From: Agromyces ramosus
Lineage (GTDB): Bacteria; Actinomycetota; Actinomycetes; Actinomycetales; Microbacteriaceae
Reading direction: 5' to 3'
DNA length: 64,000 nucleotides
NCBI RefSeq assembly: GCF_030817175.1
Contig: NZ_JAUSYY010000001.1
Span: forward strand, 3,658,001-3,722,000
Shown here: positions 1 to 64,000 of the stretch, piece after piece
Position numbering within the stretch: the first letter of the stretch is position 1
How the letters are laid out: the number at the start of each line of letters is the position of its first letter
The notes under the pieces: generated by a model
The model's database searches: none
What the model saw: the letters and a program-made list of their open reading frames with translations, nothing else
What the model was told of the DNA's origin: nothing
Made by a program: the position numbers and the translations under genes

Positions 1-1577
1 GACATGCCGGCATCTTCACCGTTGTTGTTGAGCCACACCGGGAGCATCTCGGGGTCGAGCGTCACGAGCGCCGAGATGAACGGCTTCTTGTCACCGACGA
101 CCACGACCTGCCCGACGAGCGGATTCGCCCGGATCGGGTCTTCGAGGGCGGCGGGCGCGACGTTCTTGCCGCCGGCGGTGACGATGATCTCCTTCTTGCG
201 ACCGGTGATCGTGAGGAAGCCATCGTCGTCGAACGAGCCGATGTCGCCGGTCTTGAGCCACTCGCCGTCGAATGTCTCGGCGGTGGCCTGGGGATTCTTC
301 CAGTACTCCTTGAAGACGTTGACGCCCTTGACCTCGATCTCGCCGTCGTCGGCGATACGCACCGAGACGCCGGGCAGTGCCGGACCCACGGTGCCGATCT
401 TCGACTTGGTCGCGAGGTTCACCGTCGCCGGTGCCGTGGTCTCGGTGAGGCCGTAGCCCTCGAGGATGGTGATGCCGAGCGAGTGGTAGAAGTGGCCGAG
501 CCGCGGACCCAGCGGCGCCGAACCCGACACGGCGTACTTGACGTTGCCGCCCATCGCCGTGCGGAGCTTCGAGTACACGAGCTTGTCGAAGATGCGGAAC
601 TTGACCTTGAGGCCGAGCGGCACATGGCCGACCTCCTTCGCGGTCGAGTAGGCGACCGCGGTGTCGGCGGCGGTGCGGAAGATCTTGCCCTTGCCGCCGG
701 CTTCGGCCTTCTGCTCGGAGACGTTGTAGACCTTCTCGAACACTCGGGGCACGGCGAGGAGGAACGTCGGCTTGAAGCTGCCGAGCGAGGGCAGCAGCTG
801 CTTGGTGTCGGGCTGGTGGCCGACACGCACGCCGGCGTGCACGCTCAGCACCGCGATGAATCGCGCGAAGATGTGCGCCGTCGTGATGAAGAGCAGGGTC
901 GAGGCCCCGTTCGGGTCGAGGACGACCTCCTTGAGCGCGACCGCGGCATTGCGGGACGTCTCGACGAAGTTCGCGTGGGTGAGCACGCAGCCCTTGGGCT
1001 TGCCGGTCGAGCCCGACGTGTAGATGAGCGTCGCGATGTCGGAGGCGACCGCGAGGTTGCGGCGTCGCTCGATCTCCTCGTCGGGGACGGCGACGCCGCC
1101 TGCGACGAGCTTGTCGAGGTCGCCGAGATCGATCTGCCACGTATTGCGGATGGCGGGGACGTCGGGGTGCACCTCGTCGAAGCGGGCGAAGTGGTCGGGC
1201 GTCTCGAGGATGATCGCGATCGCGCCCGAGTCGCTGAGGTTCCAACGCACCTGCGCAGGCGAGCTCGTCTCGTAGATCGGCACGAGGACCGCCCCCGCGA
1301 ACCAGGTGGCGAAGTCGATGAGGGTCCACTCGTAGCGCGTCTTGCACATCAGCCCGATCTTGTCGCCGGGCTCGATGCCCGCTGCGACGAGGCCCTTGGC
1401 GAGCGCGATGACCTGGTCGTAGAACTCGCGCGTCGTGACCGGCGACCAGCCGCCGTCGGCGGTCGGGAGCGAGAACAGCACGGAGTCGGGCGTCTGCGCG
1501 ACGCGCTCGACCAGCAGATCGGTGGCATTCGCCTCGGGGTCTGGTGTGACCAGGGCTGGGGTGGAGAATTCGATCAC
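1..1577 (-). CDS. Long-chain acyl-CoA synthetase (AMP-binding), partial
   Basis: The minus strand reads about 525 residues of an ANL-superfamily acyl-CoA ligase, which activates fatty acids to acyl-AMP and then acyl-CoA. Visible motifs are the P-loop-like IYTSGSTGKPKG, the adenylate motif GYGLTETTAP, and the GEWLKTGDIG aspartate motif followed by the hinge TGRKKEIIVTAGGKN. The GTG start at 1577 is chosen because AAGGAGC lies just upstream. The C-terminus, including the catalytic-lysine end, runs off the left edge. The closest picture is the FadD15 type of mycobacteria, and the following genes keep the mycobacterial fadD15 neighbourhood. The exact fatty acid substrate cannot be told. Confidence 0.93.
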   Translation of the reverse strand, partial: MIEFSTPALVTPDPEANATDLLVERVAQTPDSVLFSLPTADGGWSPVTTREFYDQVIALAKGLVAAGIEPGDKIGLMCKTRYEWTLIDFATWFAGAVLVPIYETSSPAQVRWNLSDSGAIAIILETPDHFARFDEVHPDVPAIRNTWQIDLGDLDKLVAGGVAVPDEEIERRRNLAVASDIATLIYTSGSTGKPKGCVLTHANFVETSRNAAVALKEVVLDPNGASTLLFITTAHIFARFIAVLSVHAGVRVGHQPDTKQLLPSLGSFKPTFLLAVPRVFEKVYNVSEQKAEAGGKGKIFRTAADTAVAYSTAKEVGHVPLGLKVKFRIFDKLVYSKLRTAMGGNVKYAVSGSAPLGPRLGHFYHSLGITILEGYGLTETTAPATVNLATKSKIGTVGPALPGVSVRIADDGEIEVKGVNVFKEYWKNPQATAETFDGEWLKTGDIGSFDDDGFLTITGRKKEIIVTAGGKNVAPAALEDPIRANPLVGQVVVVGDKKPFISALVTLDPEMLPVWLNNNGEDAGM

Positions 1578-1724
1578 GGTAGCTCCTTCGGCACCGGGGG
1601 AGGTCGCGCCATCGGGCTGCGCATGAACCTCGGCATTGGGGTCGATTACACTCTAGTCGTTGCTCCGCGGCCTCATGCCCGGTACGAACACGCCTCATTC
1701 CACCTCCTGAAGGGCAGCTCCCGG
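1578..1724. promoter_or_regulatory. Divergent promoter region, acyl-CoA ligase / ROK kinase
   Basis: This 147-bp divergent gap holds TACACT at 1647-1652 on the plus strand, overlapping TAGAGT (1655-1650) on the minus strand. Both fit the actinobacterial -10 form TANNNT. No convincing -35 hexamer is visible for either. This is inference from short motifs only. Confidence 0.3.
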
Positions 1725-2675
1725 GTGCACGCGATCGGAATCGACATCGGCGGTACGAAGATCGCCGGAGCCGTCGTCGACGAGCTCGGCCAGATCGTGC
1801 GGAGTGACCGCGTGGTCACGCCCGCGGGCGACTCGACGCTCCTCGAAGACGCCGTGGTGTCGATGATCACGTCGCTCCAGGCCGGAGGCGACGTGAGCGC
1901 GGTCGGCGTCGCCGCAGCGGGCTTCATCGATGCCGCGCAGTCGACGGTCTACTACGCGCCGAACATCAACTGGCGCAACGAACCGTTCCGCGAGAAGCTC
2001 GAGGCCCGCGTCGGCACGACGGTGGTCGTCGACAACGACGCGAATGCGGCGGGCTGGGCCGAGTTCCGGTTCGGCGCCGGCCGCATGGTCAGCGACATGG
2101 TGATGCTCACGATCGGCACCGGTGTGGGCGGGGCGATCGTCGCGGGCGACCGGCTCTTCCGTGGCGGCTTCGGCGCCGGGGCCGAACTCGGCCACGTGCG
2201 CGTCGTTCCCGACGGCCTCGCATGCGGCTGCGGGCAGCGCGGATGCATCGAGCAATACGGTTCCGGGCGGGCGCTGCTGCGCATGTCGAACGAGATCGCC
2301 GACGCGGGCGGCATCGGCCAGGCGCTCGCGCGAGTGCGGGCCGAGCAAGGTGCGCTCGACGGAGGTCTCGTCGCTGCGCTCATCGAGTCCGAGGACCCGG
2401 GGGCGCTCGCGGCACTCCGCCAGCTCGGCCACTGGCTCGGCCAGGCCGCCGCGAGCCTCTCGGCGGTGCTCGACCCGCAGCGTTTCGTCTTCGGGGGCGG
2501 AGTGGCCGCCGCGGGCGAACTCCTGCTCGCGCCGATCCGCGAGGCGTTCCTCGAGCACCTTCCGGCGCGTGGGTATCATCCCGAGCCCGACTTCGTCATC
2601 GCCGAGCTCGTGAACGACGCCGGCGTGGTCGGAGCGGCCGACCTCGCGCGCGTCTGGGTCGCCGAGCACTCCTGA
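1725..2675 (+). CDS. ROK-family sugar kinase (probable glucokinase)
   Basis: A 316-residue ROK protein that most likely phosphorylates glucose or a related hexose with ATP in the cytoplasm. The N-terminus carries the phosphate-binding GIDIGGTK. Later come DNDANAAGWAE with the catalytic aspartate, IGTGVGG, the ExGH zinc ligand region (GAELGHVRV) and the zinc-binding CGCGQRGCIE. There is no helix-turn-helix N-terminus, so it is a kinase and not a ROK repressor. GTG at 1725 starts right before the first beta strand, with AAGGGCAG upstream. Other substrates such as N-acylmannosamine are possible but not indicated. Confidence 0.88.
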   Translation: MHAIGIDIGGTKIAGAVVDELGQIVRSDRVVTPAGDSTLLEDAVVSMITSLQAGGDVSAVGVAAAGFIDAAQSTVYYAPNINWRNEPFREKLEARVGTTVVVDNDANAAGWAEFRFGAGRMVSDMVMLTIGTGVGGAIVAGDRLFRGGFGAGAELGHVRVVPDGLACGCGQRGCIEQYGSGRALLRMSNEIADAGGIGQALARVRAEQGALDGGLVAALIESEDPGALAALRQLGHWLGQAAASLSAVLDPQRFVFGGGVAAAGELLLAPIREAFLEHLPARGYHPEPDFVIAELVNDAGVVGAADLARVWVAEHS

Positions 2676-2687
2676 CGACCGCGGCGA

Positions 2688-2693
2688 TAGGCT
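2688..2693 (+). promoter_or_regulatory. Candidate -10 box for the acyltransferase gene
   Basis: TAGGCT matches the TANNNT form and lies about 35 nt before the plsC-type GTG start. A strong Shine-Dalgarno GGGAGGGA sits at about 2712-2719, so this would be a normally leadered transcript. No clear -35 is seen. Confidence 0.4.
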
Positions 2694-2728
2694 GAGGCGA
2701 TGTCCGCGCATCGGGAGGGAGCAGCACG

Positions 2729-3418
2729 GTGTTCTACTGGATCATGAAGCACATCGTGGTCGGCCCGATCGTGCTCGCGATCTTCCGCCCCTGGGTCGTC
2801 GGCCTCGAGAACGTGCCGAAAGAGGGCGCGGTCGTCCTCGCGTCCAACCACCTCTCATTCATCGACTCCATCTTCCTCCCGCTCGTCGTCGGTCGCCGGG
2901 TCGTGTTCCTCGCGAAGAGCGAGTACTTCACCGGCAAGGGCCTGAAGGGATGGGCGACGAAGCTCTTCTTCCAGGCGACCGGACAGCTGCCGATCGACCG
3001 TTCCGGCGGCAAGGCCTCCGAGGCCTCGCTCCTGACCGGGCTTCGGGTGCTCGGCGAGGGCCGCGTGCTCGGCATCTACCCCGAGGGCACCAGGAGCCCC
3101 GACGGGCACCTCTACCGTGGTCGCACGGGCGTCGCGCGCATGGTGCTCGAAGCCGGCGTGCCGGTGATTCCGGTCGCGATGATCGGCACCGAGGAGGTCA
3201 TGCCCATCGGCACCCGGATCCCGAGGGTGCGCCGCATCGGCATCATCATCGGCGAACCGCTCGACTTCACTCGCTTCGAGGGACTCGAGGGCGATCGCTT
3301 CGTGTTGCGCTCCGTGACCGATGAGCTCGTCTACGATCTCCGGGAGTTGAGCGGGCAGGAATACGTCGACGTCTACGCGAGTTCGGTCAAGGAGCAGCGG
3401 GCTTCGCAATCGCGATAG
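2729..3418 (+). CDS. 1-acyl-sn-glycerol-3-phosphate acyltransferase family
   Basis: A 229-residue PlsC/LPLAT-family membrane-associated acyltransferase. It probably transfers an acyl group to a lysophospholipid or glycolipid precursor. The catalytic HX4D motif is NHLSFID near residue 41, and the acceptor-binding PEGTRS motif is near residue 116. The first 20 residues are hydrophobic (interfacial anchor). GTG at 2729 is preceded by GGGAGGGA. It occupies the place that the Rv2182c acyltransferase holds beside aroG in mycobacteria. Its precise acceptor lipid is not determined by the sequence. Confidence 0.88.
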   Translation: MFYWIMKHIVVGPIVLAIFRPWVVGLENVPKEGAVVLASNHLSFIDSIFLPLVVGRRVVFLAKSEYFTGKGLKGWATKLFFQATGQLPIDRSGGKASEASLLTGLRVLGEGRVLGIYPEGTRSPDGHLYRGRTGVARMVLEAGVPVIPVAMIGTEEVMPIGTRIPRVRRIGIIIGEPLDFTRFEGLEGDRFVLRSVTDELVYDLRELSGQEYVDVYASSVKEQRASQSR

Positions 3419-3497
3419 GCTCGAGCTGCGGCGGCGCAACGGGCGTCGCCGTTCCCGTATGCGGCGCCAAGCGCCCCGAACCCTCCAGGATGTTCCA

Positions 3498-4868
3498 GTG
3501 GTACAGCTCGTCGAGCCGGTCGTGAACGCAGATCCCTCCGTGATCGCCGGACTCGACTATTGGCGCACGCTGGCCATCAAGCAGCAGCCGTCGTGGCCCG
3601 ACCCCGAGGCCGCGCACGCGGCATCCGCTGAGCTCGCCACCCTGCCGCCGCTCGTGTTCGCGGGCGAGGTCGACATCCTGCGCGATCGGCTCGCCGCGGC
3701 ATCCCGAGGCGAGGCGTTCCTCCTGCAGGGCGGCGACTGCGCCGAGACGTTCGCCGGGGCCACCGCCGACCAGATCCGCAACCGCGTGAAGACGGTGCTG
3801 CAGATGGCGGTGGTGCTCACCTACGGCGCATCGATGCCGGTCGTGAAGATGGGCCGCATGGCGGGCCAGTTCGCGAAGCCCCGCTCGAGCGACATCGAGA
3901 CTCGCGGCGACGTGAGCCTTCCCGCCTACCGTGGCGACATCGTGAACGGCTACGACTTCACGCCCGAGTCCCGCGCCGCCGACCCCGCGCGCCTCGTGCG
4001 CGGCTACCACACGGCCGCTTCGACGCTCAACCTCATCCGCGCCTTCACCCAGGGCGGGTTCGCCGACCTCCGTCAGGTGCACTCGTGGAACCAGGGCTTC
4101 GCCACCAACCCGGCCAATGCCCGCTACGAGTCGATGGCGCGCGAGATCGACCGCGCGATCAAGTTCATGGAGGCATGCGGCGCCGACTTCGAGGCGATCA
4201 AGCACACCGAGTTCTACACCGGCCACGAGGGCCTGCTGATGGATTACGAGCGCCCGATGACCCGTATCGACTCGCGCACGGGCACGCCCTACGACACGTC
4301 GGCGCACTTCATCTGGATCGGTGAGCGCACGCGTGAGCTCGACGGCGCGCACGTCGACTTCCTGTCGCGCGTGCGCAACCCGATCGGCGTGAAGCTCGGC
4401 CCGACCACCACGCCAGAGGTCATGCTCGAGCTGGTCGAGAAGCTCGACCCGAACCGCGAGCCCGGTCGTCTCACGTTCATCACGCGCATGGGCGCCGGCA
4501 AGGTGCGCGACGCGCTGCCGCCCCTGCTCGAAGCCATCAAGGCGAGCGACGCGAACCCGCTGTGGGTCACCGACCCGATGCACGGCAACGGCATCACGAC
4601 GCCCACGGGCTACAAGACGCGTCGCTTCGACGACGTGGTCGACGAGGTCAAGGGCTTCTTCGAGGCGCACCGCGCAGCCGGCACGCACCCGGGCGGCATC
4701 CACGTGGAGCTCACCGGCGACGACGTCACCGAGTGTCTCGGCGGCTCCGAGCACATCGACGAGGAGACGCTGGCCACGCGGTACGAGTCGCTCTGCGACC
4801 CGCGACTGAATCACATGCAGTCGCTCGAACTCGCGTTCCTCGTCGCTGAAGAGCTCTCGGCTCGCTGA
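3498..4868 (+). CDS. aroF: 3-deoxy-7-phosphoheptulonate synthase, class II
   Basis: This enzyme condenses phosphoenolpyruvate and erythrose-4-phosphate, the first step of the shikimate pathway. The plant/actinobacterial class II type is clear from the length (456 residues), GLDYWRTL near the start, the QGGDCAET motif, the KMGRMAGQFAKPRS phosphoenolpyruvate/metal region, and DPMHGNGITT plus GGIHVELTGDDVTEC at the C-terminal metal site. The frame is open from ATG 3459, but GTG 3498 has AGGA seven bases upstream and is preferred. It converges with the kinase gene across a hairpin. Feedback control cannot be read from the sequence. Confidence 0.93.
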   Translation: MVQLVEPVVNADPSVIAGLDYWRTLAIKQQPSWPDPEAAHAASAELATLPPLVFAGEVDILRDRLAAASRGEAFLLQGGDCAETFAGATADQIRNRVKTVLQMAVVLTYGASMPVVKMGRMAGQFAKPRSSDIETRGDVSLPAYRGDIVNGYDFTPESRAADPARLVRGYHTAASTLNLIRAFTQGGFADLRQVHSWNQGFATNPANARYESMAREIDRAIKFMEACGADFEAIKHTEFYTGHEGLLMDYERPMTRIDSRTGTPYDTSAHFIWIGERTRELDGAHVDFLSRVRNPIGVKLGPTTTPEVMLELVEKLDPNREPGRLTFITRMGAGKVRDALPPLLEAIKASDANPLWVTDPMHGNGITTPTGYKTRRFDDVVDEVKGFFEAHRAAGTHPGGIHVELTGDDVTECLGGSEHIDEETLATRYESLCDPRLNHMQSLELAFLVAEELSAR

Positions 4869-4879
4869 GAGGCCTGCCG

Positions 4880-4905
4880 CGGGGCATCCGGTGACGGATG
4901 TCCCG
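4880..4905. terminator. Bidirectional hairpin between aroF and the kinase gene
   Basis: An 11-bp stem (CGGGGCATCCG with CGGATGTCCCG, one G-T pair) closes a GTGA loop between two convergent genes. There is no long T run on either side, so it may work as a Rho-assisted or GC-stem terminator. Confidence 0.5.
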
Positions 4906-4948
4906 CGCTCGCCTGTTCCGGCCAGCGGTTGCGGTGTGACGCAGCGGG

Positions 4949-6862
<1,914 letters not shown>

Positions 6863-6943
6863 CCTTCGAGTCTACGAAGAGGTATATGCCGGAGTCCGAC
6901 CAAACGCCGTGAACGCGCGGATCGCAACTCCATCGTGATGCGA

Positions 6944-8200
6944 TCAGCCGAGCTCTGAGAGCCAGGCCCGCGCCGACGCCTCCCATCTCGCGTAGTGGTC
7001 CGCGAAGGCGCTCGACTGCACCGCCTGCGCGGCTTGGGTCACGGTCATCGCCTCCCAGCCGGCGATGTCGAGGAGGCCGAGCGTGCGGCCGGCGTTCGGA
7101 TTCCCGGCGCCGCCGTAGAACGCGGTGGCGGCGCGCACCGGGTCGAGCACTTCTTCGACCGTGCCCCAGCCCTGGCTCGGACGCTGCTGGAAGAGGCCGA
7201 GCGAATCGAGGTCGCCGTGGTGCGCGTTCGTCAGTCCCGACTCCTGCGCGGCGGCTGCGAGCGCGATCACGATGCCGTGGTCGGGGACGCCGAGCGCTCG
7301 TCCGACGTCGACGATGATCCGCGCGTTCTGGCGCATCTCGTCGGTGAGGGCGACCGTCACCGATGCCACGCTGGTCACGGCGACGGGTCGCGGGATCACG
7401 AGCGCCTGACCGGGGATGATGACGCCCGCCGGGTCGAGTGCGTTGGCCGTGATCAGTTCCTGCACGCTCACGTCGTTGGCGGCGGCGATGTCCCAGAGCG
7501 TGTCGCCGTCGGCGACGAGATGCGCGTCTGCGGGCGGGTCGGGCGCAGTGGCGGGCGGCGCTGCCGGGGGAGCGGGCTGGACCGGGGCGGGCGGTGGCGG
7601 TGGCGGGCCGACGCCCGCTCCGGTCGGCGGCGGCAGCACGATCGCCTGCCCCGGGAAGATGAGGCTCTGCCGGCCGAGCCCGTTCGCGCTGATCAGCTCG
7701 TCGAGGTCGACGCCGTGGGCGGCGGCGATGCCGCTCATCGTGTCGCCCGCGACCACGATGTGGTGGGGGATGTCGGCGATGGGCGCCGCGGTGGGCTCCT
7801 GGCGAACGCCCGAGCCGGGCAGCGCGAGCCGTTGTCCCGGGAAGATGAGGCTCGACCAGCTGAGGCCGTTCGTGGCGAGCACCTCGGCGGTCGCGAGCCC
7901 GAATCGCTCGGCGATGCCGCTGACCGTGTCGCCCTCGCCGACGACGTACTCGGCCGGCGCCGCGGTCGACGCGACCGCCGCAAGCGCGGGTCGGGCGCTC
8001 GTCGCCTTAGCCTTGGGCTGGCGCTTGACCTGCGAGGGGGCCGCCTCGGCGGGCTGCACGATGCCGAGCGTCACGGCGACCGTGCTGGCGATCGCGAGGG
8101 GGAACGTGAGGAATCGGCGGATGCCACGCTGCCCGCGCCTGCCGCCGAAACCGTCGGCACCGGGCGCGCGTTCCGCCCGTGCCTCGGATTCGTACGACAT
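6944..8200 (-). CDS. Secreted LysM protein with lytic transglycosylase-like C-terminus
   Basis: A 418-residue exported wall protein. Basic residues and a hydrophobic stretch ending AEA at about residues 30-55 form a signal peptide. Three LysM repeats follow, each with GDTxxxIA and NGL.. / LIFPGQ signatures. The third is separated from the second by a Pro/Ala-rich linker. The C-terminal ~130 residues (AAAAQESGLTNAHHGDLDSLGLFQQRP) resemble a lysozyme-like transglycosylase fold with a glutamate in QESG. ATG 8200 is chosen because GAAGGGGG lies just upstream. The frame extends 17 codons further with no reason to use them. It probably binds and trims septal or polar peptidoglycan. Enzymatic activity is inferred. 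Confidence 0.85.
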   Translation of the reverse strand: MSYESEARAERAPGADGFGGRRGQRGIRRFLTFPLAIASTVAVTLGIVQPAEAAPSQVKRQPKAKATSARPALAAVASTAAPAEYVVGEGDTVSGIAERFGLATAEVLATNGLSWSSLIFPGQRLALPGSGVRQEPTAAPIADIPHHIVVAGDTMSGIAAAHGVDLDELISANGLGRQSLIFPGQAIVLPPPTGAGVGPPPPPPAPVQPAPPAAPPATAPDPPADAHLVADGDTLWDIAAANDVSVQELITANALDPAGVIIPGQALVIPRPVAVTSVASVTVALTDEMRQNARIIVDVGRALGVPDHGIVIALAAAAQESGLTNAHHGDLDSLGLFQQRPSQGWGTVEEVLDPVRAATAFYGGAGNPNAGRTLGLLDIAGWEAMTVTQAAQAVQSSAFADHYARWEASARAWLSELG

Positions 8201-8373
8201 GGTGCCCCCTTCGCCGGCATCCGGTACCTGCCCCCGCGGCAACCGTCGCACAGGGCTTCAGGCGAGTCAAACACCGCCAGCGCGCGTCTTCTCATCCGTC
8301 GAGCGAGGCGTTCGCCACCGAGGTTCGCGGCGGTTCGCTTCACCGAGTGCGCTCGGCATGGCAGGCTTGAGGC

Positions 8374-8712
8374 GTGACCGATGCCGCCCAGACCACTTGG
8401 CTGACCGTGCCCGACCTCGTGGAGATGCTCGGGTCGACCCCGAGCCGAATCCGCCGACTCATCGACGACCGGCATCTCCTCGCCGCGCGCATCGACGGCG
8501 TGCTCAAGGTGCCGGCCGATTTCCTGCGCGACGATGCGCCGATTCCCGAGCTGCATGGCACCGCCATGGTGCTGGCCGATGCCGGGTTCAGCGACCAGGA
8601 GGCGCTCGAGTGGCTCCTCAGCGTCGACGACAGCCTCGGCACCACCCCGATCGCGGCCCTCCGCGCGGGCCGCAAGGCCGAGGTGCGTCGCGTCGCGCAG
8701 GCTCTGGCCTGA
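8374..8712 (+). CDS. Rv2175c-family DNA-binding protein
   Basis: A 112-residue small protein with an N-terminal winged-helix/excisionase-like segment (TVPDLVEMLGSTPSRIRRLIDDRHL). It has a C-terminal half typical of the Rv2175c family (VPADFL, GFSDQEALEWL). In M. tuberculosis the family member is phosphorylated by PknL near its N-terminus. Here the N-terminus has threonines at residues 2, 7, 8 and 11, so the same relationship with the nearby kinase is plausible. GTG 8374 lies 6 nt after CAGGCT, a weak -10-like box, with no Shine-Dalgarno. DNA targets are unknown. Confidence 0.85.
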   Translation: MTDAAQTTWLTVPDLVEMLGSTPSRIRRLIDDRHLLAARIDGVLKVPADFLRDDAPIPELHGTAMVLADAGFSDQEALEWLLSVDDSLGTTPIAALRAGRKAEVRRVAQALA

Positions 8713-8753
8713 GCTCGACCGGGCGGTCGCCGTGCGCCGCCCAGCCCGGCGAT

Positions 8754-9866
8754 TCAGCTCGCGCGACGTGTGACGGCCTTCGCGAGTGAACCCAGCTCGG
8801 CGCGGGCCTCGCGGCTGATCGGCGCATCCGCCAGCGCTTCCGACGCGCGGGTGACGTTCGCGCCGATGAGGAGCTCGATCTCGTCGACGGCTCCGCATTC
8901 GGAGATCGTGCGCTGGAGCATCGTGATCTGCTCGGGTTCCAGCGTGCGGTCGCCGAGCAGTTCGTCGAGCAGACGCCGCTGTCCGGGCGCGAGGCGCTCC
9001 CGTGCAATGGCGATGAGCATCGTGCGCTTGCCCTCGCGAAGGTCGTCGCCGCTCGGCTTGCCGGTGACCTGCGGGTCGCCGTACACACCGAGCAGGTCGT
9101 CGCGAAGCTGATAGGCGATGCCGAGCGGGAGCCCGAAGGCGCGGAGCGCATCGAGTTGCGGCTGCGTCGCCCCGGCGATGGCTGCGCCGATGACGAGCGG
9201 TGACTCGACGCTGTACTTCGCAGCCTTGTACACGATCACGCGCTCGGCTCTCAGGCGCTGCTCGGAGTCGGGCTTCGTGATCCAGGCGCGCTCTTCGAGG
9301 ATGTCGAGATACTGCCCGGCGGTGACCTCGGTGCGCATGCGCATGAACTCCGTGCGGGCGGTGCGGGCGGCGCGTTGGTCGGTCAGCGCGGCGAGGCCCT
9401 CGTCGAGGAGCTCGTCGCTCCAGCCGAGCAGGAGGTCGCCGAGCAGGATCGAGGCCGCACGGCCGAAGTCGGCGTCGCTCCCGGCCCACCCCTCGTCGCG
9501 GTGCAGTGACTGGAAGAGGCGGTGCGCGGATGGCGAGCCGCGTCGGGTGTCGGAGTTGTCGATGAGGTCGTCGTGCACCAGGGCCGCCGCATGGAACAAC
9601 TCGAGCGCCGCAGCAGCGGACACGACGGGGAATCGGTCACGACCGCCCTCGGGTGCGAAGGGGTCGAAGTCGCGTGCGCCGACGGCTTCCCAGCCCCAAT
9701 AGCAGAACAGCGCCCGGAAACGCTTGCCCCCGCTGAGAAAGCGCCTTGAGAACGCATCGAGCGGTTCGAGGTCGGGGCTGATCGAGCGGAGAATAGAAGA
9801 GCGTTCGACGAGGAAATCCTCGATGCGTTCGTGCACCAGATCGACCAGCCGGGAACCGTGAGCCAC
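8754..9866 (-). CDS. Polyprenyl diphosphate synthase
   Basis: A 370-residue trans-prenyltransferase that elongates allylic diphosphates with isopentenyl diphosphate. Visible are the GGKRFRA motif, the first aspartate-rich motif HDDLIDNSDTRRG, and the second one QLRDDLLGVYGD. Product length (geranylgeranyl or longer, for carotenoids or quinones) cannot be decided from motifs alone. It sits where mycobacteria carry idsA2, next to the Rv2175c homologue and upstream of mraZ. The GTG start at 9866 comes 6 nt after a TAGGCT box with no Shine-Dalgarno, which suggests a leaderless mRNA. Confidence 0.92.
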   Translation of the reverse strand: MAHGSRLVDLVHERIEDFLVERSSILRSISPDLEPLDAFSRRFLSGGKRFRALFCYWGWEAVGARDFDPFAPEGGRDRFPVVSAAAALELFHAAALVHDDLIDNSDTRRGSPSAHRLFQSLHRDEGWAGSDADFGRAASILLGDLLLGWSDELLDEGLAALTDQRAARTARTEFMRMRTEVTAGQYLDILEERAWITKPDSEQRLRAERVIVYKAAKYSVESPLVIGAAIAGATQPQLDALRAFGLPLGIAYQLRDDLLGVYGDPQVTGKPSGDDLREGKRTMLIAIARERLAPGQRRLLDELLGDRTLEPEQITMLQRTISECGAVDEIELLIGANVTRASEALADAPISREARAELGSLAKAVTRRAS

Positions 9867-9872
9867 CCGCCT

Positions 9873-9878
9873 AGCCTA
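9873..9878 (-). promoter_or_regulatory. -10 box, leaderless polyprenyl synthase mRNA
   Basis: TAGGCT on the minus strand ends 6 nt before the GTG start at 9866. Transcription starting 6-7 nt downstream would begin at the start codon. No -35 hexamer is evident. Confidence 0.5.
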
Positions 9879-9895
9879 GCGAGGCGGGGCGGCGC

Positions 9896-9901
9896 TAGAA
9901 T
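9896..9901 (+). promoter_or_regulatory. Candidate -10 box for the DUF3040 gene
   Basis: TAGAAT on the plus strand lies 39 nt before ATG 9941. A GAGGGGA Shine-Dalgarno sits in between. Confidence 0.45.
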
Positions 9902-9940
9902 GAGCTTGGATGCGTCGATCCCGAGCCTGAGGGGAATGAG

Positions 9941-10324
9941 ATGCCGCTTTCAGAGCAGGAGCAACGTCTTCTCGAGGAGATGGAGCGGAACCTCTACCGC
10001 AATGACGCCGACTTCGTCCATGCGGTCGGTGGCGTGCGCGGGCGCCGCCCCGACTATCGGGCGATCGTACTCGGTGTACTCCTCGCCGTCGCCGGTGTCG
10101 GTGCGCTCATTGCAGGCGTCGCCCTGCAGTTGCTGGTCATCGGCATCCTGGGCTTCGCGCTCATGTTCGCAGGCGTGCTCATCGCGATCAGTCCCGGCAA
10201 GCGCGGCGCGGCATCGCCGCCGCCCGCAGAACCGGGATCGGCGTCGCGAGCGGCCCGTCCCCGTGGCGGCTTCATGGATCGCATGAACGACCGCTGGGAC
10301 CGCCGCCAGGAGGGTCGCGAGTAG
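9941..10324 (+). CDS. DUF3040 family membrane protein
   Basis: A 127-residue protein starting PLSEQEQRLLEEMERNLY, the hallmark of DUF3040, an actinobacterial family of unknown function. Two hydrophobic helices (about residues 46-65 and 67-86) are followed by a charged, Pro/Arg-rich cytoplasmic tail. It is commonly found just upstream of mraZ in actinobacteria, as here, but no role has been established. ATG 9941 has GAGGGGA upstream. A strong intrinsic terminator follows and separates it from the dcw cluster. Confidence 0.85.
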   Translation: MPLSEQEQRLLEEMERNLYRNDADFVHAVGGVRGRRPDYRAIVLGVLLAVAGVGALIAGVALQLLVIGILGFALMFAGVLIAISPGKRGAASPPPAEPGSASRAARPRGGFMDRMNDRWDRRQEGRE

Positions 10325-10348
10325 TCCCTCCACTTCCCACCACTTGAA

Positions 10349-10377
10349 CGGGTCGATCTTCGGATCGGCCCGTTTTT
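10349..10377 (+). terminator. Intrinsic terminator after the DUF3040 gene
   Basis: A 10-bp stem (CGGGTCGATC with GATCGGCCCG, one G-T pair) closes a TTCG tetraloop and is followed directly by TTTTT. This is a textbook Rho-independent terminator. Confidence 0.9.
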
Positions 10378-10564
10378 CGTGCGTCAGGGCCTGAGCACGG
10401 GCACCCGGCTGTGGCTCGGGCGCGCTTCCGGCTCGGAACCCGTCGTGATGTGGAGGGTGAAACGCCGCGGCGCTGCGCCGTTCCTCCACCGTCCTCCACC
10501 CCTCGAGATGCCTGTGTTCACAGGGAACTCCCGGCTGATCACGCGCGAAATCGAGCGAATGTCG

Positions 10565-10593
10565 TTGATTGGTGGATGAGAGTGGAGTAAAGT
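10565..10593 (+). promoter_or_regulatory. mraZ / dcw cluster promoter
   Basis: TTGATT (10565-10570) and TAAAGT (10588-10593) are separated by 17 bp and fit a housekeeping sigma promoter. The predicted start near 10600 leaves a leader of about 35 nt before GTG 10635. The MraZ boxes overlap the spacer and -10 element. Confidence 0.65.
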
Positions 10594-10595
10594 GG
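10571..10595 (+). promoter_or_regulatory. MraZ-type operator, three 10-bp-spaced boxes
   Basis: (A/G)GTGG occurs at 10571, 10581 and 10591, exactly one helical turn apart. Tandem GTGG-containing repeats with this spacing are the known target of the ring-shaped MraZ regulator. Their overlap with the promoter implies autoregulation of the cluster. Confidence 0.7.
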
Positions 10596-10634
10596 TGTTA
10601 CCTGGATTCTGGCCGGAGGAAAGGGGGTGGTGTG

Positions 10635-11066
10635 GTGTTCCTCGGCAGCTATGAACCAAAGCTCGATGAGAAGGGCCGCGTCATTCTTCCGGCGAAGTTC
10701 CGGGAGGAGCTGTCGAGCGGCCTCGTGCTCACACGAGGCCAGGAGCGCTGCATCTACGTGTTCAGCGCACGGGAGTTCGAGAGCATGAGCGATAAGATCC
10801 GCCAAGCCCCGGTCACGAGCAAGCAGGCACGCGATTACATGCGCGTCTTCCTCTCGGGGGCGTCCGCGGAGACCCCCGACAAGCAGCATCGCGTCACCAT
10901 CCCCGCCACGCTCCGTGCGTACGCGGGCCTCGACCGCGACCTCACGGTCATCGGCACGGGCAGCAGGGTGGAGATCTGGGATGCGACGGCGTGGCAGACC
11001 TACCTCGCCGAGCAAGAGGCGGCCTTCGCAGACACGGCGGAGGAGGTGATCCCCGGACTCTTCTAG
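10635..11066 (+). CDS. mraZ: Transcriptional regulator MraZ
   Basis: A 143-residue, usual-length MraZ made of two AbrB-like SpoVT halves. The first is [21 protein letters not shown] and the second is [22 protein letters not shown], each with the DxKGR or DxxxR signature. It binds tandem GTGG repeats and controls its own division and wall cluster. GTG 10635 is chosen because it gives the standard N-terminus after GGAAAGGGGG. An upstream in-frame ATG at 10569 would place the promoter boxes inside the gene and is rejected. Confidence 0.96.
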
Positions 11067-11170
11067 TCCTCTGACTCCGACTCCCAGCCGGCCGCGCCTG
11101 GTGCACTTCCCCGCATCAGGACGAACGGATGGGGATCGGGATCCGAGGCCCGGAAGCCGAGGCGGGAATC

Positions 11171-12124
11171 ATGGACATCGAACGAATTCACACACCGGTC
11201 ATGCTCGAGCGCACGCTCGAGTTGCTGACACCGGCCATCGAGGGCGACCGCGCCGTGCTCGTCGACGCGACGCTCGGCATGGGCGGCCACGCCGCGGCGT
11301 TCCTCGAGCGCTTCCCGGCGCTCACCGTCATCGGCCTCGATCGCGACACCGACGCGCTCGGCATCGCCCGCGAGCGCCTCGCGAAGTTCGGCGACCGCGC
11401 GCGGTTCGTGCACACCGTGTACGACGGCATCGAGCAGGCCGTGCGCTCCGAGGGGTTCCGCGAGGTGCAGGGCGTGCTCTTCGACCTCGGCGTCTCGTCG
11501 CTGCAGCTCGATCGTGCCGAGCGCGGATTCGCGTACTCCAAAGACGCGCCTCTCGACATGCGCATGGACGTCACGAGCGGTCGTACCGCCGCCGACGTCA
11601 TCGCCGAGGCGAGTGAAGAGGAACTGCGGCGCATCTTCCTCGATTACGGCGAGGAGAAGCTCGCGGCCCGCTATGCCCGGGCGATCGTCACGGCGCGAGC
11701 GGATGCCCCGATCACGCGCTCAGGCGAACTCGTCAAGATCATCACTGCCGCGACGCCGGTGGTCGTCCAGCGACAGGGGCATCCTGCCAAGCGCGTCTTC
11801 CAGGCGCTGCGCATCGAGGTGAACGAGGAGCTGTCGGTACTCGATCGCGCGATCCCGGCGGCGCTCGAGACGATCGCCGTCGGCGGTCGCATCGTCGTGC
11901 TCGCGTACCAGTCCCTCGAAGATCGCATCGTCAAACGCGCGCTCAGCGCCGCGTCGAGCTCCACCGCACCCCCCGGGCTGCCGATGGAGCTTCCCGAACA
12001 CCGCCCCGTGTTCAAGCTCCTCGTGCGAGGAGCAGAACTCGCGAGCGAAGCCGAGCAGGCGGAGAACCCGCGTGCGAAGCCCGTGCGGCTCCGCGCCGCC
12101 GAACGAGTGAGGAGACCGTCATGA
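11171..12124 (+). CDS. rsmH: 16S rRNA (cytosine(1402)-N(4))-methyltransferase
   Basis: A 317-residue RsmH (MraW) that methylates N4 of C1402 in 16S r[16 protein letters not shown] opens the protein. The S-adenosylmethionine site is [16 protein letters not shown], and [16 protein letters not shown] and [13 protein letters not shown] are characteristic. ATG 11171 gives the family N-terminus. ATG 11129 is in frame with an AGGA upstream and would add 14 residues, so the start is not settled. Its last codons overlap the ftsL start (ATGA). Confidence 0.95.
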
Positions 12125-12705
12125 GTGCTGTGCCGGTCCAGTCCCTCCCCGCCCCGCGGCGCACGCCGCAGACGCCGCGACGTCTCCGACCCGCGCCCGA
12201 ACGCGCAGCCAGGGCGAAGCCGCGTCTCGGCTACGCGATCATCGCCCTCGGCGGCGTCGCCCTCATCGTGGTGGCCCAGCTGCTGCTGTCGATCGCCGTG
12301 ACCCAGGGGGCCTACGAGATCGACGGGTACCAGATGGATCAGGCCGCACTCGCCCTCGAAGAGCAGAAGCTCAGCGAAGACCTCGATCGCCTCGAGTCCC
12401 CCCAGTACCTCGCCATGAACGCCGAGTCGCTCGGCATGGTGCCCAACGCCGATCCGGTGTACCTGCGGCTCTCCGATGGCGCGGTGCTCGGCCAGCCCAC
12501 GGCAGCCGGCGGCGGCGCGGCATCCGGCCCGCTCGTCCCGAATCTGCTGATCACCGACGTGCCGCTCGTCACCGAGCAGCAGAGCGGGCAGACTGCCGAC
12601 GGGGGAGTTCCCGGTGCAGCCGCCGATTCGGCCGCGCAGGTGCCGGCACACGCGCCGGCACCGCCGCCTGTCGACGGCACGCTTCCCACTCCCGCCACCC
12701 ATTGA
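12121..12705 (+). CDS. FtsL-like cell division protein
   Basis: A 194-residue bitopic protein. It has a basic, Pro/Arg-rich cytoplasmic N-terminus, one membrane helix (about residues 40-61), then a short coiled-coil-like segment ([26 protein letters not shown]). A long Ala/Pro/Gln-rich tail ends the protein. Sequence conservation is low, as usual for FtsL. Position between rsmH and ftsI, the topology, and the LGMVP segment support the call. It starts inside rsmH by an ATGA overlap. FtsL pairs with FtsQ and activates the FtsW/FtsI synthase. Confidence 0.85.
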
Positions 12706-12735
12706 CCGCTGCACGCAGGTGAGGACGAGCGACGG

Positions 12736-14535
12736 ATGAACCGAACCAGCCGACACCCGATGCGCCGGATCCTCCTCTCCGCCGTCGTCCTCCTCGCGCT
12801 CGTCGGCGTGTTCGCCGTGCGCCTCGTCGACATCCAGGTCGTGCGGGCGGCGGAGCTCAGCGAGCAGGCCGACGAGGTGCGCTCGCAGTCCACACCGGTA
12901 TACGGCACCCGCGGTGAGATCGTCGACGCCAACGGCAAGGTGCTCGCCGACAGCGTCATGCGCTACGACATCGCGCTCTCGCCGAAGAAGGCGAGCGACG
13001 TCGTCCGCGAGGTGCCCGACCCCGACGACCCGAGCAAGACCATCGACGTGACGGTTCCGCTCGTCCAGGTCGCCGCCGAGCTCGGCGGCGTGCTCGGGCT
13101 GACGGGCGACCAGGTGCTCGGCATCATCAGCGCCGATCTCGCCGAGGACCCCGACTCCGACTTCGCCTTCGTCGCGAAGCTCGTCGACACCGAGACCTAC
13201 GAGGCCGTGAAGGCGCTTCGCATCCCGTGGGTCGAGCCGTACGAGCACCCCAGTCGCCGGTACCCGAACGGGGCCGTCGCGGGAAACCTGCTCGGCTTCA
13301 TCGATCCGGACGGCAATGCCGTCGCCGGACTCGAGCTTTCTGAAGACGAGTGCCTCGCGAGCGAGAACGGCGAGGTGACCTCCCTGCGCAGCCTGAAGGA
13401 CTGGGTCGAGATCCCCGGCACCGAGGTCGTGAACAAGCAGGCGCACGACGGCGGCACGCTCCAGCTCACGATCGACGCCGACTTGCAGTGGGCGGTGCAG
13501 CGCATCGCCGAGGAACAGCGACAGGCGACCGGGGCCTCGTGGGCGACCGTCACGGTCATGGAGGCGAAGACCGGCCGGCTGCTCGCCGTCGCCGACGTGC
13601 CCACGATCGACCCGAACGACCCGTCCGCGACGCCCGAGGCCGACCGGGGGTCGCGTTCGTTCACCGCCCCCTTCGAGCCGGGGTCGACGTTCAAGGCGCT
13701 CACCGCGGCATCCGTCATCGATCACGGCAAGGGCGACCCGCTCAGCCAGATCATCGCTCCCTTCCGGTACCTTCCCCCGAACGGCGCGAACATCAACGAC
13801 AGCGGCTATCACGACGACCAGCGGCTCACGCTCACCGGCGTGCTCGTCGAATCGTCGAACACCGGCATGTCGCAGTTCGGCGAGCGGTTGTCCGACCGCG
13901 AGCGGTACGAGGACATGCTCGCCTTCGGCCTCGGCGCCGAGACCGAGGTCGGATTCCCCGGTGAGGAGCCCGGTGACCTGCACGGCGTCCCCGAAGAGTG
14001 GGACAACCAGACGAAGTACGCGACGATGTTCGGCCAGGGCCTCACCACGACGGCCGTGCAGATCGCGAGTGCCTACCAGACCCTCGCGAACGGAGGGGTG
14101 CGCATGCCGGTCACCCTCGTCGACGGATGCCGCGACGAGAACGGGGAGGTCACGCGAACGCCGGCCCAGGGCACGCGCGTCGTTTCGGAGCAGGCCGCCG
14201 ACCAGACGAGCCAGATGCTCGAGCGCGTGTACCTCGAGGGCTGGCTCGCCGACGAGTGGAACATCCCGGGCTACCGGGTGGCCGCGAAGACCGGTACGGC
14301 GCAGGTGCCCGACGGCAACGGGGGGTACCTCACCGGCTACCTGGTGTCGGTCTCGGGCTTCGCACCGGCCGACGACCCCGAGTTCGTCGTTTCGGTCAGC
14401 ATCATGAATCCCGTTAAGATGAACTCGTCCGCCGCATCGGCTCCCGTCTTCCAAGAGGTGATGAGCCAGGTGCTGAAGAAGTATCGGACCGTTCCATCCG
14501 GCGCCGCGGCGCCCGAGTTGCCAGCAACCTGGTGA
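12736..14535 (+). CDS. ftsI: Septal peptidoglycan transpeptidase (class B PBP, FtsI/PBP3)
   Basis: A 599-residue class B penicillin-binding protein that cross-links septal peptidoglycan. A membrane anchor lies at about residues 11-31, followed by the dimerisation domain (TRGEIVDANGKVLADS). The transpeptidase domain shows all three motifs: S317-x-x-K320 in PGSTFK, S373-S374-N375, and K518-T519-G520 in AAKTGTAQ. It lacks PASTA domains. It starts 30 bp after ftsL and is part of the same transcript. It works with FtsW encoded 5.5 kb downstream. Confidence 0.96.
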   Translation: MNRTSRHPMRRILLSAVVLLALVGVFAVRLVDIQVVRAAELSEQADEVRSQSTPVYGTRGEIVDANGKVLADSVMRYDIALSPKKASDVVREVPDPDDPSKTIDVTVPLVQVAAELGGVLGLTGDQVLGIISADLAEDPDSDFAFVAKLVDTETYEAVKALRIPWVEPYEHPSRRYPNGAVAGNLLGFIDPDGNAVAGLELSEDECLASENGEVTSLRSLKDWVEIPGTEVVNKQAHDGGTLQLTIDADLQWAVQRIAEEQRQATGASWATVTVMEAKTGRLLAVADVPTIDPNDPSATPEADRGSRSFTAPFEPGSTFKALTAASVIDHGKGDPLSQIIAPFRYLPPNGANINDSGYHDDQRLTLTGVLVESSNTGMSQFGERLSDRERYEDMLAFGLGAETEVGFPGEEPGDLHGVPEEWDNQTKYATMFGQGLTTTAVQIASAYQTLANGGVRMPVTLVDGCRDENGEVTRTPAQGTRVVSEQAADQTSQMLERVYLEGWLADEWNIPGYRVAAKTGTAQVPDGNGGYLTGYLVSVSGFAPADDPEFVVSVSIMNPVKMNSSAASAPVFQEVMSQVLKKYRTVPSGAAAPELPATW

Positions 14536-14548
14536 GAAAGTTGGGTTC

Positions 14549-16096
14549 GTGACCGGATCGCCTCCCACGGCCCTCCGGCCGCAGCACCCGAGCCCCCGAT
14601 CGCTGCACGGCCTCGCCGATGCATTCGGATTCGAGGTGCACGGCTCGCTCGGCGGGCTCGAGGTCACCGGCGCCGGGCTCTCGTCGCGAGACGTGCAACC
14701 GGGCGACCTGTACGTCGGCGTCCCAGGCCGCAACGCACACGGAGCCGACTTCGCCGCCGCCGCGCGCACTGCCGGCGCCGTCGCACTGCTCACCGACCCC
14801 GAGGGGGCGCAGCGAGCGGCTGATGCGGGCCTTCCGATCCTCGTCACGCCCGATGCGCGCGCCGCGCTCGGCGACGTCGCCGCGTGGATCCATCGCACCG
14901 CGGAGAACCCCGCCACCCTCTTCGCCGTGACGGGCACGAACGGCAAGACGAGTGTCGTCTACCTCCTCTACGGCATCCTCCGCCAGCTCGGCGTGGTCGC
15001 CGGACTCACGTCGACGGCCGAGCGCCGCATCGGCGACGAAGCCGTCACGAGTTCGCTCACCACTCCAGAGGCGAGCGAGCTGCACGCGCTCCTGGCGCGC
15101 ATGCGAGAGGTCGGGGTGCGCGCGGTCGGCGTCGAGGTCTCGGCGCAGGCGCTCTCGCGGCACCGGGTCGACGGTCTCGTGTTCGACGTCGTCGGCTTCA
15201 CGAACCTCACCCACGACCACCTCGACGACTACGACTCCCTCGACGACTACTTCGACGCGAAACGCGACCTCTTCCAGCCCGAGCGGGCCCGGCGCGGCGT
15301 CGTCACCGTCGACTCGGAGTGGGGCGAGCGCCTCGTGGCCGAGTCGCGCATCCCGGTCGCCACGCTCACCACCAAGCCCGATCTCGACGCCGACTGGCGG
15401 CTCACCGTGCTCGACGAGGAGGCGACGTATACGTCGTTCATCCTCGATGGGCCCGATGGTCGCCGGCTCGAGTCGCGAGTTCCGTTGCTCGGCTGGTACA
15501 TGGCTGCCAACGCAGCCCTCGCCATCGTGATGCTCACCGAGGCCGGATACGACCTTGGGCTCATCGCCGAGGCACTCGAGCGCGACGGCGGCGTCGACGC
15601 GTACATTCCGGGGCGCGCCGAGCGCATCTCGGGCGAGCAGGGTCCGCTCGTCTACATCGACTACGGGCACAGCCCCGACGCGTTCCTGCAGACGCTCGGC
15701 GCGATCCGGCGCTTCACCGACGGCCGTCTCATCATGGTGTTCGGCGCCGATGGCGACCGCGACACCACGAAGCGCGCCGAGATGGGCGCCATCGCCGCCC
15801 GCGGCGCCGACGTCGTCGTGGTCACCGACTTCCACCCTCGCTTCGAGGATCCGGCGGCCATCCGGGCCGCACTCATCGCCGGAGCGCGTGACGCGGTGCC
15901 CGACCGCGAGATCCACGAGGTCGCCGACCCGCGCGCGGCGTTCCGTGCAGCGCTCGCACTCGCGGGCGAGGGCGATGCGATCCTCTATGCGGGCCCAGGT
16001 CATGAGGAATATCACGAGGTTCGAGGTGTGAAGATCCCCTATTCGGCGAGAGAAGACGCCAAGCAGGCCCTCCGCGAAGCCGGGTGGCTCGCGTGA
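14549..16096 (+). CDS. murE: UDP-MurNAc-tripeptide synthetase (MurE)
   Basis: A 515-residue Mur ligase adding the third amino acid to UDP-MurNAc-L-Ala(or Gly)-D-Glu. The ATP loop is TGTNGKTS (K133), and the carbamylated-lysine region and GHSPDAF of the family are present. The amino-acid-binding motif, DDNPR in meso-diaminopimelate enzymes, reads D427-F-H-P-R431 here. G482 and E486 in GPGHEEY are kept. This departure suggests a substrate other than meso-diaminopimelate, consistent with the B-type peptidoglycan of Microbacteriaceae (lysine, ornithine, diaminobutyrate or homoserine). GTG 14549 has only a weak Shine-Dalgarno. Confidence 0.93.
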   Translation: MTGSPPTALRPQHPSPRSLHGLADAFGFEVHGSLGGLEVTGAGLSSRDVQPGDLYVGVPGRNAHGADFAAAARTAGAVALLTDPEGAQRAADAGLPILVTPDARAALGDVAAWIHRTAENPATLFAVTGTNGKTSVVYLLYGILRQLGVVAGLTSTAERRIGDEAVTSSLTTPEASELHALLARMREVGVRAVGVEVSAQALSRHRVDGLVFDVVGFTNLTHDHLDDYDSLDDYFDAKRDLFQPERARRGVVTVDSEWGERLVAESRIPVATLTTKPDLDADWRLTVLDEEATYTSFILDGPDGRRLESRVPLLGWYMAANAALAIVMLTEAGYDLGLIAEALERDGGVDAYIPGRAERISGEQGPLVYIDYGHSPDAFLQTLGAIRRFTDGRLIMVFGADGDRDTTKRAEMGAIAARGADVVVVTDFHPRFEDPAAIRAALIAGARDAVPDREIHEVADPRAAFRAALALAGEGDAILYAGPGHEEYHEVRGVKIPYSAREDAKQALREAGWLA

Positions 16097-17505
16097 TCGC
16101 GCTCACCCTCGCCGAGGTCGCCGAGATCGTCGACGGCACCCTCCGGCTCGACGGAACGACGGCAACCGCCGACACGCTCGTCGACGGCACGGTGACGACC
16201 GACTCCCGCGAGATCGTTCCCGGCGGTGTGTTCGTCGCGAAGCCCGGCGAGTTCGACGACGGACATCGCTTCGCACCGTCGGCGGTCGAGCTGGGCGCAG
16301 CCCTCCTCATCGTCGAGCACCCGCTCGAGCTCGCGGCACCGCAGGTCGTGGTCGCCGACTCCGTCGCCGCGCTCGGCGCCCTCGCATCCGAGGTCGTGTC
16401 ACGCGTGCGTGCCCACGGGGCGCTCCGCATCGTCGGAGTCACGGGCTCGAACGGCAAGACGACCACGAAGAACCTGCTTCGCACCGTGCTCGAGCGTGTC
16501 GGCCCCACGGTCGCCGCGCGCGCCTCGTTCAACAACGAGGTCGGCGCGCCGATCACGATGCTCGAGCTCACCGACGAGACCCGCTTCCTCGTTGCCGAGA
16601 TGGGCGCCTCCGGCGTCGGCGAGATCGCACGCCTCGTACGCCTCGCGCGCCCCGACATCGGCATCGTCCTGAAGGTCGGCCTCGCCCACGCCGGCGAGTT
16701 CGGCGGCATCGAGCAGACCGTGCGCGCGAAGTCCGAGATGGTCACCGACCTGCTCGAGACGGATGTCGCAGTGCTGAACGCCGACGATTCCCGCGTCGTG
16801 CCCATGGCCGACCTCACCGCTGCCCGCGTCGTGTGGTTCGGTCTCGGCGACGCCGCCGACGTGCGGGCGAGCGACCTCGTGGTCCACGCGCGCGGCACCG
16901 AGTTCACCGTCACGGTGCCGGGCGGCGAGTCCGCCCGGGTACGATTCGGGGTGCTCGGCGAACACCACGTGATGAATGCGCTGGCCGCGATCGCGGCATC
17001 CGTCGAGCTCGGCGTGCCACTGGCATCCGTCGTCGACGCCCTCGAGCACGTGACCCTCGCCGAGCGCTGGCGCATGCAGGTCATGGGCGGACGCGACGAC
17101 GTGACCATCATCAACGACGCCTACAACGCGAGCCCCGACTCGATGTCCGCGGCGCTGAAGACCCTCGCCCAGGTGAAGCGCCCCGGCTCGCGCACGATCG
17201 CCGTACTCGGTGAGATGAGTGAACTCGGCGAGTTCTCGGGTGAGGAGCACGACCGCATCGGCCTGCTCGCCGTGCGGCTCGGCATCTCGCAACTCGTGGT
17301 CGTCGGGCAGGGCGCGCGGCGCCTGCACATCTCCGCCATCAACGAGGGCTCGTGGGATGGCGAGTCCGCATTCGTCGAGTCCGCCGACGAGGCGTTCGAC
17401 CTCGTCGTGTCATCCGTTCGCCCCGGCGACACGGTGCTCGTGAAATCCTCGAACTCGGCGGGCCTCCGTCACCTCGGCGACCGACTGGGAGAATGGTTCT
17501 CGTGA
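16093..17505 (+). CDS. murF: UDP-MurNAc-tripeptide:D-Ala-D-Ala ligase (MurF)
   Basis: A 470-residue MurF that adds D-Ala-D-Ala to the UDP-MurNAc-tripeptide. [12 protein letters not shown] is the ATP loop, [11 protein letters not shown] and LAERWRMQV are family motifs, and [12 protein letters not shown] lies at the active site. GTG 16093 is chosen because it overlaps the murE stop (GTGA) and gives the normal [12 protein letters not shown] opening. A GTG three codons earlier is possible. Regulation is with the cluster. Confidence 0.95.
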
Positions 17506-18599
17506 GAGCACTGCTGACCGCTGGAGCGTTGTCGCTCGCCTTCACGCTGTTTCTGACCCCGCTGTTCATTCGCCTCTTCACGAGGATCGGCTGGGGGCAG
17601 TTCATCCGCGACGACGGACCGAAGAGCCACCACGTGAAGCGCGGCACGCCCACCATGGGTGGCATCATCTTCATCCTCGGCACGTTGTTCGGCTACTTCG
17701 TCTCGACATTGCTCGTCTCGAACGAGCTGCCGACCGCTTCGGCGCTCCTCGTGCTGCTGATGATGGTCGGGCTCGGCGCGGTCGGCTTCATCGACGACTT
17801 CCTGAAGACCCGCAAGAAGCAGAGCCTGGGCCTCGGCGGGTGGGCGAAGGTCGTCGGCCAGGTGGTGGTCGCGACGGCGTTCGCGCTGCTCGCGCTCCAG
17901 TTCCCCAACGATCGCGGGGTGACTCCCGCGAACACGAGCATCTCGTTCATCCGCGACCTCGACCTCGATTTCATGGTGTTCGGCACGGTCGTCGGCATCA
18001 TCCTCTACGTCATCTGGATCTGCCTCATCACCGTCGGCAGCTCGAACGGCGTGAACGTGACCGACGGCCTCGACGGCCTTGCCGGCGGCGCCTCGATCCT
18101 CGCCATCGGCTCCTTCGTCATCATCGGGTTCTGGCAGTTCAACCAGGCCTGCGGAAGCGCGAACCTCAACCCGAGCGACGCCTATCGCTGCTACGACGTG
18201 CGCGATCCGCTCGACATCGCCATCGTCGCCACCGCGATCGTCGGCGGACTCATCGGGTTCCTCTGGTGGAACACCAACCCAGCGAAGATCTACATGGGCG
18301 ACACGGGCTCGCTCGCCCTCGGCGGCGCGCTCGCGGCGCTGGCGATCGTGAGCCACACCGAGCTCCTGCTGTTGCTCATCGGCGCGCTCTTCGTCATCGA
18401 GACCGGCTCGGTCATCGTGCAGCGGGGCTACTTCAAGCTCACCCACGGCAAGCGCATCTTCCTGATGAGCCCGATCCATCATCACTTCGAGCTCAAGGGC
18501 TGGGCCGAGATCACGATCGTCGTGCGCTTCTGGATCATCGCGGGCCTCTTCGTCGCCGCCGGCGTCGGCAGCTTCTACTTCGAATGGCTGCAGAGCTGA
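17502..18599 (+). CDS. mraY: Phospho-N-acetylmuramoyl-pentapeptide transferase (MraY)
   Basis: A 365-residue polytopic membrane enzyme that makes lipid I from UDP-MurNAc-pentapeptide and undecaprenyl phosphate. About ten hydrophobic helices are visible. [20 protein letters not shown] (aspartates binding Mg), [12 protein letters not shown] and [12 protein letters not shown] are diagnostic, and [13 protein letters not shown] ends the catalytic core. GTG 17502 overlaps the murF stop. ATG 17493, three codons upstream, is an alternative next to GGGAG. Confidence 0.96.
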
Positions 18600-20140
18600 T
18601 GGCGGATGCCGCAGCCACCGGTGCGGCGAGGCTCGACGCGCTGACCAGCTGGCATGCCGACTGGGCGGGCCTTCGAGTCGCCGTGCTCGGCCTCGGCGTC
18701 ACGGGCTTCGCCGTCGCCGATACGCTCACCGAGCTGGGCGCCGACGTGCTCGTCGTCGCACCGTCGGTCGACGACGACCGGGCGCGCATCCTCGACGTCA
18801 TCGGGGCGCGCCTGCTGGTGCATCCGCTCGACTCGGTTCCCGAGGAGCTCGTGGCGTTCGCGCCCGAGCTCGTCGTCGCCTCGCCGGGCTTCCACCCCGA
18901 CCACCCGGTGCTCGAATGGGCGGGCGCATCGAAGGTGGCGGTCTGGGGTGACATCGAGCTCGCCTGGCGCGTGCGCGACAAGGTGAATGAGGCGGAATGG
19001 ATCCTCGTCACCGGCACGAACGGCAAGACCACCACCGTGCAGCTCGCGGCGACCTTCCTCGCCGCGAACGGCCTGCGCGCCGCGCCCTGCGGCAATATCG
19101 GCGTGCCCGTGCTCGACGCCGTGCGCGATCCCGGTGGTTTCGACGTGCTCGTCGTGGAGCTCTCGAGCTATCAGCTCCATCACCTGCCGAAGACCGGCCC
19201 GGGGGCGCTGCACCCATGGGCGAGCGTCGTGCTGAACGTCGCCGACGACCACCTCGACTGGCACGGGTCTCCCGAGGCCTATCGGGCCGCGAAGGCCACG
19301 GTATACGAGAACACCAAGGTCGCCTGCGTCTACAACCGTGCCGACGAGGCGACGCGCACGATGGTCGAGGAGGCCGAGGTCGAAGACGGCGCCCGCGCGA
19401 TCGGGTTCGGACTCGACACGCCGGGGCCGAGCGACTTCGGCGTCGTCGAGGGGATCCTCTGCGATCGCGCGTTCCTCGATGAGCGGCGCACTGCGGCCCT
19501 CGAGATCATCACCGTCGACGAGCTCGAGCCCCGGGGCCTCGCCGCGCCGCACGTCGTGGCGAACATCCTCGCCGCCTCGGCGCTCGTCCGCTCCTTCGGC
19601 GTCCCGGTCGGCGTCATCCATGATGCGTTCGGCGACTTCCGTCTCGACGCACACCGCATCGAGACGGTCGCAGTGGCCGGCGGCATCCGCTGGATCGACG
19701 ACTCCAAGGCCACCAACCCGCATGCGGCCGAGGCATCCCTCCGGGCCTTCCGCTCGGTCGTCTGGATCGTCGGGGGACTGCTCAAGGGCGTCGACGCCGA
19801 CGCACTCGTCGCCGCGCACGCCGAGCGCCTCCGGGCGGCGATCGTGATCGGCGTCGACCGGGCGGCGCTCGTCGCTGCGTTCCGCCGACACGCGCCGGCA
19901 CTGCCGCTCTTCGAGGTGGAGTCGGATGACACTGAGACGGTGATGCACGACGCGGTCGCCCTGGCCGCGGCGGTAGCCGAGGACGGCGACACTGTACTCC
20001 TCGCGCCCGCTGCGGCATCGATGGACCAGTTCGCCGACTACGGTGACCGCGGTCGGCGATTCCACGACGCGGTCAGATCGATGCTGGGAGGTGAGGCGGA
20101 TGGCGACACCGCCCCGCACGCCTCGCCCGGCGAAGGCTGA
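18599..20140 (+). CDS. murD: UDP-N-acetylmuramoyl-L-alanine:D-glutamate ligase (MurD)
   Basis: A 513-residue Mur ligase, slightly longer than usual because of an N-terminal lead (about 25 residues) and a short tail. VLGLGVTGFAVA binds UDP-MurNAc, VTGTNGKTTT is the ATP loop, and VVELSSYQL, NVADDHLDWHG, IDDSKATNPHA and APAAASMDQFADYGDRG are characteristic. The start overlaps the mraY stop (TGATG) and the 3-prime end overlaps ftsW by 41 bp. This tight packing points to translational coupling. Confidence 0.95.
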   Translation: MADAAATGAARLDALTSWHADWAGLRVAVLGLGVTGFAVADTLTELGADVLVVAPSVDDDRARILDVIGARLLVHPLDSVPEELVAFAPELVVASPGFHPDHPVLEWAGASKVAVWGDIELAWRVRDKVNEAEWILVTGTNGKTTTVQLAATFLAANGLRAAPCGNIGVPVLDAVRDPGGFDVLVVELSSYQLHHLPKTGPGALHPWASVVLNVADDHLDWHGSPEAYRAAKATVYENTKVACVYNRADEATRTMVEEAEVEDGARAIGFGLDTPGPSDFGVVEGILCDRAFLDERRTAALEIITVDELEPRGLAAPHVVANILAASALVRSFGVPVGVIHDAFGDFRLDAHRIETVAVAGGIRWIDDSKATNPHAAEASLRAFRSVVWIVGGLLKGVDADALVAAHAERLRAAIVIGVDRAALVAAFRRHAPALPLFEVESDDTETVMHDAVALAAAVAEDGDTVLLAPAAASMDQFADYGDRGRRFHDAVRSMLGGEADGDTAPHASPGEG

Positions 20141-21350
20141 CACCCCGGGCGTCTCGGCCGCCCGCATCAAGCTCGGCCGCGTATTCCGCGTCGAGTCGAA
20201 GGACTACTTCCTGCTGCTCGGCACGACGCTCTTCCTCGTGGTCTTCGGCCTCGTCATGGTGCTCTCCTCGTCGCTCGTCGAATCGAACCTCGAAGACGGC
20301 GGCTTCCTCGTCCAGGCCACGCGGCAGGGGCTCTACGCGCTCTTCGGCATCCCGATCATGCTCATCGCCAGCCGCATGCCCGAGACGCTGTGGATGCGCC
20401 TCGCCTGGCCGGTGCTCGTCGTGTCGTGCGCCCTGCAACTCCTGGTCGTCGCGACGCCGCTCGGCATCACCGTCGGCGGCAACACCAACTGGCTCGCGAT
20501 CGGCCCGGTGCAGTTCCAGCCGTCGGAGCTCATCAAGGTGGCGCTCGTCATGTGGCTCGGGCTCATCGTGACGAAGAAGCAGGCGCTGCTCGGCGACTTC
20601 ACGCACGGCATCCTGCCGATCCTTCTCGTCGGCGGTGGTGCGATCGGCCTCGTCCTCCTCGGCGGCGACCTCGGCACGGTGATCATCATGGGCGCGATGC
20701 TCCTCGGCGCACTGTTCCTCATCGGTGTGCGCCTGCGACTCCTCGTGCTGCCGATCTTCGCCGCGGTCATCGTGTTCGTCGTGGTCGCGGTGTCGAGCGA
20801 CAGTCGCATGCGGCGGCTCACGGCGTTCTTCGGAGAGGCGTGCACGAAGTACGACATCGAGGATTGCTGGCAGATCCAGCACGGCACCTTCGCGCTGGCG
20901 AGCGGAGGGATCTTCGGCGTCGGCCTCGGTAACTCGGCGGCGAAGTGGTCGTGGTTGCCGGCGGCCGACAACGACTTCATCTTCGCCATCATCGGCGAGG
21001 AACTCGGCCTGATCGGCTCCTTCGTCGTGATCGGGCTGTTCGTGGTGCTCGCGGTCGCCTTCGGCCGCGTGCTGCAGGCAGCTCGCTCGCCGTTCGCGAA
21101 GGCGACCACGGCGGCCGTGCTCGTGTGGATCATCGGCCAGGCATGTGTCAACATCGGTGTCGTGCTCGGCGTCTTCCCGGTTCTCGGAGTTCCCCTCCCG
21201 CTCGTGTCGGCGGGCGGCACCGCCCTGCTCACGACCCTCTTCGCGATCGGCATCGTGCTCTCCGTGGCGCGCGACCCCGAGGCGCCGGTGCGTGCCGCCG
21301 CGAGGCTCGCGGCACGCAAGGCGCGCGCGGGCGAGCGGCTCGCAGGATGA
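20100..21350 (+). CDS. ftsW: Septal peptidoglycan glycosyltransferase FtsW
   Basis: A 416-residue SEDS-family polymerase with about ten membrane helices. It polymerises lipid II at the septum together with FtsI. GNTNWLAIGPVQFQPSELIKVAL contains the conserved tryptophan and the GPxxxQPSE loop. AAADNDFIF-type (PAADNDFIFAIIGEELGLIG) and PLPLVSAGGTALLTT near the end are SEDS hallmarks. ATG 20100 has the strong Shine-Dalgarno GGGAGGTGAGG and lies inside the end of murD. Confidence 0.96.
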   Translation: MATPPRTPRPAKADTPGVSAARIKLGRVFRVESKDYFLLLGTTLFLVVFGLVMVLSSSLVESNLEDGGFLVQATRQGLYALFGIPIMLIASRMPETLWMRLAWPVLVVSCALQLLVVATPLGITVGGNTNWLAIGPVQFQPSELIKVALVMWLGLIVTKKQALLGDFTHGILPILLVGGGAIGLVLLGGDLGTVIIMGAMLLGALFLIGVRLRLLVLPIFAAVIVFVVVAVSSDSRMRRLTAFFGEACTKYDIEDCWQIQHGTFALASGGIFGVGLGNSAAKWSWLPAADNDFIFAIIGEELGLIGSFVVIGLFVVLAVAFGRVLQAARSPFAKATTAAVLVWIIGQACVNIGVVLGVFPVLGVPLPLVSAGGTALLTTLFAIGIVLSVARDPEAPVRAAARLAARKARAGERLAG

Positions 21351-22447
21351 CCGTCTACCTCTTGGCCGGCGGCGGAACCGCCGGCCACGTGAACCCACTG
21401 CTCGCGGTCGCCGATCGGCTTCGGGAGCGCGATGCCCGCGCCGAGGTGCTCGTGCTCGGCACCGCCGAGGGACTCGAGGCGCGGCTCGTGCCGGCCCGCG
21501 GCTACGAACTGCTCACGATCGCGAAGGTGCCGTTCCCGCGGCGCCCGAATCGAGCCGCAGCGGCGTTCCCGGCCAGGTTCCGCCGCTCGATCGACGACGT
21601 GCGCCGCATCATCGCCGAGCACGGCGTCGACGTCGTGGTCGGCTTCGGGGGATATGTCTCGACGCCCGCCTACCTGGCCGCGCAGCGTGCCGGCGTGCCG
21701 GTCGCGATCCACGAGGCGAACGCGAAGCCCGGACTCGCCAACCGGCTCGGGGCGAGGTGGGCGAAAGCGGTCGGCGTCGCGTTCGAGGGCACCCCGCTTC
21801 GCGGTGCGCGGCTGGTCGGAATGCCGCTCCGGCGTGAGATCGAGACGCTCGACCGGGCGGCTCTGCGTACCGACGCGGCCGCGTTCTTCGACCTGGACCC
21901 GGCCCGCCCCGTGCTGCTCGCCACGGGCGGCTCGCTCGGCGCGCGGCGCATCAACGGCACCATGGTCGACAGCGCCGTCGCGATCACCGCTGCCGGGTGG
22001 CAGTTGCTGCACATCACCGGCGCGAACTCGGGGGTCGCCGATCCCGGCATCGACGGCTACCGCATGGTCGCGTACGCCGATCGCATGGACCTCGCACTCG
22101 CGATCGCCGACCTCGCGGTCTCCCGGGCGGGCGCCGCGACGGTCAGCGAGCTCGCGGCCCTCGGCATCCCCGCGATCTACGTGCCGTATCCCGTCGGCAA
22201 CGGCGAGCAGCGCTTCAATGCCGCGGGCGTCGTGCAAGCCGGCGGCGGCATCCTGGTCGAGGACGCGAAGTTCCTGCCGGCCTGGATCGACGCCCAGCTC
22301 CTGCCGCTCCTGCGCGATCACGCCCGCGTCGAGTCCATGGGCGAGGCCGCGGCATCCGCGGGGTTCCGCGACGGCACCGATCGCATGGTCGCACTCGTCG
22401 ACGTGGCACTCGGCGGGGGAGCCGGCGACGGCTCCCAAGGCGCGTAA
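21347..22447 (+). CDS. murG: UDP-GlcNAc:lipid I N-acetylglucosaminyltransferase (MurG)
   Basis: A 366-residue GT28 glycosyltransferase that converts lipid I to lipid II on the inner membrane face. The N-terminal GGGTAGHVNPLLAVAD loop, VVGFGGYVSTPAYLAA, the donor-site ATGGSLGARRIN and SRAGAATVSELAALGIPAIYVPYPVGNGEQ are all present. It overlaps the ftsW stop by ATGA. After it comes a 89-bp gap with a small hairpin before murC. Confidence 0.96.
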   Translation: MTVYLLAGGGTAGHVNPLLAVADRLRERDARAEVLVLGTAEGLEARLVPARGYELLTIAKVPFPRRPNRAAAAFPARFRRSIDDVRRIIAEHGVDVVVGFGGYVSTPAYLAAQRAGVPVAIHEANAKPGLANRLGARWAKAVGVAFEGTPLRGARLVGMPLRREIETLDRAALRTDAAAFFDLDPARPVLLATGGSLGARRINGTMVDSAVAITAAGWQLLHITGANSGVADPGIDGYRMVAYADRMDLALAIADLAVSRAGAATVSELAALGIPAIYVPYPVGNGEQRFNAAGVVQAGGGILVEDAKFLPAWIDAQLLPLLRDHARVESMGEAAASAGFRDGTDRMVALVDVALGGGAGDGSQGA

Positions 22448-22450
22448 CGT
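22445..22450 (+). promoter_or_regulatory. Possible internal -10 box before murC
   Basis: TAACGT fits TANNNT and straddles the murG stop codon. It could give extra transcription of murC-ftsQ. No matching -35 was recognised. Confidence 0.25.
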
Positions 22451-22457
22451 TGGGGGA

Positions 22458-22477
22458 GCGGATGTCGCGGCATCCGC
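22458..22477 (+). other. Hairpin between murG and murC
   Basis: A perfect 7-bp stem (GCGGATG with CATCCGC) closes a 6-nt loop, with no T run after it. It may trim read-through or stabilise an mRNA end. It is built from an inverted pair of the recurrent GCATCCG word. Confidence 0.4.
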
Positions 22478-22536
22478 ACTCGCGCCAGCTTCAGTGAACC
22501 CATGACCGACCGCATCGAGGAAGAACCGCCCCGACC

Positions 22537-23937
22537 GTGACCATCAAGCCCGACCTGAACGCCCAGATCCCAGCCGAGCTCGGCGCCGTGCACTTCGTCG
22601 GCATCGGCGGCTCGGGAATGAGCGGCATCGCGCGCCTGTTCATCGGTGCCGGCCACCGGGTGACGGGATCCGACGTGCGCGACTCCGACAACATCGCCGC
22701 GCTCCGCGCACTCGGGGCAGAGATCGCGATCGGTCATGATGCGGCGAACGTCGGCGACGCCGACGCCGTCGTCGTCACGGGTGCGCTCTGGCAGGACAAC
22801 CCCGAATACCAGCTGGCGCTCGAGCGCGGGATCCCGGTGCTGCACCGCTCGCAGGCACTCGCCTGGCTCATCGCGGGGCAGCGGCTCGTGTCGGTCGCGG
22901 GCGCCCACGGCAAGACCACCTCCACCGGCATGATCGTCACGGGCCTGCTCGCGCTCGGCGAAGACCCCAGCTTCGTGAACGGCGGGGTGATCGAGGAGCT
23001 TGGCCTCTCGGCCGCGGCCGGCGACGGCGAGCTGTTCGTGGTCGAGGCCGACGAGTCCGACGGTTCCTTCCTCCTCTACGACACGTCGGTCGCGCTCATC
23101 ACGAACGTCGACCCCGACCACCTCGACCACTACGGCTCGCTCGAGGCCTTCGAGCAGGCGTTCGTCGACTTCGCCGACCGCGCGGGTGAGTTCGTCGTGA
23201 TCTCCTCCGACGACGCCGGTGCGACCCGCGTCGGCAGCCGGCTCGCGCACGATCGGGTCGTCACGTTCGGCGAGGCTGCCGACGCCACGGTGCGCGTGCA
23301 CTCCATCGAGACCGACGGTCCCGTGGCATTCGCGATCGACCATGCCGGCACCACCTATCGCGCCCGGCTGCGTATCCCCGGCCGGCACAACGCGATCAAC
23401 GCGGCCGGTGCCTTCGCGGTGCTCGTCGGGCTCGGCTTCGACCCGGAGACTTCCCTCGCCGGCATCGCCCGCTTCGCCGGCACCGGCCGACGCTTCGAGC
23501 TGCACGGCACGGTCGGCGGTGTGAGCGTCTACGACGACTACGCGCACCACCCGACCGAGGTTGCTGCGGCGCTCTCCGCGGCTCGCACGGTCGTCGGCGG
23601 TGGCCGCATCATCGCCGTGCACCAGCCGCACCTCTACAGCCGCACCCGCCTCTTTGCGAAGGAGTTCGCCGAGGTGCTCGAGACGTACGCCGATGAGACG
23701 GTCGTGCTCGATGTCTACGGCGCGCGCGAGGACCCCGAGCCCGGTGTCACGGGTGCGCTCGTGAGCGAGCGGTTCGCGGATGCCTCGCACGTCGCGTTCC
23801 TCGCAGACTGGCAGGAGGCCGCCGACTACACCGCGAAGATCGCGCGCGACGGCGACTTCGTCATCACGCTCGGCTGCGGCGACGTCTATCGCATCGTGCC
23901 GCAGCTGCTGGGTTCGCTCGAGCGGGAGCGCGGATGA
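22537..23937 (+). CDS. murC: UDP-N-acetylmuramate:L-alanine ligase (MurC)
   Basis: A 466-residue Mur ligase adding the first peptide residue to UDP-MurNAc. [17 protein letters not shown] is the UDP-binding opening, [13 protein letters not shown] the ATP loop, [10 protein letters not shown] and [11 protein letters not shown] the metal/active site, and [11 protein letters not shown] and FQPH-like HQPHLYSRT the C-terminal domain. In B-type Microbacteriaceae this step often adds glycine, but the sequence alone does not show which. GTG 22537 starts 89 bp after murG. Confidence 0.96.
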
Positions 23938-23950
23938 GAGCGCGCCGCGT

Positions 23951-25024
23951 GTGAAGCGGCCGCAGGGCTTCGATCAGCCGGCGCCGGCCCGGCGACCCCG
24001 CGCTGCGGAGCCGCCGGCGTCGACTCCTGCCCCGACGACGCGATCATCGTCCCGCCTCGAGTCCCGCCCGCCGGTTCCAGGCGGCCGGGCGACCGCGATC
24101 GGCGTCGACGCCGATCGCGTCACGACCGAGCCGATCACGGTCGTGACGTCGAGTCCTCGAGCCGGCCTCGGCGCCCGCACGCCGGTCGGCGTGACGGGTG
24201 CGACGCCGACCGCGGCGGAGCCGGCGAGGTCTCCGGTCAGCACCGTGCATTCCGGCGACCCGCGTGCGGCGAAGCGTGCGCTCGCTGCCGCCGCGCGGGA
24301 GCGGCGCAGATACGAACGGCAGGAGGTCCGGCGCTTCACGAAACGGTCGCGGCGGCGCCGCATCGCGTGGTCGGTGGCCATCGGGTCGGTCCTCGCCCTC
24401 GTCGTGGTGGTCGTGGTCGGCGCATACTCGCCCTTGATGGCCCTGCGCGAGGTGCGCGTGGAAGGGGCCCAGCGCATCGCCCCGGCCGAGATCGAGGCCG
24501 CCTTCGCACCGACGCTCGGCACGCCGCTGCCGCTCGTCGCGAGTGCCGATGTGCACGAGGTGCTCACGGCCTTCCCGCTGATCGAGACGTATTCGACTGA
24601 GACGATCCCGCCTGGAACGGTCGTGGTGCGCATCGTCGAGCGCACGCCGGTCGGAGTCGTCGAGACCGGTGACGGACTCGCCCTCGTCGACGCTGCCGGC
24701 GTCGTCATCGAGCGGCCGTCGGAGCGCCCCGAGGGTCAGCCGCTCATCACCACCGACGGCGGCATCGCGGGAGAGGGCTTCCGGGCGGCTGCGGCGGTGA
24801 TCCGCAGCCTGCCGGCAGAGGTGCGGGGGCAACTCGTGGCCGTCCAGGCGGAGACGGCCGACGACGTGCAGCTCGAGCTCGGCGGCGGCGCATCCGTGCT
24901 CTGGGGGAGTGCCGAGGAGTCCGCGCTGAAGGCGACGGTGCTCGCCAGGCTCATGGGGGCGGCGCCGCCCGACACGGTCACGTCCTACGATGTCTCCTCG
25001 CCGCGGAGTCCCGTGTGGGAGTGA
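23951..25024 (+). CDS. ftsQ: Cell division protein FtsQ (POTRA domain)
   Basis: A 357-residue bitopic division protein. The first ~135 residues are a long Pro/Arg/Thr-rich cytoplasmic region, followed by a basic patch and one membrane helix (VAIGSVLALVVVVVVGAYS). A POTRA domain (LREVRVEGAQRIAPAEIEAAF) and the FtsQ beta domain (PPGTVVVRIVERTPVGVVE) come next. GTG 23951 begins 13 bp after murC and has a poor Shine-Dalgarno, so the exact N-terminus is uncertain. FtsQ bridges FtsL and the early division proteins. Confidence 0.9.
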   Translation: MKRPQGFDQPAPARRPRAAEPPASTPAPTTRSSSRLESRPPVPGGRATAIGVDADRVTTEPITVVTSSPRAGLGARTPVGVTGATPTAAEPARSPVSTVHSGDPRAAKRALAAAARERRRYERQEVRRFTKRSRRRRIAWSVAIGSVLALVVVVVVGAYSPLMALREVRVEGAQRIAPAEIEAAFAPTLGTPLPLVASADVHEVLTAFPLIETYSTETIPPGTVVVRIVERTPVGVVETGDGLALVDAAGVVIERPSERPEGQPLITTDGGIAGEGFRAAAAVIRSLPAEVRGQLVAVQAETADDVQLELGGGASVLWGSAEESALKATVLARLMGAAPPDTVTSYDVSSPRSPVWE

Positions 25025-25130
25025 TGCGCGCTCCGCGGCATCCGCTCGGGTGAATACGGGCGGCGGTTCGCGACACGCTGGCGCGCCTTTCCCGGCACGG
25101 GCGACGGGGCACCTACCGTCGTCTTAGGAA

Positions 25131-25184
25131 TTGCATACTCAGCATAACTTTAACCTTCGACTAGAGGTTCAGGGTTCAGAGTTC
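25131..25184 (+). promoter_or_regulatory. ftsZ upstream regulatory sequence with inverted and direct repeats
   Basis: The 176-bp ftsQ-ftsZ gap turns AT-rich from about 25121. AACCT (25152-25156) and AGGTT (25165-25169) form an inverted pair, and GGTTCAG is repeated directly at 25166-25172 and 25173-25179. TTGCAT (25131) and TAACTT (25145) are promoter-like but badly spaced. A similar TTTAACC...AGAGGTT block precedes ftsZ in other actinobacteria to my recollection, which suggests a leader hairpin or regulator site. Confidence 0.45.
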
Positions 25185-25200
25185 GCACGGAAGGCCGGTC

Positions 25201-26397
25201 ATGTCGACAAACCAGAACTACCTCGCCGTCATCAAGGTCGTCGGCATCGGCGGCGGCGGTGTCAACGCCGTCAACCGCATGATCGAACTCGGGCTCCGTG
25301 GAGTCGAGTTCATCGCGATCAACACCGACGCGCAGGCGCTGCTGATGTCCGACGCCGACGTCAAGCTCGACGTGGGGCGCGACCTCACGCGGGGTCTCGG
25401 CGCCGGCGCAGACCCCGAGGTGGGCCGTCGCGCCGCGGAAGACCACGCCGAAGAGATCGAGGAGGCCCTCGCGGGTGCCGACATGGTCTTCGTCACCGCA
25501 GGCGAGGGCGGCGGCACCGGCACCGGTGGCGCCCCGGTCGTGGCCCGCATCGCGAAGTCCATCGGCGCGCTCACGATCGGCGTCGTGACGAAGCCGTTCG
25601 GCTTCGAGGGCAAGCGGCGCCAGACGCAGGCCGAACAGGGCGTCGCGCGTCTGAAGGAAGAGGTCGATACCCTCATCGTCGTGCCGAACGACCGCCTGCT
25701 CGAGATCAGCGACCGCGGCATCTCGATGCTCGAGGCGTTCGCGACGGCCGACCAGGTGCTCCTCGCCGGTGTGCAGGGCATCACCGACCTCATCACGACT
25801 CCCGGACTCATCAACCTGGACTTCGCCGACGTCAAGTCGGTGATGCAGGGCGCCGGTTCGGCGCTCATGGGCATCGGCTCGTCGAGGGGGGCCGATCGTG
25901 CGATCAAGGCCGCTGAGCTCGCGGTCGCGAGCCCGCTGCTGGAGGCTTCGATCGACGGCGCCCACGGCGTCCTGCTCTCGATCCAGGGCGGATCGAATCT
26001 CGGCATCTTCGAGATCAACGACGCCGCCCGCCTCGTGCAGGAGGCCGTGCACCCCGAGGCGAACATCATCTTCGGTGCCGTCATCGACGACACGCTCGGC
26101 GACGAGGTGCGGGTGACCGTCATCGCCGCCGGCTTCGACGGCGGGGAGCCGACGTCGAGCGCCAAGCCGGTCGAGGCGAAGCGTCCGAGCTTCGCGTCGG
26201 CAGCCGTCGGCGCGTCGGTCGGGGGCGGCTCGCTCTCCACGGCGACGAGCGACGTCATCGGCGAGATCGACATCGACGAGCTCGTCGAAACCGCCAACTG
26301 GGGCGAGGCGAGCACGAGCAGTGGCGATCAGATCGTCTCGGATCCGGCCTTCGACGACGAAGGCGACGACCTCGACATCCCCGACTTCCTGAAGTGA
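25201..26397 (+). CDS. ftsZ: Cell division GTPase FtsZ
   Basis: A 398-residue tubulin homologue that forms the cytokinetic ring. [14 protein letters not shown] opens the GTPase domain, the tubulin signature is [15 protein letters not shown], and the T7 loop region is [11 protein letters not shown]. An acidic, Ser-rich linker ends in [10 protein letters not shown], the conserved C-terminal peptide that binds SepF and other partners. ATG 25201 has GGAAGG six bases upstream. No ftsA is present, as is normal for actinobacteria. Confidence 0.98.
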
Positions 26398-26422
26398 ACG
26401 CTCGGCTCGCTCGACGATCGGC

Positions 26423-27100
26423 GTGGCCGTGAACGGCCTCGCCGACCGCCTCGCGAGCGTACGCGCCTCCATCGCGGATGTCGCGCGCGATGCCGGGCGT
26501 GATCCGAACGAGCTCACCACCATCGTCGTGACGAAGTTCCAGCCGGCATCACTCGTGGCGCAACTCGCCCACCTCGGCGTGCGCGATGTCGGCGAGAACC
26601 GCCACCAGGAGGGGCAGGCGAAGGCTGCGGAGCTCGCGCCGCTCGGCCTCCGCTGGCACTTCGTCGGCCAGCTGCAGAGCAAGAAGGCCAAGCAGGTGCG
26701 CGAGTACGCATCCGTGATCCACTCGGTCGACCGGCCGGCCCTCGTCGATGCGCTGCGGTCTGATGAGGCATCCGTCGACTGCTTCGTGCAGGTGAACCTC
26801 ACCGACGACCCGGCGCGTGGCGGCGTGCCGCCCTCCGAACTCGAGGCGCTGGTCACGCACGTGGCGGACACACCCGGGCTCCGTCTCCTCGGACTCATGG
26901 CGGTGGCGCCCCTCGGCGAGCCCGCGAGGCCGGCGTTCGCGCAGGTGCGGGTGCTGTCCGAACGCATCCTGCGAATCGTCCCCGAAGCACGCAATCTGTC
27001 CATGGGGATGTCACACGACTTTCGTGAGGCGATTTTGGAGGGCGCGACACACCTCCGGATCGGCAGTGCAATCACCGGGAATCGGCCGGACGCCGGTTAG
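26423..27100 (+). CDS. yggS: Pyridoxal phosphate homeostasis protein (YggS/PLPBP)
   Basis: A 225-residue PLP-binding barrel protein that buffers pyridoxal phosphate. The PLP lysine sits in TIVVTKFQPAS, followed by GENRHQEG, LRWHFVGQLQSKKAKQV, and LMGLM-type GLMAVAP. SMGMSHDFREAILEGATHLRIG ends the fold. It follows ftsZ by only 25 bp. The yfiH (laccase-domain) gene that normally separates the two in mycobacteria is missing. GTG 26423 or GTG 26429 may be used. Confidence 0.93.
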   Translation: MAVNGLADRLASVRASIADVARDAGRDPNELTTIVVTKFQPASLVAQLAHLGVRDVGENRHQEGQAKAAELAPLGLRWHFVGQLQSKKAKQVREYASVIHSVDRPALVDALRSDEASVDCFVQVNLTDDPARGGVPPSELEALVTHVADTPGLRLLGLMAVAPLGEPARPAFAQVRVLSERILRIVPEARNLSMGMSHDFREAILEGATHLRIGSAITGNRPDAG

Positions 27101-27133
27101 CCTCGAAGAGACGGAATACAGACGGAGGCAGCG

Positions 27134-27607
27134 ATGTCGAACCCGCTCAAGAAGACCATGGTCTATCTCGGACTCGCCGATGAGGAGTTCGAGCAGGACC
27201 CGCCGCAAGCGAGCGCGCCGACCCCTGCACCCATCGTGCACGCGGCGCCTTCCCCGAGAACCGGTGCAGCGGTGACGCCGCTGCGCAAGCACCATGTACA
27301 ACCGAGCACACCGCAGGCGGAGATGAACGAGATCCTGACCGTGCACCCGCGTCAATACCGCGACGCCCAGGTGATCGCCGAGTCCTTCCGCGAGGGGGTA
27401 CCGGTGATCATCAACCTCTCGCAGATGTCCGATGGAGACGCGCGCCGGCTCATCGATTTCGCGAGCGGCCTCTCGCAGGGCCTCTACGGCAAGATCGAGC
27501 GCGTCACGAGCAAGGTCTTCCTGCTCTCGCCTGCGCACGTCGTCGTCTCGGGCGAAGCCGGCGAAGCCGAAGGCGACGTCGACGCGTCGTTCTTCACGCA
27601 CGCGTAG
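27134..27607 (+). CDS. sepF: Cell division protein SepF
   Basis: A 157-residue SepF, the membrane tether of FtsZ in bacteria lacking FtsA. The N-terminal [12 protein letters not shown] can form the amphipathic membrane helix. A Pro/Ala linker leads to the FtsZ-binding core ([19 protein letters not shown] and [34 protein letters not shown]). ATG 27134 is preceded by GGAGG. Confidence 0.95.
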
Positions 27608-27613
27608 CTGAAC

Positions 27614-27928
27614 GTGGGCGCACTCGCCGTCGTCTGGAACATCCTCTACACGCTGCTCCTGATCTACTTCTTCCTGATGTGGGCGCGGTTCGTGCTCGAC
27701 CTCGTGCGCACGTTCAATCGATCGTGGCGACCTCGTGGAGGATGGCTCATCGTCGTGGAGACGATCTACAGCGTCACCGATCCGCTCGTGCGCTTCTTCC
27801 GGCGACTCGTGCCGCCGATCCGCATCGGGCAGATCGCACTCGACCTGGGGTGGAGTCTCGCGATGCTCGTCGTCATCATCGCCATGACCGTGGTGTCCTG
27901 GTTGGCCGCAGCGGCCGCCGCCGGATGA
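27614..27928 (+). CDS. YggT family membrane protein
   Basis: A 104-residue protein with two hydrophobic segments (about residues 4-26 and 73-98). Between them lies the family motif RPRGG..IVVETIYSVTDPLVRFFRRLVPPIRIGQIALDLG. YggT proteins of unknown biochemical role lie between sepF and divIVA in most actinobacteria, as here, and are assumed to help division or polar growth. GTG 27614 begins 6 bp after sepF. Confidence 0.92.
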   Translation: MGALAVVWNILYTLLLIYFFLMWARFVLDLVRTFNRSWRPRGGWLIVVETIYSVTDPLVRFFRRLVPPIRIGQIALDLGWSLAMLVVIIAMTVVSWLAAAAAAG

Positions 27929-28045
27929 CCGAATTCCCGCGAGGGTGACAGGCCGAGACGAACGGCTCTCACCTCTCTCAGGATGTCTTTGCTACCGTTA
28001 GCTGCACGTGATCCAACAGTTCGACAGATTTGAGGGTGGGAAGCC

Positions 28046-28732
28046 ATGGCGCTAACTCCGGAAGATGTGGTCAACAAGCGCTTCCAAGCGACGAAGTTCC
28101 GGGAAGGGTACGACCAGGATGAGGTCGACGATTTCCTCGACGAGGTCGTGGTCGAGCTTCGTCGGCTGAATCAGGAGAACGAAGAGCTGCGCCAGCGCGT
28201 GGCGGCGGCAGAGTCCCGTGCCGCGGAGGCCTCGAAGGCTCCCGCCGCGCCGGCCCCTGCCGCGGTCTACACCGAGCCGGCCGCGCCGCCGCCCACTGTG
28301 GCGGTGCCGATGCAGGTGTCGCAGCCGCAGTCGGAGCTCGACGAGCAGACCTCGACGACGAACCTGCTCCAGCTCGCACGACGTCTCCACGAGGAGCACG
28401 TGCGTGAGGGCGTCGAGAAGCGTGATGCGCTCATCGCCGAGGGCCACGCCACCGCGGCGCGCGTCGTCGCCGAGGCAGAAGCCAAGCAGCGCGCCCAGAT
28501 GGGCGTGCTCGACCAGGAGCGCCTGGCGCTCGAGAAGCGCGTCGACGAGCTGCGCGTCTTCGAGCGCGAGTACCGCCAGAAGCTGAAGAGCTACATCGAG
28601 GGCCAGCTGCGCGAGCTCGACACGGCTGCGCCGGTGGCGGTCTCCGGCAACCAGGGCTTCTCCGCACCGGTGGGCGCATCAGGGCTGCCCGCAGAGCAGC
28701 CTGCGCCGACCTTCCAGGGCTTTGGCGGCTGA
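28046..28732 (+). CDS. divIVA: Polar growth protein DivIVA (Wag31)
   Basis: A 228-residue coiled-coil protein that marks negatively curved membrane at poles and septum. The membrane-binding N-terminus is LTPEDVVNKRFQATKFREGYDQDEVDDFLDEV. A first coiled coil follows, then an Ala/Pro-rich linker (about 60-100), and a second long coiled coil (RRLHEEHVREGVEKRDALI...). ATG 28046 follows GAGGGTGGGAAG. A 117-bp gap upstream probably has its own promoter, but I could not fix one. It is a likely substrate of a PASTA kinase, by analogy with Wag31. Confidence 0.95.
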   Translation: MALTPEDVVNKRFQATKFREGYDQDEVDDFLDEVVVELRRLNQENEELRQRVAAAESRAAEASKAPAAPAPAAVYTEPAAPPPTVAVPMQVSQPQSELDEQTSTTNLLQLARRLHEEHVREGVEKRDALIAEGHATAARVVAEAEAKQRAQMGVLDQERLALEKRVDELRVFEREYRQKLKSYIEGQLRELDTAAPVAVSGNQGFSAPVGASGLPAEQPAPTFQGFGG

Positions 28733-29366
28733 GCGGGCCGCGAAGGTCGGCACCACCACCGCCCTCCTGGTCTTGGCCGGCGCCGCGATTGCGGCGTACG
28801 GCCTCGACCAGTTGAGCAAGTTCCTCGTCGTCTCCAACCTCACCGAAGGTGAGGTCGTCTCGGTGCTCGGTTCCCTGCTTCAGTGGCAGTTCGTGCGCAA
28901 CCCCGGAGCGGCCTTCTCGCTCGCGAGCGGCATGACCTGGATCTTCACGATCCTCGCGGCCGGCGTGATCACCTTCATCGTGTGGTTCGCCCGGCGCATC
29001 CGCTCGGTCGCCTGGGCGGTCGTCTTCGGGCTCCTGCTCGGCGGCGTGCTCGGCAACCTCACCGACCGGCTCCTGCGAGAGCCGAGCTTCGGCCTCGGTC
29101 ACGTCATCGACTTCATCTCGACGCCGTGGCTCATCCCCGCGATCTACAACGTGGCCGACATCTCGATCCTCACGAGCATGGTGCTGTTCATGATCCTCAC
29201 CATCCGGGGAATCGGCCTCGACGGCACGCGCGAGCCACGGCCGACGAAGGGCGAGCAGGCGACTGCGGTCGACGGCGAGCCGCGCGATGAGGCGGCCGCC
29301 AGTGACCTCGCGGCCGGTGACGGGCGCACGCCGTCGTCGGGCGTCCACCTCGCGCACGAGGCCTGA
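28722..29366 (+). CDS. lspA: Lipoprotein signal peptidase (LspA)
   Basis: A 214-residue aspartic membrane peptidase that removes signal peptides from diacylglyceryl-prolipoproteins. The four-helix core shows [18 protein letters not shown] with the first catalytic aspartate, and NVADISI with the second. A hydrophilic tail of about 45 residues with no recognisable fold follows the last helix. The start used is TTG 28722, overlapping divIVA by 11 bp. No ATG or GTG exists before the first helix. The next gene overlaps by one base. Confidence 0.93.
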
Positions 29367-30286
29367 TGGAGCACCGTTCGTTCCCCGTTCCCGACGGGCT
29401 CGAGGGCGCGCGCGTCGATGCCGGCCTCGCCAAGCTGCTCGGGTTCTCTCGCACGCTGGCGGCGGACATCGCCGCGAGCGGCGGGGTCACGCTCGACGGG
29501 GCACCCGTCGACAAGTCCGATCGCCTCCGGGCTGGCGCGTGGCTCGAGGTGAGCTGGGAGGCCCCGCGCACGTTGCAGGTCGATCCCATCCCGGTTCCCG
29601 ACCTCGGCATCGTCCACGACGATGACGACCTGGTCGTGGTCGACAAGCCGGCGGGCGTCGCCGCGCACCCGTCGCTCGGCTGGGACGGCCCGACGGTCGT
29701 GGGCGCCCTCGCGGCAGCCGGATTCCGCATCTCGACGTCGGGAGCACCCGAGCGCCAAGGCGTCGTGCATCGCCTCGACGCCGGGACGAGCGGGCTCATG
29801 GTCGTCGCGAAGTCGGAACGCGCGTACACCGAGCTGAAGCGGCAGTTCCACGACCGCGAGGTGGAGAAGATCTACCACGCGGTGGTGCAGGGCCACCCCG
29901 ATCCGTTCGCGGGCACGATCGACGCCCCGGTCGGGCGGCACCCCCGTTCGGAATGGAAGTTCACGGTCATCTCGTCGGGCAAGCACGCCGTGACGCACTA
30001 CGAGACACTCGAGGCGTTCCCGTACGCGTCGCTGCTCGAGGTGCAGCTCGAGACCGGGCGCACGCACCAGATCCGCGTGCACATGGCGGCGCAGCGGCAT
30101 CCGTGCGCCGGCGACGGCATGTACGGGGCCGACCCCACCCTCTCGGCGCGGCTCGGGCTCACGCGGCAATGGCTGCACGCCAAGCGACTCTCGCTGACCC
30201 ACCCGGGTACGCGGGAGTGGACCACCTTCGAGTCGGAGTACCCCGCCGACCTCGCGCATGCCCTCGGCGTGCTTCGCGGCGACTGA
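29366..30286 (+). CDS. Ribosomal large subunit pseudouridine synthase (RluD family)
   Basis: A 306-residue pseudouridine synthase. An S4 RNA-binding domain covers about residues 1-75 ([27 protein letters not shown]). The catalytic domain has the active-site aspartate in [26 protein letters not shown], and [14 protein letters not shown]. The family modifies helix 69 uridines of 23S rRNA. The lspA-rluD-dnaE order is shared with mycobacteria. ATG 29366 overlaps the lspA stop. Confidence 0.93.
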
Positions 30287-30324
30287 CTCCGCTCGTCGCG
30301 GGCCCCGACGACGGTCGGTCGCCA

Positions 30325-30330
30325 TAGACT
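30325..30330 (+). promoter_or_regulatory. Candidate -10 box upstream of dnaE
   Basis: TAGACT fits TANNNT and lies 46 nt before the proposed GTG start of dnaE, with GAGGAG in between. No clear -35 was found. Confidence 0.4.
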
Positions 30331-30376
30331 TTGAAGACCCCCGAACCGACCTCGCAGCATCCCGATGAGGAGCCCA

Positions 30377-33300
30377 GTGGCCACCGATTCCTTCGTCCAT
30401 CTGCACGTGCACAGCGAGTACTCGATGCTCGACGGCGCCGCCCGGGTCGGAGAGCTCATCCAGGCTGCGAAGGGCGAGGGGATGCCGGCCGTCGCCATCA
30501 CCGACCACGGCAACGTGTTCGGTGCATACGACTTCTGGAAGCAGGCCACCGACGCCGGCATCAAGCCGATCATCGGCACCGAGGCGTACATCACCCCGGG
30601 CACGCACCGCAGCGACAAGACCCGCGTGCGGTGGGGCTCGGGCGGCGGCGACGACGTGTCGGGCTCCGGTGCGTACACGCACATGACGCTGCTCTCAGCG
30701 AGCACCGAGGGCATGCACAACCTCTTCCGCCTCTCGAGCCTCGCGTCGATCGAGGGCTACTACTTCAAGCCGCGCATGGACCGCGAGATCCTGCAGCAGT
30801 ACTCGAACGGCCTCATCGCCACGACGGGGTGCCCGAGTGGCGAGGTGCAGACCCGGCTGCGACTCGGCCAATACGACGAAGCCGTGCAGGCGGCATCCGA
30901 CTACCGCGACATCTTCGGCCGTGAGAACTACTTCGCCGAGATCATGGACCACGGCCTCGGCATCGAGAAGCGCATCATGGACGACCTCCTGCGCCTCTCG
31001 AAGCAGCTCGACCTGCCGCTCGTCGCGACGAACGACCTGCACTACACGCACGCGCACGACGCGAAGAGCCACGCGGCGCTGCTCTGCGTGCAATCAGGCT
31101 CGACGCTCGACGACCCGAACCGCTTCAAGTTCGACGCCGACGAGTTCTACCTGAAGACCGCCGCCGAGATGCGCCACGTCTTCCGTGACCACCCCGAGGC
31201 GTGCGACAACACACTGCTCATCGCCGAGCGCTGCGACGTGAAGTTCAACACGAACGCCAACTACATGCCGCGGTTCCCGGTGCCCGAGGGCGAGAGCGAA
31301 GAGAGCTGGTTCGTGAAGGAGGTCGAGCGGGGCCTGCACGTGCGCTACCCGAACGGCATCCCCGACCAGGTGCGCAAGCAGGCCGACTACGAGGTCGGCG
31401 TCATCCTGCAGATGGGGTTTCCGGGCTACTTCCTCGTCGTCGCCGACTTCATCAACTGGTCGAAGAACAACGGCATCCGCGTCGGTCCCGGCCGCGGCTC
31501 GGGCGCGGGCTCGATGGCCGCATACGCCATGCGCATCACCGACCTCGATCCCCTGCAGCACGGCCTCATCTTCGAGCGGTTCCTGAACCCCGACCGCGTC
31601 TCGATGCCCGACTTCGACGTCGACTTCGACGAGCGTCGCCGCGGCGAGGTCATCAAGTACGTCACCGACAAGTACGGCGACGAGCGAGTCGCCCAGATCG
31701 TGACCTACGGCACCATCAAGGCGAAGCAGGCCCTCAAAGACTCCTCGCGCGTGCTGGGCTTCCCGTTCGGCATGGGGGAGAAGCTCACGAAGGCGATGCC
31801 GCCGGCGATCATGGGCAAGGACATCCCGCTCTCGGGAATCCTCGACAAGGACCACCCGCGCTTCAAGGAGGCCGGGGACATCCGGGCCATCATCGAGACC
31901 GACCCCGAGGCGAAGACCGTTTTCGAGACGGCGCTGGGCCTCGAGAACCTGAAGCGCCAGTGGGGCGTGCACGCCGCCGGCGTCATCATGTCGAGCGATC
32001 CGCTCCGCGACATCATCCCGATCATGAAGCGCGAGCAAGACGGACAGATCGTCACGCAGTTCGACTATCCGGCGTGCGAAGCCCTCGGCCTCATCAAGAT
32101 GGACTTCCTCGGGCTCCGCAACCTCACGATCATCGACGACGCCCTCGACAACATCGAGGCCAACCGCGGCTTCCGCCCCGTGCTCGAAGACCTGGCACTC
32201 GACGACCCCGCTGCCTACGAGCTGCTCGGCCGCGGCGACTCGCTCGGCGTCTTCCAGCTCGACGGCGGTCCGATGCGATCACTGCTGCGGCAGATGAAGC
32301 CCGACAACTTCGAGGACATCTCGGCCGTCATCGCGCTGTACCGCCCGGGGCCGATGGGCGCGAACTCGCACATCAACTACGCGCTGCGCAAGAACGGCCT
32401 GCAGCCGATCACGCCCATCCATCCCGAGCTCGAGGAGCCGTTGCGCGAGATCCTCGACACGAGCTACGGCCTCATCATCTACCAGGAGCAGGTGATGGCG
32501 ATCGCGCAACGGGTCGCCGGGTTCTCGCTCGGCCAGGCCGACATCCTCCGCCGCGCGATGGGCAAGAAGAAGAAGTCCGAGCTCGACAAGCAGTACGCCG
32601 GCTTCAGTGGCGGCATGAAGGCGAACGGCTTCTCGGATGCCGCGATCAAGACGCTCTGGGACATCCTCCTGCCGTTCTCCGACTACGCCTTCAACAAGGC
32701 GCACTCGGCCGCCTACGGCGTGCTGAGCTACTGGACCGCGTACCTGAAGGCGCGCTTCCCGGCCGAGTACATGGCCGCCCTCCTGACGAGCGTCGGCGAC
32801 GCACGCGACAAGCTCGCGCTCTACCTCAACGAGTGCCGTCGAATGGGCATCAAGGTGCTGCCGCCCGACGTCAACGAGTCGATCGGCTACTTCGCGGCCG
32901 TCGGCGACGACATCCGGTTCGGCCTCGGCGCCGTGCGCAACGTCGGCTTCAACGTCGTCGATGCCATCCGCTCGGCGCGCGACGAGAAGGGTCGGTTCGA
33001 GTCCTTCCACGACTTCCTGAAGAAGTCGCCGCTGCAGGTCGCCAACAAGCGCACCGTCGAGTCGCTCATCAAGGCCGGCGCGTTCGACTCCCTCGGCGCC
33101 ACCCGTCGGGCCCTCATCGAGGTGCACGAGAGTGCCGTCGAGTCCTCGGTGGCCGAGAAGCGGGTCGAGGCCACCGGGCAGGCCGGCTTCGACTTCGATT
33201 CGCTCCTCGCCGACCACGCCGCAGAGCCCGTCTCGCTCGTGCCCGACCGGCCCGAGTGGGCCAAGCGCGACAAGCTCGCCTTCGAGCGCGAGATGCTCGG

Positions 33301-33892
33301 CCTCTACGTCTCCGAGCATCCTCTCGACGGCCTCGAAGTGCCGCTCGCGAAGCACGCCTCGACGACGATCACGGAGCTGATCGCCTCGGACTCCACGCAA
33401 GACGGCGAGACCGTGACCATCGCGGGCCTCGTCACGAGCGTGCAGCACCGTGTCGCCCGGCAGAGCGGCAACCAGTATGGAATGATCCAGGTCGAGGACT
33501 TCTCGGGCGAGATCACCGTGATGTTCATGGGCAAGGCGTACCAGGAGTTCGCGCCGGGGCTGAAGAGCGACTCGATCGTCGTCGTACGTGGCCGCGTGAG
33601 CATGCGCGACGACGGCATGAACCTGCACGCCTACAGCGTCTTCACGCCCGAGCTCGGCCAAGGCGACGACTCGGGGCCCGTCGTCATCTCGCTGCCCGAT
33701 GTACGCGCGACGACCGACACCATCTCGGCTCTCGGCGACGTGCTCGTCCGGCACGCGGGTGATACCGAGGTGCGACTGAAGCTCGTGAAGGGCCGTACCG
33801 CGCGCGTGTTCGAGCTGCCGTACCCCGTGCAGGTGACCGCCGACCTGTACGGCGAGCTGAAGAGCCTGCTCGGGCCGAACTGCCTCGTGTGA
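30377..33892 (+). CDS. dnaE: DNA polymerase III subunit alpha
   Basis: A 1171-residue replicative polymerase catalytic subunit (DnaE1 type). The N-terminal PHP domain begins FVHLHVHSEYSMLDGA. The palm has GPGRGSGAGS and the catalytic PDFDVDFDERRR. The fingers and beta-binding helix-hairpin-helix regions follow (YRPGPMG, LIIYQEQVM, FNKAHSAAYG). The C-terminal OB fold is TIAGLVTSVQHRVARQ. GTG 30377 is chosen because GAGGAG is placed correctly before it. The frame also opens at ATG 30365. Confidence 0.97.
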   Translation: MATDSFVHLHVHSEYSMLDGAARVGELIQAAKGEGMPAVAITDHGNVFGAYDFWKQATDAGIKPIIGTEAYITPGTHRSDKTRVRWGSGGGDDVSGSGAYTHMTLLSASTEGMHNLFRLSSLASIEGYYFKPRMDREILQQYSNGLIATTGCPSGEVQTRLRLGQYDEAVQAASDYRDIFGRENYFAEIMDHGLGIEKRIMDDLLRLSKQLDLPLVATNDLHYTHAHDAKSHAALLCVQSGSTLDDPNRFKFDADEFYLKTAAEMRHVFRDHPEACDNTLLIAERCDVKFNTNANYMPRFPVPEGESEESWFVKEVERGLHVRYPNGIPDQVRKQADYEVGVILQMGFPGYFLVVADFINWSKNNGIRVGPGRGSGAGSMAAYAMRITDLDPLQHGLIFERFLNPDRVSMPDFDVDFDERRRGEVIKYVTDKYGDERVAQIVTYGTIKAKQALKDSSRVLGFPFGMGEKLTKAMPPAIMGKDIPLSGILDKDHPRFKEAGDIRAIIETDPEAKTVFETALGLENLKRQWGVHAAGVIMSSDPLRDIIPIMKREQDGQIVTQFDYPACEALGLIKMDFLGLRNLTIIDDALDNIEANRGFRPVLEDLALDDPAAYELLGRGDSLGVFQLDGGPMRSLLRQMKPDNFEDISAVIALYRPGPMGANSHINYALRKNGLQPITPIHPELEEPLREILDTSYGLIIYQEQVMAIAQRVAGFSLGQADILRRAMGKKKKSELDKQYAGFSGGMKANGFSDAAIKTLWDILLPFSDYAFNKAHSAAYGVLSYWTAYLKARFPAEYMAALLTSVGDARDKLALYLNECRRMGIKVLPPDVNESIGYFAAVGDDIRFGLGAVRNVGFNVVDAIRSARDEKGRFESFHDFLKKSPLQVANKRTVESLIKAGAFDSLGATRRALIEVHESAVESSVAEKRVEATGQAGFDFDSLLADHAAEPVSLVPDRPEWAKRDKLAFEREMLGLYVSEHPLDGLEVPLAKHASTTITELIASDSTQDGETVTIAGLVTSVQHRVARQSGNQYGMIQVEDFSGEITVMFMGKAYQEFAPGLKSDSIVVVRGRVSMRDDGMNLHAYSVFTPELGQGDDSGPVVISLPDVRATTDTISALGDVLVRHAGDTEVRLKLVKGRTARVFELPYPVQVTADLYGELKSLLGPNCLV

Positions 33893-33922
33893 CGCGAGCG
33901 CCTCGGCCGAGTGATGCGTCGA

Positions 33923-33928
33923 TAGGCT
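33923..33928 (+). promoter_or_regulatory. -10 box, leaderless hisD mRNA
   Basis: TAGGCT ends 8 nt before ATG 33937, and no Shine-Dalgarno lies between. The predicted transcription start is at or next to the start codon. Confidence 0.55.
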
Positions 33929-33936
33929 GGAACCAA

Positions 33937-35244
33937 ATGTTGCGCACCATCGACCTCCGTGGAACCCGTCCGACTCCGGCCGGCATGCTCGCCCTCGTGC
34001 CGCGTGCCGCGACGGATGTCTCGGCGGCACTCGACGCCGCCCGCACGATCATCGACGAGGTGCGCCGGCACGGTGCGGCAGCGCTCCTCGACCAGTCCGA
34101 GCGGTTCGACGGCGTGCGCCCGGCGGCGGTGCGCGTCCCAGCCTCCGAGCTCGCGGCGGCCCTCGACGAGCTCTCGCCTGAGGTGCGCACGGCTGCCGTG
34201 CAGACCATCGAACGGGTTCGCGCAGCGAGTGCGGCACAAGTGCCCTCGTCCCAGACGACCGTGCTCGGCGACGGCGCGGTCGTCGAGCAGCGATGGCAGC
34301 CGGTCGCACGGGTCGGGCTCTACGTTCCCGGCGGCAAGGCCGTCTATCCGTCGAGTGTCATCATGAACGTCGTCCCGGCACAGGTCGCCGGCGTGCGATC
34401 GATCGCCCTCGCCTCGCCGGCGCAGTCCGGGTTCGACGGCCGCATCCACCCCACGATCGCCGCGATCGCCGCGCTGCTCGGCATCGACGAGGTCTACGCC
34501 ATGGGCGGAGCCGGCGCGATCGGCGCCTTCGCCTACGGTGTCGAAGACGTCGGGCTCGCCCCGGTGCAGCGCGTGACCGGTCCCGGCAACGTCTACGTCG
34601 CCGCGGCGAAGCGGCTCGTGCAGGGCGTGACCGGCATCGACGCCGAGGCGGGTCCCACCGACATCCTCGTCATCGCCGACGACTCCGCCGATGCCGACTT
34701 CGTGGCCGCCGACCTCATCAGCCAGGCGGAGCACGACGAGCTCGCGGCATCCGTGCTCGTGACAGATTCACCGGCGTTCGCCGCGCGCGTGCTCGAGCGG
34801 CTCGGAGCGCGCGCCCGCGCGACGAAGCACAGCGAGCGGGTCCTCACCGCGATCGAAGGCCCGCAGTCGGCGCTCGTGCTCGTCGACGACCTCGAACAGG
34901 CCGCCGACTTCGCGAACGCATTCGGACCGGAGCACCTCGAGATCCAGGTGCGGGATCCCGAGGCGACGCTCGCGCGCATCGAGAACGCCGGCGCGATCTT
35001 CGTGGGCGAGTTCTCACCCGTGAGCCTCGGCGACTATGCGGCCGGGTCGAACCACGTGCTCCCGACCGGCGGACAGGCTCGGTACGCGGCGGGGCTCTCG
35101 GCAGCGACGTTCCTGCGCCCCCAGCAGATCGTGCGCTACGACGAGGGCGCCCTTCGCGAGGTCGCTCCCGTGATCGCGGCGCTCTCCGCCGAGGAGGACC
35201 TGCCGGCACACGGGGAGGCCGTCACCGCTCGCTTCGAGCGATGA
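33937..35244 (+). CDS. hisD: Histidinol dehydrogenase
   Basis: A 435-residue NAD-dependent zinc enzyme catalysing the last two steps of histidine synthesis. YVPGGKAVYPSSVIMNVVPAQVAG, MGGAGAIGAFAYG, VTGPGNVYVAAAKRLV, DAEAGPTDILVIADD and SQAEHD (zinc and catalytic region) are all present, as is the C-terminal FSPVSLGDYAAGSNHVLPTGG. ATG 33937 gives the family start MLRTIDLRG. No other his gene is in the window, so it stands apart here with what looks like its own leaderless promoter. Confidence 0.96.
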   Translation: MLRTIDLRGTRPTPAGMLALVPRAATDVSAALDAARTIIDEVRRHGAAALLDQSERFDGVRPAAVRVPASELAAALDELSPEVRTAAVQTIERVRAASAAQVPSSQTTVLGDGAVVEQRWQPVARVGLYVPGGKAVYPSSVIMNVVPAQVAGVRSIALASPAQSGFDGRIHPTIAAIAALLGIDEVYAMGGAGAIGAFAYGVEDVGLAPVQRVTGPGNVYVAAAKRLVQGVTGIDAEAGPTDILVIADDSADADFVAADLISQAEHDELAASVLVTDSPAFAARVLERLGARARATKHSERVLTAIEGPQSALVLVDDLEQAADFANAFGPEHLEIQVRDPEATLARIENAGAIFVGEFSPVSLGDYAAGSNHVLPTGGQARYAAGLSAATFLRPQQIVRYDEGALREVAPVIAALSAEEDLPAHGEAVTARFER

Positions 35245-35293
35245 CGGGTGTCGAGGCGAGCTGGGCCGCAACCGCCATGCTCCTGGCCGCCGC

Positions 35294-35299
35294 TAGGCT
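35294..35299 (+). promoter_or_regulatory. -10 box, leaderless nrdR mRNA
   Basis: TAGGCT ends 9 nt before ATG 35309. The intervening bases carry no Shine-Dalgarno. Confidence 0.5.
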
Positions 35300-35308
35300 G
35301 GATGCACC

Positions 35309-35782
35309 ATGTACTGCCCCTTCTGCCGCCACCCCGACTCCCGTGTCATCGACTCGCGCACGAGCGACGACGGCCTCTCGATCCGGCGGCGCCGGCAGTG
35401 CCCCGAATGCGGCCGCCGCTTCTCGACGACCGAGACGGCCAGCCTCGCGGTCATCAAGCGCAGCGGCGTCATCGAGCCGTTCAGTCGCGAGAAGGTCGTG
35501 CTCGGCGTGAAGAAGGCGTGCCAGGGTCGACCGGTCACCGACTCCGACCTCGCGGTGCTCGCCCAGAAGGTCGAGGAGACGATCCGTTCGACCGGTGCCT
35601 CGCAGATCGAGGCGAACGACATCGGCCTCGCGATCCTGCCGCCGCTCCGCGAGCTCGACGAGGTCGCGTACCTCCGGTTCGCGAGCGTCTACCAGGCGTT
35701 CGAGTCGCTCGACGACTTCGAGTCGGCCATCGGCCAGCTTCGCGCCGAGCACGGCCACCTGCCGGCTCGACCGGTCGACTGA
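35309..35782 (+). CDS. nrdR: Ribonucleotide reductase repressor NrdR
   Basis: A 157-residue regulator that represses nrd genes in response to dATP/ATP. The zinc ribbon is [15 protein letters not shown]...CPECGRRF (four cysteines), followed by an ATP-cone domain ([24 protein letters not shown]). The family length is about 150. No ribonucleotide reductase gene or NrdR box was seen in the window, so its targets lie elsewhere. ATG 35309 has a -10 box 9 nt upstream. Confidence 0.96.
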
Positions 35783-35809
35783 GGGCGCGGCGAACCGGCG
35801 CGCCTCCGA

Positions 35810-35815
35810 TAGCCT
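35810..35815 (+). promoter_or_regulatory. -10 box close to the pyrD start
   Basis: TAGCCT ends 9 nt before ATG 35825. GAGGG lies between, so either a leaderless or a very short-leader mRNA is possible. Confidence 0.4.
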
Positions 35816-35824
35816 GAGGGCGGC

Positions 35825-36889
35825 ATGTATCGACTCCTCTTCTCCCTCGTCCTCTCGCACATGGACCCCGAAGACGCGCATCACCTCGCGTTCCGGGTCA
35901 TCCGACTCCTTCCGACGCTCGGCCTCGGCCGGCTCGTCGAGCGCTTCACCGCACCCGACCGTTCGCTGGAGGTCGAGACGCTCGGACTCCGGTTCCCGTC
36001 GCCGTTCGGCGTCGCCGCCGGGTTCGACAAAGACGGCCATGCCGTGAGCGGCCTCGGACATCTCGGGTTCGGGCACGTCGAGGTGGGCACCATCACCGCC
36101 GTCGCGCAGCCCGGAAACCCGCGGCCGAGGCTCTTCCGGCTCGTCGCCGACCGTGCGCTCGTAAATCGCATGGGCTTCAACAACGGCGGGGCGGATGCCG
36201 CTGCCGGCCGCCTCTCGCGGCTGTCGCGTCGCTCGCATCGCCCGGTGCTCGGGGTGAACATCGGCAAGAGCCGGGTCACTCCGGTCGAGGACGCCGTCGG
36301 AGACTACGAGCGCAGCGCCCGAGTGCTCGCGCCCTTCGCCGACTACCTCGTCGTCAACGTGAGCTCGCCGAACACGCCCGGCCTTCGCGGCCTGCAGGAG
36401 CTCGATGCGTTGGCACCGCTCCTCGAGACGGTGCGCGAGGCCGCGGGGTCGACCCCGCTGCTCGTGAAGATCGCCCCTGACCTCGACGACGCCGAGATCG
36501 TGCGCATCTGCGAGCTCGCACAGCAGCTGCGGCTCGACGGCATCATCGCCACGAACACCACCATCTCTCGCGATGGGCTCGTTGCAGCGGCATCCGCGAT
36601 CGAGGCCATCGGAGCCGGCGGACTCTCGGGGGCTCCGCTCGCCGCGCGGTCGCTCGAGGTGCTCCGCCTCGTGCGTGCGAACGTGCCCGCCGAGTTCTGC
36701 GTCGTCTCGGTGGGCGGTGTCGAGACCGGCGCCGACGTGCAGCGCAGGCTCGACGCCGGCGCCACGCTCGTGCAGGGCTACTCGGCGTTCATCTACCGCG
36801 GACCGCTCTGGGCTCGCCAGGTGAATCGGGAGCTTGCGCGGCTGCGACGATCGCGGGTCACGTCGCCCGCGATGGCGTCGTCGGACTAG
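35825..36889 (+). CDS. pyrD: Quinone-dependent dihydroorotate dehydrogenase (class 2)
   Basis: A 354-residue flavoprotein oxidising dihydroorotate to orotate in pyrimidine synthesis, passing electrons to the quinone pool. The N-terminal amphipathic region (MYRLLFSLVLSHMDPEDAHHLAF) is the membrane tunnel of class 2. NRMGFNNGG, NVSSPNTPGLRGLQ with the class 2 catalytic serine, IATNTTISRDGL and GGVETGADVQRRL are visible. It converges with the App1-type gene, and their stop codons overlap on CTAG. Confidence 0.95.
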   Translation: MYRLLFSLVLSHMDPEDAHHLAFRVIRLLPTLGLGRLVERFTAPDRSLEVETLGLRFPSPFGVAAGFDKDGHAVSGLGHLGFGHVEVGTITAVAQPGNPRPRLFRLVADRALVNRMGFNNGGADAAAGRLSRLSRRSHRPVLGVNIGKSRVTPVEDAVGDYERSARVLAPFADYLVVNVSSPNTPGLRGLQELDALAPLLETVREAAGSTPLLVKIAPDLDDAEIVRICELAQQLRLDGIIATNTTISRDGLVAAASAIEAIGAGGLSGAPLAARSLEVLRLVRANVPAEFCVVSVGGVETGADVQRRLDAGATLVQGYSAFIYRGPLWARQVNRELARLRRSRVTSPAMASSD

Positions 36890-37944
36890 AGCACGCCGAC
36901 GTCGGCGAGGCGGTCGGCGATCGCCGATCCGTCGCTCGCCGAGACCCACGGGACGTCGGTGTCGTGCTCTTCCGCCTTCGTGCGTCCGCCGGCGAGCACC
37001 GCCTCGCCGGTGGAGAGGCGACGGATCGCCACGGCCGCGACGCTGCCCGGGTGGTCGGCGGAGAAGCGCGCGTAGAGCTCCTCGTCGTGCTGGCCGTCAT
37101 CTCCGATGAGGAGCCAGCGCACCTGCGGGAACTCCTCCGCGAGGCGGCGGAGGTTCTCCGCCTTGTGGTCGCGACCGCTCCGGAACCAGCGATCGTGTGT
37201 CGGACCCCAGTCGGTGAGCAGCAGCGGCCCGGCCGGGTAGAGGTTGCGCGAGAGGAACCGGGTGAGCGTCGGTGCGACGTTCCATGCGCCGGTCGACAGG
37301 TAGATCACGGGCGCGCCGGGGTGCGAGCGCACGAGACGTTCGAAGAGCACCGCCATGCCCGGCGTCGGGATGCGAGCGTGCTCGTCGAGCACGAACGTGT
37401 TCCAGAACGCCACGAACGGTCGCGGCAGCGCGGTGACCATGACGGTGTCGTCGACGTCGGAGATGATGCCGAACTGGACGTCGGGGCCGACGATCCAGAT
37501 CGGTGCCTCGACGCTCACGGAGCCGGCCGTGCTCAGGGTCGCACGATGCCAGCCGGGGGAGAGGGCGACGGGGACCTTGGTGTCGACGACGCCGCCGCGA
37601 TCGGCGAGCACCTCGATGCGTTCGCCGCCGACCTCGATGACGACGGAGACGTCGCCGACGGGCACGCTCGTGAAGCTGCGCCAGCCCCTGATGCCCTGCT
37701 CGCCGCGCCGACGTCGGCGCTTCGACTGCTCGTTGGCGGCGACCGGCTTGCTGAGCAGCACGCGGCAGAACACCCGGACCCATTCGGTGGAGCCGTAGCC
37801 CGTATATGGCACGACGGTGGGAACGTGCCCCCGCCGCCTCGCCCAGCGTTCACGGATCTCGTGGAGCCAGTCTTCGAGGCGTGCGGCACGATGCCGGACC
37901 TCGTGCTCTCGGGATCCGGCCGGAGTGGGGGAGCTCGCCGACAT
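36886..37944 (-). CDS. App1-family phosphatase (DUF2183)
   Basis: A 352-residue protein with the App1 catalytic domain, a HAD-like phosphatide phosphatase family. The nucleophile motif is IISDVDDTVM in the middle of the protein. VIYLSTGAWN and LLTDWGPTHDRW follow, and the acidic motif is LLIGDDGQHDEELY. An N-terminal beta-rich segment (about residues 90-160) precedes it. In yeast App1 acts on phosphatidic acid. Bacterial members are poorly characterised, so the substrate here is inferred. There is no signal peptide. Confidence 0.88.
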   Translation of the reverse strand: MSASSPTPAGSREHEVRHRAARLEDWLHEIRERWARRRGHVPTVVPYTGYGSTEWVRVFCRVLLSKPVAANEQSKRRRRRGEQGIRGWRSFTSVPVGDVSVVIEVGGERIEVLADRGGVVDTKVPVALSPGWHRATLSTAGSVSVEAPIWIVGPDVQFGIISDVDDTVMVTALPRPFVAFWNTFVLDEHARIPTPGMAVLFERLVRSHPGAPVIYLSTGAWNVAPTLTRFLSRNLYPAGPLLLTDWGPTHDRWFRSGRDHKAENLRRLAEEFPQVRWLLIGDDGQHDEELYARFSADHPGSVAAVAIRRLSTGEAVLAGGRTKAEEHDTDVPWVSASDGSAIADRLADVGVL

Positions 37945-38022
37945 CCACTCAGTCTGTCATGCGTGCTCGTCCCGCCACGAAACGCGCCCGGCGCATGGTC
38001 GGGATCACGGCATTCCGCCGGG

Positions 38023-38028
38023 TAGAGT
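38023..38028 (+). promoter_or_regulatory. Candidate -10 box for the TetR gene
   Basis: TAGAGT lies 24 nt upstream of GTG 38053, with a strong Shine-Dalgarno GAGGAGG between them. Confidence 0.4.
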
Positions 38029-38052
38029 GGAGGCCGCAACTGAGGAGGTTCC

Positions 38053-38715
38053 GTGCCGAATGTCGACCTGATCCTTGGGGCCGATCCAAGCCGGAGACGC
38101 TCTGTACGTACTGAGCCCACCCAGCGGCGAAGCACCCAGCGACTTGATGCCCTGCTCGACGCAGCAGCCGAGATCGTCGACGAGTCCGGCTTCGAGCGAC
38201 TGACCACCCAGATGGTCGCCGAGCGCGCCGGTGCCTCCATCGGCACGGTCTACCGCTATTTCCCCGACCGCGTCGCCGTGCTGCACGCGCTCCGTGAGCG
38301 CTCGGTGCGCCGCTTCCGCGAGCGGGTCGCCGACGACCTCGAACGCACCGAACTCGCCTCGTGGTGGGAGATCATCGATGTGTCCCTCGAGGCATGCGCC
38401 GCCCTCTACCGTGACGAGCCGGGGTTCAGCGTCGTGCACGCCGCGCGTCGCGAGACCGCCGACGGCGACATCGAGCCCGAGTTCGCACACCGCCTGGCGA
38501 GCCTCATCGAAGCCGAGTTCGGGCCCGACGTCGAGCAGGCGGAGTTGCGATTCCGCCTCGGGGTCGCGATCGAATTGGGCGACGCGCTCATCAGCCGAGC
38601 GTTCGAACGCCACGAGGCGGGAGACGAGCGGTACCTCGCGGAGGCGAAGCGGCTCGTGCACGCCTACCTCTCGGAGCACCTCGGCGAGGCGATCGCCTCG
38701 AGTGCCGCAGCCTGA
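38053..38715 (+). CDS. TetR family transcriptional regulator
   Basis: A 220-residue repressor-type protein. The DNA-binding helix-turn-helix (RLDALLDAAAEIVDESGFERLTTQMVAERAGASIGTVYRYFPDR) covers about residues 28-75. The C-terminal ligand domain is not assignable. It lies 97 bp upstream of the ABC importer genes in the same direction, so control of that operon or of itself is possible but unproven. An inverted repeat with 9-bp arms flanks the gap. Confidence 0.92.
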   Translation: MPNVDLILGADPSRRRSVRTEPTQRRSTQRLDALLDAAAEIVDESGFERLTTQMVAERAGASIGTVYRYFPDRVAVLHALRERSVRRFRERVADDLERTELASWWEIIDVSLEACAALYRDEPGFSVVHAARRETADGDIEPEFAHRLASLIEAEFGPDVEQAELRFRLGVAIELGDALISRAFERHEAGDERYLAEAKRLVHAYLSEHLGEAIASSAAA

Positions 38716-38796
38716 CGCGCCGCGCCGAGCCGCGCGTTGCCTCGACGCGCGAATGATGTTTGGCTTGGACTCCACCGTCGAGTGACCGCGCGTCAG
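38712..38796. repeat. Separated inverted repeat before the ABC importer operon
   Basis: CTGACGCGC at 38712-38720 and GCGCGTCAG at 38788-38796 are perfect inverted copies 67 bp apart. The left arm covers the end of the TetR gene and the right arm lies 17 bp before the ATP-binding gene. It may be chance in this GC-rich DNA. Confidence 0.3.
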
Positions 38797-38812
38797 CGGG
38801 GATTGAGGCAGC

Positions 38813-39625
38813 ATGATCGAGTTCCGCGGTGTCACGAAGCAGTTTCCTGATGGCACGCTCGCCGTCGAAGGCGTCGATATCGTCATCCCGCCGCACCAGA
38901 CGACGGTGCTCGTCGGGTCATCGGGCTCCGGCAAGACGACCCTGCTGCGTATGATCAATCGCATGGTCGATCCGACGGCCGGCCAGGTGCTGATCGACGG
39001 CACGGATGTCGCGACGCTCGATCCCGTGAACCTCCGGCGCGGCATCGGCTACGTGATGCAGAACTCGGGTCTCCTGCCGCATCGCAAGGTCATCGACAAC
39101 GTGGCGACCGTGCCGCTGCTCCGGGGCGTGAGCAAGCGAGCGGCGTACGCGCACGCGCTCGAGCTGCTCGACACCGTGGGACTCGATCGATCGCTCGCCG
39201 ACCGGTATCCGAGTCAGCTCTCGGGCGGGCAACAGCAGCGGGTGGGCGTCGCCCGCGGCCTCGCCGTCGATCCGAACATCCTGCTGATGGACGAGCCCTT
39301 CGGCGCCGTCGACCCCATCGTGCGCGCGGAGCTCCAGCAGGAGCTGTTGCGGCTGCAGGGCGAACTCGGCAAGACCGTGGTGTTCGTCACTCACGACATC
39401 GACGAGGCGTTCCTGCTCGGCGACCAGGTGGTCATCATGCAGCAGGGCGGACAGATCTCGCAGGCGGCCTCCCCGGCCGAGATCCTCGCGGCGCCGGCCG
39501 ACGCCTTCGTGGCGGACTTCGTCGGCGCCGATCGCGGCAAGCGCGCGCTGCACCTCACCGACGTCGGCGGTCGGCAGGTCGTCGTCGATGCCGACGGGCG
39601 TCCGGCCGGGGTGCTGTCGTCGTGA
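38813..39625 (+). CDS. Glycine betaine/choline-type ABC transporter ATP-binding protein
   Basis: A 270-residue ATPase of the OpuCA/ProV family. The Walker A is GSSGSGKTTLL, the Q-loop follows, the signature is SGGQQQR, Walker B is ILLMDEPF, and the H-loop is FVTHD. No CBS domains follow, unlike full-length OpuCA. It heads a four-gene operon with overlapping ends. It probably powers uptake of a quaternary-amine compatible solute during osmotic stress. ATG 38813 has GAGG upstream. Confidence 0.93.
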   Translation: MIEFRGVTKQFPDGTLAVEGVDIVIPPHQTTVLVGSSGSGKTTLLRMINRMVDPTAGQVLIDGTDVATLDPVNLRRGIGYVMQNSGLLPHRKVIDNVATVPLLRGVSKRAAYAHALELLDTVGLDRSLADRYPSQLSGGQQQRVGVARGLAVDPNILLMDEPFGAVDPIVRAELQQELLRLQGELGKTVVFVTHDIDEAFLLGDQVVIMQQGGQISQAASPAEILAAPADAFVADFVGADRGKRALHLTDVGGRQVVVDADGRPAGVLSS

Positions 39626-40311
39626 CCTGGCTGTGGTCGAATCTCGACCTCGTCGGCGAGCTCATCGTCGTGCACCTGGCATTGTCGGTGCCCGCGATCA
39701 TACTGAGCTTCGTGGTGTCGGTTCCGATCGGATGGCTCGCCCACCGGTATCGGTGGTCGCGGGGAGTCCTGCTGTCGCTCTGCGGCCTCCTCTACGCCAT
39801 CCCCTCGGTGGCGCTGCTCATCGCGCTCCCGGTCGTCACCGGGCAGGGTGTGCGGTCACCCCTGAATCTCGTGGTCGCGCTCACGCTCTACGGCATCGCC
39901 GTCATCGTGCGCACCTCGGCCGATGCGTTCGACTCGGTTGAACGCGACATCCGTCAGTCGGCCACCGCGATCGGCTACTCGGAGGTCGGCCGGTTCTGGG
40001 GCGTCGAGCTCCCGCTCGCCGGACCGGTGCTCCTCTCGGGCCTTCGCGTCGTCATCGTGAGCACGGTCAGCCTCGCCACGATCGGCGCGGTGATCGGTGT
40101 GCAGAGCCTCGGAAGCCTCTTCACCGACGGATTCCAGCGAGGAATCCAGGCCGAGGTCATCACCGGCGTCGTCGCGACGATCGCGCTCGCACTCGTGCTC
40201 GATGCGCTGGCGGTGCTCGGCGGGCGGCTGCTCATGCCGTGGACGCGGTCGGCCATCGCAATCGGCCGTGCCGGGGCGGGCACGCCCGCGAAGCAGGCGA
40301 GGGCTGCGTGA
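39622..40311 (+). CDS. ABC transporter permease (OpuCB/OpuCD type)
   Basis: A 229-residue integral membrane permease with about six helices. It has the cytoplasmic EAA-like loop (IRQSATAIGYSEVGRFWGVELPLAGPVLLSGL). GTG 39622 overlaps the ATPase stop (GTGA). With the second permease it forms the translocation channel of the importer. Confidence 0.92.
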   Translation: MTWLWSNLDLVGELIVVHLALSVPAIILSFVVSVPIGWLAHRYRWSRGVLLSLCGLLYAIPSVALLIALPVVTGQGVRSPLNLVVALTLYGIAVIVRTSADAFDSVERDIRQSATAIGYSEVGRFWGVELPLAGPVLLSGLRVVIVSTVSLATIGAVIGVQSLGSLFTDGFQRGIQAEVITGVVATIALALVLDALAVLGGRLLMPWTRSAIAIGRAGAGTPAKQARAA

Positions 40312-41051
40312 ACCTCCTCCTCGACGCCATCGCGTGGATCGTCGACCCGGCCAACTGGACGGGCCCGGGCAGCATCCCCCTGCGCATCTGGGAGCACCTC
40401 TGGGTCGCGGCACTGGTGCTCGTGATCGCCTCGGCCATCGCGTTGCCCATCGGCATGCTCATCGGCCACACCGGGCGCGGAAAGCAGTTCGCCGTCATGA
40501 CCTCCGGCGGCCTGCGTGCACTGCCCACCCTCGGCGCGCTCACCCTCTTCGGTCTCTGGCTCGGCATCGGGCTGCCGGCCCCGGTGATCGCGCTCGTCAT
40601 CCTCGCGATCCCGCCGCTGCTCGCCGGCGCCTATGCGGGATTCGAGTCCGTCGATCGACGCACGATCGACGCCGCCCGCGCCGTGGGCATGAACGAGCCG
40701 CAGGTGGTCGGCAAGGTGGAGCTCCCGCTGAGCCTTCCGATCGTCGTCGGCGGCATCCGGTCGGCGTCGCTCCAGATCATCGCCACGGCGATCCTCGCGG
40801 CGTACATCGCCGACTTCGGGCTCGGACGCCCGATCTTCGAGGGCCTTCGAACCCGTGACTACGGCGAGATGCTCGGCGCCTCGATCCTCGTCATCATCCT
40901 GGCGCTCGTGGTCGACGGAGCGTTCGCGCTCGCCCAGCGCCTCGCGGTGCCGGCAGGCGTGCGGGCGAACCGCACGAGAGAGCTTCGCTCGCGGCCGGCT
41001 CGGCCACGGGCGATCCTGGGGCAACCCATCAATGAAGGGAATCAACAATGA
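40308..41051 (+). CDS. ABC transporter permease (OpuCB/OpuCD type)
   Basis: A 247-residue second permease with about six helices and the conserved loop IDAARAVGMNEPQVVGKVELPLSLPIVVGG. GTG 40308 overlaps the previous stop codon. The C-terminal 35 residues are a basic cytoplasmic tail. Two distinct permeases plus one binding lipoprotein match the OpuC arrangement. Confidence 0.92.
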   Translation: MNLLLDAIAWIVDPANWTGPGSIPLRIWEHLWVAALVLVIASAIALPIGMLIGHTGRGKQFAVMTSGGLRALPTLGALTLFGLWLGIGLPAPVIALVILAIPPLLAGAYAGFESVDRRTIDAARAVGMNEPQVVGKVELPLSLPIVVGGIRSASLQIIATAILAAYIADFGLGRPIFEGLRTRDYGEMLGASILVIILALVVDGAFALAQRLAVPAGVRANRTRELRSRPARPRAILGQPINEGNQQ

Positions 41052-41974
41052 TCACAGCAGGAAGAGGCCGGCTCGCTGCACTCGCAGCGGTCGCGGTCGG
41101 GGCGACAGTGGCCCTGGCAGGGTGCGCATCCGGTGATCCGCTCGACAGCGGATCGGGTGACGGCGATGGTGCTTCGGAAACCATCGTCATCGGCTCGCAG
41201 GAATACTACTCCAACGAGATCATCGCCGAGATCTACGCCCAGGCGCTCGAGGAGAACGGAGTCGACGTCGAGCGGGAATTCCGCATCGGCCAGCGCGAGG
41301 TGTACATCCCCGAGATCGAAGACGGCTCAATCGACGTCTTCCCCGAGTACACGGGCAACCTGCTCCAGTTCTACGTGCCCGACACGACGGCGACGACCAG
41401 TGACGACGTGTACGCCGAACTCGAGGCCTCCCTGCCCGAGGGCCTCCGCGTCCTCGACCAGTCGCCCGCGACCGACCAGGACTCGTACAACGTGACCAAG
41501 GAGTTCTCCGAGGCGAACGGCGTCACGAGCCTCGCCGACCTCGCGAACGTGACGACGCCGATGACGCTCGGCGGCAACTCCGAGCTCGCGACGCGTCCCT
41601 ACGGACCCGAGGGGCTGAAGGAGGTCTACGGAGTCGAGGTCGCGTTCACGCCGATCGAGGACAGCGGCGGCCCGCTCACCCTCAAGGCGCTCGAAGACGG
41701 GCAGGTGCAGCTCGTGAACATCTACAGTGCGAACCCGGCGATCGCCTCGAACGAGCTCGTGACGCTCGAAGACCCCGAGGGGCTGTTCCTGGCGTCGAAC
41801 GTCGTACCCGTCGTGAGCGAGAAGGTCACCGACGAGATCGCCGAGATCATCAACACGGTGAGCGCTGCGCTGACCGCCGAAGACCTCGTGGCACTCAATG
41901 CGCTGAGCGTCGACGAGCAGCAGTCGGCCGATCAGATCGCCAGCGACTGGCTCGCCGAGAAGGCGCTGTTCTAG
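41048..41974 (+). CDS. Glycine betaine/choline-type substrate-binding lipoprotein
   Basis: A 308-residue binding protein of the OpuAC/OsmF family. The signal peptide ends in the lipobox LAGC (cysteine at about residue 26), so it is lipid-anchored and processed by LspA. VIGSQEYYSNEIIAEIYAQ starts the mature fold, and DVFPEYTGNLL and NIYSANPAI are typical ligand-site regions. ATG 41048 overlaps the permease stop. The preferred solute cannot be told from the sequence. The stop overlaps that of dedA on CTAG. Confidence 0.92.
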   Translation: MITAGRGRLAALAAVAVGATVALAGCASGDPLDSGSGDGDGASETIVIGSQEYYSNEIIAEIYAQALEENGVDVEREFRIGQREVYIPEIEDGSIDVFPEYTGNLLQFYVPDTTATTSDDVYAELEASLPEGLRVLDQSPATDQDSYNVTKEFSEANGVTSLADLANVTTPMTLGGNSELATRPYGPEGLKEVYGVEVAFTPIEDSGGPLTLKALEDGQVQLVNIYSANPAIASNELVTLEDPEGLFLASNVVPVVSEKVTDEIAEIINTVSAALTAEDLVALNALSVDEQQSADQIASDWLAEKALF

Positions 41975-42690
41975 CGGTTCGCGTCGAGATTCGAGGGGTC
42001 GGATGCCGCGGCATCCGGCCCCTCGCGGTCGTCGAGCGTGTGCGAGCTCGCCGATGCCGCCATGTGCTTCGCCTCGGAGCGCACGATGAGCTTCTTCGCA
42101 CCCCAGACGGCGAGGAGGAACACCACGATCACGCCGACGAACACGTAGCCGGCCCAGTGCAACTCGCGACTCACCTCGCGGTAGCTGCCAGCCGCGAGTG
42201 ATCCGACGGTGACGTAGGCGAACGCCCAGATGACGCACGCCGGGATGGTCCACGCGATGAACTTGCGGTAGCGCATCGTGCTCATGCCGACCGTGAGCGG
42301 GATGAGCGAGTGGAGCACGGGCAGGAACCGCGAGATGAAGATCGCGGGGCCGCCGCGACGATCGAGGTAGCGCTGCGCCCGTTGCCAGTTGTCTTCGCCG
42401 AGCCGCTGTCCGAGCCGTGAGTGCTGGATGTGCGGGCCGAACCAGCGCCCGAGCCCGAACCCGATGCTCTCGCCGATGAGCGCACCGATGATGACCGTGA
42501 TGACGAGCGCGAAGTACTCGCCGGCGCCGTCGACCGCCGTCGACGCGACGAGCACGATGGTGTCGCCGGGCACGACGAGCCCGATGAGCACCGAGGTCTC
42601 GAGCATGATGCCGAGCCCGGCGAGCAGGGTGCGGGTGACCGCGTCGACGCTCTGCACGGTGCTCAGGATCCAGTCGAGGATCTCGTTCAT
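41971..42690 (-). CDS. DedA family membrane protein
   Basis: A 239-residue polytopic DedA/SNARE-associated protein. ETSVLIGLVVPGDTIVLVAST near the start and the ISRFLPVLHSLIPLTVGMSTMRYRKF motif, with its conserved F/Y-x-R and membrane-embedded proline, are characteristic. Members act as flippases or scramblases for undecaprenyl phosphate and phospholipids. A charged, Ser/Asp-rich C-terminal tail contains the opu/dedA hairpin in its DNA. ATG 42690 lies 6 nt after a TACGCT box, with no Shine-Dalgarno. Confidence 0.92.
   Translation of the reverse strand: MNEILDWILSTVQSVDAVTRTLLAGLGIMLETSVLIGLVVPGDTIVLVASTAVDGAGEYFALVITVIIGALIGESIGFGLGRWFGPHIQHSRLGQRLGEDNWQRAQRYLDRRGGPAIFISRFLPVLHSLIPLTVGMSTMRYRKFIAWTIPACVIWAFAYVTVGSLAAGSYREVSRELHWAGYVFVGVIVVFLLAVWGAKKLIVRSEAKHMAASASSHTLDDREGPDAAASDPSNLDANR
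41992..42025. terminator. Large hairpin in the convergent importer/dedA junction
   Basis: Two 17-nt arms (41992-42008 and 42009-42025) pair at 16 positions plus one T-G wobble. The core is the palindrome CGGATGCCGCGGCATCCG. It starts 18 nt after the importer stop codon and lies inside the last codons of dedA. There is no T run. It probably ends the importer transcript. Confidence 0.6.
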
Positions 42691-42696
42691 CGTTCG

Positions 42697-42702
42697 AGCG
42701 TA
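42697..42702 (-). promoter_or_regulatory. -10 box, leaderless dedA mRNA
   Basis: TACGCT on the minus strand ends 6 nt before ATG 42690. The spacing fits transcription starting at the initiation codon. Confidence 0.45.
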
Positions 42703-42729
42703 TCGGCGCCCGGCCGAGGCCGCGTCAGA

Positions 42730-43680
42730 CTAGGGGAGGATTCCGAGCATCGCGATGCCGGCGACGACGGGCACGGCGACCAGGGCGACGGATGCCACGA
42801 GCACCGCGACTCGGACGCCGCTGCCGAGCGGCGCGGCGTCACCGTCACGGTCGCCGCCGTCGAGTCGCGCAAGCCGCGCCGTGAGCATCTCGGCGTCGGG
42901 CGCCACGCCGCCGGTGTCGGCGTAGGCGCCGGGTTCACCGCCGCTGCCGAGCCGCAGCAGCGCCGAGCGGAGCGCAGCATCGCCGGCAGTCCGGCGTGCG
43001 CCGTCGTCGGCGAGCATCTCGGTGAGCACGACGACCGAGCGCTCCGCGCGATTCGCGATCGGGAACCAGGGGAGGGCGCTGTGCCATGCCCGGAACGCGA
43101 GCAGCACGAGGTGATGGAGTTGTTCGAGGTGCGCGCGCTCGTGGGCGATGACGGCGGCGAGCTCCCGAGGCTCGAGGGTGCGCACGAGGCCCTCGGTGAG
43201 CACGGTCGTCGTGCGGATGCCCGGCACGCAATAGGCCAGCGGCACCGGATGGGCGAGGACGCGCGTGCCGGGCTCGCCCGGCATCGGGTCGCTCAGGAGG
43301 TCGATCAACTGGTGCTGGCGCCGCCGTTCGCGCTCGGCGCGCACCGCGGTGAGCGCGAGGCTCAGGCCGAGGTGAACGGCGAGACCGGCGGCGAGGGTGA
43401 GGGCTGCGACCTGGATGACGCCGAAGGCGGCCGGCATCGGCCCCGCAGTGAATGCGGGGATGAGGTCGGCGGCCGCGGCAAGGAGAGAACCCGCCGGTGC
43501 CGCTCCGAAGGCGATGAGGGATCCGATCATCGACAGACCGCCGGCGAGCGCGATCGCCTGCCACAGTCCGAGCGCAACCGCGGGGGAGCGTGCGGGCCAC
43601 GCCGCTCGCGAGAGCGCCACCGGGATCGGCCACGCCAGGGCGACCGCGAGCACGCCGAGGATGACGGCGATGGCGAGCAT
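42730..43680 (-). CDS. M56 family membrane metallopeptidase (BlaR-like)
   Basis: A 316-residue integral membrane protease. Four hydrophobic segments flank a cytoplasmic zinc protease domain with HERAH (HExxH) and a downstream glutamate in VLTEMLADDGAR. It lacks the extracellular penicillin-binding sensor domain of full BlaR1/MecR1. It therefore resembles the short actinobacterial partner of BlaI (Rv1845c type). It starts 2 bp after the blaI stop, so the two are one operon. It is expected to cleave or relieve the BlaI repressor in response to an unknown envelope signal. Confidence 0.9.
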   Translation of the reverse strand: MLAIAVILGVLAVALAWPIPVALSRAAWPARSPAVALGLWQAIALAGGLSMIGSLIAFGAAPAGSLLAAAADLIPAFTAGPMPAAFGVIQVAALTLAAGLAVHLGLSLALTAVRAERERRRQHQLIDLLSDPMPGEPGTRVLAHPVPLAYCVPGIRTTTVLTEGLVRTLEPRELAAVIAHERAHLEQLHHLVLLAFRAWHSALPWFPIANRAERSVVVLTEMLADDGARRTAGDAALRSALLRLGSGGEPGAYADTGGVAPDAEMLTARLARLDGGDRDGDAAPLGSGVRVAVLVASVALVAVPVVAGIAMLGILP

Positions 43681-43682
43681 CG

Positions 43683-44057
43683 TCAGGATCGCGCGAGATC
43701 GTCGAGGAGCCTGCGCAACGTTGCGGCCTCACCGTCGCTCGCGGTGCCGACGAAGCGGGCGAGTGCCGCATCGCGATCGCTCGCACGATCGAGGACCTCG
43801 TGCATGAGCTCGGCGGTGTGCTCCTCGCGGCTGAGGAGCGCGCGGTAACGGTGCGGACGCACGTCGCGAGCCCGGGTGACGAAGCCCTTGCGCTCGAGTC
43901 GCGAGAGCACGGTGAGCACGGTGGTGATCGCGACGGCATGGCCGGGCTCGTCGCCGCGGAGGGCGAGCGAGTCGCGAAGCTCGTTCGACGTGAGGGCGCC
44001 GTCGTTCGACCAGAGCACCTCCATCACGGAGCGTTCGAGATCGCCGAGACTCGCCAT
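43683..44057 (-). CDS. BlaI/MecI/CopY family transcriptional repressor
   Basis: A 124-residue penicillinase-repressor family protein. The winged helix (LGDLERSVMEVLWSNDGALTSNELRDSL..VAITTVLTVLSRLERKGFVTRARD..HRYRALLSREE) occupies residues 4-80 and a dimerisation helix region follows. It lies directly opposite cydA, and two palindromes sit between the two starts. ATG 44057 follows a TAGTCT box by 6 nt, suggesting a leaderless, autoregulated mRNA. Confidence 0.94.
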   Translation of the reverse strand: MASLGDLERSVMEVLWSNDGALTSNELRDSLALRGDEPGHAVAITTVLTVLSRLERKGFVTRARDVRPHRYRALLSREEHTAELMHEVLDRASDRDAALARFVGTASDGEAATLRRLLDDLARS

Positions 44058-44063
44058 GGCTCC

Positions 44064-44069
44064 AGACTA
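44064..44069 (-). promoter_or_regulatory. -10 box, leaderless blaI-family mRNA
   Basis: TAGTCT on the minus strand ends 6 nt before ATG 44057. Palindrome 1 (44088-44104) overlaps where the -35 element would lie. Confidence 0.55.
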
Positions 44070-44087
44070 CCGTCGGAACGCCAGATG

Positions 44088-44104
44088 TTCTACGCTGTGT
44101 AGAA
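44088..44104. promoter_or_regulatory. Operator palindrome 1, blaI-cydA gap
   Basis: TTCTACGCTGTGTAGAA is a perfect inverted repeat of TTCTAC around a 5-bp centre. It is the best candidate binding site for the adjacent BlaI-family repressor. Confidence 0.7.
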
Positions 44105-44110
44105 AGCGAG

Positions 44111-44127
44111 TTCTACGCATTGTAGAA
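44111..44127. promoter_or_regulatory. Operator palindrome 2, blaI-cydA gap
   Basis: TTCTACGCATTGTAGAA repeats the same half-sites 23 bp from palindrome 1, about two helical turns. It lies 37 bp before the cydA start, placed to block cydA transcription. Confidence 0.7.
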
Positions 44128-44164
44128 CTGTAGCCGCGGCCGGCGGCGCGTGAAAGGGGCATCC

Positions 44165-45577
44165 GTGAACGAACTGCTCGATCCGCTCCTGCTCGCCCGT
44201 TGGCAGTTCGGGCTGACGACGGTCTATCACTTCCTCTTCGTGCCGCTCACGATCGGCCTCGCGACCACCGCCGCCGTCTTCCAGACCGCCTGGTATCGCA
44301 CCGGCAAGGCGGAGTACCTCGGCATCACGAAGTTCTTCGGCTCGATCTTCCTCATCAACTTCGCCATGGGCGTCGTCACCGGCATCGTGCAGGAATTCCA
44401 GTTCGGCATGAACTGGTCGGAGTACTCGCGCTTCGTCGGCGACGTGTTCGGTGCCCCGCTCGCACTCGAAGGGCTGCTCGCGTTCTTCTTCGAGGCGACG
44501 TTCATCGGCCTCTGGATCTTCGGCTGGGACAAGCTCCCGCGTGGCGTGCACCTCGCCACGATCTGGGCGACCGCCGTCGGCTCCATCGCCTCTGCGTACT
44601 TCATCATCGCGGCGAACGCGTTCATGCAGAACCCCGTCGGCTACGAGATGAACGCCGAGAAGGGCCGCGCCGAGCTCGTCGACATCGGCGCCCTGCTCAC
44701 CAACCCGGTGGCGGTGGCCGCGTTCCCGCACACCATCGCGGCGAGCTTCATGGTCGCGGCCGGGCTCGTCATCAGCGCCGCGGCGTGGCACCTCGCGCGC
44801 AACCAGCACCTCGACACCATGCGGCCCGCGCTGAAGTTCGGCCTCTGGGTCATGGTGGGCGCCGGCATCCTGACGACCGTCTTCGGCGACCAGCTGAGCC
44901 TCGCGATGGTCGCGACCCAGCCGATGAAGATGGCCGCGGCCGAAGCCACCTACGAGACGGTGTGCGGAGCGGATGCCTCGTTCTCGCTCTTCACGCTCGG
45001 CACGCCCGATGGCTCCAGCGAGCTCTTCTCGATCCGCGTGCCCTATCTGCTCTCGTTCCTCTCGACCCACACGTTCGACGGGTGCGTCGAGGGCATCAAC
45101 GACCTGCAGGGCCAGTACGAGATGCTCTACGGGCCGGGCGACTACACGCCGATCATCTGGATCACCTACTGGTCGTTCCGCTGGATGATCGGGCTCGGCA
45201 TGGCGCACGTGCTCGTCGCGGTGATCGGCCTCTGGCTCACGCGCAAGGGGCGCATGCCGAAGCGGCCCTGGGTGTGGAAGATCGCGATCTGGAGCTTCCC
45301 GCTCTCACTCGCGGCGATGATCGTCGGCTGGATCTTCACCGAGATGGGCCGGCAGCCGTGGATCGTGTTCAGCCTGCTGCCGACCGAGTCGGCGGTGTCG
45401 CCGAACGTGACCGGGCTCGACGTGCTCATCTCGCTCGTCGCCTTCACCCTGGTCTACGGCACGCTCGCGGTGGTCGAGGCCCGACTCGTGGTGCGCGCCA
45501 TCCGCAACGGTCCGCCCGAGGTCGGCGAGCCCGACCCCGAGACCGGCCGCGTCGAACCGGCCACGACCGTCTACTAG
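44165..45577 (+). CDS. cydA: Cytochrome bd ubiquinol oxidase subunit I
   Basis: A 470-residue membrane haem protein, the quinol-oxidising subunit of the high-affinity terminal oxidase. The early histidine in LLLARWQFGLTTVYHFLF and GRQPW in FTEMGRQPWIVFS are diagnostic. About nine helices are visible, and the Q loop is of the short type. GTG 44165 is chosen because AAGGGG lies correctly before it. GTG 44150 is also open. The BlaI-type operators just upstream suggest repression until a signal is received. Confidence 0.96.
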   Translation: MNELLDPLLLARWQFGLTTVYHFLFVPLTIGLATTAAVFQTAWYRTGKAEYLGITKFFGSIFLINFAMGVVTGIVQEFQFGMNWSEYSRFVGDVFGAPLALEGLLAFFFEATFIGLWIFGWDKLPRGVHLATIWATAVGSIASAYFIIAANAFMQNPVGYEMNAEKGRAELVDIGALLTNPVAVAAFPHTIAASFMVAAGLVISAAAWHLARNQHLDTMRPALKFGLWVMVGAGILTTVFGDQLSLAMVATQPMKMAAAEATYETVCGADASFSLFTLGTPDGSSELFSIRVPYLLSFLSTHTFDGCVEGINDLQGQYEMLYGPGDYTPIIWITYWSFRWMIGLGMAHVLVAVIGLWLTRKGRMPKRPWVWKIAIWSFPLSLAAMIVGWIFTEMGRQPWIVFSLLPTESAVSPNVTGLDVLISLVAFTLVYGTLAVVEARLVVRAIRNGPPEVGEPDPETGRVEPATTVY

Positions 45578-45589
45578 GAGGAAACGCGC

Positions 45590-46594
45590 ATGGATCTGTC
45601 GGTGCTCTGGTTCTGGATCGTCGCCTTCCTCTTCATCGGGTACTTCGTGCTCGACGGGTTCGACTTCGGCGTCGGGATGTCGCTGCCCTTCCTCGGCCGC
45701 GACGAGACCGACCGCCGTGTGCTCATCAACACGATCGGACCGGTCTGGGACCTGAACGAGACGTGGGTCATCGTCGCCGGCGCCTCGCTGTTCGCGGCCT
45801 TCCCCGAGTGGTACGCGACGCTCTTCTCGGGGTTCTACCTCGCGTTGCTGCTGATCCTCCTCGCGCTCATCGCGCGCGGCGTCTCGTTCGAGTACCGCCA
45901 CCAGCGGCCCGAGTCGAGGTGGAAGCGATCGTTCGACCGCATGATCATCGTCGGATCCGCCGTGCCGGCGTTCCTCTGGGGGGTCGCGTTCGCGAACATC
46001 GTGCAGGGGGTCCCGCTCGACGCCGGACACAACTACACGGGCACGCTGCTCGATCTCCTGAATCCGTACGCGCTCCTCGGCGGAGCGACGACACTCCTCC
46101 TGTTCTTCACGCACGGCGTCGTCTTCGTCTCACTCAAGACCGAGGGAGAGTTGCGCGAACGCGCACGCCGCCTCGCCGCGCGGTCGGGATTCATCGCGAT
46201 CGTCGTCGCGGCGGCGTTCCTCGCCTGGACGGGGCTCGCATTCGGCGCCCCCTGGTTCTGGGGCTTCGCCGCCGCAGCGGCGATCGCCCTCGTCGCCGGC
46301 TGGCTCGCCAACGCCGGGGGCGCCGAGGGCCTCGCGTTCAGCCTGCTCGCGATCACCACCGCTGCCGCGGTGCTCGCCCTGTTCTCGGCGTTGTTCCCCG
46401 AGGTCATGCCCGCGTCGAACGACCCGGCGAACAGCCTCACGATCGAGAACGCCTCGAGCTCGACCTACACGCTCACCGTCATGAGCTGGACGGCGCTCAT
46501 CTTCTTTCCGCTCGTGCTCGCGTACCAGGGCTGGACCTACTGGGTCTTCCGCAAGCGCGTGACGCGGGCCTCCATCGAAGCCGCAGCGCACTGA
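45590..46594 (+). CDS. cydB: Cytochrome bd ubiquinol oxidase subunit II
   Basis: A 334-residue membrane subunit with about eight helices. LWFWIVAFLFIGYFVLDGFDFGVGM at the start and NTIGPVWDLNETWVI are characteristic of CydB. ATG 45590 has the strong Shine-Dalgarno AGGAGG 12 bp after cydA. It forms the oxidase heterodimer with CydA. Confidence 0.96.
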   Translation: MDLSVLWFWIVAFLFIGYFVLDGFDFGVGMSLPFLGRDETDRRVLINTIGPVWDLNETWVIVAGASLFAAFPEWYATLFSGFYLALLLILLALIARGVSFEYRHQRPESRWKRSFDRMIIVGSAVPAFLWGVAFANIVQGVPLDAGHNYTGTLLDLLNPYALLGGATTLLLFFTHGVVFVSLKTEGELRERARRLAARSGFIAIVVAAAFLAWTGLAFGAPWFWGFAAAAAIALVAGWLANAGGAEGLAFSLLAITTAAAVLALFSALFPEVMPASNDPANSLTIENASSSTYTLTVMSWTALIFFPLVLAYQGWTYWVFRKRVTRASIEAAAH

Positions 46595-46596
46595 CC

Positions 46597-48234
46597 GTGA
46601 CGCCACTCGATCCGAGACTCCTCCGTCGCTCGCGCGCCGCCCGCGGGTTCCTCGTCGCCGGCGGCGCGCTCGCCGTCGGGCAGGCTGCGGCGATCCTCGC
46701 CTTCGCGTGGGCGCTCGCCTCCCTCGTCGCGGGCGTGATCGATGGCATGCGGATGTCACAGGCGTTGCCACTCCTCGTCGTCCTCGTGGCGGCGGCATCC
46801 GCTCGGGCCCTCACCGCGTGGCTCTGGGACCTCGCGGGTTCAGCGGGGGCGATGCGCGTGAAGGCGGAACTCCGCCGCGATGTCCTCGAGCTGCTCGAAC
46901 GGCGGCCGGGCGGCGTGCCCGGCTTCCCGACCGCCCGCATCGCGACCCTCCTCGGCCCGGGCCTCGACGCGCTCGACGAGTACTTCGGGCGGTATCTCCC
47001 GCAGCTCGTGCTCACGGTCATCGCGACGCCGCTGCTCATCGCCGCGGCGTGGATCGCCGACCCGCTGTCAGGCCTCGTGCTCGTGCTCGTGCTGCCGCTC
47101 ATCCCGGTGTTCATGGCGCTCATCGGCATGGCCACCGAAGCGGTGCAGCGGCGCCAGTGGGAGAGCCTCGCGTCGCTCTCCCGCGGATTCCTCGAGGTGG
47201 TGGGCGGACTCTCGACGCTCGCCGTGTTCGGGCGCGCGGAGCGCCAGACGAGCCGAATCCGCGACGTCACCGACGACTATCGCTCACGCACGATGAAGGT
47301 GCTCCGCATCACGTTCCTCTCGGGGTTCACCCTCGAGCTCGCGGCGAGCCTCTCGGTCGCGCTCGTCGCCGTGTCGATCGGCCTCCGGCTCGTCGGCGGC
47401 GACCTGACGCTCGCGCCGGGGCTCTTCGTGCTCGTGCTCGCACCCGAGGTCTTCGTGCCGCTGCGGAACGTGGGTGCGGCGTTCCACGCCTCAGCGGCCG
47501 GAGTGGCGGCATCGTCGGACGCATTCGATCTGCACGTGGCCGCCGGCGAGTCGGCGGCACCTGCGCCCGGCGATCACGATCGCGGTCCCGACCGGCGAGG
47601 CGCGCGGCACGAAGGGCTCATCGTGCGCGACGTGCGCGTTCGACGCGGGGAGCGCGTCGTGCTCGACGGCTTCGACCTCGAGGCGCGACCGGGGGAACTC
47701 GTTGCGATCACCGGCGAGAGCGGCTCGGGCAAGTCGAGCCTCTTCGCCGCCATCCTCGGTTTCGCCGACTCCGAGGGCGAGCTCCGCCTCGCGGGACGGC
47801 CGCTGCAGCCGGGCGACCGGTCGGCGATCGCGTGGTCGGGGCAGGCTCCGGCGCTCTTCGAGGGGACCATCGCCGAGAACGTGCGCCTGGGCGACGAGCA
47901 CGCCGGCCGCCATCACCTCACTCGCGCGCTGCTGATCGCGGGGGTCGAACTCGATCCCGAGCGGCGCCTCGGCCCAGCGGGCGCCGGCCTCTCGGGCGGG
48001 CAGGCGCAGCGGGTGGCGACGGCACGTGCGATCCACCGGCTGCTCGCCCGCGACGGTCGGCTCCTCCTGCTCGACGAGCCGACATCCGCACAGGACGCCG
48101 ACCGAGAGTCGGAATTCGCCGCACGCCTTCGGCGGCTCACCGATGAGGGCCGCGTGGTCGTCCTCTCGACGCACCGATCGGCGCTGAGCGATGCGGCCGA
48201 TCGATCGATCGAACTGGCGGCGGCGCATGTCTGA
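46597..48234 (+). CDS. cydD: Heterodimeric thiol reductant ABC exporter subunit CydD
   Basis: A 545-residue ABC half-transporter: six-helix membrane domain (residues about 15-300) then an ATPase domain. Walker A is TGESGSGKSSL, the signature LSGGQAQRVATARA, Walker B LLLLDEPTSAQD, and the H-loop STHRS. CydDC exports glutathione or cysteine-type reductants and is needed to assemble cytochrome bd. GTG 46597 begins 2 bp after cydB. It overlaps cydC by 8 bp. Confidence 0.94.
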   Translation: MTPLDPRLLRRSRAARGFLVAGGALAVGQAAAILAFAWALASLVAGVIDGMRMSQALPLLVVLVAAASARALTAWLWDLAGSAGAMRVKAELRRDVLELLERRPGGVPGFPTARIATLLGPGLDALDEYFGRYLPQLVLTVIATPLLIAAAWIADPLSGLVLVLVLPLIPVFMALIGMATEAVQRRQWESLASLSRGFLEVVGGLSTLAVFGRAERQTSRIRDVTDDYRSRTMKVLRITFLSGFTLELAASLSVALVAVSIGLRLVGGDLTLAPGLFVLVLAPEVFVPLRNVGAAFHASAAGVAASSDAFDLHVAAGESAAPAPGDHDRGPDRRGARHEGLIVRDVRVRRGERVVLDGFDLEARPGELVAITGESGSGKSSLFAAILGFADSEGELRLAGRPLQPGDRSAIAWSGQAPALFEGTIAENVRLGDEHAGRHHLTRALLIAGVELDPERRLGPAGAGLSGGQAQRVATARAIHRLLARDGRLLLLDEPTSAQDADRESEFAARLRRLTDEGRVVVLSTHRSALSDAADRSIELAAAHV

Positions 48235-49976
48235 TCCGACCCGCGCGATGCTTCGCACCGCGATCCCTCCCTTCCGGCGGCTCCTGCCCTCGGTGGTGCT
48301 CGGCGTCGCCTCTGCGGGTTCGAGCGTGGCGCTGCTCGCCTGCGCGGCCTGGCTCATCGCGCGCGCGGCCGAGCAGCCGCCGGTGCTCTACCTCTCGCTC
48401 GGCATCGTCGGTGTTCGGGCCTTCGCACTCGGGCGAGCCGTCTTCCGGTACCTCGAGCGGCTGACCGGCCACGACGCCTCCTTCCGTCAGCTCGCCGCCA
48501 TTCGCGCGGGCATCTTCGAACGGATGCTCCCGCTCGCGCCCGACGGCCTCGCCGCGAGTCGCCGGGGCGACCTGCTCACGCGCTTCGTCGACGATGTCGA
48601 CGAGCTGCAGAACGTGCCCCTCCGGGTCGTGCAACCGATCGTGAGCGCGGTCATCGTCCTCGCGCTGGCGGTCGTCGGCATCGCGGTGCTCGCTCCTGCG
48701 GCGGCCGTACCGGTGCTCGCCTGTCTCGTCGCCGGCATCGGGGCGGCCCTCGTCGTGCAGCATCGCTCCGCCGGCCGGGCGCAGCGACGGCTCGCGCTGC
48801 TGCGCGGCGAGTTGCAGGCGGCGATCGTCGAGCACGTGCAGGCGCTCGACGTGCTCGTCGCGTTCGATGCGGCGGACACCCGGCGCCGGCGCATCGAGCA
48901 ACTGGGCGAGCGGCTCGCACGAGCCACGCGCTCGAGGGCCGCCGCGACGGGCGTGGCATCCGCCGCCATGACGGCCGTCGGGGGCATCGCCGTCGCGGCG
49001 AGTCTCACTGCGGCAGTGCCGCTCCTCGAGGCGGAACGCATCTCGGGGCCGGTCTTCGCGGTGCTCTGCCTCGTGCCGCTCGCGATCGCCGAGGTCGCAT
49101 CGGCCGTGCCCCTCGCCGTCAGCGCGTACCGCCAGGCGCGGCCGAGCGCCGAACGCGTCGCGACTGCGGTGCCGGCGCTGCTGCCTGCCGGCATCCCGAC
49201 GCGGCCCGTGGTACCCACCGAGCTCGCGTCGACGCCGGCGCACCCGCCCGCGATCGTACTGGGCGGCGTCCGCGCGGAATGGCCGGCTCTGGCCGGGGCG
49301 GCCGTCCTCGAACGCCCGGTGCCGCACGTCGATGGGCCGCACTCCGCCGGACTCGACGGCCTCGACCTCGCGCTCGCGCCGGGGGAGCGGGTGCTCGTGC
49401 GGGGCGGATCCGGGGCGGGCAAGACCACGCTCGCGCACGTCCTCGTGCGGTTCCTCGACTACGCGGGCTCCTACCGCCTCGACGGGGTCGAAGCGGCGAC
49501 CCCTCGAACCTGCGGCCGTGCGCCGGCTCGTCGGACTCGTCGAGCAGAGCCCATGGCTCTTCGACGAGAGCGTTCGCCAGAACCTGCTCTTCGCCCGCGA
49601 GTCCGCGAGCGACGAGGAGCTCCTCGACGTGCTCGATCGGGTGGGCCTGCTCGAGTGGGTCGGCGAGCGCGGCGGACTCGACGCGAAGGTCGGCGAGCGT
49701 GGCGCGCTCGTCTCGGGCGGACAGGCGCAGCGCATCGCGCTCGCCCGAGCGATGCTCGCCGAGTTCCCGGTGCTCGTCCTCGATGAGCCCACGGCGAACG
49801 TCGACCCGGCACGCGCCGACGCGCTGGTGCGCGAGCTGATGCACTCGGCGAGCCGCTCGGGCGGCACGGTGGTGCTCATCTCCCACGCGCCCGTCGACGA
49901 GTCGCTCGTCGACCGGGTCGTGACGATCGAGGCGGGTCGAGCCACGACCGACCGGGAGCCCGTGGCCGCGTCCTAG
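48227..49976 (+). pseudogene. cydC: CydC exporter subunit with an apparent 1-bp frameshift
   Basis: ATG 48227 opens a second ABC half-transporter with a six-helix membrane domain and Walker A GGSGAGKTT. The frame breaks at the CCCC run 49500-49503. Reading on without a shift gives Arg-rich nonsense to 49786. Dropping one C restores ATLEPAAVRRLVGLVEQSPW and the whole rest of the ATPase: signature SGGQAQRIALARA, Walker B VLVLDEPTANVD and H-loop ISHAP, ending at 49976. All motifs are intact outside the single base, so a sequencing error, a very recent mutation, or programmed frameshifting are the options. The restored product would be about 582 residues, normal for CydC. Confidence 0.85.
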
Positions 49977-49979
49977 GCT
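49974..49979 (+). promoter_or_regulatory. -10 box, leaderless aminodeoxychorismate synthase-like mRNA
   Basis: TAGGCT ends 6 nt before ATG 49986 and overlaps the end of cydC. The spacing fits a leaderless start. Confidence 0.5.
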
Positions 49980-49985
49980 GAGAGG

Positions 49986-51449
49986 ATGCCGCGCGCCATC
50001 CGTAGCCGACCCCTGCCGGAGTGGCGGGACCCCGAGGCCGTCTTCAGCGCCCGGTACGCCGACACCGCATACGCGGTGTGGCTCGACGGGGGCACGGATG
50101 CCACGTCGGGGGTCAGCTTCATCGCCTCCGCGCACGCCGGCACCGAGTTCGTGACCGCAGACGCGGCACAGGGCACGGTGACCCGCAGCAGGCCCTTGCG
50201 TGGCGAACCGGGCGAGGCGACGCTCGCGGCATCCGTGTTCGACATCCTGGCCGAGCGCATCACGCGTGATCCATCCGCGGAGGGCGCGCCCGAGACGACC
50301 GGCCCCCTCGGCTGGATCGGCTGGTTCGGCTACGAACTCGGTGCGCAGTTGAACGACGTGCCGGCTGACGATGCCGAGACTCCGGATGCCGCATTCCTCT
50401 TCATCGATCGCGGCATCCTCTTCGACCACGGCTCGCGCACGGTGAGCCTCGTGTGGCTCGACGGCGGTGAGGCGCATGCCCCGAGCCCCCACGCCGAGCC
50501 CGACGCCGAGGCGTGGGCCGACGAACTCGCGTCAGCGCTCGTGTCGATGGCCGACACCGCGGTGTCGACGGCAGCCGACGCCCGCCCGCGGAATGCGCCC
50601 GCAGCGCCACCCGCGGTCCGCTGGCGCCACGACGCGGCGACGTACGCCGCCCTCATCGCCGCATGCCAGGCCGCGATCGTGCGTGGCGACGCCTACCAGC
50701 TGTGCCTCACGAATCGGGTCGACGTCGCGGTGCGGCCAGACCCCGCCACGACCTACCTCGCGGTGCGGGCGTCGAGTCCGAGTCACCACGGCGGGTACCT
50801 GCGCTTCGGCGGCTTCGCCCTGCTGAGCGCCTCACCCGAGCAGTTCCTCCACGTCGAGCCGGGCGGCATCGTGTCGACGAAGCCGATGAAGGGCACGCGC
50901 CCCCGCTCTGCCGATCCGGCGGTCGACCTGGCCCTGCGGCGCGAGCTCCTCGAGAGCGAGAAGGAGCGCGCCGAGAACCTGATGATCGTCGATCTCATGC
51001 GAAACGACCTCGGCCGCATCGCGGAGCTCGGCACGGTGAGCGTGCCGAGTCTGCTCGAAGTGGAGGAGTACGCGCACGTGCACCAGCTCGTCTCGACGGT
51101 GCAGGCCCGGATCCGTCATCCGCTGACCGCACTCGACGTCGTGCAGGCGGCGTTCCCGGCCGGCTCGATGACGGGAGCCCCCAAGCGCAGTGCGATGACG
51201 ATCCTGCACGAACTGGAGCAGGGGCCCCGAGGGGTCTACTCGGGCGCGTTCGGCTACCTCGGCATCGACGGCACCGCCGACCTCGCCATGGTCATCCGAT
51301 CGATCGTGCTGACCCCGCAGGGTGCCAGCATCGGCACGGGCGGGGGCATCACCGCGCTCTCGATCGCCGAGGAGGAGATCGAGGAGACCCGGGTGAAGGC
51401 CCGGGCGCTGCTCGAGGTGCTCGGCGCGGCGACGCCCGCCGCGGAGTGA
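49986..51449 (+). CDS. Aminodeoxychorismate synthase component I (PabB-like)
   Basis: A 487-residue chorismate-binding enzyme. The C-terminal ~270 residues hold the fold, with AYQLCLTNRVDV, SASPEQFL, the STKPMKGTRPR motif, ERAENLMIVDLMRNDLGR, FPAGSMTGAPK, RGVYSGAFGYL and GIGGG-like IGTGGGI. The lysine in KGTRPR is typical of PabB (4-amino-4-deoxychorismate, folate route), whereas anthranilate synthases carry alanine there. No amidotransferase partner or lyase is adjacent. Confidence 0.87.
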   Translation: MPRAIRSRPLPEWRDPEAVFSARYADTAYAVWLDGGTDATSGVSFIASAHAGTEFVTADAAQGTVTRSRPLRGEPGEATLAASVFDILAERITRDPSAEGAPETTGPLGWIGWFGYELGAQLNDVPADDAETPDAAFLFIDRGILFDHGSRTVSLVWLDGGEAHAPSPHAEPDAEAWADELASALVSMADTAVSTAADARPRNAPAAPPAVRWRHDAATYAALIAACQAAIVRGDAYQLCLTNRVDVAVRPDPATTYLAVRASSPSHHGGYLRFGGFALLSASPEQFLHVEPGGIVSTKPMKGTRPRSADPAVDLALRRELLESEKERAENLMIVDLMRNDLGRIAELGTVSVPSLLEVEEYAHVHQLVSTVQARIRHPLTALDVVQAAFPAGSMTGAPKRSAMTILHELEQGPRGVYSGAFGYLGIDGTADLAMVIRSIVLTPQGASIGTGGGITALSIAEEEIEETRVKARALLEVLGAATPAAE

Positions 51450-51450
51450 G

Positions 51451-51456
51451 TAGGCT
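51451..51456 (+). promoter_or_regulatory. Candidate -10 box for leuS
   Basis: TAGGCT lies 80 nt before GTG 51537, leaving a leader of about 75 nt. No T-box or leucine leader peptide was recognised in that leader. Confidence 0.4.
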
Positions 51457-51536
51457 GGATACCCGAGTGCGCCTCGTTGCGGCGCGCCCGGAAATCCCGC
51501 GGAGCGAGCCCCGCAAGCGAAACGATTGAGAGTCAC

Positions 51537-54110
51537 GTGGCACACGACCAGGACCCTGCGCACGCCGATGCCGGCGCGTACGACTTCGCCGCGATCCAGG
51601 CGAAGTGGCTTCCCGTGTGGGACGAGCTCCAGCAGTTCCGCGCGGGCCAGCCGGGCGACACGAGGCCGCGCAAGTACATCCTCGACATGTTCCCGTACCC
51701 CTCGGGCGACCTGCACATGGGGCATGCCGAGGCGTTCGGCTACGGCGACACCGTCGCCCGCTACTGGCGCCACCAGGGCTTCGATGTGCTGCACCCCGTC
51801 GGATGGGACTCGTTCGGGCTGCCGGCCGAGAACGCCGCGATCAAGCGCGGAATCGACCCGCGTGGCTGGACCTACGAGAACATCGAGCAGCAGAAGCGCT
51901 CGTTCCGCCAGTACGCCCCGTCGTTCGACTGGTCTCGCGAGCTGCACACGAGCGACCCCGAGTACTACAAGTGGAACCAGTGGCTGTTCCTGAAGCTCCA
52001 CGAGAAGGGCATCGCCTATCGCAAGGCGGGCCTGGTCAACTGGTGCCCGAACGACCAGACCGTGCTCGCGAACGAGCAGGTCATCGACGGTCACTGCGAG
52101 CGTTGCGGCTTCGTCGTCACGAAGAAGGCCCTGACGCAGTGGTACTTCCGCGTCACCGACTACGCCGACCGGCTGCTCGACGACCTGAACCAGCTCGAGG
52201 GCGCGTGGCCGTCGAAGGTCATCTCCATGCAGCGCAACTGGATCGGCCGCTCCTCGGGCGCCGACGTCGAGTTCGTGATCGAGGGCCGTGACGAACGCAT
52301 CTCCGTGTTCACGACCCGGCCCGACACGCTCTACGGCGCGACCTTCATGGTCGTGGCGCCCGACTCCGAGCTCGCGGCCGAGCTCGCGGCCGGGGCATCC
52401 GACGAGGTGCAGGCCCGCTTCACCGACTACCTCGACTCCGTCCGCTCTGAGAGCGACATCGATCGCCTCTCCACCGACCGCCCGAAGACCGGCATCTTCC
52501 TCGAGCGGTACGCGATCAACCCGGTGAACGGTGAGCGTCTGCCGATCTGGGCGGCCGACTACGTGCTCGCCGACTACGGCCACGGCGCGATCATGGCCGT
52601 GCCGGCGCACGACCAGCGCGACCTCGACTTCGCGCGCGCCTTCGGTCTGCCGGTGCGCATCGTGGTCGACACGAACGCCCCCGTCACCGGCGTGATCCCC
52701 GTGATCGCCCTCGATGAGCACGGCGCACCGATGCTGCCCGACGAGCCCTCGCCGCTCGACCCGGCGACCACCGGCATCGCCCTCGCCGGCGAGGGTCGGC
52801 TCGTCAACTCCGGACCGCTCGACGGACTCTCGAAGTCCAACGCGATCCGCCGTGTCATCGAACTGCTCGCCGAGCGGGGGCTCGGCCGTGCCTCGAAGAA
52901 CTTCCGGCTGCGCGACTGGCTCATCTCGCGCCAGCGCTATTGGGGCACGCCGATCCCGATCATCCACTGCTCCGAGTGCGGTGAGGTGCCGGTTCCCGAG
53001 TCCGAGCTGCCGGTGCAGCTGCCGGATGCCGCGGGCCTCGACCTGAAGCCGAAGGGTGCGAGCCCGCTCGGTGCCGCCGAAGACTGGGTGAACGTCGCCT
53101 GCCCGAAGTGCGGTGGCGACGCGCGACGCGACTCCGACACCATGGACACGTTCGTCGACAGCTCCTGGTACTACCTGCGGTACCTGAACCCGAACGACGA
53201 CACGAAGCCGTTCGACCCGGCCGAGGCTGAGAAGTGGGCGCCCGTCGATCAGTACGTCGGCGGCGTGGAGCACGCGATCCTGCACCTGCTGTACTCGCGC
53301 TTCATCACGAAGGTGCTGTTCGACCTCGGCTACCTGAGCTTCACCGAGCCGTTCACCTCCCTGCTCAACCAGGGCATGGTCATCATGGACGGCACGAAGA
53401 TGTCGAAGTCGAAGGGCAACCTCGTCGAGTTCGCGGGCGAGCTGTCGGCGCACGGTGCCGACGCGCTGCGGGTCACCCTCGCGTTCGCGGGGCCGCCCGA
53501 AGACGACATCGACTGGGCGGATGTCTCGCCGGTCGGTTCGGCGAAGTTCCTCGCTCGCGCGTGGCGCATCTCGGGCGAGGTCGCCTCGAGCCCCGACGTC
53601 GAGTGGAAGACCGGCGACGTGGCCCTCCGCCGCGTGACGCACCGACTGCTCGCCGATGCTCCCGGGCTCATCGAGGCGTTCAAGTTCAACGTCGTCGTGG
53701 CGCGCCTGATGGAGCTCGTGAATGCGACGCGCAAGACGATCGACTCGGGGGCCGGTGCCGCGGATGCCGCGGTGCGCGAGGCATCCGAGGTCACGGCCAT
53801 GATCCTCGACCTCTTCGCCCCGTACACCGCGGAAGACATGTGGCAGCGTCTCGGCTACGAGCCGTCGGTCTCGCTCGTCACGTGGCGCAAGGCCGACCCG
53901 GCGCTCCTCGTCGAGGACTCGGTCACCGCCATCGTGCAGGTCGACGGCAAGGTGCGCGATCGGCTGGAGGTCTCGCCGAAGGTGTCGGGCGATGAGCTCG
54001 AGGCGCTCGCCCGCTCGTCGGCGGCCGTCGTGCGAGCCCTCGGCGACCGTGAGGTCGTGAACGTCATCGTGCGTGCGCCGCGGCTCGTGAACATCGCCAC
54101 GAAGGCCTGA
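51537..54110 (+). CDS. leuS: Leucyl-tRNA synthetase
   Basis: An 857-residue class I synthetase charging tRNA-Leu. The HIGH-type motif is HMGH in [20 protein letters not shown], the editing CP1 domain spans about residues 220-420 ([19 protein letters not shown]), and KMSKS is in [11 protein letters not shown]. The anticodon-binding domain and C-terminal extension follow. GTG 51537 gives the expected N-terminus. An upstream frame to 51477 is judged non-coding. Confidence 0.97.
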
Positions 54111-54133
54111 CGACTCCTCCTCAACACCGCCCG

Positions 54134-54155
54134 GCGGCACTGCTGCTCGTGCCGC
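54134..54155 (+). terminator. Possible terminator hairpin after leuS
   Basis: GCGGCAC and GTGCCGC pair perfectly around an 8-nt loop in the 93-bp leuS-comEA gap. No T run follows, so the function is uncertain. Confidence 0.35.
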
Positions 54156-54191
54156 GGCGGTGCCGAGCTGATTCGGGGCACGGCGCTCGCA

Positions 54192-54197
54192 TAGCGT
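54192..54197 (+). promoter_or_regulatory. -10 box, leaderless comEA mRNA
   Basis: TAGCGT ends 6 nt before GTG 54204 with no Shine-Dalgarno. Transcription would start at the initiation codon. Confidence 0.5.
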
Positions 54198-54203
54198 GCG
54201 AGC

Positions 54204-54881
54204 GTGACTGCGTCCCGTGATCCCGATCCTCTCGACGGGCTCGACCCCACGGCTCGGCGCGCGAAACCCCGCGTGCGCATCGCCGTCGGCGCGGCGGTCG
54301 TGCTGTTCATCACCGCGGTCGCGGTCGCCGCGATGCTCTCGTTCAGCGCAGGCGGCGGTGGCGAGCAGACGCTGATCGACGGGTCGGCGACCGAACTGCC
54401 CGCGACCGCCGCGCCCGATGCCGTGACGGTCGACGGCTCGCCGGTGCTCGTGCACGTGCTCGGTGCCGTCGTGAAGCCGGGCCTCGTCCAGCTCGACGCC
54501 GGGGCGAGGGTCGTCGACGCGGTCGCGGCCGCTGGCGGGTTCACCGCCGACGCCGACCCCGCCGGGGTGAACCTCGCCCGTCCGATCGTCGACGGCGAGC
54601 AACTCGTGGTGTTCGCCGTCGGGCAGGCGCCCGCGCCCGCGCCAGCGCCGGCACCCGGACAGGCACCTGGCGGCGCGGTCGGCGCCGACGGCATCGTGCA
54701 CCTGAACGCGGCGGATGTCGCGGCACTCGACACCCTTCCGCGCATCGGCCCGGCACTCGCGCAGCGCATCATCGACTGGCGCGAGGCGAACGGTCCGTTC
54801 ACGAGCGTCGACCAGCTCCTCGAGGTCACGGGAATCGGCGACGCGGTCTTCGGCGGCCTCGCCGACCGGGTGGCGCTCTGA
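54204..54881 (+). CDS. comEA: ComEA-family DNA-binding protein
   Basis: A 225-residue membrane-anchored DNA receptor. One helix lies at about residues 31-50. An SLBB domain follows (VLVHVLGAVVKPGLVQLDAGARVVDAVAAAGG), then an Ala/Pro linker. A C-terminal helix-hairpin-helix pair (HLNAADVAALDTLPRIGPALAQRIIDWREANGPF..LLEVTGIGDAVF) binds DNA. It precedes comEC with overlapping stop and start. The pair suggests DNA uptake capacity, although competence has rarely been shown in this family. Confidence 0.93.
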   Translation: MTASRDPDPLDGLDPTARRAKPRVRIAVGAAVVLFITAVAVAAMLSFSAGGGGEQTLIDGSATELPATAAPDAVTVDGSPVLVHVLGAVVKPGLVQLDAGARVVDAVAAAGGFTADADPAGVNLARPIVDGEQLVVFAVGQAPAPAPAPAPGQAPGGAVGADGIVHLNAADVAALDTLPRIGPALAQRIIDWREANGPFTSVDQLLEVTGIGDAVFGGLADRVAL

Positions 54882-57256
54882 TGCCCGACCTCAGGCTCCT
54901 GGCGCCGGCCTGCTTCGCCTGGCTTGCGGCGTGGCTCGCCGTCGCCGCACCCGACGCGGGGGTACCGGCGTGGGCGCTCGCGACGGCATGCTGGAGCGCT
55001 GCCGTCGTGGTGCTCGCACTGCGGGCGGCGGCGAAGCTGGCATGGCCCGCCGGTCGCCCCTCTCGGCGCTCCGTCACCGTCGACGTACTCACCCGCGGCA
55101 CCGCGACCGCACTGGCAGTGCTGGCGGCCTGCGCGCTGGTCGCCACCGCAGCCGCAACGGCGCTCGACGCGCGCACCGCGTCTCCGCTGGCCGCAGCGGC
55201 GGGGGAGTTCCGCACGGCACGCGTGGTCATGGAGCTCACCGCGGCCCCGCGGTCGATGCCGGCGCCGTGGTCGCATGATGAGGCGGTTCCCCAACTCCGC
55301 GTGGAAGGGCGTGCAGTCGGCGTCGACGACCGGACGGTCGCGGGCGTGGCGGTCGTCGCGATGGTGTCGGCAGTCCGCGACGGGCTGCAGCTCGGAACAC
55401 GCCTGACCTTCGAGGCCCGTGTCGCCGCACTCCCGGCTTCGGAGGGTGCGGCGTTCCGGCTGCGGCCGATCGGCGAGGTGCAGATCACGAGCCCTCCGCC
55501 CTGGCTCCGCTGGAGCGCCGGACTTCGGGTCGGCTTCGCGGATGCCGCCGAGCGACTCGGCGGCGACGGCGGCGCGCTGGTGCCCGGCCTCGCGATCGGC
55601 GACACGAGCGCCGTCGGCTCCGCACTCGACGAGGCGATGAAGGCGAGTTCGCTGAGCCATCTCACCGCGGTGTCCGGTGCGAACTGCGCGATCGTCACGG
55701 CCGCCGCATTCGCGGCCGCCGGTGCGCTCCGTGTGCGGCGAACGCTGCGCGTCGTCGTGGCGGTCGCAGCGCTCGTCGGCTTCATCGCGCTGGTCACGCC
55801 AGAGGCGAGTGTCGTTCGTGCGGGCACGATGGCCGTGGTCGTGCTCGTGGCCATCGCCGTCGGCCGGCCCGGCGGCGGGGTCGCCGCGCTCTGCCTGGCC
55901 GTCATCGTGCTGCTCGTCGTCGATCCCTGGTACGCCCGCGACTACGGGTTCGCGTTGTCGGTGTGCGCCACCGCGGGGCTGTTGCTCCTCGCCGGGCCCG
56001 TGGCACGCGTCCTCGCCAGAGTGATGCCGCTGCCGATGGCCGCCGTCCTCGGGGTGCCGCTCGCCGCGCAACTGGCATGCCAGCCAGTGCTCGTACTGCT
56101 CGATCCCGGTCTTGCGCTCTACGGCGTGCCCGCGAACCTGCTCGCGGCGCCAGCGGCTCCCGTGGGCACGATCGTGGGACTCGTCGGCTGCCTCCTGCTG
56201 CCCGTCTTGCCCTCACTCGCGTTCGCCTGCCTGCAGTTGGCGTGGCTGCCCGCGAGCTGGATCGCGCTCGTCGCGCACGGCGCCTCGGAACTGCCGTTCG
56301 GACGGCTGCCATGGCTTCCCGACGGCCCGGGCGCGATCCTCATCGCGGCGTGCACGGCACTCGCGCTCTGGCTGGCACTCGAGCGACGCTCGTCGCCGAG
56401 GCTTCGTGCGACCGCATGGAGCATGCTCCTGCTGGCCCTGGCCATCCCGGTCGGGGTGCTCGCCGGCGCCCCGGCGATCACCGCGGCGACGCGCCCCGGC
56501 GACTGGTCGGTGGCGGCCTGCGACATCGGACAGGGCGACGCCGTGTTCCTCCGATCCGGCGGACAGGTGGCGCTCATCGACACAGGCCCCGACCCGGCCG
56601 CGCTCGAGCGCTGCAGGTCGTTCCTCGGCATCGACCGCATCGACCTGCTCGTCGTCACGCACTGGGATGCCGATCACGCCGGGGGAGTCGACGCCGTCGT
56701 GGGCCGCGTCGACACGATGATCCACGGTCCACTCGACGGCACTCGGTCGAGCCGGGTGCTGGATCCGCTCGTCGGGGCGGGCACCGTCGCCGTCGAGGTC
56801 GTCGCCGGGCATCGGGGTTCGCTCGGCGACGCCCGCTGGCGCGTGCTCTGGCCCGAACCGGGCGTCCCGCCGGGCAACGACGCGAGTGTCGTGCTCGAGG
56901 TGGATACCCCGGCCTACACGGGCGTCTTCCTCGGCGACCTCGGCGAGGAAGCGCAGACGCGCATGCTGGTGGGCGGCGGCGTGGGCCCGGTCGATCTCGT
57001 GAAGGTCGCGCACCACGGGTCCGCCGACCAGAGCGACCGGCTCTACGAGGTCCTGCGCGCGACCGTGGGCATCATCGGCGTCGGTGCCGACAACGGGTAC
57101 GGGCATCCGACCGAGCGGCTGCTCGAGCTCCTCGAGGAAACCGGAACGAGCGACGTGCGCACCGACCGATCGGGAACCTCGCTGCTCACGGCCGATGGCA
57201 ATGGGTTCCGGCTCTGGAGCGAGCGGGCCGCAGGTGACGTCGGTGCCCGCCCGTAG
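54881..57256 (+). CDS. comEC: ComEC/Rec2-family DNA uptake channel
   Basis: A 791-residue polytopic membrane protein. An N-terminal OB-like DUF4131 region comes first, then the competence domain (GLAIGDTSAVGSALDEAMKASSLSHLTAVSGANCAIV) with many helices. A C-terminal metallo-beta-lactamase nuclease-like domain carries THWDADHAGG and KVAHHGSADQS. It forms the inner-membrane channel for single-stranded DNA. ATG 54881 overlaps comEA (TGATG). Confidence 0.94.
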   Translation: MPDLRLLAPACFAWLAAWLAVAAPDAGVPAWALATACWSAAVVVLALRAAAKLAWPAGRPSRRSVTVDVLTRGTATALAVLAACALVATAAATALDARTASPLAAAAGEFRTARVVMELTAAPRSMPAPWSHDEAVPQLRVEGRAVGVDDRTVAGVAVVAMVSAVRDGLQLGTRLTFEARVAALPASEGAAFRLRPIGEVQITSPPPWLRWSAGLRVGFADAAERLGGDGGALVPGLAIGDTSAVGSALDEAMKASSLSHLTAVSGANCAIVTAAAFAAAGALRVRRTLRVVVAVAALVGFIALVTPEASVVRAGTMAVVVLVAIAVGRPGGGVAALCLAVIVLLVVDPWYARDYGFALSVCATAGLLLLAGPVARVLARVMPLPMAAVLGVPLAAQLACQPVLVLLDPGLALYGVPANLLAAPAAPVGTIVGLVGCLLLPVLPSLAFACLQLAWLPASWIALVAHGASELPFGRLPWLPDGPGAILIAACTALALWLALERRSSPRLRATAWSMLLLALAIPVGVLAGAPAITAATRPGDWSVAACDIGQGDAVFLRSGGQVALIDTGPDPAALERCRSFLGIDRIDLLVVTHWDADHAGGVDAVVGRVDTMIHGPLDGTRSSRVLDPLVGAGTVAVEVVAGHRGSLGDARWRVLWPEPGVPPGNDASVVLEVDTPAYTGVFLGDLGEEAQTRMLVGGGVGPVDLVKVAHHGSADQSDRLYEVLRATVGIIGVGADNGYGHPTERLLELLEETGTSDVRTDRSGTSLLTADGNGFRLWSERAAGDVGARP

Positions 57257-57259
57257 ACT
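57254..57259 (+). promoter_or_regulatory. Candidate -10 box for holA
   Basis: TAGACT overlaps the comEC stop codon and lies 21 nt before GTG 57281. A GGGAGG Shine-Dalgarno lies between. Confidence 0.4.
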
Positions 57260-57280
57260 TGGCGGGAACAGGGAGGTGCC

Positions 57281-58306
57281 GTGGCACGGGCAGGCGCGAC
57301 GACGAAGGCCAGGGCGGTGATCCCGCAACTCGGGTGGAACGAGATCCGCCCGGCATCGGTGGTGCTCGTCTCCGGCGCCGAAGACGTGCTCGCCGAACGC
57401 GCGATCACGATGCTCCGCGACTTCCTCCGTGGTGAAGACCCGGCACTCGAGGTGAGCGACCTCGAAGCCGACGGCTATCGCCGCGGCGAGCTCATGACGC
57501 TCGCGAGTCCGTCGCTCTTCGGCGAGCCCCGGCTCATCCGGGTCGCCGGCGTGGAGCGGGCGAGCGACGACTTCCTCATCGACGCGCTCGAGTACCTCGG
57601 GCAGCCCGCGGAATCGACCACCCTCGTGCTCCGGCACCGCAGCGGGGTGCGCGGCAAGAAGCTGCTCGACGCGGTTCGTGCGGGCACGGGCGGCGGCATC
57701 GAGATCGTCTGCGCCGAGCTCAAGCGAGACGCCGAGAAGCAGGACTTCGCCGCGGCTGAGTTCCGCGCGGCGAGCCGCAAGATCAGCCCCGGCGCGCTCC
57801 GGGCACTCGTCGCGGCATTCAGCGACGATCTCCGCGAGCTCTCATCGGCGTGCCGGCAGCTCATCTCGGATGCGCCCGGCGACATCACCGACGGGGTCGT
57901 CGCGAAGTACTACGGCGGCCGCGTCGAGACGAACTCCTTCGCCGTCGCCGATGCCGCGATCGCGGGCCGGCACGGCGAAGCGCTCATCGCGCTGCGACAC
58001 GCCCTCGACAGCGGTGCCGATCCGGTGCCGATGGTCGCCGCGTTCGCCATGAAGGTGCGCACCATGGCCAAGGTTTCGGGCGTGCGCGGGGGCGGGCCGC
58101 AGGTCGCGTCCTCGCTCGGGCTCGCGCCCTGGCAGGTCGACCGTGCCCGGCGCGACCTCGCCGGCTGGGACGACGAGGGCCTCGCCCGAGCCATCGAGGC
58201 CCTCGCGGCGACCGACGCCGCGGTCAAGGGCGCCGAGCGCGATCCGGTGTTCGCACTCGAACGCCTCGTCGGCATCATCTCGGCGCGGGGTCGCGACCTC
58301 CGCTGA
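57281..58306 (+). CDS. holA: DNA polymerase III subunit delta
   Basis: A 341-residue clamp-loader subunit that opens the sliding clamp. VVLVSGAEDVLAERAI marks the N-terminal AAA+-like domain, which lacks a working P-loop as usual. The middle has the FFAAEFRAASRKISPGALRALV type segment and the C-terminus is helical. The comEA-comEC-holA-rpsT order is conserved in actinobacteria. GTG 57281 has GGGAGG upstream. Confidence 0.94.
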   Translation: MARAGATTKARAVIPQLGWNEIRPASVVLVSGAEDVLAERAITMLRDFLRGEDPALEVSDLEADGYRRGELMTLASPSLFGEPRLIRVAGVERASDDFLIDALEYLGQPAESTTLVLRHRSGVRGKKLLDAVRAGTGGGIEIVCAELKRDAEKQDFAAAEFRAASRKISPGALRALVAAFSDDLRELSSACRQLISDAPGDITDGVVAKYYGGRVETNSFAVADAAIAGRHGEALIALRHALDSGADPVPMVAAFAMKVRTMAKVSGVRGGGPQVASSLGLAPWQVDRARRDLAGWDDEGLARAIEALAATDAAVKGAERDPVFALERLVGIISARGRDLR

Positions 58307-58335
58307 GTCGGCCCGCTCGTTCGTCCACGTACGAC

Positions 58336-58366
58336 GAAGGGCCCCGCACGAGGTGCGGGGCCCTTC
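58336..58366. terminator. Bidirectional terminator between holA and rpsT
   Basis: A perfect 14-bp stem (58336-58349 with 58353-58366) and a 3-nt loop lie between convergent genes. The T content after the stem is low, but the stability is very high. Confidence 0.8.
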
Positions 58367-58382
58367 GATCAGTGCGCTTCGC

Positions 58383-58643
58383 TCAGAGAGCGGCGACCTG
58401 CTTCGCGATGGCCGACTTGCGGTTCGCGGCCTGGTTCTTGTGGATGACGCCCTTGCTGGCGGCCTTGTCGAGCTTGCGCGTCGCGGCGCGGAGAGCGGTG
58501 GTGGCCGTCTCCTTGTCGCCCGAGGCGATCGCCTCGCGCGTCGCGCGGACGGCACGCTTCACTTCGCTCTTGACGGCCTTGTTGCGCTCCTGCGCCTTCA
58601 GGTTGGTGCGGATGCGCTTGATCTGCGACTTGATGTTTGCCAC
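58383..58643 (-). CDS. rpsT: Small ribosomal subunit protein bS20
   Basis: An 86-residue, Lys/Ala-rich helical protein typical of S20 ([20 protein letters not shown] at the start, [19 protein letters not shown] near the end). GTG 58643 gives the standard N-terminus. The longer reading to 58778 is leader DNA. It ends at the strong bidirectional hairpin. Confidence 0.97.
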
Positions 58644-58748
58644 GTGGTTCGTCTTTCGTCTTATGCGGGTACCGGACATGCCGCAATCGGTAGAGGGGCC
58701 GTCGCGGCGAGTCGTGCGGGGTGGGACCCACACGGAAGCCAACAGACA

Positions 58749-58778
58749 ACGATACCAGTTAGGCGTCGGACGCACCAA
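58749..58778 (-). promoter_or_regulatory. rpsT promoter
   Basis: On the minus strand TTGGTG (58778-58773) and TATCGT (58754-58749) are 18 bp apart, with TGG just before the -10 box (extended -10). It lies over the last codons of the upstream hydrolase gene, giving a leader of about 100 nt. Confidence 0.55.
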
Positions 58779-59547
58779 TGCGGCGGCGGCGGCGCGCCGC
58801 GAGGGCAGCGCGGTGCTCGAGTTCCGCGACCGCCCCCGAGACGACGGCGGTGAACTCGTCGGGTCGTGCGAGGCTCACGAGGTGGGTGGCGCCGGGCACG
58901 ACGACGAGCCGGCCATCACGCGTGGCGCGCAGCATCCGTCGCTCCTCGAGGCGGAAATGGTCGAATCGCCCGTTCACGAACCAGACCGGCACGTCGACCG
59001 CGGCGAGCGCACGTTCGGGGTCGAGCGTGCCCACGAGCTCGAGTGCCGGAGCCATCACGTCGAGCGCGACGCCTCCCGCGATCACGTCGTCGACTGCGGC
59101 CGCCGGGAGGAACGCTCGGGCCATCAGGTCGTTCAGGGCGCGACCCCGATCGGGCAGGCGTCCGATCAGGGCGGCGAGCCGCTGGTAGCCGCCGAGGGGC
59201 GCCCCTCGCGGGCGGATGCCGCAGGAGGCGGCGACGAGCCCGTCGATCCGGCCCGGGTTCCGGGCGGCGTACTCGATCGAGAGGTATCCGCCGAGGCTCA
59301 GCCCCACGAGGAGGCGGGGGAGCGGCGCCTCGGGCGCCGTCGGAGCCTCGAAGGCCGCATCGATCACGCGGAACGCCTCGTCGAGCGTGAACGGCTCCCC
59401 GAGGCGCGCACCGTGCCCGGGCAGGTCGACCGCGACGACATCGAGGTCGAGCGCCTCGAGCGCCAGGAGCTGCCTCCGCCACATCGACGCCGACGTGCGC
59501 AGGCCGTGCACGAGCACGACGCGAGCGCGAGGCATCCCTACGGTCAT
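58759..59547 (-). CDS. Alpha/beta hydrolase
   Basis: A 262-residue alpha/beta-fold hydrolase. [17 protein letters not shown] is the oxyanion region, GLSLGG the nucleophile elbow with serine, FVNGRFDHF the acid strand, and [15 protein letters not shown] the histidine. The substrate is unknown. It sits alone between rpsT and lepA. The start ATG 59547 follows a TACGCT box by 9 nt without a Shine-Dalgarno. Confidence 0.88.
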
Positions 59548-59556
59548 GGTGCTGCC

Positions 59557-59562
59557 AGCGTA
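59557..59562 (-). promoter_or_regulatory. -10 box, leaderless hydrolase mRNA
   Basis: TACGCT on the minus strand ends 9 nt before ATG 59547. Confidence 0.4.
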
Positions 59563-59626
59563 CGCCCGAGGCCGCGCGTGGGCATCCGTCGAAGCGGGTG
59601 TCGAAAGTCATGGGAGAATCGACAGG

Positions 59627-61483
59627 ATGTCTCCGAGAGCCGTAACCCCGCCGGTGCCTGCCGCCACCGACCCTGCGCTGATCCGCAACTTCTGCATCAT
59701 CGCGCACATCGACCACGGCAAGTCGACGCTCGCCGACCGCATGCTCGGCATCACCGGTGTGGTGAGCGACCGCGACATGCGCGCCCAGTACCTCGACCGC
59801 ATGGACATCGAGCGCGAGCGCGGCATCACCATCAAGAGCCAGGCCGTGCGCATGCCGTGGCAGCTCGGCGACACCGCGTACGCGCTGAACATGATCGACA
59901 CCCCCGGGCACGTCGACTTCAGCTACGAGGTCTCCCGCTCGCTCGCGGCGTGCGAGGGCGCGATCCTCCTCGTCGACGCGGCGCAGGGCATCGAGGCCCA
60001 GACGCTCGCGAACCTCTACCTCGCCCTCGAGAACGACCTCGAGATCATCCCGGTGCTGAACAAGATCGACCTGCCGGCCGCCGAACCCGACAAGTACGCA
60101 CGCGAGCTCGCCGACCTCATCGGCGGCTCGCCCGACGACGTCATGAAGGTGTCCGGCAAGACGGGCGTCGGCGTCGAAGAGCTGCTCGACCGGGTCGTCG
60201 AGCGCATCCCGGCACCGGTGGGCGATCCGGATGCCCCGGCTCGTGCCATGATCTTCGACTCCGTCTACGACAGCTACCGCGGCGTGGTCACGTACGTCCG
60301 CATGATCGACGGGCAGCTGAGCCCTCGCGAACGCATCCAGATGATGTCGACGCGTGCCACGCACGAGATCCTCGAGATCGGCGTGAGCGCGCCCGAGCCG
60401 ACGCCGACGAGGGGCCTCGGCATCGGCGAGGTCGGCTACCTCATCACGGGCGTGAAGGACGTGCGCCAGTCGAAGGTCGGCGACACGGTGACGACGGCGT
60501 CGAAGCCCGCCACCGAGGCGCTCGCGGGCTACACCGAACCGCTGCCGATGGTCTTCTCAGGTCTCTACCCGATCGACGGCAGCGATTATCCCGAGCTCCG
60601 CGAGGCCCTCGACAAGCTGAAGCTCTCCGACGCCGCGCTCGTCTACGAGCCCGAGACGTCGGTCGCGCTCGGCTTCGGGTTCCGCTGCGGATTCCTCGGC
60701 CTCCTGCACCTCGAGATCGTCACCGAGCGGCTGCGTCGCGAGTTCGACCTCGACATCATCGCGACGGCGCCGTCGGTCATCTACGAGGTGACGACCGAAG
60801 ACAAGAAGTCGGTCACAGTGACCAACCCGAGCGAGTTCCCCACCGGGGCGAAGATCGTCGAGGTGCGCGAGCCGATGGTGCGCGCCGCGATCCTCGCGCC
60901 GAAAGACTACGTCGGAACCATCATGGAGCTCTGCCAGTCGCGCCGCGGGGCGCTCCTCGGCATGGAGTACCTCGGCGAAGATCGCGTCGAGATCCGCTAC
61001 AACATCCCGCTCGGCGAGATCGTGTTCGACTTCTTCGACCAGTTGAAGTCGAAGACGGCGGGTTACGCCTCGCTCGACTACGAGCCGATCGGCGACCAGG
61101 CGGCCGACCTCGTGAAGGTCGACATTCTGCTGCAGGGCGAGCAGGTCGACGCGTTCAGCGCGATCGTGCATCGCGACAAGGCCTACGCCTACGGCGTGCT
61201 CATGACCGGACGCCTGCGCGAGCTCATCCCGCGGCAGCAGTTCGAAGTGCCGATCCAGGCGGCGATCGGCGCCCGCATCATCGCACGCGAGTCGATCCGC
61301 GCGATGCGCAAAGACGTGCTCGCCAAGTGCTACGGCGGTGACATCACCCGCAAGCGCAAGCTCCTCGAGAAGCAGAAGGAGGGCAAGAAGCGCATGAAGA
61401 TGGTCGGCCGCGTCGAGGTGCCCCAAGAGGCGTTCATCGCCGCGCTCTCCGGCGACACCGAGAGCAAAGCGGTCAAGAAGTAG
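59627..61483 (+). CDS. lepA: Elongation factor 4 (LepA)
   Basis: A 618-residue translational GTPase that acts on stalled or assembling ribosomes. [18 protein letters not shown] is the P-loop, RGITIKSQ the switch [10 protein letters not shown] the G3, and [10 protein letters not shown] the G4. The LepA-specific C-terminus with [19 protein letters not shown] is present. ATG 59627 has ACAGG upstream and gives the normal N-terminus. Confidence 0.97.
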
Positions 61484-61490
61484 GACACCG

Positions 61491-62141
61491 ATGACTCGTC
61501 GAAGCACCTTCACCGACCAGTCGGTCACCTACGGGGCGATCGGGGCGACGCTCGCGCCCGATCTGCTCCGCTACCCGCCGGCCGGCTACCGCCCCGCTGA
61601 AGACACCGTCCGCCTCGGCAGCGGTGTCGAGCGGTTCGAGCGTGCGGCCGAGTCGCTCATGACGTGGGGCATCCAGCGCGGCGTCGGCTTCACGGTCGAC
61701 GACGTGTCCGAGGGCACCGGCGCCCAGTATCCCGGCATCGTCTACGATGCCGACGGCGCACCGCTGGGCGAACAGCCGGGTCCTCGCAACGAGCAGCGCT
61801 TCGGTGTCGACGGCACGCCGTACATCACGGCCGGCATGACCGCCACGCTGCGGCGCAAGGGGCGCTTCCGCGCGCAGCAGACGCCCGTGCTCGTCGTCTA
61901 CGTCGTCGACGAGCCCGACCGCATCGGCTTCGCCTACGGCACGACCGCCGACGGCCCCGAAAGCGGTGAGGAATCGTTCATCCTCGAGCGGCGTGACGAC
62001 GACACCGTCTGGCTCACGATCCGTTCGATCCTCGCCACTCGCGGCGGCATCCATCGCCCGTTCGCGCCGCGCCAACGTCGCAAGCGTCGCGAGCTCACGA
62101 AGCGAGAGCTGCGGGCGCTGCACCCGGCAGGCGGCGTGTAG
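61491..62141 (+). CDS. DUF1990 family protein
   Basis: A 216-residue protein matching the DUF1990 pattern: GATLAPDLLRYPPAGYRP at the start, a polar middle (FERAAESLMTWGIQRGVGF), and GFAYGTTADGPESGEESFILER followed by a basic tail. The family is widespread in actinobacteria and plants and has no known activity. It may be lipid-binding, by its fold prediction in the family, but I cannot support more. It lies 7 bp after lepA and 2 bp before hemW, probably cotranscribed. Confidence 0.85.
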   Translation: MTRRSTFTDQSVTYGAIGATLAPDLLRYPPAGYRPAEDTVRLGSGVERFERAAESLMTWGIQRGVGFTVDDVSEGTGAQYPGIVYDADGAPLGEQPGPRNEQRFGVDGTPYITAGMTATLRRKGRFRAQQTPVLVVYVVDEPDRIGFAYGTTADGPESGEESFILERRDDDTVWLTIRSILATRGGIHRPFAPRQRRKRRELTKRELRALHPAGGV

Positions 62142-62143
62142 GC

Positions 62144-63370
62144 GTGGGCTCCGCCCTCCCGCTCGGCGAGCCTGCGCCCGCCGACGGGCTGCTGCCGGCG
62201 ACGGCCGCCCGCGGCGCACTCGACCGCGCATTCGGCGTCTACATCCACGTGCCGTTCTGCCGGGTGCGGTGCGGGTACTGCGACTTCAACACCTACACCT
62301 CCGGTGAGCTGCGGGGTGCGCGCCAGTCCGACTATGCCGGCCAGGCGATCGGAGAGATCCGGATGTCGCGGCGCGTGCTGGAGGCATCCGGCCTGCCTGA
62401 GCGAGCCGCGCAGACCGTGTTCTTCGGGGGCGGCACGCCGACGCTGCTCCCCGCCGACGACCTCGTCCGGATGCTCGACGCGGTTCGGCAGGAATTCGGG
62501 CTCGCCGGCGACGCTGAGGTCACGACCGAGGCGAACCCCGACTCGGTCGGGCCGGCCGATCTCGTCCGCCTCGCCGAAGGCGGGTTCACTCGCGTCTCGT
62601 TCGGCATGCAGTCGGCGGTGCCGCACGTGCTGGCGGCGCTCGATCGCACCCATGACCCCGATCGGGTCCCGCTCGTGGTGGCGTGGGCACGCGACGCCGG
62701 CCTCGATGTGAGCCTCGACCTCATCTACGGCACGCCAGGGGAGTCGCTCGCCGATTGGCGACGCAGTCTCGAGTCGGCGATCGCCGAGCATCCCGATCAC
62801 CTCAGCGCCTATGCGCTCATCGTCGAGGAGGGCACGAAGCTCGCACGGCAGATCCGGCGTGGCCAGCTCGCGGAGCCGTCCGACGACCTCGAGGCCGACA
62901 TGTACGAACTCGCCGACGAGTTGCTCGCCGCGGCGGGGTACGACTGGTACGAGGTCAGCAACTGGGCGACGGACGCCTCACACCGGTCACGGCACAACCT
63001 CGGCTACTGGCGGGGTGACGACTGGTGGGGTGTCGGTCCGGGCGCGCACAGTCACGTGGGCGGCGTGCGCTGGTGGAACGCGAAGCATCCGTCGGCGTAT
63101 GCCGACCGCATCGACTCCGGCGTCTCGCCGGCGGTCGGCCGTGAGGTGCTCGATGCCTCGACGCGGGAGACCGAGCGGGTGCTGCTGCTGACGCGCATCC
63201 GCGAGGGCATCGACCTCGCCTCGCTGCACGCGGGCGGCCGGCGAGCGGTCGCCGGTCTCATCGCCGATGAGCTCGTCGACGCGAAAGCCGCCCTCTCCGG
63301 TGGGCTCACGCTCACCAGGAGAGGACGGCTGCTCGCCGACGCCGTGGTCAGGCGCCTGCTCGAGGGTTGA
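62144..63370 (+). CDS. hemW: Radical SAM haem chaperone HemW
   Basis: A 408-residue radical SAM protein. The iron-sulphur motif is CRVRCGYC followed by DFNTYTS, the four-cysteine pattern of HemW and not of the oxygen-independent oxidase HemN. FFGGGTPTLL, EANPDSV and GMQSAVPHVLAAL follow. HemW binds haem and delivers it to respiratory enzymes, and a haem oxidase (cydAB) is in this window. GTG 62144 begins 2 bp after the DUF1990 gene. Confidence 0.93.
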   Translation: MGSALPLGEPAPADGLLPATAARGALDRAFGVYIHVPFCRVRCGYCDFNTYTSGELRGARQSDYAGQAIGEIRMSRRVLEASGLPERAAQTVFFGGGTPTLLPADDLVRMLDAVRQEFGLAGDAEVTTEANPDSVGPADLVRLAEGGFTRVSFGMQSAVPHVLAALDRTHDPDRVPLVVAWARDAGLDVSLDLIYGTPGESLADWRRSLESAIAEHPDHLSAYALIVEEGTKLARQIRRGQLAEPSDDLEADMYELADELLAAAGYDWYEVSNWATDASHRSRHNLGYWRGDDWWGVGPGAHSHVGGVRWWNAKHPSAYADRIDSGVSPAVGREVLDASTRETERVLLLTRIREGIDLASLHAGGRRAVAGLIADELVDAKAALSGGLTLTRRGRLLADAVVRRLLEG

Positions 63371-63376
63371 GGCTCG

Positions 63377-63763
63377 TCAGCTCACGAACTTGATCGTGAG
63401 CGGGTACGTGTACGGCTGGCCCTGGTTGGCCTTGACCGCGGCGATGATGCTGAAGACGATGACGAGCACGCCGATCACGGCCAGCAGGATGAAGCCGATG
63501 ATGATGATCGTGAGCAGGCCCGAGACGATCGCGGCGATCGTCATCGTGATCTGGAAGTTCAGCGCCGTCGCGGTGTGCGCGCGCACGAACGGTCCGCGAT
63601 CCTTCAGGACCAGGTAGCCGATGAGGGCGGGAAGGAAGCCGAAGAAGATGCCGCCGATGTGGATGAGCGTCGCCCAGAGCTTCTCGTCTGACGGGCTCAG
63701 CTGTGGGCTCTGCTGGTAGGGATTCGCCGGCGGCGGCGGGGGCGGCGGAGGTGCGTCGGACAT
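63377..63763 (-). CDS. DUF4870 family membrane protein
   Basis: A 128-residue protein with a Pro-rich N-terminus (PPPPPPPP within the first 12 residues). It then has DEKLWATLIHIGGIFFGFLPALIGYLV, ALNFQITMTIAAIV and VFSIIAAVKANQGQPYTYPL, three or four hydrophobic segments typical of DUF4870 (TIC20-like). Function unknown. ATG 63763 is chosen because AAGGAG lies just upstream. It converges with hemW with only 6 bp between. Confidence 0.9.
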   Translation of the reverse strand: MSDAPPPPPPPPANPYQQSPQLSPSDEKLWATLIHIGGIFFGFLPALIGYLVLKDRGPFVRAHTATALNFQITMTIAAIVSGLLTIIIIGFILLAVIGVLVIVFSIIAAVKANQGQPYTYPLTIKFVS

Positions 63764-63870
63764 GGTGTCTCCTTGGTGGGTCGCCCGAGGGCGGGCTCGG
63801 TTCATTCATGCTCGCACAGAGTCGCGCGCCGAGAGCGGATTTCCGTCTCGGCGCGCGATCGGCGCTGGCG

Positions 63871-64000
63871 CTACTTGATGAGGCGGATCGCGAAGGGGTA
63901 CCGGTAGTGGTTGCCGTCCTTCGCCTTGAGGAAGGCGATGATCGAGAAGACGACGCTCACGATCCAAGCCGCCCATACGATGAACACGCCGATGAGGATG
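63871..64000 (-). CDS. Second DUF4870 family membrane protein, partial
   Basis: The last 42 codons are visible and end in VVFSIIAFLKAKDGNHYRYP..RLIK. They match the C-terminus of the preceding DUF4870 protein (VFSIIAAVKANQGQPYTYPL), so the two are tandem paralogues in the same direction. The rest lies beyond the right edge. Confidence 0.85.
   Translation of the reverse strand, partial: ILIGVFIVWAAWIVSVVFSIIAFLKAKDGNHYRYPFAIRLIK

What the first reader, a model, noticed from the sequence alone, without database searches (positions are those of the whole stretch)
43683..49976. BlaI/M56 regulator pair faces cydABDC across two near-identical operators
A BlaI-family repressor and a sensorless M56 protease are divergent from the cytochrome bd operon. 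The 107-bp gap holds two TTCTAC-N5-GTAGAA palindromes 23 bp apart (44088-44104 and 44111-44127). One overlaps the repressor's own promoter and the other lies just before cydA. BlaI/BlaR pairs are best known for beta-lactamase control, and in M. tuberculosis BlaI has also been linked to ATP synthase genes. No beta-lactamase is present here. The arrangement implies that a wall- or membrane-stress signal switches on the high-affinity terminal oxidase, linking envelope damage to respiration.
Basis: partly seen in the sequence, partly recalled or inferred. Interest (0 to 1): 0.72.

Follow-up and report, generated by a model that had tools for sequence, protein, structure and literature searches.

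The report
Dedicated repressor switch for cytochrome bd
A repressor and membrane protease pair best known from antibiotic resistance sits face to face with the genes for a back-up respiratory oxidase, and the DNA sites between them are kept across distant actinobacteria and recur beside other respiration and heme genes, which points to a respiratory rather than a cell-wall switch.

Summary
In an Agromyces genome, blaI and a BlaR1-like protease gene without a sensor domain diverge from cydABDC across two perfect TTCTAC-N5-GTAGAA palindromes, the only exact copies in 4.01 Mb. Arrangement and operators recur in five other named genera from Subtercola to Frankia: 68 of 71 loci have a site with at most 1 mismatch within 260 bp of blaI. 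In 394 genomes of the class, tandem operators occur in 20 (reversed control 0); in 19 they lie before cydA, 6 times without blaI in the fetched stretch. A sister operator, TACKAC-N5-GTMGTA, lies before 19 of 19 cydA genes in a family I take for Mycobacteriaceae, where blaI is elsewhere. Repressor residues 48, 55 and 62 change with operator type. Many further sites precede flavohemoglobin, aa3 oxidase or heme-synthesis genes, some do not. BlaI control of cytochrome bd is strongly supported by sequence. A wall-stress signal is not; a respiratory, heme or NO signal fits better but is unproven. Binding and cleavage were not tested. BlaI binding at cyd in M. tuberculosis has been reported, so this is a new variant of a known kind.

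The parts
43683..44057 (-). blaI-family repressor gene (124 aa, no cysteine)
   Evidence: PF03965 81.2 bits; nearest solved structure 2g9w; profile also hits MecI 1okr/1sd6 and BlaI 1sd4
42730..43680 (-). BlaR1-like membrane zinc metalloprotease, HExxH 180-184, E221, no sensor domain (316 aa)
44088..44104 (.). operator 1, TTCTAC-N5-GTAGAA
   Evidence: conserved near blaI in relatives
44111..44127 (.). operator 2, TTCTAC-N5-GTAGAA
   Evidence: by a relaxed pattern 18 of 29 named Agromyces loci have two sites and 11 have one
44165..45577 (+). cydA, cytochrome bd subunit I
   Evidence: PF01654 523.7 bits; PDB 7d5i/7nkz
45590..46594 (+). cydB, cytochrome bd subunit II
   Evidence: PF02322 359.7 bits
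46597..48234 (+). cydD, ABC exporter half (545 codons from GTG 46597)
   Evidence: frame and start; name by position and recall, not domain-tested
48191..49976 (+). cydC, ABC exporter half, lying in two reading frames that meet between about 49478 and 49521
   Evidence: ABC_membrane and first part of ABC_tran in 48191-49783, rest of ABC_tran in 49332-49973

Best explanation
This is a self-regulated repressor switch dedicated to cytochrome bd. Dimers of the BlaI-family repressor bind the one to several 17-bp operators (TTCTAC-N5-GTAGAA) between blaI and cydA and hold down both cydABDC and blaI plus protease. The neighbouring membrane zinc protease, a BlaR1-like core without the beta-lactam sensor, is activated by some state of the membrane or respiratory chain, cuts the repressor near the conserved R101-F102 and lets the oxidase genes be expressed. 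The signal is more likely respiratory (NO, blocked aa3 oxidase, low oxygen, heme or redox imbalance) than wall damage. Shown by sequence: architecture, operators, their conservation, their presence before cydA without blaI next door, and repressor-operator co-variation. Inferred: binding, repression, cleavage and signal.
For: Two exact sites in the genome, both in the gap, control 0. 71 named loci: CydA found in 67, divergent within 260 bp of blaI in 57; site with at most 1 mismatch in 68, reversed control 0; 42 distinct spacers among 86 exact sites. Linkage holds while CydA identity falls from 94% to about 27%. Order sample of 119 genomes: 33 of 59 BlaI-like matches are divergent and close to cydA; 28 of the 30 gaps fetched carry either operator form, 0.005 expected after shuffling. 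Class: tandem sites in 20 of 394 genomes, control 0, 19 before cydA. Family f11 (taken as Mycobacteriaceae): sister operator before 19 of 19 cydA. Residues L48/E55/R62 against M48/A55/Q62 follow the two operator forms. Respiratory and heme targets: 8 of 13 Agromyces flavohemoglobin genes have an exact site, 10 of 13 with one mismatch allowed; ctaC-ctaD in 6 of 6 Subtercola genomes searched; hemQ-hemH in the one Psychromicrobium genome. Literature: BlaI binds cyd and ATP synthase promoters in M. tuberculosis, as reported second-hand in PMC5473688 (passages).
Against: No binding, cleavage or expression data were found for this genus. 2 of 30 order-sample gaps carry neither operator form, and 3 of 71 named loci have none with at most 1 mismatch. 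The three cydA genes without adjacent BlaI that I fetched lack the operator, so cyd can do without it. 26 of 59 BlaI-like matches in the order sample are not divergent neighbours of cydA; 5 of them lie downstream of a cydA on the same strand and others may be paralogues. cydC looks frameshifted in this assembly. The signal is argued only from targets; some further sites lie by SRAP, PPK2, FAD-monooxygenase and unnamed membrane-protein genes, one by a PASTA-domain gene. Shared ancestry may explain part of the co-variation.
Confidence: 0.72

Rival explanations
1. One reading: the protease senses wall or membrane damage and turns on cytochrome bd as part of an envelope-stress response.
For: The family is best known from beta-lactam control; in M. 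tuberculosis amoxicillin-clavulanate raises blaI-blaR and cydAB (PMC5473688 passages); one Frankia site lies beside a PASTA-domain gene.
Against: No penicillin-binding sensor domain; no close operator at the genome's PF13354 genes; the clearly named extra targets in Agromyces, Subtercola and Psychromicrobium are not wall genes.
Confidence: 0.17
2. The pair senses heme, or copper and iron supply, and matches heme-protein production to cofactor supply. This overlaps with the best explanation and differs in the signal.
For: Several extra targets are heme enzymes or heme-synthesis genes (hmp, ctaCD, hemQ-hemH, hemE) plus CopC/CopD in Frankia; M. tuberculosis blaR is essential on hemin or hemoglobin (PMC7058343 passages).
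Against: No heme- or metal-sensing motif was identified in either protein (none was searched for beyond the domain libraries); the repressor has no cysteine, unlike CopY (recalled); cyd control is explained as well by respiratory stress.
Confidence: 0.25
3. The palindromes serve only autoregulation of blaI and the protease; cydA is merely next door.
For: Two genomes of family f2 with BlaI and no CydA match at E 1e-30 keep one operator before blaI (L266, L267).
Against: Operators lie before cydA with no BlaI in the fetched stretch in 6 of 20 tandem loci and before 19 of 19 cydA genes of family f11; where blaI lies downstream of cydA, 4 of 5 cydA upstream regions have sites and 0 of 5 blaI upstream regions do.
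Confidence: 0.03

Closest known systems
Mycobacterium tuberculosis BlaI/BlaR (Rv1846c/Rv1845c)
   Same: Closest solved BlaI relative is 2g9w (recalled as this protein); sensor domain absent from mycobacterial BlaR and BlaI reported at cyd and ATP synthase promoters (PMC5473688 passages, citing Sala 2009, which I could not read).
   Different: In family f11, taken as Mycobacteriaceae, blaI is not next to cydA and the operator is TACKAC-N5-GTMGTA, not TTCTAC-N5-GTAGAA; the reported regulon is wider (blaC, ATP synthase).
Staphylococcus BlaI-BlaR1 / MecI-MecR1
   Same: Penicillinase_R repressor next to a membrane gluzincin protease; Foldseek and VIA-align place the protease with BlaR1; F102 aligns with a MecI phenylalanine (cleavage site recalled).
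   Different: No penicillin-binding sensor domain; the target is cytochrome bd; half-sites are TAC-N5-GTA, while the staphylococcal core is TAC-N4-GTA (recalled).
Other cyd or hmp regulators: Rex in Streptomyces (PMC5355995, search listing only), NsrR circuits (recalled)
   Same: Control terminal oxidases or flavohemoglobin in response to redox or NO.
   Different: Unrelated DNA-binding proteins that sense the signal directly (recalled); here a membrane protease would relay it.

Membership tests
BlaI/MecI repressor family (Penicillinase_R) | PF03965 domain above its cut-off | tested here: met
   81.2 bits, cut-off 22.6, residues 4-119
BlaI/MecI repressor family (Penicillinase_R) | gene paired with a BlaR1-like membrane protease | tested here: met
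   adjacent in the window; a match to this protease follows blaI in 70 of the 71 named loci L005-L075 (all but L054, whose contig ends there)
BlaI/MecI repressor family (Penicillinase_R) | scissile Asn-Phe near residues 101-102 (recalled) | tested here: inconclusive
   F102 in 72 of 72 and R101 in 68 of 72; aligns with N-F of MecI; cleavage not tested
BlaR1/MecR1 sensor-transducer | HExxH gluzincin motif with downstream Glu | tested here: met
   H180, E181, H184, E221 invariant in 27 aligned sequences
BlaR1/MecR1 sensor-transducer | BlaR1 fold of membrane plus protease part | tested here: met
BlaR1/MecR1 sensor-transducer | C-terminal penicillin-binding sensor domain | tested here: not met
   protein ends at residue 316 after a last helix 287-311; no such Pfam domain
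Peptidase M56 by Pfam profile | match to the Pfam M56 profile | tested here: not met
   only PF01435 (M48) reported at E 1e-3
CopY/TcrY copper repressor | TIGR02698 cut-off; cysteine tail (recalled) | tested here: not met
   36.6 bits, cut-off 121.95; no cysteine in the translated sequence
cytochrome bd oxidase operon cydABDC | CydA and CydB domains plus two ABC exporter halves | tested here: inconclusive
   PF01654 and PF02322 met; ABC domains found in the two cydC pieces; cydD named by position only

The most novel reading that the evidence does not exclude
A sensorless BlaR1-like membrane protease is the actinobacterial sensor of a failing respiratory chain (NO, blocked aa3 oxidase, heme shortage): it destroys a BlaI-type repressor whose core target across the class is cytochrome bd, joined by lineage by flavohemoglobin, aa3 oxidase and heme synthesis. 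BlaI/BlaR control of beta-lactamase in mycobacteria would then be a side branch of a respiratory switch.
Probability: 0.42. Interest if true: 0.8.

Novelty: new variant of a known kind. Interest (0 to 1): 0.62.

Why it matters
Cytochrome bd lets actinobacteria, including mycobacteria, survive drugs and stresses that block the main oxidase, and how it is switched on is not settled (recalled). A linked repressor, protease and defined operator in a harmless soil genus, with the same operator logic before cydA in a family taken to be Mycobacteriaceae, makes that question directly testable in a simple system that in this genome appears to have a single target.

Tried and rejected
Rejected: chance palindromes. 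Rejected: an operator at the genome's PF13354 genes, where the best sites have 3 to 4 mismatches. Rejected: CopY-type copper sensing by the repressor itself. The only one-mismatch site of the own genome that I looked at (L189, 519569) lies inside an open frame. Weak leads: in Salinibacterium, sites at an SRAP/TetR gap (3 genomes) and at PPK2 (2 genomes); in Frankia, FAD monooxygenase (3 places), a small membrane protein without Pfam match (3), CopD inside an open frame (2), two without any clear gene (L201, L204), and a ResA-like gene back to back with a PASTA-domain gene (L202). These do not fit a respiratory theme clearly. In Agromyces, 2 of 11 sites outside the cyd gap (G005, G018) have no clear target, and one Subtercola site (L177) has none. 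The Subtercola ctaC site lies just after erpA and before a terminator-like stretch (seen by eye), so its effect on ctaC is uncertain; flanks there are partly conserved too. One of 20 tandem loci (L242) is not at cydA but beside another BlaI-protease pair. No promoter or terminator was recognised in the window gap. Literature: searches listed no paper on a linked BlaI-cyd module; Sala 2009 is not open to me, so its operator could not be compared.

Limits of counts. One search listed places up to G051 only; 7 sites in G052, G053, G054, G057, G058 and G059 were not seen. One search listed only part of its matches; 33 places were fetched from it (13, 20), two of which (L191, L197) proved to be cydA; G080:C191, G083:C32 and the unlisted places (G074, G076, G077, G084 among them) were not examined. 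Domains of extra targets were tested in one example each (L175, L182, L190, L199, L202, L205, L209 and others); the other copies were recognised by their like start sequences. One search covers 30 of the 33 adjacent gaps; the other three are Agromyces. For family f11, 22 of the 30 BlaI loci fetched were used (L310-L317, lower identity, left out) and 19 of 20 CydA loci (a second fragment, L337, left out). In one search the first group is all 71 named loci, the window and 12 order loci, whether or not each has an exact site; L265, L276, L280, L284 and L291 are in neither group. L284 has a TTCTAC operator and, read by eye, L48 and R62 but R55. Some class-scan Frankia genomes are the same as named ones (same coordinates).
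Full report

Conservation. The closest BlaI proteins come from Agromyces, and 59 of 60 genomes of the genus have one. In 71 named loci (L005-L075; 7 remote homologues of the 78 loci were left out) CydA was found in 67 and lies divergent within 260 bp in 57; nine Frankia loci have it 0.65-0.85 kb away and one 2.2 kb. CydA identity falls from 94% to about 27% while the arrangement stays. Within 260 bp of blaI, 55 of 71 have an exact operator and 68 of 71 one with at most one mismatch; the reversed control gives 0 and 0. Of the three without, two (L053, L074) also show no CydA and the third (L056) has it 2.2 kb away. The 86 exact sites carry 42 different spacers: arms are kept, spacers drift. By a relaxed pattern 11 of 29 named Agromyces loci have one site and 18 have two.

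Unbiased scan. Two operators within 12 bases of each other occur in 20 of 394 genomes drawn evenly over the class, and the reversed pattern in none. One locus was examined per genome: 19 of 20 lie directly before cydA, and in 6 of these (L229, L230, L237-L240) no BlaI is found in the fetched stretch. The exception, L242, lies by another BlaI-protease pair. So the operator goes with cydA, not merely with blaI.

Order sample. Among 119 genomes, 47 have a BlaI-like match, 59 matches in all, and 109 have CydA. 33 of the 59 matches are divergent from cydA with starts within about 320 bp. Of the 30 such gaps fetched, 12 carry TTCTAC-N5-GTAGAA, 16 carry a sister form TACKAC-N5-GTMGTA, 2 carry neither; 0.005 gaps are expected after shuffling, and the reversed patterns give 0. 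The three cydA genes without adjacent BlaI that I fetched have neither form. In five genomes BlaI lies downstream of cydA on the same strand; there 4 of 5 cydA upstream regions carry operators and 0 of 5 blaI upstream regions do. Two genomes with BlaI but no CydA match keep one operator before blaI (L266, L267).

Mycobacteriaceae. In 20 genomes of family f11 (16 of one genus) BlaI is not next to cydA, yet TACKAC-N5-GTMGTA stands within 300 bp before cydA in 19 of 19 loci and before 18 of 22 blaI loci used (of 30 fetched), control 0. A BlaI of this family matches 2g9w along its whole length (209.8 bits) and a CydA is closest to 7d5i and 7nkz; I recall these as mycobacterial and so take f11 as Mycobacteriaceae. 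This agrees with the statement in PMC5473688 (passages) that M. tuberculosis BlaI binds the cytochrome bd and ATP synthase promoters, which cites Sala 2009 (not read).

Repressor and operator change together. In the TTCTAC group the repressors have L48 in 80 of 84, E55 in 84 of 84 and R62 in 81 of 84; in the TACKAC group M48 in 36 of 36, A55 in 35 of 36 and Q62 in 35 of 36 (five loci in neither group, of which L284, with a TTCTAC site, reads L48, R55, R62 by eye). Positions 45-57 fall in the helix-turn-helix region by recall of the fold. Shared ancestry may explain part of this, but the first group spans Agromyces to Frankia.

Other targets. Of 11 exact sites outside the cyd gap in the Agromyces genomes that one search listed (up to G051), 9 lie before flavohemoglobin genes in 8 genomes; two of these genes were domain-tested (Globin, FAD- and NAD-binding). 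Seen from the gene, 8 of 13 flavohemoglobin copies in 12 of 60 genomes have an exact site within 300 bp and 2 more have one mismatch. The window's own genome has no flavohemoglobin match at E 1e-40. In 6 of 6 Subtercola genomes searched, one extra site lies before ctaC-ctaD (COX2, COX1 tested in L175); one more Subtercola site has no clear target. In Psychromicrobium the site lies between a protoporphyrinogen-oxidase-like gene and hemQ-hemH. In Frankia, 18 sites outside cyd were looked at: about five by hemE or its divergent neighbour, two by CopC, two in frames by CopD, one between a ResA-like and a PASTA-domain gene, three by an FAD monooxygenase, three by a small membrane protein, two by nothing clear. 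In Salinibacterium they fall by SRAP/TetR and PPK2. The commonest theme is heme, terminal oxidases and NO, with exceptions.

Mechanism. I read this as repression by BlaI at cydA and blaI, lifted when the membrane protease cuts BlaI. F102 is invariant (72 of 72) and aligns with the MecI phenylalanine at the recalled cut site. What activates the protease is not shown. No sensor domain, no close operator at the genome's PF13354 genes and the target list speak for a respiratory, heme or NO cue. Results the other way: amoxicillin-clavulanate induces blaI-blaR and cydAB in M. tuberculosis (PMC5473688 passages), and the PASTA-domain neighbour in one Frankia. Neutral to supportive: clofazimine raises cyd and ATP synthase genes in M. 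abscessus (PMC8765290 passages); M. tuberculosis blaR is essential on hemin or hemoglobin (PMC7058343 passages); BlaI represses the Rv1303 homologue and binds the Rv1303 promoter (PMC12565901 passages); a sigC mutant in copper-poor medium raises cyd and ATP synthase genes (PMC7924339 passages).

Novelty. A BlaI-cyd link in M. tuberculosis is in print, so the kind is known. The searches listed no paper on the linked module, its operator, its spread through the class, or its flavohemoglobin, aa3 and heme targets; the library holds open-licence papers only.

Noticed in passing
window 48191-49976: cydC lies in two reading frames that meet between about 49478 and 49521; either an assembly error or a broken exporter, which would leave cytochrome bd poorly assembled in this strain.
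   Followed up: partly
G000:C1 3618485-3621138, 1922745-1923413, 3927682-3928083 (outside the window): Three strong PF13354 (class A beta-lactamase family) matches and one marginal; the best operator-like sites there have 3 to 4 mismatches.
   Followed up: yes
L186 1591-2043: An Rrf2-family regulator gene (NsrR-like by recall) lies beside a flavohemoglobin gene that also carries the BlaI operator, suggesting double control.
   Followed up: no
L037 and L040: One uncultured Kocuria assembly carries two copies of the blaI-protease-cyd module.
   Followed up: no
L242 1501-1535: Tandem operators downstream of a BlaI-protease pair, before an unidentified gene; the only tandem site of 20 not at cydA.
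   Followed up: partly
protease residue C151 (window gene 42730-43680): A cysteine in an AYC-PG motif is invariant in the 27 aligned proteases and in 70 of 71 in a larger set; a possible redox or NO-sensitive residue, or just a family feature.
   Followed up: no
L175, L176, L178-L181: In Subtercola the ctaC operator sits between the erpA-like gene and a terminator-like stretch, about 190-207 bp before ctaC in five of six.
   Followed up: partly
L202 1531: A Frankia operator lies between the starts of a ResA-like thioredoxin gene and a PASTA-domain protein gene.
   Followed up: no
G000:C1:1840814-1840963 (L144, outside the window): A second, partial Penicillinase_R match just over the cut-off (24.6 bits); not examined.
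   Followed up: no
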